Shown here one piece after another: positions 1 to 39,925 of a DNA stretch of 39,925 nucleotides (position 1 is the stretch's first letter; each line of letters opens with the position of its first letter). The DNA is taken from assembly GCA_016842045.1 (NCBI GenBank), contig JAEVEY010000026.1, forward strand, positions 1-39,925, read 5' to 3'. Below the pieces are notes generated by a model. That model was given only the letters and a program-made list of their open reading frames with translations, did no database searches and was not told the DNA's origin. Source of the stretch: Candidatus Thermoflexus sinensis (GTDB taxonomy: Bacteria; Chloroflexota; Anaerolineae; Thermoflexales; Thermoflexaceae). A program made the position numbers and the translations under genes.

Positions 1-126
1 TTCGTTTCCCATGGGGGCTTTGGGGGCGGAGCGGGGCGCCGAAGGCGCCCCGCTCCGCCCCCAAAAAGGATTTTGGGGTGGGGCCATTCCGTTCCACCTT
101 TAGAGCTTTCAACTGCGTAACTCCTA
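1..126 (-). repeat. Family A hairpin repeat, copy A1 (cut by window edge)
   Basis: This is the reverse-oriented copy of the element seen complete at 5345-5486. The inner 52 bases (75-126) are the exact reverse complement of the first 52 bases of that copy, including the terminal motif with GTTACGCAGTT. The first 18 bases match the other end. The core differs: here it is a perfect GC hairpin around a CGCCGAAGGCG centre, whereas copy A2 carries a different hairpin. The outer terminal bases lie beyond the window start. There are no coding signs. Confidence 0.8.
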
Positions 127-225
127 CCGATATGAGCCAATATTTTAAGGAGGTTGGGCGGGAGGCCTTTCGCCCCTGGCTTGGCTCCCGAAATCCTTTC
201 GCTTCGCCCCTGCTGGAGCGCTGTT

Positions 226-1293
226 TCATTGGTGCACCCAGACCCAGGTGCCTGGGTTATCGGGGGTCGCGCGCACAAAATGCGCGTCCCCATAAGGTTC
301 CGCCCATTCAAACAGCCATCGGGCATCGATGGGCGCCAGGTTCACGCAACCCCGGCTCTGTGGAAGGCCAAAGCGATCGTGCCAGTAAGCGCCGTGGAGC
401 GCATAACCCTGATAGAAGAACATGGTCCACGGCACATCCTCCAGATAGTAATAGCCGAAGATGTCCCCGTCCATCAGCGTTGTTCGGGCCTTCACCTGAA
501 TCCGAAAGAGGCCGGTGACCGTGGGGGTGCGGGCCCGGCCAGAGGAAATCAGGGTGGCATAGACCAGCCGGTCCCCTTCATAAGCCGCCAGGGTTTGCTC
601 ATAAAGATTGACCTCGATCCATTTCGCGCCCGGTGGGATCCCTGCGGGTGGTCGGGTGGGGAACACCAGCCCGACGGCTTGCTCCTTCACCCACTGATCC
701 GGGCCGATGCGATACCACTTCTGCTCTCCCACGTGGCGGATCTCTTCCACCGTAATGGGTGTATAACGCGGCAGGGTGGGGGCCTTCGGAGGAGGCGCCC
801 GGCCAGGTTCCTCTGAGGGCTGGGTGGCCTGGACGATCCAGCCGAAGGGACGGGTCGGCGGGGTGCTGAAGGCCATTCCCTGAAAGCTCGAGGGGGCGCC
901 GAAGGCCAGATACGAGGCCTCCATATATTCGTCTTTGTTGATTTGATAGAACACCTTTCCTCCTGCTTCCACGCGACCATGCACACTAACCCACACATAG
1001 CCTCCGGGGAAGACCCGCCGGGGGGAGCCACCGTTCAGGGCGTCTTCCGGCGTGCGATAGGTCGGAGCGGGCGCTTTCACAAAGGCATAGGCGTAAGGGA
1101 CCAGGGGCTGGGCCTGGGTTCCGGTCCGGGCCCGATAGGATCCCGGGGGATCCACCGCTCCACTTACGGAAGTTCGAGGAGGAATCCGGGTTGCGCTCGG
1201 ACGAGGGCAGAACGCCGGGTCCCCGTCCGGTGGAATGCAGCGGCCCACCACGGGGAGGATAAGTCCGAGGAAGGTCAGGATCAGGTCTACCAT
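226..1293 (-). CDS. L,D-transpeptidase (YkuD domain) with N-terminal export signal
   Basis: The predicted 355-residue protein forms 3-3 crosslinks or anchors proteins in peptidoglycan, outside the membrane. Residues 3-16 are hydrophobic, consistent with a signal sequence or anchor. A Pro-rich section and two SH3-like stretches (about 65-130 and 180-220) follow. The C-terminal YkuD domain runs from about residue 230 and carries the catalytic signature HGAYWHDRFGLPQSRGCVNL, with His300 and Cys316. The start has GGAGG 5 to 6 bases upstream. It is transcribed alone on the minus strand. A TATAAT-like box lies at 1378-1383 on the minus strand, but I see no matching -35. The family call is firm; the physiological substrate is not shown by the sequence. 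Confidence 0.9.
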   Translation of the reverse strand: MVDLILTFLGLILPVVGRCIPPDGDPAFCPRPSATRIPPRTSVSGAVDPPGSYRARTGTQAQPLVPYAYAFVKAPAPTYRTPEDALNGGSPRRVFPGGYVWVSVHGRVEAGGKVFYQINKDEYMEASYLAFGAPSSFQGMAFSTPPTRPFGWIVQATQPSEEPGRAPPPKAPTLPRYTPITVEEIRHVGEQKWYRIGPDQWVKEQAVGLVFPTRPPAGIPPGAKWIEVNLYEQTLAAYEGDRLVYATLISSGRARTPTVTGLFRIQVKARTTLMDGDIFGYYYLEDVPWTMFFYQGYALHGAYWHDRFGLPQSRGCVNLAPIDARWLFEWAEPYGDAHFVRATPDNPGTWVWVHQ

Positions 1294-1518
1294 GGGTTCC
1301 TCCGCATCATTGATTTATTCAATCCAACCTTATGCCCGAAGGGTCTGTCCATTCTTACCAGGGTTGACTCTTCTCTAATTATAACGTAGCAGGAACTCCA
1401 GAGGTTCCTGGACGCTTACCCTACATGGAGTGAACGATTCACAACCGCACGGTCGAGGCGTTAGGGAAGGGGAGGCGCGGATAAGTGGCGCGCTTTGGAC
1501 GCGCCGCCTCATCCGCGG

Positions 1519-2529
1519 TCACTCGAAGAGTCGAGCCAGCTCATCCCGGGGGAAGGGCTGGAGGGGCTCCCGTCGTCCGTCGTGTTCGATCCATTCCCCT
1601 TCCTCCACGGGCCGGAGCTCGCCGATGATCGCCGCAGCACGCCCGGCCGCGATCAACGCGTCCCGGATCGCGGGTGCGTCTTCCGGTGGAGCGACGATGA
1701 GCAGCGAGCCGGAAGCCAGCAGGCCCCAGGGATCCAGCCTGTAGTGCTGGCACAGGGCCAGCGTCTCCGGATAAATCGGCACCGCCTCGCGGTCCACCCG
1801 GATCCCCAGGCCGGCGGCCCGGGCCAGCTCCCAGAGCCCGGTGGCCAGCCCGCCCTCGGTCGGATCATGCATTGCGTGCACCCGGCCCGCCCTCAGGGCG
1901 ATCTGCGCATCCTCCAGCACGCTGATCCCGGGGTTGTAAAGGAAATCCGCGCATCGCTCGAGGAAAGTTTCCCCAAAGATCGGCAACAGCTCCGCGCGCT
2001 TCTCCCGAGCGATCACGGAGGTGCCTTCAATGGCGATCGGTTTGCTCAGGATCACCCGATCGCCCACACGGGCGCCGCGGGGGGTGATCAACCGGTCGGG
2101 GTGAACTTCCCCTAACATAAACCCGGCGATGATCGGTCGATCCAGACCGTAAGTGACCTCGCTGTGGCCGCCGATCAATGTGATGCCCAGAGCCTCGCAG
2201 GCGGAGCGGAGCTGCTGGAAGATCCGCTCGACCAGATCCACATCCGTGCGCCCTTCCGGCAGGAGGAGGATGGCCATCATCCAGCGGGGGAGAGCGCCGG
2301 TGGTCGCGATGTCGTTGGCATTGATCTGAACCGCATACCATCCAATCGCGTCGGTGGCGAACGTGATGGGGTCCGCCTTGACCACCAGGCAGCGGTCCCC
2401 CATGTCGACCACCGCCGCGTCCAGGCCGATCCCCGGCCCGAGCCGCACCCGCGGATCCGGGATCGGGAAGTCCAGCAGACGCCGCATTAGCTCCAGGGGA
2501 AGCTTCCCCACCGGAAAGATCGTGGCCAT
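1519..2529 (-). CDS. AIR synthase-related protein (PurM/HypE/SelD superfamily)
   Basis: The 336-residue protein belongs to the ATP-binding PurM-like superfamily that includes PurM, HypE, SelD and ThiL. The N-terminal half has the superfamily's Asp/Asn-rich nucleotide loop (NANDIATTGALPRW) and a Gly-rich segment (IIGGHSEVTYG). The C-terminal half has the HDPTEGG motif typical of HypE-like proteins. The reading frame extends 71 codons further upstream, but the start at 2529 has a good AGGAAGAGGT ribosome site, and the upstream part translates a hairpin repeat. No hyp, hydrogenase, purine or selenium genes are nearby, so the reaction cannot be named. It sits downstream of the ABC-2 permease on the same strand, separated by a strong stem-loop. 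Confidence 0.75.
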   Translation of the reverse strand: MATIFPVGKLPLELMRRLLDFPIPDPRVRLGPGIGLDAAVVDMGDRCLVVKADPITFATDAIGWYAVQINANDIATTGALPRWMMAILLLPEGRTDVDLVERIFQQLRSACEALGITLIGGHSEVTYGLDRPIIAGFMLGEVHPDRLITPRGARVGDRVILSKPIAIEGTSVIAREKRAELLPIFGETFLERCADFLYNPGISVLEDAQIALRAGRVHAMHDPTEGGLATGLWELARAAGLGIRVDREAVPIYPETLALCQHYRLDPWGLLASGSLLIVAPPEDAPAIRDALIAAGRAAAIIGELRPVEEGEWIEHDGRREPLQPFPRDELARLFE

Positions 2530-2596
2530 CGTTACCTCTTCCTGTTTCGCATGGTTTGGGATCGTGAGAGTTTCTGTGCGGTAAGTTTTTCGATTT

Positions 2597-2639
2597 TTGG
2601 GTTGGGGTGGGCCGCCTTCGGTGGCCCACCCCAACCCAA
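2597..2639. repeat. Long perfect GC hairpin between two minus-strand genes
   Basis: Seventeen base pairs (2597-2613 with 2623-2639) close over a short loop containing TTCG. The run of T lies on the 5' side on the plus strand and not after the stem in the minus direction, so it is not a canonical terminator for the upstream ABC operon. It resembles the second hairpin module of family A repeats. Confidence 0.6.
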
Positions 2640-2766
2640 GACAGAGTTCAATAAACGAACGGATCGATCGCGGAACCGGATACTGGAGGCGCAGGGCGCC
2701 CCGAGCCCGGAAGGTGAGCCTCCGGGCCCGTCCCATCCGCATGCGGGATGACGCGGATCGAGCGGG

Positions 2767-3660
2767 TCAGGCTCCGAACGCTTCGTAGCGTCGGATCCCC
2801 AGATGCCAGAGCAGGGTGACCAGGGCGATCGCCAGGGCCAGCCACATGCCCTGAGCGATGAAGCCATATGCGATGCGCTCCGGCGGGAGCCGCCCCAGCA
2901 GCATCTCTAACGGAAACGAGAGCACCAGCGGGAAAGGAGTCCAGCGCAGCAGCTGCTGGATGCTTTCGGGCATCAATGCCAGGGGGATCACATATCCGGA
3001 TCCCAGCGCTTTGATAAAGAACCAGACTTCGTGGAAGGCCACCGCCTGGGAGGTCCAGAAGGCGGTGAGGCCGATCGCATATTGAAAGAAGAATTCGAGG
3101 AGCAGGGCCATCCACGTGGCAGCAGCCACCCGGAGCAGGTTGATGGGCGCGAGATCGAGCTGGGGACCCGGGTACAGGTAGAGGGCCAGGGCGATGGGGG
3201 GACCGACGAGCATGGCCTGGAGCGGGCGGGAGGCCAGGGTGCGGGCCAGATCATAATGCAGGGGGTGAAGGGGCCGCAGCAGCCGCGCGCTCAGCCCCCC
3301 GGTCCGGATATCCCGGTTGAGATCCCAGATGATCCACACCCCGGTCATCCGGCGCAGGAAGATGGCGGCCAGATAGTATCCCACAAACGTCCCGGCGTCG
3401 AAGGACCCGATGGGCCCTTCCCGGGCCATGGAAAGCCAGACGGCGAGCATCACCAGCGGCACGGCGCCGGAGAGGATCCAGATCAGGATCTGGATCCGGT
3501 ATTCCAGCGTTCGGGCCCAGTAGATGCGCAGCAACGTTGGATAAGCCCGGAGGGTGGCGCCCAGGGCGGCCAGGGCTTCCGAAAAGCGAGAAGGGCGGGA
3601 GGGGGTTTCCGCCACGGCTTTCATGGTCCCGATCTCACTCCGAATAAGAGCGCTACCCAT
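2767..3660 (-). CDS. ABC-2 type transporter permease
   Basis: This is the membrane component of a probable export ABC transporter. The 297-residue protein has about six hydrophobic segments (for example near residues 50-75, 105-125, 150-170, 180-205, 215-235 and 265-285) and resembles the ABC-2/DUF990-type permeases that pair with NatA/CcmA-like ATPases. The start at 3660 overlaps the end of the ATPase gene by 8 bases, which suggests translational coupling. A second possible start at 3624 also has a GGAG upstream and would remove 12 residues. Many systems of this type encode two permeases, but only one is here. The substrate is unknown. Confidence 0.8.
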   Translation of the reverse strand: MGSALIRSEIGTMKAVAETPSRPSRFSEALAALGATLRAYPTLLRIYWARTLEYRIQILIWILSGAVPLVMLAVWLSMAREGPIGSFDAGTFVGYYLAAIFLRRMTGVWIIWDLNRDIRTGGLSARLLRPLHPLHYDLARTLASRPLQAMLVGPPIALALYLYPGPQLDLAPINLLRVAAATWMALLLEFFFQYAIGLTAFWTSQAVAFHEVWFFIKALGSGYVIPLALMPESIQQLLRWTPFPLVLSFPLEMLLGRLPPERIAYGFIAQGMWLALAIALVTLLWHLGIRRYEAFGA

Positions 3661-4720
3661 CCGTCCATTCCGGGGCTTCCGCCTCGAGCCCGGTTTCCTC
3701 CTCAGGCTCCCGCCATCGCGCGGCGAGTTCGGGTTCCAGTTGCGCGGCCTCGGCGAAGACGCGACGAATCACCTCCTCCACGGGCGGCTCCTCGATGGCC
3801 AGATCGGTCACCGGGAGGGCGGTGAGCATGGCGGCAGCGATCTCCGCGGTCCGGGCCCGAGGAACCCGTAGCTCCGCTCGATGGGAGTTCAGGCTTAATA
3901 CCTCGCCGAAAGGCGAAAGGGCGTTCATTGGGAGGGGCTGGGCCATGGTAACCCGCACGATGCGATAAGGGGTCACCCGCTCCGCCAGCGCCTCCAGGTC
4001 GCCGTCGTAGAGCAGGTGCCCCCGATGGATCACCAGCACCCGGCGGCAGAGGGCGGCCACATCGGCCATATAGTGGCTGGTCAGCAGAACCGTGGCCCCG
4101 GTCCGGCGGTTGTATTCCCGGATGAAATCCCGGATCCGGGCCTGCATCGTCACATCCAGCCCGATGGTGGGCTCATCCAGGAACAGCACGCGAGGGCGAT
4201 GGAGGAGAGCTGCCGCCAGCTCGCACTTCATCCGTTCGCCCAGGCTCAGCTTGCGCACCTGCTTGGTGAGCAACCCCTCCAGATCCAGCAACTCCATTAG
4301 CTCGTTCAACGTGCGCCGGAACTCCGCCTCCGGGATCCCGTAGACAGCCCGATTCAGCAGGAAGGTCTCGATCGCCGGAAGATCCCACAGCAGCTGTTGC
4401 TTCTGCCCCATCACCAGGGTGATCTGTCGCAGGAACGCCCGTTCGCGGCGCTGGGGGATAAACCCCAGCACCCGCACCTCTCCCGCCGTAGGGTAAAGGA
4501 GGCCCGCCAGGATCTTGAGGGTCGTGGTTTTGCCGGCACCGTTGGGGCCGAGGAAGCCGACGATTTCCCCAGGTTCAATGGTGAATGAGATGTCCTCCAC
4601 CGCGCGGACCACCCGATAGCGCCGGTGGAAGAACGCCCGCAGAGAGCCCATGAGCCCGGGCGCCTTATGATGGACCCGATAATATTTATGGAGATGAAAG
4701 ACCTCGATCGCAGGCGTCAT
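3653..4720 (-). CDS. ABC transporter ATP-binding protein (ABC-2 exporter type)
   Basis: The 355-residue ATPase energises the permease encoded immediately downstream. It shows Walker A GPNGAGKT at residues 58-65, a signature LSLGERMKCELA near 158-169, Walker B FLDEPT with the catalytic Glu at 183, and the switch His216 in LLTSHYMAD. The C-terminal 100 residues are an extension typical of NatA/CcmA-like export ATPases. The start has GAGGAAGAG upstream. It lies 66 bases downstream of lspA on the same strand, so the three genes may be cotranscribed. Nothing in the sequence identifies the exported compound. Confidence 0.88.
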   Translation of the reverse strand: MTPAIEVFHLHKYYRVHHKAPGLMGSLRAFFHRRYRVVRAVEDISFTIEPGEIVGFLGPNGAGKTTTLKILAGLLYPTAGEVRVLGFIPQRRERAFLRQITLVMGQKQQLLWDLPAIETFLLNRAVYGIPEAEFRRTLNELMELLDLEGLLTKQVRKLSLGERMKCELAAALLHRPRVLFLDEPTIGLDVTMQARIRDFIREYNRRTGATVLLTSHYMADVAALCRRVLVIHRGHLLYDGDLEALAERVTPYRIVRVTMAQPLPMNALSPFGEVLSLNSHRAELRVPRARTAEIAAAMLTALPVTDLAIEEPPVEEVIRRVFAEAAQLEPELAARWREPEEETGLEAEAPEWTDG

Positions 4721-4786
4721 GGATCTCTTCCTCGTCGAGGGCGGAGAAGGCTGCCTGGACGGCTCCTCCCATTCTCCGAAAGCCGA

Positions 4787-5293
4787 TCACTCCCGCCGGG
4801 GATCCTCGGATGGCGAGGAGACCGGCGGATGGGGCTGGGCCCGTTCCTCCCATCCCATGAGCGCGAGCAGCAGAACCATGCCCACCACGATGGCGCTATC
4901 CGCCAGGTTGAAGACGGGCCAGAACTTAAAATCCAGGAAGTCCGTAACGAACCCGAACCGGATCCGGTCGATCAGGTTGCCGAAGGCGCCCCCCAGTTGC
5001 AGACCCATGGCGATCTGGATCGGCCAGCGGGCGGTAGCCAGCTGATGGGTGTAGAGCAGAAGGAACGCAATGACGACCACAGCCACCGCCACCAGGATCG
5101 ATCCCCACTCCCGGAACAGGCCGAAGGCGATGCCGGTGTTGGTGACGTGGGTGAACGTGAAATAACGGGCCAGGGCCGGGATCGGGGCCCAGGACTCGTA
5201 AAGAGCCAGGTTCTCCCGCACCCATGCTTTGCTCAGCTGATCAGCGGCGAACGTCACGAGGGCCATCAGGCCCATGATCCAGCGTCGTCCCAT
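4787..5293 (-). CDS. lspA: Lipoprotein signal peptidase (signal peptidase II)
   Basis: This membrane aspartyl protease cleaves the signal peptide of diacylglyceryl-modified prolipoproteins. It has 168 residues, close to the usual family length. It has the conserved N-terminal DQLSK (Asp18), the catalytic Asp109 in GNLIDRI and the catalytic Asp132 in FNLADSAI. Four hydrophobic segments are visible, near 5-20, 63-81, 92-105 and 133-148. The start has GGAGG 9 bases upstream. At least three predicted lipoproteins in the window (pstS, the 24786 gene and the sugar-binding protein) would be its substrates. A family A repeat lies directly upstream. Confidence 0.95.
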   Translation of the reverse strand: MGRRWIMGLMALVTFAADQLSKAWVRENLALYESWAPIPALARYFTFTHVTNTGIAFGLFREWGSILVAVAVVVIAFLLLYTHQLATARWPIQIAMGLQLGGAFGNLIDRIRFGFVTDFLDFKFWPVFNLADSAIVVGMVLLLALMGWEERAQPHPPVSSPSEDPRRE

Positions 5294-5344
5294 TGAAGGA
5301 TGCCTCCACCTGGATGAGCCGAGTGCTTCTCACATGGATTTAGT

Positions 5345-5486
5345 TAGGAGTTACGCAGTTGAAAGCTCTAAAGGTGGAACGGAATGGCCCCACCCCCCTT
5401 TCTCCCCCCTCCCCACGGCCCAAAGGGCCGTGGGGAGGGGGGAGAAAAATCTTTGCCCCCATGGGAAACGAACTGCGTAAGTCCTA
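5345..5486 (+). repeat. Family A hairpin repeat, copy A2 (complete, 142 bp)
   Basis: It is bounded by near-perfect terminal inverted repeats: TAGGAGTTACGCAGTT at the left end and AACTGCGTAAGTCCTA at the right. The core is a long hairpin (about 5403-5446) with a GGCCC-AAA-GGGCC centre. The left 52 bases equal copy A1 exactly, while the central hairpin is of a different type. There is no open reading frame, so this is a MITE-like or REP-like element. No clear target duplication is visible here. The rest of the gap to 5675 holds nothing I can identify. Confidence 0.85.
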
Positions 5487-5675
5487 TTCGTGTTGACTGC
5501 TTGGGGGTGGGGCCGTTGGCCTTCCCCATCTCATATCCTTGAAAGAAGCAGGGGTGTGTCATTCTAATGGAAAGGCTTTTTGGGCCGGGAGGGCCCATGA
5601 CAGCGGCCTTCCCGGCTCCAGCCCGGAAGGATTTTTGCGGAACAAAGCGCCAACGCGACATGGCCCCTGGCCTCA

Positions 5676-6014
5676 TCATCGCTCGCGTTTGGACTGACAT
5701 TCCAGGCAAAGGGCCGCAAAAGGGATCGCTTTCAGCCGGGCGATATCGATGGGCCGGCCGCACATCACGCAGATCCCATATGTTCCTTCCTCCATCCGCC
5801 TCAGCGCGGCCTCCACTTCCTGAAGGCGGATCTCGAGATGCCGCCGCAGGGCGGCCCGGGTGGTTTGATCCATCACATCGGTCGCGTCATCCGCCATATG
5901 GTCATGGTAACCGATCCCTTCCGGTGCCCGGGCGTCCAGCCGGGCCAGCTCTTCCCTCAACCGGAACTGCTCCTCCTCCAGCGCCCGGCGTAATCGATCG
6001 AACGGGATCGTCAT
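5676..6014 (-). CDS. TraR/DksA-family zinc finger protein
   Basis: The 112-residue protein has a coiled-coil N-terminal half (residues 5-75) and a C4 zinc finger with Cys82, Cys85, Cys103 and Cys106 (CVMC and CLEC). This is the layout of DksA/TraR-like proteins, which enter the secondary channel of RNA polymerase, and of short YteA-like relatives. The acidic coiled-coil tip has DDATDVMDQ rather than the classic DksA DxxDxA motif, so a DksA-like effect on stringent control is not assured. The start has a strong AGGAGG about 7 bases upstream. It is a single gene, divergent from the small gene at 6305. Confidence 0.85.
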   Translation of the reverse strand: MTIPFDRLRRALEEEQFRLREELARLDARAPEGIGYHDHMADDATDVMDQTTRAALRRHLEIRLQEVEAALRRMEEGTYGICVMCGRPIDIARLKAIPFAALCLECQSKRER

Positions 6015-6242
6015 AGCTGGCCTCCTCCCGAGGAGCGTGGAGGCATATGCTTCCCTCCCTTAGGGATTGTAGAGCAGGGCTGAAGCCCTGTCATCTAACG
6101 GGATAATCGAATTCGGGGTTAGGGGTGCTGGGCCTGAGGCCTTTGGCGCCCGGCCCAGCCTGAAACCCCGGGAAGAGGGTTCGCTGCCTCGCTTCTATGT
6201 GAAAAAGATTTAACTTCCCTTTCGCAAAACGCGAAAGATCCC

Positions 6243-6271
6243 TTGACTCGCATTTCCCTGAACTCTATTAC
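6243..6271 (+). promoter_or_regulatory. Sigma-A-type promoter for the 57-residue gene
   Basis: TTGACT (6243-6248) and TATTAC (6266-6271) are separated by 17 bases, with the start codon of the next gene about 34 bases downstream. The hairpin-rich DNA just upstream (about 6119-6170) could insulate it. It may also drive the next gene and perhaps the phosphate module. Confidence 0.55.
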
Positions 6272-6304
6272 GATAAGGGTGAACTTAAGGAGCGGGAGGT
6301 GCTT

Positions 6305-6478
6305 ATGGAGACCATGGTTCAGGTGGACGAGCGGCTTCGGCGGCTCCGGGAGGAGCTCACCCGCCTGGTCCGGGAAGGTGAAGATGAGGAGGGGATCCGT
6401 CTGCGGAGCCTGCTGGCAGAGATGGAGCGGTTGGAGGCGCTGCGCCGGGAGTTGCGGGCCTGGCGGATGGCGGCCTGA
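6305..6478 (+). CDS. Small charged coiled-coil protein, unknown function
   Basis: The frame encodes 57 residues beginning METMVQVDERL. It is almost entirely a charged heptad-like helix rich in Arg, Glu and Leu, and ends in WRMAA. GGGAGGT sits 4 bases before the ATG, and a good promoter (6243-6271) precedes it. The composition fits a real gene better than the overlapping frame starting at 6243. I do not recognise a family. The next gene follows after 94 bases. The coiled coil suggests a protein-protein contact role, but nothing more can be said. Confidence 0.6.
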   Translation: METMVQVDERLRRLREELTRLVREGEDEEGIRLRSLLAEMERLEALRRELRAWRMAA

Positions 6479-6572
6479 TTCCGATCCTGAGGTTCGCGCG
6501 TTCGGGGAAACAATCCCCTAACGCGCCGATTTTGCCCTTTAAAGGAACTGTTCTCCCGCAGGAGGGGAAACC

Positions 6573-6914
6573 ATGCAAACGCAAACCCTGAATGAGTTCT
6601 CGGAGTGCCTGGGCTTCTGGAACGCGTTGCGCCGCCACGCCGAAGGGCTGCATCCCGGATACGCCGAGCTGGTGGATTTGCAATTTGCCCTGGATGGGGG
6701 CTGGGCGATCGAACCCCCGGTTTATGTTTATCGGGAAGCCGGTTGGCGGCCTTACTATCACATCCTCCTGCGGCGGGAAGAGCATCAGGTGTTGCTCAGC
6801 CTCCCGGAGAGCGATGCCCTCCGTCAATTTCTGGAAGAGCATCGGATCCCGTTGGAACTCCGCTCGACCGGCGGGCGGGCCAGGCGGTCAGCGCGGACCC
6901 GCAGGGCGGGGTGA
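6573..6914 (+). CDS. Hypothetical protein, 113 residues
   Basis: The protein starts MQTQTLNEFS after a good AGGAGGGG site. It is a compact alpha/beta-looking polypeptide without membrane segments or a signal peptide, ending in a basic Arg-rich tail (about residues 98-113). The central part is rich in aromatics and charged residues. I do not recognise a family. It lies between the small coiled-coil gene and pstS on the same strand, so it may be cotranscribed with either. The 108 bases to pstS contain a small hairpin (CAGGCCG paired with CGGCCTG) and no recognisable Pho box. Confidence 0.6.
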   Translation: MQTQTLNEFSECLGFWNALRRHAEGLHPGYAELVDLQFALDGGWAIEPPVYVYREAGWRPYYHILLRREEHQVLLSLPESDALRQFLEEHRIPLELRSTGGRARRSARTRRAG

Positions 6915-7022
6915 GCCAGCTTCGATCGTTTTTCCGCATCAGGCCGTCGCGGCGGCCTGGGGTGGGAAAACGAGGCACAGGTCCTCGCTTTCCAGATCAA
7001 TCTCAATGTCGAGGAGGACAGC

Positions 7023-8069
7023 ATGAGTTTGCGTTCCGCCCTTGCTGCGGTGATGTTTGGGCTTGCGCTGGTGGCGGCGGCGTGCCAGCCGGCGGCGACG
7101 CCGACCCAGCCGGCAGCCGGGCCGACGACCACTCCGGTGACGCCCGCTCAACAGCTGAGTGGGGAGATCAAGATCGATGGCTCCTCCACGGTCTACCCGA
7201 TCTCCGAGGCGGTTGCGGAGGAGTTCCAGAAAGCCCATCCCAACGTGAAGGTAGTGGTGGGGATCAGCGGCACGGGGGGCGGTTTCAAGAAGTTCTGCGC
7301 TGGGGAGACCGATATCTCGGATGCCTCCCGCCCCATCAAGACCTCCGAGATGGAGGCCTGCCAGAAGAATGGGATCGAATTCATCGAGCTCCCCGTGGCC
7401 TACGATGCCCTTTCGGTGGTGGTGAATCCTCAGAACGACTGGGTGGCCTGCATCACGGTCGCTGACTTGAAGAAGATGTGGGAACCCGATGCTCAGGGGA
7501 AGATCACCCGCTGGAACCAGGTGAACCCTCAGTGGCCAGATGCGCCCCTCAGCCTCTTCGGCCCGGGCACGGATAGTGGAACATTTGACTACTTCACCGA
7601 GGCGATCGTGGGCAAGGAGGATGCCAGTCGGGGGGACTACACCGCCAGCGAGGATGATAACGTGCTGGTCCAGGGCGTGGCCAATGACAAATACGCTCTG
7701 GGCTACTTCGGGCTGGCTTATTATCTCGAGAATCAGGACAAGCTGAAGGCCCTGGCGATCGACAATGGGAAGGGTTGCGTCCCACCTTCGGAGCAGACGG
7801 TTCGGGACGGCACTTACCAGCCCCTCTCACGCCCGCTGTTCATTTATGTGAACCGGAAGGCAGCGGATCGCCCGGAGGTGGAGGCCTTCATCCGGTTCTA
7901 TCTCACCCAGGGGCCGGCCCTGGCGAAGCAGGTGGGCTACATTCCGCTTCCGGATACCGTATATCAGCTGGCGCTTCAGCGCTTTGAGGCCCGTAAGGTG
8001 GGCAGCGTCTTCAAGGGTGGGCCTCAGGTGGGGGTGAGCATTGAGGACCTGCTGAAAGCGGAGCAGTGA
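7023..8069 (+). CDS. pstS: Phosphate ABC transporter, substrate-binding lipoprotein
   Basis: This is the extracellular phosphate-binding protein of the high-affinity Pst importer. The 348-residue precursor has a lipobox ending LVAAAC, with Cys21 as the lipidated residue, followed by a Pro/Thr linker. Phosphate-binding elements include GSSTVYPI (about residue 54), the Gly-rich loop ISGTGGG with [11 protein letters not shown], and [10 protein letters not shown]. The start has GAGGAGGA upstream. It is the first gene of a cluster that continues with pstC, pstA, pstB, arsC and phoU. A hairpin directly after its stop probably uncouples its higher expression from the permease genes. Confidence 0.95.
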
Positions 8070-8102
8070 GGATGGCTCCTCTTCTCCCCCTGGGGTTTTC
8101 AG

Positions 8103-8139
8103 AGGTTGGGTCGGGGGTCAAAGGTCCTCGACCCAACCT
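8103..8139 (+). terminator. Terminator-like hairpin after pstS
   Basis: An 11-bp perfect stem (8103-8113 with 8129-8139, AGGTTGGGTCG and its complement) extends inward with more G-C pairs and is followed by a short pyrimidine tract. It sits 33 bases after the pstS stop. In transport operons such a structure commonly allows partial readthrough or protects the upstream mRNA, which gives excess binding protein. That role is inferred here. Confidence 0.6.
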
Positions 8140-8180
8140 TCTTCTCGGGGATCCAGAATGATCTCCCTTCTCCCTTGGGG

Positions 8181-8241
8181 GTTACGCAGTTCGGGGTCCG
8201 CGGGGAGAGGTGGGATGGCCCCGCCCCTTGATCCCCCTTCC
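8181..8241 (+). repeat. Family A repeat remnant, copy A3 (one end only)
   Basis: GTTACGCAGTTCGGGG followed by a variant of the CGCGAGAAGAGGT segment matches the left end of copy A4 (12608 onwards). The core hairpin and the right terminus are missing, so this looks like a decayed or solo end. Confidence 0.6.
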
Positions 8242-8530
8242 CTCCGAATGCCTGGACAATGCGCTACCCGGGCCACAGGGTAGTTCCCGATCCGGTGGTC
8301 CAGCGGGCGGCGGGGTGGGCTTTTCCCCTATAATAGTAACGATGGAACATCAGGTGATGGCTCTCCCTGGTCGTGATGATTTTTCCCGGGGTTTTTCGAT
8401 CTGGGCGGGGCGCCTTCGACGCCCGGCTCAGATCGAAAACGCATTGGGGAGAGGGGTCCCTTCAGCGCTCTTCCATCAAAGCCCATCACGGCCCGAAGGG
8501 TGGCTACCGAGCATCTGGAGCGAGCGACAG
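8242..8530. other. Gene-less part of the pstS-pstC gap
   Basis: The open frame from 8210 reads through here, but the first 107 codons show no PstC similarity. The stretch holds a second long hairpin (about 8391-8440, arms containing TTTTCGATC and GATCGAAAA, of the family A second-module type) and a TATAAT at 8329-8334 without a recognisable -35. A weak internal promoter for pstC is possible but not supported. Confidence 0.4.
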
Positions 8531-9478
8531 ATGGGGCTGACAACCCGTTCAGTAGCAGAGATCTATGCGGCGCGTCTTCAGCGGGGAATGGCGGCCCGAT
8601 GGCGGGAATGGGGGGAGCTGGCGATCCAGGCCCTGCTCTTCTTCGCCGCCATGGTCTCCGTGTTCACCACACTGGGCATCGTGGCGGTCCTGGTCGTGGA
8701 GGCGATCCCCTTCTTTCAGCAGGTCTCCCTCGTGGAATTCCTCACCGATCCCCAGTGGACACCCCTGTTTGCTCAGAAACATTTCGGGATTCTGCCTCTG
8801 GTTGCGGGGACTTTTCTCACCTCGGCGGTTGCTCTGGCCCTGGCGATACCCGTGGGCTTGCTGAGCGCCATCTATCTGAGCGAATATGCGCCGGCGCGGG
8901 TCCGGGCGATCCTGAAACCCGCCCTGGAGGTTCTGGCGGGGATCCCCACGGTGGTCTACGGCTACTTTGCCCTGTTATTTGTTACACCTCTCCTGAAACG
9001 GATCATCCCCGACCTGGAAACATTCAACGCCCTGAGCGCGGGCCTGACGATGGGGGTGATGATCATCCCGCTGATCTCCTCCCTCAGCGAGGACGCGCTC
9101 TACGCGGTGCCCAGCTCGCTGCGGGAGGCCGCTTATGCCCTGGGGGCCACCCGTCTGGAGGTGGCCCTGCGGGTGGTGCTCCCGGCGGCGCTCTCCGGGA
9201 TCGTGGCCTCGTTCATCCTCGCCGCTTCGCGGGCGATCGGGGAAACGATGATCGTGGCCATTGCCGCCGGCCAGCGACCGATCCTGACCCTCGATCCGCG
9301 AAAGGCGATCGAGACGATGACCGCCTATATTGTCCAGGTCAGCCTGGGGGATACTCCCCACGGCACGCTGGAATTCCGCACCATCTTTGCGGTGGGATTG
9401 GTGCTCTTCCTGTTTACGCTGGTGTTGAACCTGCTGGCGATGCGCATCATTGAGCGCTATCGGGAGGTCTATCGGTAA
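8531..9478 (+). CDS. pstC: Phosphate ABC transporter permease PstC
   Basis: This is one of the two membrane subunits that form the phosphate channel. I start it at 8531 (MGLTTRS), giving 315 residues, the usual length, with an upstream GGAGCGAG. The longer open frame would add about 107 unrelated residues. There are six hydrophobic segments, and the ABC permease EAA loop is clear ([20 protein letters not shown]) followed by the RAIGET element typical of PstC and PstA. The stop is 15 bases before the pstA start. Confidence 0.93.
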
Positions 9479-9493
9479 GGGAGGGTGAGATCG

Positions 9494-10351
9494 ATGGAGC
9501 GGCGAAGGCGTCGGGAGCTTCTGGGTAGGATCTTTGAAGGGATCGCGCTGGCGGCGATCCTCTTCGGCTTGCTGGTTCTGTTCCTCCTGTTGTTAGATGT
9601 GGCCCGCCGTGGCCTGGGTGTCCTCTCATGGTCCTTTTTCACGAGTTATCCCTCCCGGTTTCCAGAGCAGGCGGGGATCCGCTCGGCGTTGCTGGGGACC
9701 CTCTGGGTGATGGCCCTGACCGCTCTGTTCTCCGTGCCTCTGGGGGTGGCCGCCGCGATCTACCTGGAGGAATACGCCCCTCGTAATCGGGTGACCCGGC
9801 TCATTGAGCTAAACATCAACAATCTGGCAGGGGTTCCCTCGATCATTTATGGCTTGCTGGGCCTGGAGCTCTTCGTGCGTGGGATGAGGCTGGAGCGGAG
9901 CATCCTGGCGGGGGCGCTCACGCTCAGCCTGCTGATCCTGCCCATCCTGATCACGGCCTCGCGGGAGGCGTTGCGGGCGGTGCCGATGGGCCTGCGCGAG
10001 GCGGCCTTCGCCCTGGGGGCCACCCGCTGGCAGGTCATTCGCCATCAGGTCCTGCCCGTGGCCTTCCCGGGGATCCTCACCGGGATGATCCTGGCCCTCT
10101 CCCGGGCCATCGGGGAGACTGCACCGCTGATCACCATTGGGGCGCTGACCTTCGTCGCCTTCGATCCGAAGAGCCCCTTCGATAAATTCACCGTGCTCCC
10201 CATCCAGATCTTTAACTGGGTCTCTCGCCCTCAAGCGGGGTTCCACGCCCGGGCGGCGGGAGCCATCCTGGTGTTGCTGGCGGTATTGTTAGCGATGAAC
10301 AGCCTGGCGATCTATCTGCGCAATCGCCTGCAGCGACGCCACCAGTGGTGA
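9494..10351 (+). CDS. pstA: Phosphate ABC transporter permease PstA
   Basis: This is the second membrane subunit of the phosphate importer. The ATG at 9494 (MERRRRREL) is preferred over the GTG at 9485 because GGGAGGG lies 8 bases before it. It yields 285 residues with six hydrophobic segments. The coupling loop reads [20 protein letters not shown] and is followed by [11 protein letters not shown], diagnostic for PstA. The positively charged N-terminus fits a cytoplasmic start. The 131-base gap before pstB contains a GC-rich inverted segment near 10369-10415 but no gene. Confidence 0.93.
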
Positions 10352-10482
10352 GCGGTAAGCCTGTTCGAGCGCTCGCCTCCCCCCTTACCGCGGTCCAGAG
10401 GCCGCGGAAGGAGGCGACCTGAAGCGATCCTGCGACGCCGGTAAGCTCGGATCGGCTGAAGTTCCCGATCAGTGGAGGAAAG

Positions 10483-11256
10483 ATGGAGGAAATCGTCCTG
10501 GAGACGAAGGATCTTACGGTTCACTACGACGGCCGCCCGGCGATCGAAGGGGTCAACCTGAAGATCCCCCGACGCCGGATCACAGCGATCATTGGGCCGT
10601 CCGGGTGCGGCAAAAGCACGCTGCTGCGTTGCTTCAACCGGATGAACGATCTCATCCCTTCCGCCCGGGTGAGCGGGCAGGTGTTCTTCGAAGGCGTGGA
10701 TCTTTATGGCCCTGACGTGGATGTGGTGGAGGTCCGACGACGAATCGGCATGGTCTTCCAGAAGCCCAACCCGTTCCCCAAGAGCATTTATGAAAATGTG
10801 GCCTTCGGCCCCCGCATCCAGGGGATCCGGGACCGGCGGAAGCTGGATGAGATCGTGGAGCGATGCCTGCGGGCGGCGGCCCTGTGGGATGAGGTAAAGG
10901 ATAAGCTCCACCAGAACGCGCTGACCCTCTCCGGCGGGCAGCAGCAGCGCCTGTGCATCGCCCGGGCCCTGGCCACCGAACCGGAGGTGCTGCTGATGGA
11001 TGAGCCGGCCTCCGCCCTCGATCCGATCGCGACGATGAAGATCGAGGACCTCATGCGAGAGCTGGCCCGGCAGTATACGATCGTGATCGTCACCCACAAT
11101 ATGCAGCAGGCCGCCCGGGTGAGCGATTACACCGCCTTCATGCTGGCGGGGGAGGATCGGGTGGGCCGCCTCATTGAATTCGGTCCGACCCAGCAGATCT
11201 TCACCCGTCCGCGGGACCGGCGGACGGAGGATTACATCACCGGACGGTTCGGATAG
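10483..11256 (+). CDS. pstB: Phosphate ABC transporter ATP-binding protein PstB
   Basis: This ATPase drives phosphate import. It has 257 residues, the standard PstB length. Walker A is GPSGCGKST, the Q-loop region carries the PstB-specific [20 protein letters not shown], the signature is [16 protein letters not shown], and Walker B is [12 protein letters not shown], with the switch His in [13 protein letters not shown]. The start has GGAGG upstream. The arsenate reductase gene begins only 8 bases after the stop, so the two genes are almost certainly on one transcript. Confidence 0.96.
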
Positions 11257-11263
11257 GGAAACG

Positions 11264-11731
11264 ATGAGCCGACGGAAGTGGCGGGTGCTGGTCCTGTGCA
11301 CCGGAAACGCGGCGCGCAGCCAGATGGCGGAGGGGCTGATCCGCGCGGCTTTTGGGGATCGGATGGAGGTGTTCTCGGCGGGCACACACCCGGCCGGCTA
11401 TGTCCATCCCTTCGCGATCCAGGCCATGCGGGAGATCGGGATCGACATCTCCGGCCATCGGAGCAAATCCATCACCGAGTTCCTGGGCCAGCCCTTTGAT
11501 CTGGTCCTAACCGTATGTGATGATGCCGCGGAGGAATGCCCGGTCTGGCCCGGATCGGCGGAGCGCATGCATGTGGGATACCCGGATCCCGGGCGCTGGC
11601 CCTGGGATGAGGAAAGCCTGCTGGAGGAATTCCGGGAGATCCGCGATCGCATGCGTGCGGAGTTGTTGCCTGTCCTCCAGCGCTGGATGGAACGTCGGGA
11701 GAAAGAGGAGGCGGAGGACAGGGCTTTTTAA
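11264..11731 (+). CDS. arsC: Arsenate reductase, thioredoxin-coupled low-Mr PTP type
   Basis: The 155-residue protein reduces arsenate to arsenite using an intramolecular disulfide cascade. The N-terminal P-loop CTGNAARS is the CX5R(S) signature of low-molecular-weight tyrosine phosphatases. A second Cys pair with exactly six residues between (VCDDAAEECPVWPG) is the shuttle pair characteristic of pI258-type ArsC rather than plain phosphatases. I start at 11264 (MSRRKWRV) because AGGGAAACG precedes it; the longer frame overlaps pstB. No arsenite exporter or ArsR is visible. Its place between pstB and phoU suggests protection against arsenate taken up by Pst. A pure phosphatase role is less likely given the Cys pair. 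Confidence 0.88.
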   Translation: MSRRKWRVLVLCTGNAARSQMAEGLIRAAFGDRMEVFSAGTHPAGYVHPFAIQAMREIGIDISGHRSKSITEFLGQPFDLVLTVCDDAAEECPVWPGSAERMHVGYPDPGRWPWDEESLLEEFREIRDRMRAELLPVLQRWMERREKEEAEDRAF

Positions 11732-11738
11732 TCATCCG

Positions 11739-11860
11739 GGCGTTCCCATGGGGGGTAACATCCTTCTCACCCCCTCCCCACGGCTCTTCGGGCCGTAGGG
11801 CGGGGGAATCCAGGGGGGTGGAGCCATCCGCTGGACCCGAACGGCATGATGACGGAAAAG
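11739..11860 (+). repeat. Family B repeat, copy B1
   Basis: This segment aligns along its length with 23058-23164. Both begin CGTTCC, share GGGTAACATCC, a GC hairpin around TTCGGG, GGGGGTGGAGCCATC, and CTGGACCCGAACGG followed by ATGATGACGG or a close variant. It lies in the arsC-phoU gap. The piece TTCCCATGGGGG is also found at the end of family A copy A1, so the two families may share a module. Confidence 0.65.
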
Positions 11861-11948
11861 CCCTGGGCGGAGGAGCCCAATGGTTGACCCGGATCGGATC
11901 TCAGGTTACCATATGGAGACCAGGACAGGAGCTGGAGAGGAGGGGCCC

Positions 11949-12605
11949 ATGCAGGCTCGAGTGATGTTAGAGCGCGATCTGAGCGCGATCCGCCAGGACG
12001 TGTTGCGGCTGGGTGGGATGGTGGAACAGGCCATTGACCGGTGCATCGAGGCCCTGAAGCGCCTGGATGTGCAGATGGCCCAGGAGATCATTGCCTTCGA
12101 TGAAGAGATCAACCGCATGCGCTATCAGATCGAAGAGGCCTGCCTGGAGACCATCGCCACTCAGCAGCCTATGGCCAGCGATCTGAGGGCCATCATCGCA
12201 GCGATGTTCTGCGCTACGAACCTGGAGCGCATGGGCGATCATGCCAAAAGCATCGCCAAACTGACGATCGAAATGGCCAACGAGCCCCTCTTGAAGCCGC
12301 TGATCGATATCCCCCGCATGGCCCAGATCGCGAAGGAGATGCTGCGGCAGGTCCTGGAGGCGTATGTGGAGCACGATCCGGAGAAAGCCCGCGCAGCCGT
12401 CGCCCGGGATGATGAGGTGGATGCGCTGGACGAGCAGGTTTACCGTGAGCTGATCACCTATATGATGCAGGATCCCCGCACGATTTTCCGGGCCACCCGC
12501 CTGCTCTGGATCTCCCATAACCTGGAGCGCATCGCCGACCGGGTGACCAACATCGCAGAGCGGGTGATCTTCATGGTCACGGGGGAGCTCCAGGAATTGA
12601 ATTAA
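11949..12605 (+). CDS. phoU: Phosphate transport system regulatory protein PhoU
   Basis: The 218-residue protein is a two-repeat three-helix-bundle regulator that dampens Pst transport and links it to two-component signalling. I start at 11949 (MQARVMLERDL) because GAGGAGGGG lies just upstream; the longer frame reads into repeat DNA. Both PhoU repeats show the metal-binding E/DxxxD patterns (RMGDHAKSIAKL and RIADRVTNIAERV). No phoR/phoB pair is in the window. A family A element is inserted immediately after the stop, and its target duplication includes part of the stop codon. Confidence 0.93.
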   Translation: MQARVMLERDLSAIRQDVLRLGGMVEQAIDRCIEALKRLDVQMAQEIIAFDEEINRMRYQIEEACLETIATQQPMASDLRAIIAAMFCATNLERMGDHAKSIAKLTIEMANEPLLKPLIDIPRMAQIAKEMLRQVLEAYVEHDPEKARAAVARDDEVDALDEQVYRELITYMMQDPRTIFRATRLLWISHNLERIADRVTNIAERVIFMVTGELQELN

Positions 12606-12607
12606 AT

Positions 12608-12789
12608 AGGAGTTACGCAGTTCGGGGCTCGCGAGAAGAGGTAGAAGGACCCCATCCCCCTTTATCCCCCCTCCTCACGGCCCGAAGGGCCGTGAGGAGG
12701 GGGGATAAATATATTTTTGGGGGGAGCCGCGCGCCGAAGGCGCGCGACTCCCCCCAAACCCTTAGGAGAAAACCAGCTGCGTAACTCCT
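12608..12789 (+). repeat. Family A element, copy A4, with 7-bp target duplication
   Basis: The element is bounded by AGGAGTTACGCAG and CTGCGTAACTCCT, perfect 13-bp inverted ends. It is flanked by identical 7-mers ATTAAAT at 12601-12607 and 12790-12796, as expected for a target-site duplication. Inside are two hairpins in series: one with a GGCCC-GAA-GGGCC centre (about 12664-12704) and one with a GCGCGCC-GAA-GGCGCGC centre (about 12718-12757), joined by an AT-rich stretch. There is no coding capacity. It probably moves using a transposase supplied in trans. It may also terminate phoU transcription. Confidence 0.85.
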
Positions 12790-12872
12790 ATTAAATAGCG
12801 ACCTGCCCACGCTGGGAGATAGGGAGGCAGTCCCCGGCTACCTCCCTCACTTTCCCTGAGGTGTCCGCATCG

Positions 12873-13508
12873 ATGTCCCTGCGTGGCCTCCGGGAGGCGA
12901 TCCGACCGCCTGTTGAAGAGCGAAGACGGGGTGCGATCCGTCCTCGTCGGTTCCCTTTTCTGCTGTATCGACGCCTGGCCCATATGTATCGGGGCCCTGC
13001 ACTGCTCACCGCTCTCCTGGCGCTGGGCCTTTATTATCTTCCCCTGTTCAGAGCGGTGGAATATCCATGGCCGCCGGAGCAGGACTCCCTGCTCCTGGTT
13101 CTGGCCGGGGCGGTCCTGGGGGTCTGGCTGATCCCGGAAATCGGCAGCCGGCTTTCCGGGGTGGAGCCAAGACCGGAGGCGCTGGTTTTCAGAGCTCCCT
13201 TCTTCGCCCTTCGGGTCTCCTATCGGCGCATTCGCAATACCCGGCCAACGGTGTTCTCCGAGGTTTTCCCCCACATCCCTCGCCATCACCGGCGATGGGT
13301 GGAGCCCTTCTATGATCACGCGGTCCTGGTGATCGAGACAGCGGGTTATCCGGTGCCCGCCCGCTGGATCCGATGGTTGCTTGGACCTTACATCTGCCTG
13401 CCTCAGGGAACCGGCTTCGTCTGCCTGGTCTCCGACTGGATGGCCCTGAGCCGTATGATCGATCATTACCGGGAAGCCGCTCGCGGGACGTCCCCTGGAG
13501 GTCCCTGA
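12873..13508 (+). CDS. Hypothetical membrane protein, two TM segments
   Basis: The 211-residue protein has a basic N-terminus (residues 1-45), two hydrophobic helices at about 46-64 and 75-95, and a soluble C-terminal part that may resemble a PH-like or DUF-type domain. A GAGGTG lies 9 bases before the ATG at 12873. An in-frame GTG at 12861 is a less likely start. A strong terminator follows. I do not recognise the family. It stands alone, between the family A element and the glycerate kinase. Confidence 0.55.
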   Translation: MSLRGLREAIRPPVEERRRGAIRPRRFPFLLYRRLAHMYRGPALLTALLALGLYYLPLFRAVEYPWPPEQDSLLLVLAGAVLGVWLIPEIGSRLSGVEPRPEALVFRAPFFALRVSYRRIRNTRPTVFSEVFPHIPRHHRRWVEPFYDHAVLVIETAGYPVPARWIRWLLGPYICLPQGTGFVCLVSDWMALSRMIDHYREAARGTSPGGP

Positions 13509-13541
13509 TGGCGGGCCGCAGGCGGAGGGCGGAAACGACAC

Positions 13542-13583
13542 GTCGGGCGCAGGCGATCCGATCGCCTGCGCCCGACTCATTTT
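13542..13583 (+). terminator. Rho-independent terminator
   Basis: A perfect 16-bp stem (13542-13557 with 13561-13576) is followed by TCATTTTT. It closes the two-TM protein gene. Confidence 0.85.
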
Positions 13584-13730
13584 TCCAGGCTCAAAAATGG
13601 CGAAAATAATAGATGAGGGACAGCCCGGTCGGGGTTAGTGGCCTTTAGTTTGTGGAGCTGGGCTCGAAGATGGGGTAGCCGCTCCTTCCAAAAAACCGCC
13701 ATAAAGGACTCAAAGGAGGAGATCACTGCC

Positions 13731-15083
13731 ATGCTGGAAGAAGGAGGGAAACGAGATCTCCGTGGGGATGTCATGCGGATCCTCCACGCCGCGCTGGGGG
13801 CGGTGGATCCCAGCGCGGCTGTGCGACGCCACGTCCGTCGGGAAGGAACGCAGCTGATCGTTGGGGGACAGCGCCTGGATCTGGATCGTTATCGCCATGT
13901 GTTTGTGCTGGCGCTGGGCAAAGCGGCTTATCCCATGGCCTATGCCCTCCAGGTGTTGTTAGGCAGCCGGCTGGATCGGGGCGTGCTGGTGACCAAATAC
14001 GGGCATCTGGCCGCAGCCCTTGATGAGCGCTGGGTGGTGATTGAGGCGGGGCATCCCGTGCCGGATGAGAACAGCGTCCGGGGAGCACAGGCCCTGGCCG
14101 CCCTGGCGGAGCAGGCCGGGCCGGAGGATCTGATCCTCTGCGCCCTCAGCGGCGGAGGGTCTGCGCTGGCGACCTGGCCGGTGGAGGGGATCAGCCTGAG
14201 TGATCTCCAGGCGGTGACCGACCTGTTGTTACGCGCGGGCGCGACGATCCACGAGCTCAATGCGGTTCGCAAACACCTGGATCGAATCAAGGGCGGGGGG
14301 CTGGCTCGTTTCGCTTTCCCGGCCACGGTGCTGACCCTGGTGCTCTCCGATGTGGTCGGAGATGATCTGTCGGTGATCGCCTCAGGGCCGATGGCGCCGG
14401 ATCCTTCCACCTTCTATGATGCCTGGCGGGTGCTGAACCGTTACGGCTTGCTGGAGCGCGTTCCTCTCCCGGTGCGCATGCGCCTGGAGGCCGGGCTTCA
14501 CGGGCAGGTCCCGGAAACTCCCAAGCCGGGCGATGAGATCTTCAACCGGGTTTCCCACGTGATCGTGGCCAGCAATCGCCTCGCCGCCCAGGCGGCCATG
14601 GAAGAGGCAGCGCGCCTGGGGTATCATCCCTTCCTGCTTTCCACTTTTGTGGAAGGGGAAGCCCGGGAGGTCGCCCGGGTGCTCGCGGCCATCGCGAAGG
14701 AGATCGCCACCACCGGACAGCCTGTCCCCCGTCCCGCATGTGTGGTGTGGGGTGGGGAAACGACGGTGACCGTGCGGGGGAGCGGGCGAGGTGGACGAAA
14801 TCAGGAGCTGGTGCTATCGGCCGCCATTGCCTTGCAGGGCTGGCCGGAAGTGGTGGTGGCCTCTATGGGAACCGATGGCATCGATGGTCCAACGGATGCC
14901 GCAGGCGCCATTGCGGATGGTGAGAGCGTCCATCGGGCCTATCTCCTGGGCCTGGATGCCATGGCCCATCTGAACGCCAATGATGCCTACGCTTTCTTTG
15001 AGGCTCTCGGCGATCTCATCCGCACGGGTCCCACCGGGACGAATGTCAACGACATTGGGGTGATGCTCGTGGGCCTCGCATAG
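13731..15083 (+). CDS. Glycerate 2-kinase (DUF4147/MOFRL family)
   Basis: The enzyme phosphorylates D-glycerate to 2-phosphoglycerate with ATP, feeding serine, glyoxylate or sugar-acid carbon into glycolysis. The 450-residue protein matches the family length. It shows LCALSGGGSAL in the N-terminal DUF4147 domain and, in the C-terminal MOFRL domain, ASMGTDGIDGPTDAAGA and VNDIGVML. I start at 13731 (MLEEGGKRD) with AGGAGGAG upstream. The longer frame from 13638 adds 31 residues without conserved features. The gene stands alone; no hydroxypyruvate reductase or tartronate genes are adjacent. Confidence 0.9.
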   Translation: MLEEGGKRDLRGDVMRILHAALGAVDPSAAVRRHVRREGTQLIVGGQRLDLDRYRHVFVLALGKAAYPMAYALQVLLGSRLDRGVLVTKYGHLAAALDERWVVIEAGHPVPDENSVRGAQALAALAEQAGPEDLILCALSGGGSALATWPVEGISLSDLQAVTDLLLRAGATIHELNAVRKHLDRIKGGGLARFAFPATVLTLVLSDVVGDDLSVIASGPMAPDPSTFYDAWRVLNRYGLLERVPLPVRMRLEAGLHGQVPETPKPGDEIFNRVSHVIVASNRLAAQAAMEEAARLGYHPFLLSTFVEGEAREVARVLAAIAKEIATTGQPVPRPACVVWGGETTVTVRGSGRGGRNQELVLSAAIALQGWPEVVVASMGTDGIDGPTDAAGAIADGESVHRAYLLGLDAMAHLNANDAYAFFEALGDLIRTGPTGTNVNDIGVMLVGLA

Positions 15084-15122
15084 CGCATCTGCTCCGTTTC
15101 AAACGTGAGGCTTTATTTACCC

Positions 15123-15155
15123 CCCCTCCCACGCCGCGAAGCGGCATGGGAGGGG
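15123..15155. repeat. GC hairpin of the family A first-module type
   Basis: CCCCTCCCACGCCGC pairs with GCGGCATGGGAGGGG over a GAA loop, with one mismatch. It resembles the first hairpin of copies A4 and A6. It lies 39 bases after the glycerate kinase stop and could act in 3'-end formation, though no T-run follows. Confidence 0.5.
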
Positions 15156-15331
15156 CAAACGCGGAACCCGAGCGGGCGCCACCCGGATCGCAACAGAGCG
15201 CTTTGCTTCCTGTAAGCCTGGCTGTGGGAAGGGAGGGGTCATCCCTCTCGTTCCTGAGAGCCGCTCAAGCGGCCCGTTGCGCTTTCATAATGGGAACACG
15301 AAACTCCATCCGGGTTGGAGAAGGTATCCCG

Positions 15332-15844
15332 ATGCCTCCAGCGCTTCCTCCCGTGGTTTGCATTGTCGGGCGCTCGGGATCTGGAAAGACCACCGTGCTG
15401 GAAGGTCTGGTGCGGATCTTCCGGGGATGGGGATTCCGGGTGGGCACGATGAAGCACGACCCCCATGGGGAGATGCAGTGGGATCAGCCCGGGAAAGACA
15501 CATGGCGTCATCGGGAGGCGGGCGCGGAGCTCGTCCTGGGGATCACCCCTCGCTGGCTCTGGTCGTCCCGACGGCTGGACCGCCCGCTGACCCTCTCGGA
15601 GCTTTTAAAGGAATTTGAGGGGATAGATCTGGTGCTGGCGGAGGGATTTAAAGCTGAAGCGGCACCCAAAATCGAGGTCATCCGTCAGGAAACGGGCCCG
15701 GATCCCCTGGAGGGGCTGCAGGAGCGATGGGCGGTGGTCTCCGATCTTCCCGTGGATCTCGGCGTTCCATGTTTCCGGTTTGAGGAAGTGGAGGCGCTGG
15801 CGGCTTTTCTGGCGCAACGCCTGGGGCTTCAATGGGCACGCTGA
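15332..15844 (+). CDS. mobB: Molybdopterin-guanine dinucleotide biosynthesis protein MobB
   Basis: This is a GTP-binding accessory factor for attaching GMP to molybdopterin. The 170-residue protein begins with Walker A GRSGSGKTT, has the MobB-typical TMKHDPHG and DTWRHREAGA segments, and VLAEGFK, where members of this family contact the nucleotide and partner. I start at 15332 because GGAGAAGG lies 7 bases before it; an in-frame ATG at 15290 lacks such a site. No mobA, moa or molybdoenzyme genes are in the window, so it is an isolated cofactor gene. Confidence 0.88.
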   Translation: MPPALPPVVCIVGRSGSGKTTVLEGLVRIFRGWGFRVGTMKHDPHGEMQWDQPGKDTWRHREAGAELVLGITPRWLWSSRRLDRPLTLSELLKEFEGIDLVLAEGFKAEAAPKIEVIRQETGPDPLEGLQERWAVVSDLPVDLGVPCFRFEEVEALAAFLAQRLGLQWAR

Positions 15845-15908
15845 GCGCTTCCCGGAGATCTTCCTCAAATCAGGTCGGATCTCCAGCCCGGCTCAAAGCC
15901 TGTTAGAC

Positions 15909-15920
15909 CGATTATAATCG
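15909..15920 (+). promoter_or_regulatory. Palindromic -10 candidate upstream of dnaN
   Basis: CGATTATAATCG is a perfect 12-bp palindrome that contains TATAAT (15913-15918), 65 bases before the dnaN start. No good -35 stands 16 to 18 bases upstream, so it is a weak promoter call. The palindrome could also be a protein site. Confidence 0.35.
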
Positions 15921-15982
15921 AGAGTAATGATTCGCCCTTCTCCTCTTCGATGAAGCGTATCCTGGACAGGAGGTCCTTCTCG

Positions 15983-17134
15983 ATGAACGTGACGATTGCT
16001 CAATCGACCTTCGAGCGAGCCCTTTCGGTAGCCGGTCGTGCCGTCCCCTCGCGGGCGACCCTCCCCACGTTGACCCATGTGTTGCTCCAGGCGGAGCCTG
16101 GACGCCTGAAGGTGGCCGGAACGGATTTGAATCTGGCTATCATAACATGGGAAGAGGCGCTCGTCTCCGAGCCTGGCGGCATCACGGTTCCGGCGAAGCC
16201 CCTAACCGAGTTCATCGGCGCCCTTCCAGATGAACCTGTCCATCTCCGGGTCCAGCGGGAAACCTGGACTCTCCAGATCACCTGCGGCTCCTATGAGACG
16301 GCGATGAAAGGGCTGGACCCGGAGGAGTATCCGATCCTGCCGGACATCGAGGGGGATGGCTTTGCGCTGGACCCGGAAGATTTCCGGCTGGCGATCGATC
16401 AGGTGACCTTCGCCGCCGCTACCGATGAGACCCGTCCGATCTTAACCGGCGTGCTGATCCGTCGGGAAGAGGGACAGGTGGGGGGACCCGGTGGCGCGGC
16501 GGCTCTGACGATGGCGGCTGCGGATGGCTACCGCCTTTCCGTGAAGACCCTGCCGGTCCTGCGTGCCCCCGAGGGCGCTTTCTCGGTGATCGTTCCGGCG
16601 AGCACCCTGGAGGAGGTGGGCCGCTTGCTGAAGGGCGAGACGGAGCCGGTATCCATGATGGTGCTCCGGGGACGAAACCAGGTGGGCTTCCGTCTCAGCC
16701 GGGCCGCGGTGCTTTCCCAGCTGATCGAAGGCCAGTTTCCGGATTTCCAGGCGATCATCCCGAAGCGCTACGAGACCCGTGTGGAGATCTCCCGGGAGGC
16801 CCTGTTGAAGGCGTGCAAAGCGCTCAGCGTGTTCGCCCGGGAGACCTCAAACGCGGTTCGGCTGGTGCTCACCCCAGGGGAAGGGGGTCAGCCGGGCCAG
16901 GTTCTCCTGCAATCCCGATCGCCGGAAAAGGGAGAGACCCGGGTGGCGATCGATGCCCTGGTGGAAGGGAACCGTCTGGAGATCGCGTTCAATGTGCGGT
17001 TCCTGATGGATGTGCTGGAGGCCATCGAGGGGGATCGGGTGGCGTTTGAGATGACCACTCCCCAGTCGCCGGTAAAGGTCCTGCCCGTAGGGGATCCTTC
17101 GTTCGTGCATGTGGTGATGCCGATGTTTCTGTAA
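15983..17134 (+). CDS. dnaN: DNA polymerase III sliding clamp (beta subunit)
   Basis: The protein forms a dimeric ring that tethers DNA polymerase III and repair factors to DNA. The 383-residue protein is the right length for three clamp domains. It begins MNVTIAQSTFERALSVAGRAV, has the TLPTLTHVLLQA segment in domain 1 and ends with a C-terminal VMPMFL, the conserved end of beta clamps. The start at 15983 has AGGAGGT 8 bases upstream; 11 upstream codons are excluded. dnaA, recF and DnaA-box clusters are not seen, so this is not the classic origin neighbourhood. ssb follows on the same strand. Confidence 0.95.
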   Translation: MNVTIAQSTFERALSVAGRAVPSRATLPTLTHVLLQAEPGRLKVAGTDLNLAIITWEEALVSEPGGITVPAKPLTEFIGALPDEPVHLRVQRETWTLQITCGSYETAMKGLDPEEYPILPDIEGDGFALDPEDFRLAIDQVTFAAATDETRPILTGVLIRREEGQVGGPGGAAALTMAAADGYRLSVKTLPVLRAPEGAFSVIVPASTLEEVGRLLKGETEPVSMMVLRGRNQVGFRLSRAAVLSQLIEGQFPDFQAIIPKRYETRVEISREALLKACKALSVFARETSNAVRLVLTPGEGGQPGQVLLQSRSPEKGETRVAIDALVEGNRLEIAFNVRFLMDVLEAIEGDRVAFEMTTPQSPVKVLPVGDPSFVHVVMPMFL

Positions 17135-17186
17135 GAAGCGCGGCCTGCTTTGTCGCGAAGATGAAGAAGGCGTGGAAATTAAAAAT

Positions 17187-17232
17187 TTTCTGGGAGGGGT
17201 GGAACGTGTGCGTGGCCCACCTCTCCCAGAAA
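17187..17232. repeat. Hairpin between dnaN and ssb
   Basis: Sixteen bases (17187-17202) pair with 17217-17232 with one G-U pair, and the stem is preceded by an AT-rich tract. No T-run follows. The layout (AT-rich stretch, then hairpin, then AAAGCCCCC) resembles the right half of family A elements. Confidence 0.5.
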
Positions 17233-17317
17233 GCCCCCAATCGAGGTGATCCCCTCTACTTGCCATAGAGCAAGCGCGGCTTTCTATTTCTGAAACCTGA
17301 AGGAGGGAGGAAAGGCA

Positions 17318-17749
17318 ATGTATCACAAGCTGATCATCGCGGGTCATCTGGGGACGGATCCGGAAATGCGCTATACGCCGGAAGGGACGCCCGTGACGTC
17401 GTTCCGAATGGCCAGCAATATCCGGTATCGGGATGCGAGTGGAGAGCAACGGGAGGAGACCATCTGGTTCCGGGTTTCGGTCTTCGGACGGCAGGCGGAG
17501 ATCGCCAATCAATACCTGCAGAAGGGGCGCCCGGTGCTGGTGGAGGGTCGCCTGCGGCCGGATCCGCAGACGGGCAACCCGCGGATCTTCCGCCGCTCGG
17601 ATGGGACGGCAGGGGCGGTTTATGAGGTGCGGGCGGATCGGATTGTGTTCATTGGGCCGCGGCCCGCAGAGGCTCCACCGGCGGTGGAGGCGGAGGAGCC
17701 CGTGCTGGAGGAGCCCGGATCCATCGAAGAGGAGGAAATCCCCTTCTAA
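17318..17749 (+). CDS. ssb: Single-stranded DNA-binding protein
   Basis: This protein coats single-stranded DNA during replication and repair. The 143-residue protein has an N-terminal OB fold (about 1-108) beginning MYHKLIIAGHLGTDPEMRYT, with the aromatic residues expected for DNA stacking. A short acidic linker leads to the tip EEEEIPF. The acidic-Ile-Pro-Phe tip is the standard docking site for partner proteins. AAGGAGGGAGG precedes the start. It lies 183 bases after dnaN and may be partly coexpressed. Confidence 0.94.
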   Translation: MYHKLIIAGHLGTDPEMRYTPEGTPVTSFRMASNIRYRDASGEQREETIWFRVSVFGRQAEIANQYLQKGRPVLVEGRLRPDPQTGNPRIFRRSDGTAGAVYEVRADRIVFIGPRPAEAPPAVEAEEPVLEEPGSIEEEEIPF

Positions 17750-18320
17750 GAGCCTGCTCGAATGCCGGCGGATGGAGCCGTGGATGTCGGAGGGACGCGC
17801 CGCCCGATACCCGATCCTGTTCCCATTTCCTGTCACCTGAAGGACAGTGGGGAGGAGGAACAAAAGGGGCGGGGCACTACCAGCTCCATCCGAGGCGCAC
17901 GAGGGGGGATGGATCCGGTTTTTCGGGCAGGCGCGGAGCGCGTATCCAGGCAGCTGGGCTATCGATCCGGCCGTGCGATGCCTGGATGGCCTGAAGGATG
18001 CCCATGTGGGCCGGGTTCTACTGCAGGCAAGGGGGCACGATTGCATAGTGCCCCCTTGCCTGTTCCTGAGATGGGTCCAGCAAGGCCGTCGAAGGTCACT
18101 CCTGCCATTTTGGGCCCATGCTCTGGACAAACTTTGGGATTCCTCTCATCATGGAGGGAGTGGCTCGCCTTCCATCCGGAGAGGGCCCCGGCGGCCGGCC
18201 GCCCAGCCCACCTGGTCCCAGAGTCCAGGCTGGGATGGGGGTAACTATTCAGCTGTTCTCACGCAGCGCAATGCGGATATGGGCATTTCACCGCGGGTTT
18301 TCTCCCGGAAAAATATTTTG
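17750..18320 (+). other. Gene-less region with consecutive stem-loops, possible structured RNA
   Basis: Frames are open here, but their composition is unlike protein. Structure is clear: a 9-bp stem (17944-17952 with 17979-17987), a CCCATGTGGG hairpin at 18001-18010, and a perfect 15-bp stem (18024-18038 with 18048-18062, CAGGCAAGGGGGCAC) over a 9-base loop. A weaker hairpin lies at 17830-17847. No long T-run follows the 15-bp stem. I could not match this to RNase P, tmRNA, SRP RNA or a known riboswitch by eye. A noncoding RNA or an ssb 3' UTR element is possible. Confidence 0.4.
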
Positions 18321-18409
18321 CATCCCCCCTCCCCACGACCCGGGGGCCGTGGGGAGGGGGGATGAAGGGGGGTGGGGCCCCTCCATCTCTTCGCGGGAGC
18401 CTCGAACTG
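18321..18409 (-). repeat. Family A repeat, reverse copy A5 (partial)
   Basis: Read on the minus strand it aligns with the left part of copy A4: CAGTTCGAGG, a CGCGAAGAG segment, GGGGCCCCACCCCCCTT, then the long hairpin with CCTCCCCACGG. The outer GTTACG terminus is lost. The AAATATTTT at 18311-18319 may be the joining tract of the element. Confidence 0.6.
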
Positions 18410-18434
18410 AATGTGGCCAATAGGAGAAACGGGG

Positions 18435-19076
18435 ATGCCCTGGGAGGAACTGGAAACCATCGCTCGGGAAATCCGCTCGGCTCTGGACGCGAAAAACACC
18501 GCGCGGGATACGGCCCTGATGCGCTGTCGGGAGCTGACCCGCCTGTGCGCCTTATCGATCCGCGCCGTCCATCGAGAGGACTACGAAGAGGGAAGGCGGC
18601 TCCTGGAGGAAGCGCAGAAAGCTGCCTTCGTCCTGCAAACGGATCTATCTCCCTTCCCCGAGCTGCTTTACGCAGGATACACCCAGGATGCCCTGAAGGA
18701 GTGGGTGGAGGCTTCCATCGTTTACGCGATCGTGACCGGTCGCCCGTTGCCCGGGCCACGTGAATTGAACGTCCCGGAAGCGGCCTACCTCAATGGCCTG
18801 GCGGAAGCAGCCACCGAGCTCCGCCGTCGGATCCTGGACCTGATCCGGACGGATCATTTCGAGGAGGCGGAGCGGTTGTTGCAGGCGATGGATGAAATTT
18901 ATGAGGTCCTGATCACCATGGATTATCCGGATGCCATCACCGGGAATCTGCGTCGGGCGACGGATGTGGTGCGGGGGACGCTGGAGCGAACACGGGGGGA
19001 GCTGACGTTGAGTCTGCGCGAGCATCGGTTGCAGCAGGCTCTTCAGCGAATGGAGGAACGAGGAGCGCTTCCATAA
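18435..19076 (+). CDS. Translin-family protein
   Basis: The 213-residue protein is all alpha-helical, with no signal or membrane segment. It has the conserved core of translin-type proteins: a long N-terminal helix with paired Arg/Glu residues, then LLYAGYTQDALKEWVEA, GLAEAATELRRRILDLIR, and ITMDYPDAITGNLRRATDVV near the C-terminus. Eukaryotic translin with TRAX forms the C3PO nuclease, and archaeal relatives form octameric RNA-binding barrels. The bacterial function is not established to my knowledge. The start at 18435 has AGGAGAAA upstream; 8 upstream codons are excluded. A family A remnant sits just before it. Confidence 0.78.
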   Translation: MPWEELETIAREIRSALDAKNTARDTALMRCRELTRLCALSIRAVHREDYEEGRRLLEEAQKAAFVLQTDLSPFPELLYAGYTQDALKEWVEASIVYAIVTGRPLPGPRELNVPEAAYLNGLAEAATELRRRILDLIRTDHFEEAERLLQAMDEIYEVLITMDYPDAITGNLRRATDVVRGTLERTRGELTLSLREHRLQQALQRMEERGALP

Positions 19077-19138
19077 TTCCGGGAAACGAGCCTCCCGGCA
19101 AAGCCCTCCAGACGCGGGAACCCGCGGGGGGGCCTTCC

Positions 19139-21604
19139 TCAACGGACCTCGATGGGAAGCGACGGCGCCTCGACCATGGATCCATCCGCGGTTTGGGCGG
19201 ACGCGGCAAACCGATGGGTTCCCGGCCGCAGCAGCCACCACGCCCGATAGGGCGGTTGGGTCCACTCCATCCAGAGCTCCCCATCGATCTCCACCTGCAC
19301 CCGCCGGGGGAGCCCTGGACCGATCCAGTGGAGTTCCACCAGAAGTCGCTGGGCCTCTGGAGCGAAGTGGGGGACGCGTCGGTAGATCACCCCGGTAGTG
19401 GGGGAAACCCATCGCAGGACGCCTGTGCCTATCGCGCCTTCGTAGGCTTCCAGGGGAGGCATGGGGAAGCCGTTCTCCTGCGCCCACTTCCACGCCGATG
19501 GGGGCCACATGATGAACACCCGCTCCTCTACCTCCTCCGGCGGCGTCTCCGGACCCGCTAATCCCCCGGTCCGCCGGTCGATCCGCAGACGCCGATACAG
19601 GTCATCGGGCGTCTGCGGCTCTGTGCCCTCGATGAACCATTCCTCCCGGGTCTGCAGGCAGTCGGGGGTCGGTTGTTTCCCGGATAACGCGCAGACGGTC
19701 ACCCGATGCACCCCTTCCGGGATCGGGAAATCCCGCACCGGCTGGCCCCGATGGAGGAGTTCCATCACTGCGTGCCAGATGGGCGCTGCGCCCGTCACCC
19801 CCGAGACCTCCCGCATGGGCGTCTGATCCACGTTCCCGATCCATACCCCCACCACCCAATCCGGCGTGTACCCGACGGTCCAGTTGTCCCGCCAGTCGCT
19901 GCTGGTCCCTGTCTTCACGGCCGCCGGCCGGGAGAGGTTCAGGAGGCTCCAGGATCCAAACCCCAGGGCGCGGGCGTTGGGGTCTTTAAGGATATCCGTG
20001 ATGAGGAAAACCACCCGCGGGTCCAGGACCTGAGGGCCGGGCTCCGGCGATGCCGCATACCGGAGCTGCCCGTGGCGATCCCGGACTTCTCGAATCAGGA
20101 GAGGGGTGATGCGGCGGCCCCCGTTGGCCAGGGTGGCGTAGGCGGCCGTGAGATCCACCAGCCGCACCTCCCCGCCGCCCAGGGTCAGGGCCAGCCCATA
20201 TCGGGTCGGAGGTCCCGGAAGTTGAACGCCAAGCTGATCCAGCAGCTCCACCAGTCGGGGGACCCCCACTCGCTCCAGCAGTGCGACCGCCGGCACGTTC
20301 AGCGAGGAAGCCAGCGCCACACGGGCGGAAACCGGCCCGTGGTAGCGTCGATCATAATTCATGGGCTGGTAGCTTTCCCCCTCCGCAGTAATGAAGGTCT
20401 GGGGAAGATCCCAGAGAAGCGAGGCAGGGGTGAGGAGCGGGCCGCTGCGGGGATCGAAGGCGAGGGCGTAAGTGAACGGCTTGAGGGCGGAGCCGGGCTG
20501 GCGGGGGATGCGGGCCCCATCCACCGCGCCCTGGATGGCGGCGTTGAAATAATCAGGGCTTCCCACCCATGCCAGCACCTCCCCGGTGTGGGGGTGGATC
20601 ACCACCACGGCGCCGTTGCGTGCGCCGGCGCCCGGGCGATCCGGCCGGGGGCGGTTGATTTCCTCCAGGCGTGCACGCAGGATCTCCGTGATGGCTTCGT
20701 TCCAGGCCAGATCCAGGGTGGTGGTGACTACCAGGCCTTCCTCGAACATCGCTTCTTCCCCGAACTGCGCCGCCAGAGCCTCACGGACGGCCATCACGAA
20801 GTGGGGGGCGTGAATGGGAAAGGGCGCGCTGGCGAAGCGCAAGCGCTCGGCGGCGGCCATTTCGGCTTCCTGAGGGGAGAGAAATCCATGTCGGACCATC
20901 AGGCGGAGCACCTGCTGGCGGCGCTCCTCGGCGGCCTGAGGGTTCGTGAGGGGATCATAGCGGCCCGGCGATTGCGGGAGGCCAGTTAGGAGGGCGCATT
21001 CCGCCAGATCCAGCTCCGTGGCGTGCTTGCCAAAATAAGTCAGGGCAGCAGCTTCCAGCCCGTAGGCGAAATGACCATAGAAGACCGTGTTCAGATAAAG
21101 CTCCAGAAGCTCGTCTTTTCCGTAACGCTGGCTCAATATCAGCGCCAGGATCGCCTCCCGCGCCTTCCGGCGGAGGGTGCGCGCGGTTCGTTCGTCCGGG
21201 CTCAGAAGCAGCGATCGGGCGATCTGCTGGGGGATGGTGCTGGCTCCGGATACGGCCTGTTCTCCCCTCAGGTTGGTCCATAGCGCTCGCAGGATGGCGA
21301 TCGGATCCACACCGGGATGCTCATAGAAACGAGCGTCCTCGGTGGCCAGGGTGGCAGCGATGCAGGAGCGGGGGATCTGAGGGAGAGGGAGCCAGGTGTG
21401 GCGCCCTTGGTGGGGGTGGGCGATCTCGTAAAGCAGCCGGCCATGGCGATCCAGGATACGGACGCTGGAGAGGGGAGCCTGCCGCCTCAGGTCCGCGGGA
21501 TCCGGGAGCGGGCCGATCCAAAGTGCCAGCGCACCCGTGCCCAGTCCGCCTCCCAGCAAACCGGCCAGCAGAATTCTCATCAGCCATCGCCGGATCCGGG
21601 TCAC
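19139..21604 (-). CDS. pbpC: Penicillin-binding protein 1C, bifunctional
   Basis: The enzyme polymerises glycan strands and has a transpeptidase domain. I place the start at GTG 21604 (VTRIRRWLMR), with GAGGG 6 bases upstream, giving 821 residues. The open frame reaches 22453, but that upstream part lies antisense-frame over the M50 gene and has no family features. A TM anchor is at about residues 9-30. The GT51 domain has ATEDARFYEHPGVD, with catalytic Glu89. The transpeptidase domain has SALK (serine motif), SSLN and KTGTSSDWRDNW. The C-terminal 90 residues match the PBP1C-specific beta domain. A shorter start at 21580 is possible. Confidence 0.92.
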   Translation of the reverse strand: MTRIRRWLMRILLAGLLGGGLGTGALALWIGPLPDPADLRRQAPLSSVRILDRHGRLLYEIAHPHQGRHTWLPLPQIPRSCIAATLATEDARFYEHPGVDPIAILRALWTNLRGEQAVSGASTIPQQIARSLLLSPDERTARTLRRKAREAILALILSQRYGKDELLELYLNTVFYGHFAYGLEAAALTYFGKHATELDLAECALLTGLPQSPGRYDPLTNPQAAEERRQQVLRLMVRHGFLSPQEAEMAAAERLRFASAPFPIHAPHFVMAVREALAAQFGEEAMFEEGLVVTTTLDLAWNEAITEILRARLEEINRPRPDRPGAGARNGAVVVIHPHTGEVLAWVGSPDYFNAAIQGAVDGARIPRQPGSALKPFTYALAFDPRSGPLLTPASLLWDLPQTFITAEGESYQPMNYDRRYHGPVSARVALASSLNVPAVALLERVGVPRLVELLDQLGVQLPGPPTRYGLALTLGGGEVRLVDLTAAYATLANGGRRITPLLIREVRDRHGQLRYAASPEPGPQVLDPRVVFLITDILKDPNARALGFGSWSLLNLSRPAAVKTGTSSDWRDNWTVGYTPDWVVGVWIGNVDQTPMREVSGVTGAAPIWHAVMELLHRGQPVRDFPIPEGVHRVTVCALSGKQPTPDCLQTREEWFIEGTEPQTPDDLYRRLRIDRRTGGLAGPETPPEEVEERVFIMWPPSAWKWAQENGFPMPPLEAYEGAIGTGVLRWVSPTTGVIYRRVPHFAPEAQRLLVELHWIGPGLPRRVQVEIDGELWMEWTQPPYRAWWLLRPGTHRFAASAQTADGSMVEAPSLPIEVR

Positions 21605-21630
21605 CGAACGCCCTCGTTCAGGGGAAGATA

Positions 21631-21668
21631 GGGTTTTGCGGCGGCGGCCTTTGGCCGCCGCAAAACCC
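21631..21668. repeat. GC hairpin between the M50 protease gene and pbpC
   Basis: GGGTTTTGCGGCGGC (21631-21645) pairs with its complement at 21654-21668. It contains a GGCC-TTT-GGCC centre like other hairpins in the window. It stands in the short gap between two minus-strand genes. Confidence 0.55.
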
Positions 21669-21675
21669 CCGGTAT

Positions 21676-22779
21676 TTATGGAAACTCCACCAGCGAGAAG
21701 GGAACAGGGACGAAAATCAACAGGAACAGAACCCAGGTCAGCCACCCGATGGCCTGGCGGAGCGGATCCAGGCGAGTGATGTCGTTCAGGGGCGGCGGAT
21801 GGCGTAGGCCAGTGAGCATCGGCAGGAACGCCCAGAGGAACCATCCGGGCCAGCGAAGGCCCAGCGCCAGCAGGGCAAACACACCGATCTCCGAAACGCG
21901 CCAGGCCGTCCGGCCCAGCATCGCATACATGACATGCCCGCCATCCAGCTGCCCCAGCGGCAGCAGATTGAAGCCGGTCACTAACAGTCCGATCCACCCT
22001 GCCCATGCCAGGACGTTCAGCTGCACATCGTAGCCATCCCCGGGCAGGGGGCGGCCGAAGATCAGGACCTTTAAGCCCCAGTAGAGGAGGGAGTTCCCTT
22101 CCAGCGCGACGGTGCCCCGGAGGGGGACCACGGGGGAGGTCATGAGCCCATAGATCAGGATGGGGAGGGCAACCGCCATCCCGGCGAGGGGGCCCGCCAC
22201 GCCGATATCGAAGAGAGCTTTCCGATTGCGGATTGGGGAGCGGATCTGGATGAAGGCCCCGAAGGTCCCGAGCATCCCGATCAGGGGGGGCACCGGGATG
22301 AAGTAGGGCAGCGTCACCTCGCTGCGATGCAGGCGGGCGGCGACGTAGTGTCCCATCTCGTGAACGCCTAAGATGAGCAGGAGCGCGGCGGCGAAGGTGA
22401 CTCCCTGCCTCAGGTTGAGAGGACCCTCGCTCCCGTAAAGAGCCCCCGCCCATACCGTGGTGATCACGGTGGCCAGGAAGAGGATCAGGTTCACCCAGGG
22501 CTGGGCGCGGGCCGGCCGGGCGACCCCCGCCTGGGCGATGATCTGATCGGTCTGCCCATGGCGTCGCAGGATCGGGGTATAGCCCAGGGCCTCGAAGCGA
22601 GAGCGCAGGATCTCAAAGGCAGATTCGGGATCGGTTTGCAGATACCCCTCAAACGCGATCACCTGGTCGGGCGGATACAGCACACGAGTCTCGGTGATCA
22701 CAAAGAGCCCTCGCAGCGCTGCCGCCAGTCGGTCCAGCGTGGAGGGCGTCCACTCCGTCTCATACCAGGCCGTCTCCAT
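21676..22779 (-). CDS. Site-2 protease family membrane metalloprotease (M50)
   Basis: This intramembrane zinc protease has 367 residues. The metal site HEMGHYVAAR (HEXXH type) lies in an early TM helix, and the second zinc ligand is in NLLPLGQLDGGHVMYAM. There are at least six hydrophobic segments. The N-terminal 115 residues form a soluble domain preceding the membrane core, an arrangement seen in the EGY-like/YdaF-type S2P subgroup. It does not show a PDZ domain. A weak promoter is placed at 22918-22946 on the minus strand. It precedes pbpC on the same strand. The substrate is unknown; an anti-sigma factor or other membrane protein is the usual expectation. Confidence 0.88.
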   Translation of the reverse strand: METAWYETEWTPSTLDRLAAALRGLFVITETRVLYPPDQVIAFEGYLQTDPESAFEILRSRFEALGYTPILRRHGQTDQIIAQAGVARPARAQPWVNLILFLATVITTVWAGALYGSEGPLNLRQGVTFAAALLLILGVHEMGHYVAARLHRSEVTLPYFIPVPPLIGMLGTFGAFIQIRSPIRNRKALFDIGVAGPLAGMAVALPILIYGLMTSPVVPLRGTVALEGNSLLYWGLKVLIFGRPLPGDGYDVQLNVLAWAGWIGLLVTGFNLLPLGQLDGGHVMYAMLGRTAWRVSEIGVFALLALGLRWPGWFLWAFLPMLTGLRHPPPLNDITRLDPLRQAIGWLTWVLFLLIFVPVPFSLVEFP

Positions 22780-22917
22780 CGAGCGTAACGCCTCGCAAAA
22801 AGGATACAGAGCGGATCATGCCCTGTCCACAGGGGAGGGCTTATCCGCCTTCCTCGCGGATCCCGATTCGCCCTAATTCCCCGTTCATCGCCGGACAAAG
22901 CCATCGCTCTATCTTTC

Positions 22918-22946
22918 AGTCTAAGACAGGGGTGGAAAGCCCGCAA
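22918..22946 (-). promoter_or_regulatory. Candidate promoter for the M50 protease and pbpC
   Basis: On the minus strand, TTGCGG (22946-22941) and TAGACT (22923-22918) are separated by 17 bases. The start codon is about 140 bases downstream. Confidence 0.4.
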
Positions 22947-23057
22947 CGATCTGGCCCAGTCACGAATGGGCTGGGCCGCTGCCCAATCTCCTGCCAACCT
23001 TGTCCGGAGTTCGGTGAGTTATGATATCTTTGAAAGCGGGGTTTTTTCATTGTCTGA

Positions 23058-23164
23058 GCGTTCCTACAGGGGTAACATCCTCTGGTCCTTCGGGGGCCGT
23101 GGGGAAGGGGATTCAGGGGGTGGAGCCATCCCCTGGACCCGAACGGGATGATAACGGAGAAGCC
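23058..23164 (+). repeat. Family B repeat, copy B2
   Basis: It is homologous along its length to 11739-11860 and shares the ends CGTTCC and ACGGA(G/A)AAG. It lies in the 627-base gap between the M50 gene and yvcK. A weak plus-strand promoter (TTGTCC at 23000-23005, TGATAT at 23022-23027) lies just upstream, which would place the repeat in the yvcK leader. I see nothing else in the gap (22780-23406). Confidence 0.65.
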
Positions 23165-23406
23165 TTGTTTTGGAAGCGAGCCTGTTTTCGGACCAAAGCG
23201 ACAGGGTTTGAGGGTGGGAGGACGATCGCAAATCAACTCCCCTTCCTTGAAGGAGCGGTCTCTCCTCCCGCATCGCGAGGCAGCGCGGGAAGAGGGGTGG
23301 GCTATGAAGCCTCACGCTCCGTTGTTCTCAAATTCCGGATTTCCAGCAGAGCAATGAGTCCCTGATCGATGGAGCGCATGGGAGCGTGGGGAGATGGAGG
23401 AAGGAC

Positions 23407-24723
23407 ATGGTTGAGAGAGAGAAGATTTACCCGGCGTGGGAATCCGCCATTCGCTCTCTGCGTTACTGGCTGACCCCCGGGCTGGGGGTCAAGCGATGGT
23501 TGATCCTGCTGCTGGTGGGGGTCACGGAGCTGGCCCTGGCGCTGGCTTATGTGCTGGTCACCATTTACCGGGAGCAACCGCTGCCGCCGATCTTTTATTA
23601 CCTGACCCTGCAGTTCATCCCCCGTCTGGGTCGAGCGGCGTTCTTTGGGCTCCTGGGTATCGCCACCACCGGGTTCGCCCTGCTGCAGTTGAATCGCACA
23701 CTGCTTTCCCCCTTTGTGCAACCCGGGCGGGATGTGGCGGAGATCCTGCACCGCCATCGGCAGCGAGAGCGCGGGCCGCGTATCGTCGTCATTGGGGGGG
23801 GCACGGGCCAGTCGACGTTGTTGCGCGGATTGAAGGGGATGAGCGCCCGGTTGACGGCCGTCGTCACGGTCGCCGATGACGGAGGCAGTTCCGGCCGCCT
23901 GCGGCGCGAGATGGGGTTGTTGCCGCCCGGGGATTTCCGCAACTGTCTGGCCGCTCTGGCCGAAGCGGAGCCCCTGATGACCGCCCTCTTCCAGTATCGG
24001 TTCGGTCGGGGAACTGGTCTCAACGGCCATGCGTTTGGGAATCTGTTCATCGCCGCCATGGCCGAGATCACGGGCAGCTTCGAACAGGCCGTTGCGGAAT
24101 CCAGCCGCGTCCTGGCGGTCCGGGGCCGGGTGTTGCCGTGCACCGTGGAGCATGTGGTATTAGCTGCCGAGATCCGGGACGCTGAGGGGCGGATCCATCG
24201 GGTCGATGGGGAATCGGCGATCCCGGAGGTCCGGGGCCGCATCGAACGGGTGTGGCTGATCCCCGAGCATGCTCGCGCCTACCCGGAGACCATCCGGGCG
24301 ATCCTGGAGGCCGATCTGATCGTCCTGGGCCCGGGAAGCCTTTACACCAGCGTGCTCCCCAATTTGCTGGTGGAGGGGATCGTCCCGGCGATCCGGGCCA
24401 GCCGGGCGCTGAAAGTGTATGTGTGCAATGTGGCCACTCAAATCGGGGAGACCGAAGGCTACGGCGTGGCGGAGCATGTGCAGGCTATCGAGCGCCACGT
24501 GGGGCCTGGCCTCTTCGACCTCGTGCTGGTGAACAGCCGCACCGATGTTCCATGGAGGGAGATCCCGGAGGAGGTCGGGGAGCTGGTGCGCTGGGATGGG
24601 CAACCGATCCCTCCCTATACGGTGGTGGCGATGGATGTGATCGATGAGCGGACGCCCTGGCGCCACGACCCGGAGAAGCTCGCCCGGGCGCTGATGTCGC
24701 TCTATGAGCAGTATCGCCGGTGA
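23407..24723 (+). CDS. YvcK/CofD-like protein (gluconeogenesis factor family), membrane-anchored
   Basis: The 438-residue protein has two N-terminal hydrophobic helices (about 27-52 and 72-92), then a CofD-like domain. The domain has VVIGGGTGQSTLLRGLK, VTVADDGGSSGRLRREMG, PPGDFRNCLAALA and NGHAFGNLFIAAM, followed by VLGPGSLYTSVLPNLLV. In Bacillus the soluble YvcK binds UDP-sugars and supports cell-wall precursor supply during gluconeogenic growth. The residues fit YvcK rather than the F420 enzyme CofD. The start at 23407 has GGAGGAAGG upstream. The membrane anchor would place it near wall-synthesis enzymes; pbpC and an L,D-transpeptidase are in this window. Confidence 0.88.
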   Translation: MVEREKIYPAWESAIRSLRYWLTPGLGVKRWLILLLVGVTELALALAYVLVTIYREQPLPPIFYYLTLQFIPRLGRAAFFGLLGIATTGFALLQLNRTLLSPFVQPGRDVAEILHRHRQRERGPRIVVIGGGTGQSTLLRGLKGMSARLTAVVTVADDGGSSGRLRREMGLLPPGDFRNCLAALAEAEPLMTALFQYRFGRGTGLNGHAFGNLFIAAMAEITGSFEQAVAESSRVLAVRGRVLPCTVEHVVLAAEIRDAEGRIHRVDGESAIPEVRGRIERVWLIPEHARAYPETIRAILEADLIVLGPGSLYTSVLPNLLVEGIVPAIRASRALKVYVCNVATQIGETEGYGVAEHVQAIERHVGPGLFDLVLVNSRTDVPWREIPEEVGELVRWDGQPIPPYTVVAMDVIDERTPWRHDPEKLARALMSLYEQYRR

Positions 24724-24785
24724 AGGAGAAACCTGTTCCGTGCCGCCTTACGGATCCAGTGGCAGCCAGTTCAGGAGCGCGAGGA

Positions 24786-25436
24786 ATGAAACACGGCATC
24801 CGCTGGCTGGTCCTGGTGGTGAGCATCGGGCTGGCCGCCTGCACGCTGAAATCGGAGGGCGCTGGTCCTTTAACTTATGAAGGCCCCTATCGGGTGGATC
24901 TGGGGGTGGGCCAGGCGTTACCCGGGACGGATGTCCGCTATCTCGGGGTAGGGCCTCAGGGGGCTCGTGTCCGCATCGGTGGGCAGGAGGTGGTTCGACT
25001 GGCCGGGGATTCCATCGAGACCGAGGCCCATCCTCACCCCACGCTGAGCCTGCGCTATACCCTCCGGGTCTATGCGTACGATGAGCAGGCCCTCCATGCC
25101 ATCGGGACGATCCGGGCGGAGCTTCGCGAAGCCCAACCCCGAGCGGCTCCGCTCCCTTCGAAGGCCGCGGCCCGCTTCACCGCCCCGGTGACCTATCGTG
25201 TTCCCAAAGGGGGAGTGATCCCCGGCACCACTGTGGTTTTCGTGGGGAAGGAGGAAGGACGGGCCCGTCTGGGGGGTCTCCCCGGATATCCGTATCGCAA
25301 TGTGGGGGATTCCATCCTCTGGACCGGGCAGATTCATCCTCTGGTTTATCTGAACGCCACCTTCCGGGTCCTGCTGATTGAAGATGCCTGGCTGACGGTG
25401 GTGGGAACCGCCGAGGTGTGGCTTTCGGGGCTTTAA
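24786..25436 (+). CDS. Lipoprotein of unknown function with internal duplication
   Basis: The 216-residue precursor has a signal ending in GLAAC, a typical lipobox, with Cys about residue 19. The mature part is two homologous beta-rich repeats of about 85 residues. They share PYRVDLG...LPGTDV against TYRVPKG...IPGTTV, then (A)R(V/L)xxGG, GDSI, HP and a closing (T)LRV or TFRV plus GT. I do not recognise the family. GGAGCGCGAGGA precedes the ATG; an in-frame start at 24720 overlaps the yvcK stop and is less likely. It follows yvcK on the same strand by 62 bases, so an operon is likely. Confidence 0.65.
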   Translation: MKHGIRWLVLVVSIGLAACTLKSEGAGPLTYEGPYRVDLGVGQALPGTDVRYLGVGPQGARVRIGGQEVVRLAGDSIETEAHPHPTLSLRYTLRVYAYDEQALHAIGTIRAELREAQPRAAPLPSKAAARFTAPVTYRVPKGGVIPGTTVVFVGKEEGRARLGGLPGYPYRNVGDSILWTGQIHPLVYLNATFRVLLIEDAWLTVVGTAEVWLSGL

Positions 25437-25477
25437 GGGAACGCTCCAGATCGCTCGGCATTCCTCAGGAGGCGACC

Positions 25478-25711
25478 ATGGTTCAGGCTTACGTATTTAT
25501 CCAGGCTGCGATGGGCAAGCCCAGTGCGGTCGCCGAGGCGCTGCGCAAGCTCCCCGAAGTTAAGTCCGCGGTAGTGGTCACCGGGCCCTACGATGTGATC
25601 GCTCTGGTGGAAGCCACGGACCTGCAGGCGCTGGGCCGCGTGATCACCGAGAAGATCCAGACGATCGACGGAGTGGAGCGCACCCTCACTTCCCTGGTCA
25701 CCGGGATCTAA
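25478..25711 (+). CDS. Stand-alone Lrp/AsnC ligand-binding (RAM) domain protein
   Basis: The 77-residue protein matches only the C-terminal effector domain of Lrp/AsnC regulators: VQAYVFIQA, then VKSAVVVTGPYDVIALVEA, ending TLTSLVTGI. There is no helix-turn-helix. Such single-domain proteins assemble into ring-shaped oligomers and bind amino acids or other small molecules; the physiological role is generally unclear. AGGAGG lies 7 bases before the ATG. Its last four bases overlap the end of the convergent VWA gene. Confidence 0.85.
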   Translation: MVQAYVFIQAAMGKPSAVAEALRKLPEVKSAVVVTGPYDVIALVEATDLQALGRVITEKIQTIDGVERTLTSLVTGI

Positions 25712-27105
25712 ACGCCGCCCCGTTCGAACAGGCGATCGATGGCCTCCGCCAGTTCAGCCAGGTTCTGAACCTGGTGGACCGCAGCGCAGAGGGGAGCATA
25801 GAGGGGCATATCGCTGTCGCCGGTGCCCCAGAGCGAACGGGGCTCCGGATTTAACCAGAGGATACGTTTGGCACGGCGCCGGATGGCCTCAAAGCAGTCC
25901 AGCCGCGGGTCGTTATAGTTGTTCCGCCCATCCCCCACCACGATCACCGTGGTGCGCCGATCGACGGCGTCCATGTAATCCCGGCAGAAAGTGGCCAGGC
26001 TGTTCCCCAGATCGGTGTTGTAATGCCCCGGCGGGTTCTCCAGCAGCACCTGACGCACGGCCTCGTCGGGCCGGCGTTCCGTGAAGATGGGGGTGATCTC
26101 CACCAGATCGTCGATGTAGACGAAGCTGCGGGTGCGGCTGATCTGATCCTGGAGCAGGTAAATCAGGTGGAGGAAGAACTCGGAGCAGTGGCGCACGGAG
26201 GTGCTGAGATCACACAGGACAACCAGGCGGGGCTTGAGATGGCGACGGCGGAAGCGGAGATCAAAGGGGACGCCGGCGTGGCGCAGGTTGACCCGGAGGG
26301 TGGTTTTCGCGTCCAGGCGGCGGCCGTCGCCCCGCTTCAGGCGCAGGGCGGCCCGGGTGCGCAGCCGGGCGGCCAGACGGGCCACCATCTGGCGCATGCG
26401 CTGGAGATCTGCTGGTGTGAGGGCGTGGAAAGGCCGCTCCATTAATTCCGCCTCGCTGGGCTCCGGCGGGCGCTCGGCCAGCCGCTCCAGGGTGGCCATC
26501 CCCGCTGCCTGCTGGATCTGTCGGGCCATCGCCGCCCGGTTGGCCCGGATCTGCGCTTCCAGCTGCTGAAGGGTCTTTGCGTCCATCCCCGCTTCGGCCA
26601 GCATCCGCAGCAACGCGCGGATCATCTGTTCGAGCCGGTCATCCAGCCCCGCGCTCCGTTGCATCCAGCGCGCGAGGGCCGTTCGATCCGCCCACTCCTG
26701 GACCCGACGGCTCCCCGCATGGCGGGCCAGGGCCTCCAGCTCCTCGGGGGTGAGCGGGCGTCCCTCTAACAGCCGGCGCATCAGCGCGGCCAGCGAGGGG
26801 CCGAATTGCTGGGCCAGGGCCTGCAGGGCAGCCTCCAGGCGGCGCTGATCCTGAGGAGAAAGGCCGCTCATGGCGGGCATCATCGGAGGTTCGCCGAGGC
26901 CGAAGAAAAGCGGGAACAGCTCCTCAAAGATGGGGATCGCCCGGGCCTCTTTCACCAGCGCCGTGCGAAGGGCGGCTTTGAAGGTCTCGCGGTCCATCAC
27001 CCCAACCTGCTCCACAGCCCGGAGCGCGTCCGCCGACTCTGCAACGGAGACCCGCACCCCTGTCGCCCGCAGGGCTCGAACAAACTGGACGATCCGATCA
27101 TCCAT
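25708..27105 (-). CDS. CoxE-like VWA domain protein
   Basis: The 465-residue protein has a long helical Arg/Leu-rich N-terminal half (about 1-270) and a C-terminal von Willebrand A-like domain. The MIDAS-type motif is LCDLSTSVRH (about residue 306). A final IVVGDGRNNYNDPRLD segment lies near residue 400. CoxE-like proteins usually work with a MoxR AAA+ ATPase to insert cofactors or remodel a target. No MoxR gene or target oxidoreductase is adjacent, so the partner is elsewhere. The start has AGGAG 7 bases upstream. The gene is convergent with the Lrp-domain gene and overlaps it by 4 bases. Confidence 0.85.
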   Translation of the reverse strand: MDDRIVQFVRALRATGVRVSVAESADALRAVEQVGVMDRETFKAALRTALVKEARAIPIFEELFPLFFGLGEPPMMPAMSGLSPQDQRRLEAALQALAQQFGPSLAALMRRLLEGRPLTPEELEALARHAGSRRVQEWADRTALARWMQRSAGLDDRLEQMIRALLRMLAEAGMDAKTLQQLEAQIRANRAAMARQIQQAAGMATLERLAERPPEPSEAELMERPFHALTPADLQRMRQMVARLAARLRTRAALRLKRGDGRRLDAKTTLRVNLRHAGVPFDLRFRRRHLKPRLVVLCDLSTSVRHCSEFFLHLIYLLQDQISRTRSFVYIDDLVEITPIFTERRPDEAVRQVLLENPPGHYNTDLGNSLATFCRDYMDAVDRRTTVIVVGDGRNNYNDPRLDCFEAIRRRAKRILWLNPEPRSLWGTGDSDMPLYAPLCAAVHQVQNLAELAEAIDRLFERGGV

Positions 27106-27218
27106 GCCGCGGCTCCTGATGATGTGTTCTCATTCTGGCACGCCAGAGCATTCTCGTCAAAGATCCATGCGCTGCTGGGGGGAGCAAAATGCTCTGTTGC
27201 AAACCGGGAGCTCTATCT

Positions 27219-27320
27219 ACCCTCCTCCCCACACCGCGAAGCGGCGTGGGAGGAGGGAGGTTAAATATTTAAGGAGGGACGGGACTGCTTTTGGCGGTCC
27301 CGTCCCTCCCAAAACCCTGG
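27219..27320 (+). repeat. Family A-type double hairpin, copy A6 (no termini)
   Basis: A hairpin with a CCGC-GAA-GCGG centre (27222-27259), an AT-rich joint (TTAAATATTTAA), a second hairpin (27273-27288 with 27294-27309) and CAAAACCC repeat the order seen in copy A4. The terminal GTTACGCAG sequences are missing. The sequence CGATATGAGCCAA at about 27352-27364 is also found just outside copy A1 (128-140). The rest of the gap 27106-27375 holds nothing recognisable. Confidence 0.6.
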
Positions 27321-27375
27321 ATGGATTTTGAGCCCTTTTTCGCTTCGAAATCGATATGAGCCAAACCTCTTTGGG

Positions 27376-28488
27376 TCAGAAAAGAACAGGCAGATCCAGG
27401 AGGAAGGCGTTCCCGATCCGGATGCGGGTCAGCCCCGCGGCTCGAGCCGCTTCAACGGCCTCCCGGGCTTGGGCGGAGGATGTGCAGGGGAGGTCCGTCA
27501 TCTGAAAATGTGGGGCGAAGGCCAGCAGGGTATAGGGGATGTCTGGATCGATGGCGGCGATGAACTGGGCGATTCGATAAACCTCCTCCGCGTCCACGTA
27601 TCCCGGGATCAGAAGGGTGCTGGCCACCACTAAGGGCGGCTGGGGACGTTCCGGGATCCGCGCCGCCGCTCGCCGGAAGTTCTCTAAGGTCCGGCGGTTG
27701 CTGGCCCCGGTGAGCGCGATATGGAGATTCTCGTCGAAAGCTTTGAGATCGAATTTGATGCAGCCGCCGGTCTCCAGGGAAAGCTGAACGGCCTGATCAA
27801 GCAATTTGGGATGCATCATCCCGTTGGTTTCCCAGCAGACCCGAACGCCTTTCCGGGCCAGGAGCCGGCCAGCCGCCAGGGCATGCGGCATCTGAGAAGA
27901 GGGATCACCGCCGAAGAAGCATACGCAGAAGGTACGGGGGTTCGCGACCTCGGCCAGCTCCCTCGCGGAGATCAGGGGGTTCTGCTGCGGGGAGAGTTCC
28001 CGGAAATGCCAGTTCTGACAGAAAAGGCAATTGAAGGTGCAGGAGCCGTAGAACACGGCCAGGTTATGATCGCCGCGCCGATGATGACCTTCGCACACCC
28101 AGTCGGCCACACAGTTGGTCGGCAGAGGGTCCCGATACCAGTGCAGGAGGCCCCTCTCCGGGGTTCCAGCCAGATGAACCAGCCGGCCGTTCTGCACCGT
28201 CCGAAGGCCGCAATACCCGCGCTCTCCTTCCCCCAGGGTGCAATCCCAGGCGCATAAGCCGCAGCGGATTCCTCCCGGGGTATGGGGGGCGCTTGCGGGA
28301 AGACCAAACGCCTGCCGGACCCGACGGTGGGCCTCCCGGGCCAGAGGAAGGGCCTCCTGAGGGCGATCCCGGATGCAGCGCAGGCACACACCGATCGCCT
28401 CACTGACCGGCTGGGCGGAAGATCCGCACAACGGGCAGGCGGATGGCCGTCCTGGACGTCGAGCCCCTGGGGAATGCTTCCAGACCAT
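27376..28488 (-). CDS. Radical SAM protein (AmmeMemoRadiSam-like/PflA-like)
   Basis: The 370-residue protein has the radical SAM cluster motif CTFNCLFC (Cys150, Cys154, Cys157) and Gly-rich CFFGGDPS. The N-terminal part carries two further Cys groups: CPLC/CLRC (Cys18, 21, 35, 38), which looks like a zinc ribbon, and RCGLCAWDC with YCG, seen in the AmmeMemoRadiSam family. The AMMECR1 and Memo partner genes are not adjacent. I start at 28488 (MVWKHSPG), with GGAGAG upstream; the longer frame adds 29 residues without support. The substrate is unknown. It is transcribed alone, on the same strand as the acyl-CoA dehydrogenase. Confidence 0.83.
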   Translation of the reverse strand: MVWKHSPGARRPGRPSACPLCGSSAQPVSEAIGVCLRCIRDRPQEALPLAREAHRRVRQAFGLPASAPHTPGGIRCGLCAWDCTLGEGERGYCGLRTVQNGRLVHLAGTPERGLLHWYRDPLPTNCVADWVCEGHHRRGDHNLAVFYGSCTFNCLFCQNWHFRELSPQQNPLISARELAEVANPRTFCVCFFGGDPSSQMPHALAAGRLLARKGVRVCWETNGMMHPKLLDQAVQLSLETGGCIKFDLKAFDENLHIALTGASNRRTLENFRRAAARIPERPQPPLVVASTLLIPGYVDAEEVYRIAQFIAAIDPDIPYTLLAFAPHFQMTDLPCTSSAQAREAVEAARAAGLTRIRIGNAFLLDLPVLF

Positions 28489-28605
28489 CGTACCGACTCT
28501 CCAGCATCTAAAGACTCTATTCCCTAAATGGGAACAGACCGTTCCCCCCGGGTTTTCAGGCGGGCCCGTCATCATCCTGAGTGTTCTTCATCTCCCTGCC
28601 TGATG

Positions 28606-30060
28606 CTAAACGCGGAAACGTCGAAGCAGGGTGTCTGCAGTGAAGCGGGCGAGATCCCGGAAGAGGGGCTCGGCCTGGGCCTCCTGGGCGTCGGGCGGCA
28701 GACGCAGGTGCGCTTCCACCCGATCCATCATCTCCTCCAGGGTCCGGGGATCCGCCTCGGGGGCCAGCTGCTCCATCAGCAGGCGATGCGCTCCCTTCCG
28801 GGCCATTACCTCCAGGCCGTCCAGGATTTGCCGGTGGGGCGTGCCCTCCCAGATGGGGAGGATCATCGCCTCCCGCAGCCAGCGTTCCACCGGGTATTCC
28901 CCGAGCACGCCCATCCCGCCATGCACTTCCATCGCCCACTTTGCGGCCTGCACCGCCTGTTCCGCGGTCCAGTATTTGGCGAGATGGGTCAGAAGCCGGA
29001 AAAGATGATACCGGGGCGAATAAGGCGGCCGCTCCATCCGAACCTCATCCAGCATCTGAACGGAGGTCCAGGCCAGGGCGAATGCCGCCTGCAGCGTCCG
29101 GACCCGTTCCTCGAACTGGCGGCGCATCAGCGGATGCTCCAGGATCGGGCGGCCGAAGGCGACGCGGCGCTCCGCGAAGGTCAGGGCCTCGGCGATGGCG
29201 CGCTGCATGAGGGCCACGCTGCCGATGCTGTTAGCCACCCGTGAGACGTTGAGGGCCTCCAGGATCAGATAGATCCCTTCCTCCGGACGGCCCAGCAGAT
29301 AGGCCTCGCTGTCTCGAAGCTCCACCTCCCCGGTGGGCACCGCGCGGGTGCCGATTTTATCCTTCAGACGCCGGATGGTGTAATTCAGGCTTCCATCCTC
29401 TCGATACCGTGGGAGCAGGAAAAGGGCCAGCCCCCGGACTGTGCGAGGAGCTCCCTCCGGGCGGGCCGCCACCAGCGCCAGCTCCGCCCCCACATTGCTG
29501 GCAAAATACTTCTCTCCGGTCAGTTGCCATCGCGGGCCTCCCGGGCGGGCGATGGTCTCCACCGTGGCCCCGAGATCCGATCCACCTCCTGCCTCCGTCA
29601 TCCAGGTCGCCCCCTGCCAGACCTCGCCGTCCCGCCGGAGGAGTGGGGGAAGGAAACGATCCCGGAGCTCGGAATCCCCGTATTTATGAAGGACCAGGGC
29701 GGTGGCCAGGGAGACCGTGTAGGGGCAATAGAGACCGGCGTCGTAGAAGGCCGTGAGGTAGCCGATGAGGAACGTCGCGGGGAGCCCCGCGCCCTCGAAG
29801 GCGTGCCAGACCGCGCCGGCGCGGTAGCCCTGGAGCAGCATCCGGCGGTAATCGGGAGGATAGAGGATCTCATCCACCCGTCGGCCGAAGCGGTCGAAAG
29901 CGCGAAGCCAGGGTGTCCCCAGGCGGTCGATCATCATCGAGATGGCCTTCCCTTCGGCCTCCCACCAATCCTCCAGTTCCCGCAATTCCAGTTCAGGGGG
30001 AAGGGAAATGCCCAGCGACTGAAGGAAACGGGTCGGTGTGCGCAGCGCTTCCAGATCCAT
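28606..30060 (-). CDS. Acyl-CoA dehydrogenase, AidB-like
   Basis: This is a flavoenzyme of the acyl-CoA dehydrogenase superfamily. The 484-residue protein is longer than short-chain enzymes and matches AidB-like members. Diagnostic segments are WMTEAGGGSDLGA, LTGEKYFASN, RVAFGRPI, and the C-terminal LPIWEGTPHRQILDGL, where the Glu aligns with the catalytic base of classical enzymes. The start at 30060 (MDLEALRT) has GGGAGG 5 bases upstream; the longer frame to 30237 adds 59 basic residues and is unlikely. No electron-transfer flavoprotein or thiolase genes are adjacent. The substrate is not identifiable. Confidence 0.87.
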   Translation of the reverse strand: MDLEALRTPTRFLQSLGISLPPELELRELEDWWEAEGKAISMMIDRLGTPWLRAFDRFGRRVDEILYPPDYRRMLLQGYRAGAVWHAFEGAGLPATFLIGYLTAFYDAGLYCPYTVSLATALVLHKYGDSELRDRFLPPLLRRDGEVWQGATWMTEAGGGSDLGATVETIARPGGPRWQLTGEKYFASNVGAELALVAARPEGAPRTVRGLALFLLPRYREDGSLNYTIRRLKDKIGTRAVPTGEVELRDSEAYLLGRPEEGIYLILEALNVSRVANSIGSVALMQRAIAEALTFAERRVAFGRPILEHPLMRRQFEERVRTLQAAFALAWTSVQMLDEVRMERPPYSPRYHLFRLLTHLAKYWTAEQAVQAAKWAMEVHGGMGVLGEYPVERWLREAMILPIWEGTPHRQILDGLEVMARKGAHRLLMEQLAPEADPRTLEEMMDRVEAHLRLPPDAQEAQAEPLFRDLARFTADTLLRRFRV

Positions 30061-30376
30061 GGGCGCCTCCCGGAGGATAAGCTGTTTTCTGTCAGCTTGT
30101 TCGGCGACGGGCCTCGAATTCGATGGAATGGAGCTGGCGATGAAGCTACTCCTTCCAGCCCCTTCAGCCTTCCGGTCTCTTTCTCTCCTGCCCCTGGTCT
30201 TCCGGGCTACGGGAAGGGAGGGATCGAAAGTGCTCATCCCATGATAATTTTCCTCTCGCGATTCAAAAACCTGCCCCTCTTTCCGTTCGGCTTTGCCGCA
30301 TCGGGGGAGGGATTTCCTCTATCCGCAGCGCCCTCATCGCAGCGCTCCCAAGGGACCGCCTGATGCCCGGAGGCGA
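30061..30376. other. Divergent intergenic region without genes
   Basis: The stretch lies between the acyl-CoA dehydrogenase and the aspartokinase leader. The first part is the unsupported upstream extension of the dehydrogenase frame. The second part is pyrimidine-rich on the plus strand. I see no hairpin, repeat copy or convincing promoter for the minus-strand gene. Confidence 0.4.
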
Positions 30377-30404
30377 TTGACATGTTTTTTAATTCGCATA
30401 AAAT
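30377..30404 (+). promoter_or_regulatory. Sigma-A promoter of the aspartokinase leader
   Basis: A perfect TTGACA (30377-30382) and TAAAAT (30399-30404) are separated by 16 bases. The start of transcription would be near 30411, about 236 bases before the aspartokinase start, leaving a leader long enough for attenuation. Confidence 0.8.
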
Positions 30405-30429
30405 TTATGGCAACCTGATCCGAATACGG

Positions 30430-30561
30430 ATGAGCGACGGGATGGCTTGCGAGCGGATGTCCCAGAACATCTCCCTGGTGACGATGATGACGACCGGGAT
30501 GATGACCACCGGTTGGCGGGGTGGCCGGGGGGATGTTCGGGTTATGGTCCAAAGCCGATAG
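30430..30561 (+). CDS. Thr/Met-rich leader peptide of the aspartokinase attenuator
   Basis: This frame of up to 43 codons (in-frame ATGs at 30430, 30442 and 30457; stop TAG 30559-30561) lies 20 to 50 bases after the predicted transcription start. Ten consecutive codons at 30481-30510 read TMMTTGMMTT, holding five Thr and four Met; an ISLV run precedes them. Such runs of end-product codons before an amino acid biosynthesis gene are the signature of ribosome-mediated attenuation, as in the enteric thr operon. Ribosome sites before the three ATGs are weak, so the true start is uncertain. The ATG at 30382 has a good GGAGG but overlaps the -35 box, so it is upstream of the transcript. Confidence 0.72.
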   Translation: MSDGMACERMSQNISLVTMMTTGMMTTGWRGGRGDVRVMVQSR

Positions 30562-30624
30562 CGCGCTTTCCAACCCTGTAAGGAAACGACCCCCCGGCCG
30601 GAACGGTCGGGGGGTCGTTTTTTA
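30523..30624 (+). terminator. Transcription attenuator: antiterminator arm and terminator
   Basis: The terminator is a 14-bp GC stem (30586-30599 with 30605-30618) closed by a GGAAC loop and followed by six T (30618-30623). The ten bases GGCCGGGGGG at 30523-30532 are the exact complement of CCCCCCGGCC at 30590-30599, the ascending arm of the terminator stem. They begin 13 bases after the Thr/Met codon run. A ribosome stalled on those codons would leave this arm free to pair and prevent termination. A further CCACC/GGTGG pairing (506-510 with 520-524, in the 30 kb numbering) could form the early pause hairpin. Confidence 0.75.
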
Positions 30625-30646
30625 TCCCTGAATGGTGGAGGCAGCC

Positions 30647-32038
30647 ATGCGGGTGATGAAGTTCGGGGGGACCTCGGTGGGGGATGCGGCCCGGTTTCAA
30701 CGGGTGGCGGAGTTGATCGCGCTGCACCGCGCTTCGGATCCCCAACTGGTTGTGGTGGTCTCCGCGATGGCGGGCGTGACGGATGCGCTCATCCGGATGA
30801 GCCATCAGGCCGCTCGGGGGGAGCCGGATTGGATCCCGGAGCTAACTGCCGTTCGGGACCGGCATCAGGATACTGTTCGGGCGCTGGCGCTGCCCGAGGA
30901 GGAAGCACGAGCCCTGGAGGCGGAGCTTCGAGAGGGGTTTGAGCGGGTAGAGACCGTTCTCCGGGCCGTGGCCGCTTTGAAGGAATTATCCCCCTCCACA
31001 GCGGACCTTCTGGCCGGAATGGGTGAACGCTGGAGTGCTCGCATCCTGGCCGCGGTGCTGCGGGCCCGAGGCATTCCATCCCGCGCGATCGATGCGGACA
31101 CCTTCCTGGTCACCGATGATCGCTTCGGAGAAGCCTCCCCGGATCTGGAGCAGACCCGGGCGCGGGCGCGGGCGCTGCTATTCCCCCTCCTGGAGCAGGG
31201 GATCCTGCCCGTTGTGACCGGGTTCATCGGCGCCACTCCGGAGGGCCGGCCGACCACCCTGGGGCGCGGCGGGTCGGATTTCTCCGCCACCATCCTGGGT
31301 TACGCGCTGGACGCGGAGGCCGTGTGGATCTGGACGGATGTGGATGGCGTGATGAGCGCGGATCCGAAGATCGTGCCGAACGCCCGCACCATCCCGGAGC
31401 TCTCTTACATTGAGGCGGCTGAGATGGCTTACTTTGGGGCGAAAGTTCTCCATCCCCGCACCCTGCTTCCGTGTATCGACCGGCGGATCCCGGTGCGCAT
31501 CCTCAACACGATGAACCCGCAACATCCGGGCACCTGGATCGTCCCGGAGCCCCGGGGCAACGGCCGGGTGAAGGCAGTGACGCTGATCAAGAACCTGAGC
31601 CTGGTCACGGTGGAGGGCCGGGGGATGCTGGGGGTGCCGGGAGTGGCGGCAAGGACCTTCGCCACAGTGGCGGAATTGGGGGTCAGCATCCTGATGATCT
31701 CCCAGTCGTCCTCGGAACAGAACATATGCTTCGTCATTCCCTCCCCGGCGGCAGCCCAGGTGGTTCGGGCGTTGCGGAAAGCGTTCGAGCGGGAGATGGC
31801 CCGGCGAGACATCGAGGACATCTGGGCGATGGATCGGGTGGCAGTCATCGCCGTGGTCGGGGCGGGGCTGCGGGCGACGCCCGGGATCGCGGCGCGGGTC
31901 TTCAACGCCCTGGGGAATGGTCGCATCAACGTCCTCTCCATCGCCCAGGGGTCCTCAGAATACAACCTCTCTCTCGTGGTGGCGGAGAGCGAGGCGGAGG
32001 AAGCCGTCCGGCGCATCCATGCGGCGTTTTATGAGTAA
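30647..32038 (+). CDS. Aspartate kinase (monofunctional)
   Basis: The enzyme catalyses the first step of the aspartate pathway to Lys, Thr and Met. The 463-residue protein starts at 30647 (MRVMKFGGTSVGDAA), with GGAGG 5 bases upstream; 30632 is an in-frame alternative with a worse site. The kinase domain has KFGGTSV (residues 5-11), GRGGSDFSA and TDVDGVMSADP. Two ACT domains occupy about residues 310-460 and would bind an amino acid inhibitor. It is not fused to homoserine dehydrogenase. The class with this insert resembles plant, archaeal and ThrA-type kinases. The Thr/Met attenuator suggests it serves the Thr and Met branch. Confidence 0.94.
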   Translation: MRVMKFGGTSVGDAARFQRVAELIALHRASDPQLVVVVSAMAGVTDALIRMSHQAARGEPDWIPELTAVRDRHQDTVRALALPEEEARALEAELREGFERVETVLRAVAALKELSPSTADLLAGMGERWSARILAAVLRARGIPSRAIDADTFLVTDDRFGEASPDLEQTRARARALLFPLLEQGILPVVTGFIGATPEGRPTTLGRGGSDFSATILGYALDAEAVWIWTDVDGVMSADPKIVPNARTIPELSYIEAAEMAYFGAKVLHPRTLLPCIDRRIPVRILNTMNPQHPGTWIVPEPRGNGRVKAVTLIKNLSLVTVEGRGMLGVPGVAARTFATVAELGVSILMISQSSSEQNICFVIPSPAAAQVVRALRKAFEREMARRDIEDIWAMDRVAVIAVVGAGLRATPGIAARVFNALGNGRINVLSIAQGSSEYNLSLVVAESEAEEAVRRIHAAFYE

Positions 32039-32131
32039 CCGGTGTCTCCCCTTAAGGCTTTATCGAAAGGCCTTCGTTGGAGGAACTTTATCTCCTCAAG
32101 GGCCTTAGGGAAGCTTCTTAATCCCGCCCCC

Positions 32132-32160
32132 TTGACAAATTCAGGGCTGCCATATATACT
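32132..32160 (+). promoter_or_regulatory. Sigma-A promoter of the ROK regulator gene
   Basis: TTGACA (32132-32137) and TATACT (32155-32160) are separated by 17 bases. Transcription would start near 32167, about 25 bases before the GTG start. It is among the best promoter matches in the window. Confidence 0.82.
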
Positions 32161-32177
32161 TTGTTCAAAGAACTAAG
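32159..32177 (+). promoter_or_regulatory. Candidate operator overlapping the ROK promoter
   Basis: CTTTGTTCAAAGAACTAAG is a near-palindrome with 7 of 8 bases matching in the arms around a 3-base centre. It overlaps the end of the -10 box and the transcription start, a position where a bound repressor would block initiation. Autoregulation by the ROK protein is inferred. Confidence 0.55.
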
Positions 32178-32191
32178 TAAGAGATGAACGC

Positions 32192-33427
32192 GTGGGCCGT
32201 CCGCCGAAGGGCAGTCGGGATCTGATCAAAGCCATCAACCGCAACCTGGTTCTGAACCTTATTCAGAGCCGGGGTCCGCTCTCGCGCACGGACATCGCGC
32301 GGCTTTCGGGCCTGAGTCTGGCCGCGGTCTCGGAGATCACGGGCGAGCTGATCGCCACAGGGTTGATCCGTGAAGTCGGGACCGGGGAATCCAGCGGTGG
32401 CCGACGGCCGATCCTCCTCCGTCTCAACCCCCAGGCCGGCTTCGTAGTTGGGGTCAAGCTGATGAAACACGCCATCGCCAGCGCGTTGACCGACCTGGAC
32501 GCCAAGGTCCTCCATCATCGGGTAGCTCCCCTGAGGTCGGCCCGCCTGCCCCAGGTGCTTCGGGCGATCGTCCGGGCGGTGGAGGCCACCATCGACGAGT
32601 CCGGGGTGGAGCGCTCGCGGGTGCTGGGCATCGGGATCGGGATGGCGGGGATTGTGGATGGAGAGAGCGGGATCTGTCGGTATTCCCCCTTTTTCGGCTG
32701 GCGGAACGTCCAGATCGCCGAACCCATCGCGGCCCATTTCGGGATCCCGGTCTATCTGGAGAACGATGTCAACACCCTGACGATCGCGGAGCAGTGGTTC
32801 GGTTACGGGCGCGACGTGGATCATTTCGTGGTGGTCACGGTCGGGCGGGGCATCGGCGCTGGCATCGTCGTCAACGGCCAATTCTACCGGGGGGCTCTGG
32901 GCGGCGCGGGGGAGCTGGGGCATATCACGATGATCGAGGGCGGCCCTTTGTGCGATTGCGGCAAGCGGGGATGTCTGGAGGCCCTGGCCGCCGATCCGGC
33001 TGTTCTGCGCGCGGCGCGGACGGCCATCGCCCGGGGGGAGCCGACGCGGCTGGCCGAGGCGGATCCCCTGACGCTGGAGGCGGTGGTCGCGGCGGCCGAG
33101 GCGGGGGATGAATTGGCTCGGAAGCTGCTGGCCGATTCGGGCCGCTGGCTGGGGATGGGGATCGCGATCCTGGTCAACCTCCTGAACCCCCAACTGGTCA
33201 TCGTGGGCGGGGAGGGGGTGCGGGCCGGGGAGTGGCGCTTCGGGCCCATGCGGGAGGCTTTACGGGCCCATGCCTTTAACGGCCTGGCGGACGAATTGGA
33301 GGTTGTTCTGGAGCCGGCGGGGGACGAAACCTGGGCGCGGGGTGCGGCCTGTGTGGTGTTGGGGGAGCTGTTCAAGTCGCCCGTCCACCGACGAACCCGG
33401 GAGGACTGGGTTCCCATTCCCGCGTGA
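32192..33427 (+). CDS. ROK-family transcriptional repressor
   Basis: This 411-residue sugar-sensing regulator resembles NagC, Mlc and XylR. An N-terminal winged helix-turn-helix is at about residues 22-75 (GPLSRTDIARLSGLSLAAVSEITGEL). The ROK domain has GIGIGMAGIVDGE, ENDVNTLTIAEQWFG, GRGIGAGIVVNG, GELGHITM, and the zinc site CDCGKRGCLE. The GTG at 32192 is the best start; an ATG at 32184 is out of frame. It sits before a sugar importer and two glucan hydrolases, so it probably controls them in response to an imported sugar. Strong promoter and operator candidates precede it. Confidence 0.9.
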   Translation: MGRPPKGSRDLIKAINRNLVLNLIQSRGPLSRTDIARLSGLSLAAVSEITGELIATGLIREVGTGESSGGRRPILLRLNPQAGFVVGVKLMKHAIASALTDLDAKVLHHRVAPLRSARLPQVLRAIVRAVEATIDESGVERSRVLGIGIGMAGIVDGESGICRYSPFFGWRNVQIAEPIAAHFGIPVYLENDVNTLTIAEQWFGYGRDVDHFVVVTVGRGIGAGIVVNGQFYRGALGGAGELGHITMIEGGPLCDCGKRGCLEALAADPAVLRAARTAIARGEPTRLAEADPLTLEAVVAAAEAGDELARKLLADSGRWLGMGIAILVNLLNPQLVIVGGEGVRAGEWRFGPMREALRAHAFNGLADELEVVLEPAGDETWARGAACVVLGELFKSPVHRRTREDWVPIPA

Positions 33428-33448
33428 TGCGGTTTTTTTGGCTTCACT

Positions 33449-33471
33449 TTCTTACTTTAGCGAAATAAGAA
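33449..33471 (+). promoter_or_regulatory. Candidate operator upstream of the sugar ABC importer
   Basis: A 23-bp palindrome has perfect TTCTTA (33449-33454) and TAAGAA (33466-33471) outer arms and inner TTT/AAA arms around AGCG. It stands 22 bases after the ROK gene stop and 166 bases before the binding-protein gene. Related AT-rich palindromes are typical ROK targets. A promoter overlapping it (TTCACT 33443-33448, TAAGAA 33466-33471) is only a weak match. Confidence 0.5.
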
Positions 33472-33636
33472 TGTTCGATAGGGAGGTCACGAATCTTTTG
33501 CGTGTCCATTGGCCTCGGGGGAGGAAGGCGGGGCCTGGAGCCCTGACCATTCGGGGGGTAAGGGTTCAATGCGCTTCATGCTCCGCCCGACGGCTTGAGT
33601 CGGAAAGATCCGCATCAGCTCTAAAAGGAGGCCGCC

Positions 33637-34959
33637 ATGTGCCAACTGAATGCTTCTGCGTTTCGTATCGGAATCGGCTGGATGTTGCTGGCGCTCTTAG
33701 CCACGGCGTGCGCGCCAGCAGCCGCTCCAACCCCGGGCCCGAGCCCCACGCCAGTGGTGGTGGAGCGAGTGGTGACCCCGACGCCCACTCCCCCAGGTCC
33801 GGTGACCATCACCTTCTGGCACGCCTACAACCCGGAGGAGACGAAGGTCTTCAACGACCAGGTCCTCCCCGCCTTCCACCAAAAGTTCCCCAACATTCGG
33901 GTCGAGGCCCAGCAGATCCCATACGATGAATTCCGTCGGAAGCTCCTGACCAGCATCGCGGGCGGGACCGCCCCGGACGTGATCCGCTCTGACATCATCT
34001 GGGTGCCGGAGCTGGCGGCAATGGGAGCCCTGGAGGCCCTGGACGTGATCATGCCTGATTTCAACGCTTACAAAGAGAAGGTATTCCCCGGGCCCTTGTC
34101 GACCAACTTCTGGCAGGGCCACTACTACGGCCTGCCGTTGGATACCAACACCCGGCTTCTGATGTGGAATAAAGAGATGTATGCGGCCGCCGGGGTCACC
34201 GAACCCCCCAAGACGATCGATGAGTTCCTGAAGGTCTGTGAGCGGATCAAAGCCCTGGGAAGGGACAAGTACTGCTTTGCCGATGGTGGCACCTATGGTT
34301 GGGCCGTGCTCCCCTGGATCTGGAGCTTCGGCGGCGACCTGACGGACTCTGAGATGAAGACCGCCAGTGGGTATGTGAACGGGCCGGACACGGTGGCCGC
34401 TTATGAGTTCCTCAAGGGGATGTTGGACAAGGGCTACCTCCATCCTGGCATCCTCGGCGGGGGTGTGGACACGGCGGGCGGATTTGCGCGCGATGAGATC
34501 GCCAACCTGTTGGAGGGACCCTGGATGCCGGCGATCTTTGCCGCCCAGTACCCCCAGAAGCAGATCCAGTGGGCGCTAATGCCGGCCGGGAAGGGCGGCT
34601 CGATCTCTGTGGTCGGGGGTGAGGACATCGTGCTGTTCAAGCAGAGCCGGAACAAAGAGGCCGCCCTGGAGTTCATCCGGTTCATGCTCAGCCCTGAAGC
34701 CCAGCTCATGATGGCCCGGGTGGGTCAGGTTCCGGTGCGCATCGACGTCACCGAGCAGGCCGTCCAAGCACAACCTTACTTCGCGCTCTTCTTCGAGCAA
34801 CTCAAGACCGCGCGGGCGCGGCTGCCCCATCCCAATTGGCCAAAGATCGAAGATTTGCTCACCAGCACTGGCCAGGCCATCCTGCGCGGGGAGAAGGGGG
34901 CCAAGGAAGCCCTCGATGAGCTTGCCCCGAAGATCGACGCCCTGCTCAAGCAACAATAA
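33637..34959 (+). CDS. Sugar ABC transporter substrate-binding lipoprotein (family 1)
   Basis: This extracellular binding protein belongs to the MalE/UgpB-type family. The 440-residue precursor has a lipobox ATAC with Cys25 after a hydrophobic stretch (11-24), then a Pro/Thr linker to about residue 57. The mature domain begins VTITFWHAYNPEE and has the family features GTAPDVI, YGLPLDTNTRLLMWNKEM, a central GTYGWAVLPWIWSFGG, and EGPWMPAIF. AAAAGGAGG precedes the start. It is the first of three transporter genes; the hydrolases that follow suggest an alpha-glucan oligosaccharide ligand. Confidence 0.93.
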   Translation: MCQLNASAFRIGIGWMLLALLATACAPAAAPTPGPSPTPVVVERVVTPTPTPPGPVTITFWHAYNPEETKVFNDQVLPAFHQKFPNIRVEAQQIPYDEFRRKLLTSIAGGTAPDVIRSDIIWVPELAAMGALEALDVIMPDFNAYKEKVFPGPLSTNFWQGHYYGLPLDTNTRLLMWNKEMYAAAGVTEPPKTIDEFLKVCERIKALGRDKYCFADGGTYGWAVLPWIWSFGGDLTDSEMKTASGYVNGPDTVAAYEFLKGMLDKGYLHPGILGGGVDTAGGFARDEIANLLEGPWMPAIFAAQYPQKQIQWALMPAGKGGSISVVGGEDIVLFKQSRNKEAALEFIRFMLSPEAQLMMARVGQVPVRIDVTEQAVQAQPYFALFFEQLKTARARLPHPNWPKIEDLLTSTGQAILRGEKGAKEALDELAPKIDALLKQQ

Positions 34960-34976
34960 CCCCGACGACCACGCCT

Positions 34977-35001
34977 GGGGGCCGGGCCTAGCCCGGCCCC
35001 C
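34977..35001 (+). terminator. Strong hairpin between binding-protein and permease genes
   Basis: GGGGGCCGGGC (34977-34987) pairs perfectly with GCCCGGCCCCC (34991-35001) over a 3-base loop. No T-run follows, and the ribosome site of the permease gene begins right after it. It probably protects the binding-protein mRNA end or reduces readthrough, similar in position to the pstS hairpin. Confidence 0.6.
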
Positions 35002-35015
35002 GGGAGGAGGGAGCG

Positions 35016-35915
35016 GTGCGGAATCGAGGATCCCTTCACGCGCAGCGCCTTCGGGCAGCTTATCTGTTCATGCTCCCCGGCATGGCGTTCTTCCTCATTT
35101 TTTATCTCTACCCGCTGATCCAGGCGCTCCGGATCAGCCTGTACGAATGGTCCATTATGCCAGGGCAGGGCAGCCGGTTCGTGGGAGCCACCAATTACCT
35201 CCGCGCCCTTCGCGACCCGATCTTCTGGATCTCTATGCGGAACACGGTGCTCTACACCACCGTCACCGTGCCCGGGCAGATGATCCTGGCCATGCTGGTT
35301 GCTCTGGCGTTACACGCCATTCCCCGGGGGCGGGTGATATTCCGAACCCTTTATTACCTGCCGGTGATCACCTCGTGGGTGGTGGCGGCTCTGCTCTTCA
35401 AGTTCCTTTTTCATAGCCAGGGCGGCCTGATTAACTACCTCCTGGTCGACATTCTTCATCTGGCGGATCGCTACATCCCGTGGCTGCAGAACCCCGAGAC
35501 TGCCCTGGTCGCCATTATGACCCTGGGCATCTGGAAGGGGATCGGCTGGTCTATGGTGATCTTCCTGGCCGCCCTGCAGGACATCCCTCTCGAGCTATAT
35601 GAGGCGGCGGCCCTCGACGGGGCCGGGCGCTGGGGGCGGTTCCGATACGTCACCTTGCCGATGATGCGCCCAACGGCGATCTTCGTCTTGGTGATGCTGG
35701 TCATCGGGGGATTCAATGTCTTCCTGCCGGTTTACCTGATGACCGGCGGAGCGCCGATGCATCGGACCGAAACCCTCCTGACCTATATGTATAACGAGGC
35801 TTTTAACTTCCTGGATTTCGGCTATGGGGCCGCGCTCTCGTACATGCTGGCCGCCCTGATCTTCCTCTTGAGCTTCCTTCAAATCAAGCTCCTGCGCCGC
35901 CCTATGGAGCTTTAG
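35016..35915 (+). CDS. Sugar ABC transporter permease (MalF/UgpA type)
   Basis: This is the first membrane subunit of the importer. The 299-residue protein starts at GTG 35016 with GGAGGAGGGAG upstream. It has six hydrophobic segments, the first at about 18-40, and the EAA coupling loop LYEAAALDGAGRWGRFRYVTLP. The stop is 12 bases before the next permease gene, so they are cotranslated. The family imports di- and oligosaccharides. Confidence 0.92.
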   Translation: MRNRGSLHAQRLRAAYLFMLPGMAFFLIFYLYPLIQALRISLYEWSIMPGQGSRFVGATNYLRALRDPIFWISMRNTVLYTTVTVPGQMILAMLVALALHAIPRGRVIFRTLYYLPVITSWVVAALLFKFLFHSQGGLINYLLVDILHLADRYIPWLQNPETALVAIMTLGIWKGIGWSMVIFLAALQDIPLELYEAAALDGAGRWGRFRYVTLPMMRPTAIFVLVMLVIGGFNVFLPVYLMTGGAPMHRTETLLTYMYNEAFNFLDFGYGAALSYMLAALIFLLSFLQIKLLRRPMEL

Positions 35916-35927
35916 GGGGTCTCTTCC

Positions 35928-36770
35928 ATGGTCGCGAATCCGAAGCGACGGATTGTGGAGGTTGCGGTGCTTTACTTGCTGCTGGGGGCCGGCGCTGTGG
36001 CCACAGCCCTGCCCCTCCTGTACATGCTCTCCACTGCCCTCAAAGGGTCGGTCTACGTCCTGGAGATCCCGCCCCGCTTCATCCCGGAGCGGCCGACGCT
36101 GGCGAATTTCATCGAGGCCTGGAACTCCAACAACTTCTCTCTTTATTTTCGGAACAGCGCGGTGGTCGCTCTGAGCACCACGGTGATCTCCGTGCTATGT
36201 TCGGCTATGCTGGCCTACGCCTTTGCCCGCTTTGCGTTCCCGGGCAAGGACCTCGCCTTCTATGCCCTCCTGTTCACCTTGATGATCCCCAGTCTCACGC
36301 TGATCATCCCGCAGTTCATGCTGGCCCGAGCGCTGGGACTCCGGAACAGCCTGGCCGGATTGGTTTTCGTATACGTGGCGATGACCATTCCTTTGAATAC
36401 CTTCCTGCTCAGGGGCTTCTTCGAGCAGCTGCCCCGGGAGCTGGAAGAGGCGGTGTGGATCGACGGCGGGGGATACGGGACGATCTTCCTCCGCATCACC
36501 CTCCCCCTCTCTGCCCCCGCCCTGGCCACGGCGGCCATTTTCACTTTCCTCTTCGCGTGGGAGGAGTTCACCTGGGCGCTCACCGCCATCGATGTGGAAG
36601 CGATGCGGACGCTGCCGGTGGCCATCGCCACCTTCCACGGAGCTCACCTCACCCAGTGGGGGTTGGTCTTCGCCGCCTCTTTGATCGCCATCGCCCCGGT
36701 GATCTTCCTGTATGTGATGTTACAACGGTATTTCATCGTTGGGTTAAGTGCCGGCGCCCTCAAAGGATAA
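35928..36770 (+). CDS. Sugar ABC transporter permease (MalG/UgpE type)
   Basis: This is the second membrane subunit. The 280-residue protein has six hydrophobic segments and the EAA-type loop LEEAVWIDGGGYGTIFLRI, followed by LPLSAPALAT. The hydrolase gene starts 4 bases after its stop. No ABC ATPase gene is in the locus. Importers of this family often share an MsmK/MsiK-type ATPase encoded elsewhere, which I infer here. Confidence 0.92.
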   Translation: MVANPKRRIVEVAVLYLLLGAGAVATALPLLYMLSTALKGSVYVLEIPPRFIPERPTLANFIEAWNSNNFSLYFRNSAVVALSTTVISVLCSAMLAYAFARFAFPGKDLAFYALLFTLMIPSLTLIIPQFMLARALGLRNSLAGLVFVYVAMTIPLNTFLLRGFFEQLPRELEEAVWIDGGGYGTIFLRITLPLSAPALATAAIFTFLFAWEEFTWALTAIDVEAMRTLPVAIATFHGAHLTQWGLVFAASLIAIAPVIFLYVMLQRYFIVGLSAGALKG

Positions 36771-36774
36771 CCCA

Positions 36775-38430
36775 ATGGCGGCCCTCGATCTGTTCCCAGA
36801 CAAAGCGTTTTACTACCCCGGCGAGGCAGCGCGGATCACCGTGCGGATGCCTCCGTTGGAGGGGCTATCGTGGCAGGGGCGGATCCGCCTCCGGTTGATG
36901 TTCCTCGCGGACGAAGTCCTCGCCGTGGAGGAGGAGGTGGCCCTTGACCCCGGAGCCCCGGGGGAAATCCACATCCCGCTCCCCCTCCCGCCGGAGGATC
37001 CACGGGGCTATGGGGTGGACGCAGAGCTACGAGATGCGGAGGGGAAGCTCCTGGCCCGCGGATCGACGGCCCTCGATGTCCTTCGCCGCTGGACCGTGGC
37101 GCCCCGCTACGGGTTCCTCTCGGATTTCCCGCCCAATCGGCCCGATATTGAGGAGGTTGTGGAAGCGCTGGTTCAGTTCCACATCAACGGCCTTCAGTTC
37201 TACGACTGGATGTACCGCCATGAGGATCTGCTAACCGAAGAGGATCCTTACCGAGACCTACTGGGGCGCCTTCTCTCCCGGCGAACGGTGGAAGCTCTGA
37301 TCGAGGCGGCCCACCGCCGCAACATCGCGGCCATGGCCTATGCCGCGGTGTATGGGGCCTCGGTCGCTTTCGCTCGCGCGCGCCCGGGCTGGACCTTGTA
37401 TGGGGCCGATGGACACTCCCTGGGATTGGGCGAGGATTTCCTAAGTATTATGGATCCCCGCCCAGGTTCCCCTTGGGCCCAGCACCTGCTGCGGGAGCTC
37501 GCCGAGGTCATGCAGGTGACCCGGTTCGACGGCATCCATCTGGATCAATACGGGGAGCCGCGAACGGCCTGGGATGCCCATGGCCGCTTGGTGGACCTGG
37601 CCTCGGCCCTCCCCGCCTTCATTGAACAGGCCAGCGCAGTCATGCGGTCGATCCGTCCTGATGCGACGGTGGTCTTCAACGCCGTGAACAACTGGCCGAT
37701 CAAGGCGGTGGCGCGGACCCCCGTGGATTTCCTCTACATTGAGGTCTGGCCGCCCCATACCGCGTATTCGGATCTCTGGCGGTTGATCGTGAAGGGACAG
37801 CGCTTAGGAGGGGGCAAACCGGTCGTGTTGGCGGCGTATATCGACCCCGCGTGGGAGGTGAACGTGCGGCTGGCCGATGCGGTGATCTTCGCCAGCGGCG
37901 GCTACCACATCGAGCTGGGCGAGAGGGACCGCATGTTGGCCGACCCCTATTTCCCCAAGCACCGGCCTCTGAGTGAGGACCTGAGGGAGGTGCTGCGCCG
38001 CTATTATGATTTCGCCGTTCGTTATGAGAACGTGCTGGCCCTGGGGACCTGGGATAGCACGGCCGCGGCCATGAGGCGGATCGCTCTAAAGGGGCTCTCC
38101 GCGGGTTTGCCAGGGGCGACGGATGTTTGGATTATCGCCCGGAAAGGGGGGGGATTTGAGGCCATCAACTTGATCCTTGCACGCGGCCTTCCCCATCGGG
38201 AATGGAACCGCCCGCTGGAGATCGCCCCTTCGCCTTTAGAGGATATATCTGTTCGCTATTTCCCACCGCAGGCGGTCCGTCGGGTCTGGCTGGCCTCGCC
38301 GGACTTTGATAATCCTGTGGCGATGTGTCTGAGGTTTAAACCGGATCAGTGTCCGCAAGGGAATTATATTGAATTCACTGTTCCCCGCCTGGAATACTGG
38401 GATCTCTTGGTGATTGAATTTGCACAATAA
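36775..38430 (+). CDS. GH66 glycoside hydrolase (dextranase/cyclodextran enzyme family), probably cytoplasmic
   Basis: Family GH66 comprises endo-dextranases and cycloisomaltooligosaccharide glucanotransferases acting on alpha-1,6-glucan. The 551-residue protein starts at 36775 (MAALDLFPDKAF) with AAAGGA upstream. It has an N-terminal beta domain (about 1-110), then a TIM barrel with RFDGIHLDQYG, whose Asp257 fits the catalytic nucleophile, and FLYIEVWPP, whose Glu323 fits the acid/base. The 66-residue spacing is close to that in known members. No signal peptide is visible, unlike most characterised members, which are secreted. It lacks the large CBM35 insertion of glucanotransferases, so dextranase or cyclodextran hydrolysis is more likely than cyclisation. 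Confidence 0.8.
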   Translation: MAALDLFPDKAFYYPGEAARITVRMPPLEGLSWQGRIRLRLMFLADEVLAVEEEVALDPGAPGEIHIPLPLPPEDPRGYGVDAELRDAEGKLLARGSTALDVLRRWTVAPRYGFLSDFPPNRPDIEEVVEALVQFHINGLQFYDWMYRHEDLLTEEDPYRDLLGRLLSRRTVEALIEAAHRRNIAAMAYAAVYGASVAFARARPGWTLYGADGHSLGLGEDFLSIMDPRPGSPWAQHLLRELAEVMQVTRFDGIHLDQYGEPRTAWDAHGRLVDLASALPAFIEQASAVMRSIRPDATVVFNAVNNWPIKAVARTPVDFLYIEVWPPHTAYSDLWRLIVKGQRLGGGKPVVLAAYIDPAWEVNVRLADAVIFASGGYHIELGERDRMLADPYFPKHRPLSEDLREVLRRYYDFAVRYENVLALGTWDSTAAAMRRIALKGLSAGLPGATDVWIIARKGGGFEAINLILARGLPHREWNRPLEIAPSPLEDISVRYFPPQAVRRVWLASPDFDNPVAMCLRFKPDQCPQGNYIEFTVPRLEYWDLLVIEFAQ

Positions 38431-38617
38431 GCACTTACAGGGATAGAGGTGCCCTCATAAAGTCCTATGCTCTATTGAAGACTGGGGTGATGGCGGCGAT
38501 CTGCTTGACAGCTCTTTTGGCAGCGCGAGCCCATAGGAGACAGTTTCAACAAGAGCCGCGAAAGACAAGTGGTTCTTGGCCTGCTGTGTATTACTTATTT
38601 CGAGGGGACAAATTTCG

Positions 38618-39706
38618 ATGATGGATCTCTTTCAACATAGCGTTCGCGTGATCACCGCTCATCAAGCTCCCACAGGGGCGTATGTGGCATCCCCTCATTT
38701 CCCCGTTTACCGGTATTCGTGGTTCCGTGACGGTGCCTTCATTGCCTACGCGATGGACTTGGCGGGCCAGCATGGGAGCGCGCGGAGCTTCCACGACTGG
38801 GCTGCCCGCACGATCCTGCGCCACGCCCGCAAGGCCGAGCGGGCGATCGAGAAGGCGGCCCGCGGCGAACCGCCGGGCGAGGATTATCTCCACACCCGTT
38901 ATACCCTGAATGGGGAGGAGGGGCCTGAGGAATGGCCCAATTTCCAGCTGGACGGCTTCGGGACCTGGCTGTGGGCACTGAACGAGCACGTTCAACGCAC
39001 CGGGATAGCGCTGACGCCGGACTGGCAGGCGGCCGTCGCGCTGATCGCCCGCTACCTGGGCGCTCTCTGGACCCGGCCCTGTTATGACCTGTGGGAGGAG
39101 CACCCGCACGATCAACATCCATATACCCTGGCGGCCATCTACGCCGGCCTGCGTGCGGCGGGGATGTTGCTGGGGGGCGAGGGCCGCGCTCTTACGGAGG
39201 TTGCAGACCAGGTGCGTCGCTTCGTGTTGACCCACGGGGTGCGCGAAGGGTGCTTGGTCAAGCAGATCCCATCCCCCTCCGACCCCGCCTATCCGATCGA
39301 TGCCAGCCTCGTGGGGGTGGCCACGCCCTATCGTCTGCTCTCTCCCGATGACCCTCTGATGCGGGCCACAGTGGCGCGTATCGAACAGGAGTTGCACTGC
39401 CCGGGAGGTGGAGTGCATCGCTATCGTGCGGATACCTACTACGGCGGAGGGGAATGGATACTGTTGACCGCCTGGCTGGGCTGGTATTACACGGAGGTCG
39501 GGGAGATCGGCCGGGCGTGGGAGCTTCTGCGGTGGGTGGAGGCCCATGCGGATGCGGAGGGCTATCTGCCCGAACAGGTCTCCGGGCACCTCCTCGCCCC
39601 TGGGCGCTACAGCGAATGGAAGACACGCTGGGGCCCAGTGGCCAAGCCCCTCCTCTGGTCCCACGCGATGTATCTGATCCTCCGTTGCGCGCTCCGGTCC
39701 GCCTGA
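38618..39706 (+). CDS. GH15 glucoamylase-type glycoside hydrolase, probably cytoplasmic
   Basis: This inverting exo-hydrolase probably removes glucose from non-reducing ends of alpha-glucans. The 362-residue protein is the alpha/alpha barrel alone, without the N-terminal beta-sandwich domain of many bacterial GH15 members. Motifs are YRYSWFRDGAF near the start, NFQLDGFGTWLWAL, the general acid Glu160 in CYDLWEEHP, and the general base Glu319 in GYLPEQ. No signal peptide is seen. The start at 38618 has GAGGGG upstream. The 187-base gap from the GH66 gene contains a TTGACA at 38505-38510 without a matching -10. A role in finishing isomaltooligosaccharides is inferred from context. Confidence 0.83.
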   Translation: MMDLFQHSVRVITAHQAPTGAYVASPHFPVYRYSWFRDGAFIAYAMDLAGQHGSARSFHDWAARTILRHARKAERAIEKAARGEPPGEDYLHTRYTLNGEEGPEEWPNFQLDGFGTWLWALNEHVQRTGIALTPDWQAAVALIARYLGALWTRPCYDLWEEHPHDQHPYTLAAIYAGLRAAGMLLGGEGRALTEVADQVRRFVLTHGVREGCLVKQIPSPSDPAYPIDASLVGVATPYRLLSPDDPLMRATVARIEQELHCPGGGVHRYRADTYYGGGEWILLTAWLGWYYTEVGEIGRAWELLRWVEAHADAEGYLPEQVSGHLLAPGRYSEWKTRWGPVAKPLLWSHAMYLILRCALRSA

Positions 39707-39735
39707 CCACGCCAGGCCTTCGCTTTTGAAGGCAA

Positions 39736-39768
39736 CCGGGGCCGCCTTGGCGGCCCCGGGTCTTCTTC
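39736..39768 (+). terminator. Terminator between convergent genes
   Basis: An 11-bp GC stem (39736-39746 with 39749-39759) is followed by a TCTTCTTC tract on the plus strand. It lies between the GH15 gene and the convergent partial gene and could serve both directions. Confidence 0.65.
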
Positions 39769-39800
39769 GCGTTTGGGGAAGAGATCCGCCGGGCCTTACC

Positions 39801-39925
39801 TCATCCCGCCACCCACCGGGCGAGGAGGGCGATCAGGAAGCCGAGGCTTCCAAACTCCACAGCCACCCGGGGGGAAAGAGCCCGCCCCTGGAGATGCCAG
39901 AGGCTCATCTCCACCAGCTCATAAA
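39801..39925 (-). CDS. C-terminal end of an unknown membrane protein (partial)
   Basis: The minus-strand frame entering from the window's right edge ends with TGA at 39801-39803 and encodes 40 or more residues. The visible part contains YELVEMSLWHLQG, a basic turn and a final hydrophobic helix (FGSLGFLIALLARWV), suggesting a membrane protein terminus. No family can be named from this fragment. Confidence 0.5.
   Translation of the reverse strand, partial: YELVEMSLWHLQGRALSPRVAVEFGSLGFLIALLARWVAG

Follow-up and report, generated by a model that had tools for sequence, protein, structure and literature searches.

In enteric bacteria, the operon encoding the bifunctional kinase, thr, is controlled by a leader that carries threonine and isoleucine codons. 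The Thr leader (RF00506) is listed in a 2013 survey, according to which the amino acid attenuators represented in Rfam are limited to those for His, Leu, Thr, and Trp; the survey adds Ile/Val and Phe and suggests that amino acid attenuators originated in the gammaproteobacteria (PMC3766115). In the Actinobacteria, attenuators have been described for trp, ilv, and leuS, and the survey concerned reported that operons for threonine, lysine, or methionine had no conserved RNA structures ahead of them (PMC1262725). Our literature search, which mostly covered papers available without subscription, found neither a leader peptide attenuator combining threonine with methionine nor an attenuator of an aspartokinase in the Chloroflexota.

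The hot-spring bacterium Thermoflexus belongs to the Anaerolineae, within the Chloroflexota. Our analysis indicates that its sole aspartokinase is very probably controlled by transcription attenuation, mediated by the ribosome and responsive to charged tRNA-Thr and charged tRNA-Met together. The window, by which we mean the whole stretch of DNA analyzed (39,925 nucleotides), derives from this genus: among named genomes, the aspartokinases 83–95% identical to that of the window are all from Thermoflexus. The element resembles the enteric thr attenuator (RF00506, thrL) in having a leader peptide with Thr codons, terminator and antiterminator structures that exclude each other, and control of an aspartokinase. 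It differs in using Thr/Met codons, in controlling a monofunctional lone kinase, in occurring in a different phylum, in having no match to RF00506, and in placing the leader stop codon beyond arm 2 and not in the interval that separates arm 1 from arm 2. It shares with the actinobacterial attenuators (PMC1262725) the combination of a leader peptide and a terminator/antiterminator outside the Proteobacteria, although the amino acids are different.

All features of the element lie on the forward strand. A sigma-70-type promoter, TTGACA-16-TAAAAT, occupies positions 30377–30404 (hexamers at 30377–30382 and 30399–30404, with a 16-nt spacer and 11 of 12 consensus matches), and it is the sole promoter-like site in a scan of 601 bp, where shuffled sequences lead one to expect 0.2. 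A leader peptide ORF, MSDGMACERMSQNISLVTMMTTGMMTTGWRGGRGDVRVMVQSR, follows at 30430–30561; its start may be the in-frame ATG at 30430 (43 aa), 30442, or 30457, its stop is the TAG at 30559–30561, and no obvious Shine-Dalgarno sequence lies ahead of any of the three candidate starts in the window. Codons 30481–30510, the putative sensor, read ACG ATG ATG ACG ACC GGG ATG ATG ACC ACC (TMMTTGMMTT), that is, five Thr, four Met, and one Gly in 10 codons, and no other ORF across the 40 kb has such a density. The controlled gene, at 30647–32038, matches the aspartokinase model TIGR00657 with 436 bits (cut-off 208.7), and its closest solved chain is 3c1m/2hmf; the start at 30647 is backed by conservation and by a GGAGG at 30638–30642. 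It is the only aspartokinase gene in the genome, the second search match being weak, partial, and confined to the kinase fold.

Between the promoter and the kinase gene lie four arms. Arm 1, CCAGAACATCTCCCTGG (30462–30478), is complementary to CCGGGGGGATGTTCGGG at 30525–30541 (17 nt, 82%). Arm 2 (30523–30541), which begins with GGCCGGGGGG at 30523–30532, is the partner of arm 1 in the OFF state or of arm 3 in the ON state, and its segment 30523–30537 is 87% complementary to 30585–30599 in arm 3. Arm 3 (30584–30600) is at once the rising arm of the terminator and the alternative partner of arm 2; arm 4 (30604–30620), the falling arm, is 94% complementary to it over 17 nt. The resulting hairpin has an energy of -32.8 kcal/mol, and a run of six T (30618–30623) completes the intrinsic terminator. 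The codon run sits between arms 1 and 2, and the leader stop codon comes after arm 2. The promoter, codon run, antiterminator arm, terminator, and kinase start that the initial annotation had proposed are all confirmed base for base, and arm 1, absent from that first reading, is added here. Judged by its sequence, the element is a complete four-arm attenuator, in which 1:2 would protect, 2:3 antiterminate, and 3:4 terminate, and the stability of the folded leader exceeds that of shuffled sequences by 4.8 sd.

When threonine and methionine are plentiful, the ribosome would pass the codon run without stalling, and arms 1 and 2 would re-pair behind it; were the leader not translated, they would pair at once. 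With 1:2 formed, arm 3 would be free to form the 3:4 terminator, and transcription would end short of the kinase gene. A scarcity of charged tRNA-Thr or tRNA-Met would stall the ribosome within 30481–30510 and block 1:2; arm 2 would then capture arm 3 as soon as it was transcribed, and the polymerase would continue into the kinase gene. Three points in this scheme are inferences: translation of the leader ORF, the dependence of stalling on both tRNAs, and a substantial extent of termination in the living cell.

Minimum-energy folding of successively longer transcripts with the ribosome footprint masked, which provides models only, is consistent with this scheme. In free RNA, 1:2 forms from 30545 onward and is followed by 3:4 once arm 4 appears (OFF). 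With the A site at 30481–30490 masked, 1:2 is lost and 2:3 is found at transcript ends 30595–30605, until arm 4 has been made (ON). When the A site is moved to the end of the run (30502–30508), the model leaves arm 1 uncovered, and that a ribosome there blocks 1:2 is assumed on steric grounds. In the full-length transcript the terminator beats the antiterminator in free energy, and thus the switch must act kinetically. The initial annotation had named as a weakness that a ribosome waiting at the stop codon frees the antiterminator arm. With a ribosome at 30559–30561 (30540–30570 masked), 2:3 becomes possible in the model as well as 1:2, and the OFF state therefore depends on early formation of 1:2. 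By sequestering arm 2 early, arm 1 would supply the default OFF state, which answers the weakness.

All eight Thermoflexus genomes with upstream DNA retain the promoter (a -35 TTGACA and a -10-like hexamer), a homologous leader ORF in which Thr and Met codons form a run, the arm 2 sequence, and the terminator. The original reading was to be tested by asking whether close relatives conserve the codon run and the pairing of the arms, and both the run and the arm 2 and terminator elements are kept in eight of eight. The core of arm 2, [GA]GCCGGGGG[GA], is conserved in every member, and the terminator has the form CCCCCCGGCC...GGGGGG. The leader cores are TMMTTGMMTTG, MTTTGMMTTG, ATTTGMMTTG, MMTTTGMMTTG, TKTTTEPMTTG, MTVTGMMTTG, MTMTGMMTTG, and TTTMTGMMTTG; within the run the Thr codons differ at the third base, Thr and Met interchange at the same columns, and pN/pS is 0.62, compared with 1.26 downstream of the run. 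An arm 1 complementary to arm 2 is present upstream in six members (the window and five others), and the remaining two, L002 and L003, have a different arm 1 that is built from the Thr codons themselves. Locus L003 (genome G008) is unlike all other members in carrying ~90 extra bases between the terminator and the kinase start. The proposal of a combined Thr plus Met sensor without Lys codons needs one refinement, in that threonine is the constant signal and methionine the variable one: in one Thermoflexus leader (L005) most Met codons have been lost, the run having six Thr to a single Met, and a Lys codon is present.

The attenuator is not confined to the source organism, and versions of it recur in other families of the Anaerolineae. 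A search for the exact arms in 400 Chloroflexota genomes gave matches in Thermoflexus only; the arms diverge too far for such a pattern, and the survey therefore relied on inspecting the DNA ahead of aspartokinase genes for leader ORFs. Among 168 distinct upstreams, nearly all from Anaerolineae, 20 contain a dense run (at least seven Thr plus Met in 10 codons, each represented at least twice, within an ORF of 12–75 codons); the reverse strand has none, and neither do 10 shuffled sets generated with a first-order Markov model. Met+Thr is the commonest of the 190 amino acid pairs at this threshold (20 upstreams) and also at eight or more (13 upstreams; next best, 5). At the looser threshold of six, background pairs such as Ala+Arg dominate, which locates the signal in the dense runs. 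In all, 28 leaders were collected (Thermoflexus, 8; family f27, 10; f21, 4; f19, 4; f134, 1; f13, 1): those of Thermoflexus, f27, f21, f19, and f134 are Thr/Met leaders, and a sixth family, f13, has a Thr-only leader (L116). Examples of runs are MTMTTTTS, TMSMTTTT, and ITTTTS in f27, MTTTMMTTT in f21, and TTTTMMTTM in f19. Over the 28 leaders, Thr accounts for 138 and Met for 70 of 243 run residues, with Gly next at 14, and the leader peptides of different families have no obvious relatedness outside the run. None of 35 further distinct upstreams, drawn from across the phylum and mostly outside the Anaerolineae, scored 5 or more; a search of viral contigs found no relative, and no T/M leaders were found before hom, thrC, dapA, or lysW of Thermoflexus.

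In 28 of 28 leaders, a terminator hairpin whose tail is rich in T lies between leader stop and gene; those of L004–L008, which the automatic finder misplaced or missed, were placed by hand and their energies recomputed. The duplex energy of the antiterminator is well below that of shuffled sequences in most Thermoflexus, most f27 members, and L116, and the putative antiterminator pairing is convincing in these three groups. The duplex is weak in f21, L005, L123, and L139 (not far below shuffles in the last three), and no clear antiterminator arm was found by duplex energy in f19. The structural claim is therefore carried by Thermoflexus and f27, and f19 supports it by run and terminator only. 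A quick tree was made of 131 kinases, among them 23 with leaders but none from f19 or f134, and on it the leader label needs at least 4 changes, compared with 21.5 in shuffles; the leader may have been gained several times, or gained once and then lost in some lineages.

The same layout is seen in family f27, where the sequence is unrelated: the run comes first and is followed by arm 1 CCTC..CGG, arm 2 CCGTGAGG, the stop codon, arm 3 CCTCACGG, and arm 4. A check for compensatory changes in the stems, proposed at the outset, found that arms 1, 2, and 3 change together in this family. Specifically, joint changes occur in L123 (CCCC / CCGTGGGG / CCCCACGG), L137 (CCCT / CCGCAGGG / CCCTGCG), and L138 (CCGCGAGG / CCTCGC). 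With each member's own arm 2, 70 of 70 pairs form in 1:2 and 74 of 80 in 2:3 of the hand-aligned arms. When arm 2 was exchanged among f27 sequences, both values were reached in 3 of 5000 trials, a figure that is indicative rather than a strict probability, since the sequences are related and the arms were aligned by hand. In three f27 upstreams (L115, L030, and L132), the leader ATG lies ~11 nt past the -10 box (TAGAAT-ACCGCCCAATATG), which suggests that the leader peptide may come from a nearly leaderless mRNA. Taken together, the element has every feature of a classical ribosome-mediated attenuator that can be assessed without experiment: a promoter and leader transcript upstream of the gene, a cluster of end-product codons, an intrinsic terminator, a mutually exclusive antiterminator, a sequestering arm 1, and conservation with compensatory changes.

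Orthologous kinase genes carry other RNA devices. SAM riboswitches (RF00162) lie directly upstream of the aspartokinase in five upstreams (L021:1290–1418, L020:2533–2712, L061:1218–1351, L082:361–492, and L084:1156–1284), and a T-box (RF00230) is similarly placed at L023:1222–1462; it scores 84.5 bits, under the gathering score of 93, and its specifier aligns as ACC (Thr) with the Rfam consensus. At L115:4112–4301 there is a further SAM riboswitch, ~1.2 kb downstream of a leader-controlled aspartokinase and probably on a separate gene. The SAM riboswitch shares with the attenuator its gene and RNA feedback from the methionine branch, and differs in sensing SAM directly, without a leader peptide; the T-box shares the gene, and differs in binding uncharged tRNA directly, without translation. 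The SAM riboswitches and the Thr-like T-box suggest that Thr and Met/SAM are the usual signals for this gene, which the leader peptide would combine.

These orthologues bear on two of the readings that compete with a dual attenuator. The most serious, although still unlikely, is that the device responds to tRNA-Thr alone, the Met codons being mere filler that is tolerated. Every leader has Thr, the runs of L116 and L136 have no Met, L005 has six Thr to one Met, and the L023 T-box is Thr-like, all of which would suit such a device; Met, however, is second in the runs by far (70 of 243, with Gly next at 14) in families that otherwise share no leader sequence, Thr and Met swap at the same Thermoflexus columns, and the SAM riboswitches make Met status a usual signal for the gene. 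The presence of SAM riboswitches and a T-box before the gene in sister families might also prompt the view that the window itself carries a riboswitch, T-box, or protein-binding leader instead of a translated one. This we consider scarcely credible, as no family reached its gathering score when the window was compared with the Rfam covariance models, including RF00506 and the T-box, SAM riboswitch, and lysine riboswitch models, and the conserved elements are codons and short arms with no aptamer fold.

The peptide, rather than its codons, could be the sensor if a nascent TTGMMTTG chain stalled the ribosome on a metabolite such as SAM or free threonine, and a TGMMTTG core is indeed found in seven of the eight Thermoflexus leaders. 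Across families, however, only the Thr/Met composition is shared and the order differs (MTMTTTTS, TTTMMTTT, TTTTMMTTM), and in L005 the core is broken to TTTEPMTTG while the RNA arms are retained; an arrest peptide is accordingly very improbable. Hardly any weight attaches to a constitutive terminator that merely trims transcripts behind a fortuitous, nonregulatory ORF: terminators often precede genes, but here the run is enriched relative to shuffles and the reverse strand, the run is conserved, and the three arms covary. The dual Thr and Met attenuator is the reading we retain.

Its choice of codons is matched by the pathway. The genome has one homoserine dehydrogenase and matches to threonine synthase. 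A search for dapB found none in seven of seven Thermoflexus genomes, and the same search was also negative in Thermus, Deinobacterium, and Sulfolobus, where lysine is made by the LysW route; lysW is present in all seven, adjoining genes that, read by eye, are lysX-like and lysY-like. A dapA-like gene is present in Thermoflexus, and this family also occurs in Thermus. With a single aspartokinase, no dapB, and lysW present, lysine probably does not pass through the Thermoflexus aspartokinase, which would explain a sensor with Thr and Met codons and no Lys codons. The earlier suggestion that the kinase is specific to the Thr/Met branch is thereby supported (one aspartokinase per genome, dapB 0 of 7, lysW 7 of 7). 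In the other leader-bearing families, counting leader-bearing genomes only, dapB is above the cut-off in 0 of 16 and lysW is present in 13 of 16. Downstream of the kinase, positions 32192–38430 hold genes for a regulator of the ROK family, for the binding protein and two permeases of an ABC sugar transporter, and for a member of glycosyl hydrolase family 66, which likely form a sugar-uptake locus unrelated to the attenuator.

A broader proposal, to which we assign an even chance, is that the dual Thr and Met attenuator arose more than once in the Anaerolineae and replaced separate control by a SAM riboswitch and a Thr T-box, the reason being that lysine there comes from the LysW route and the single kinase serves only the Thr/Met/Ile branch. 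Within one bacterial class, one gene is found with three RNA devices, a leader peptide, a SAM riboswitch, and a T-box, which offers a natural test of how control elements may be swapped with the logic unchanged. The choice of sensor codons appears to track how the pathway is laid out, lysine codons being absent where the lysine branch is. For the physiology of Thermoflexus, T. hugenholtzii has been predicted to be unable to make homoserine, threonine, methionine, or lysine de novo (PMC8129789), and a conserved feedback switch stands on the first enzyme of the very route predicted to be incapable. The conserved Thr/Met switch, the matches to hom and thrC, and the presence of lysW together suggest that this predicted auxotrophy deserves a second look.
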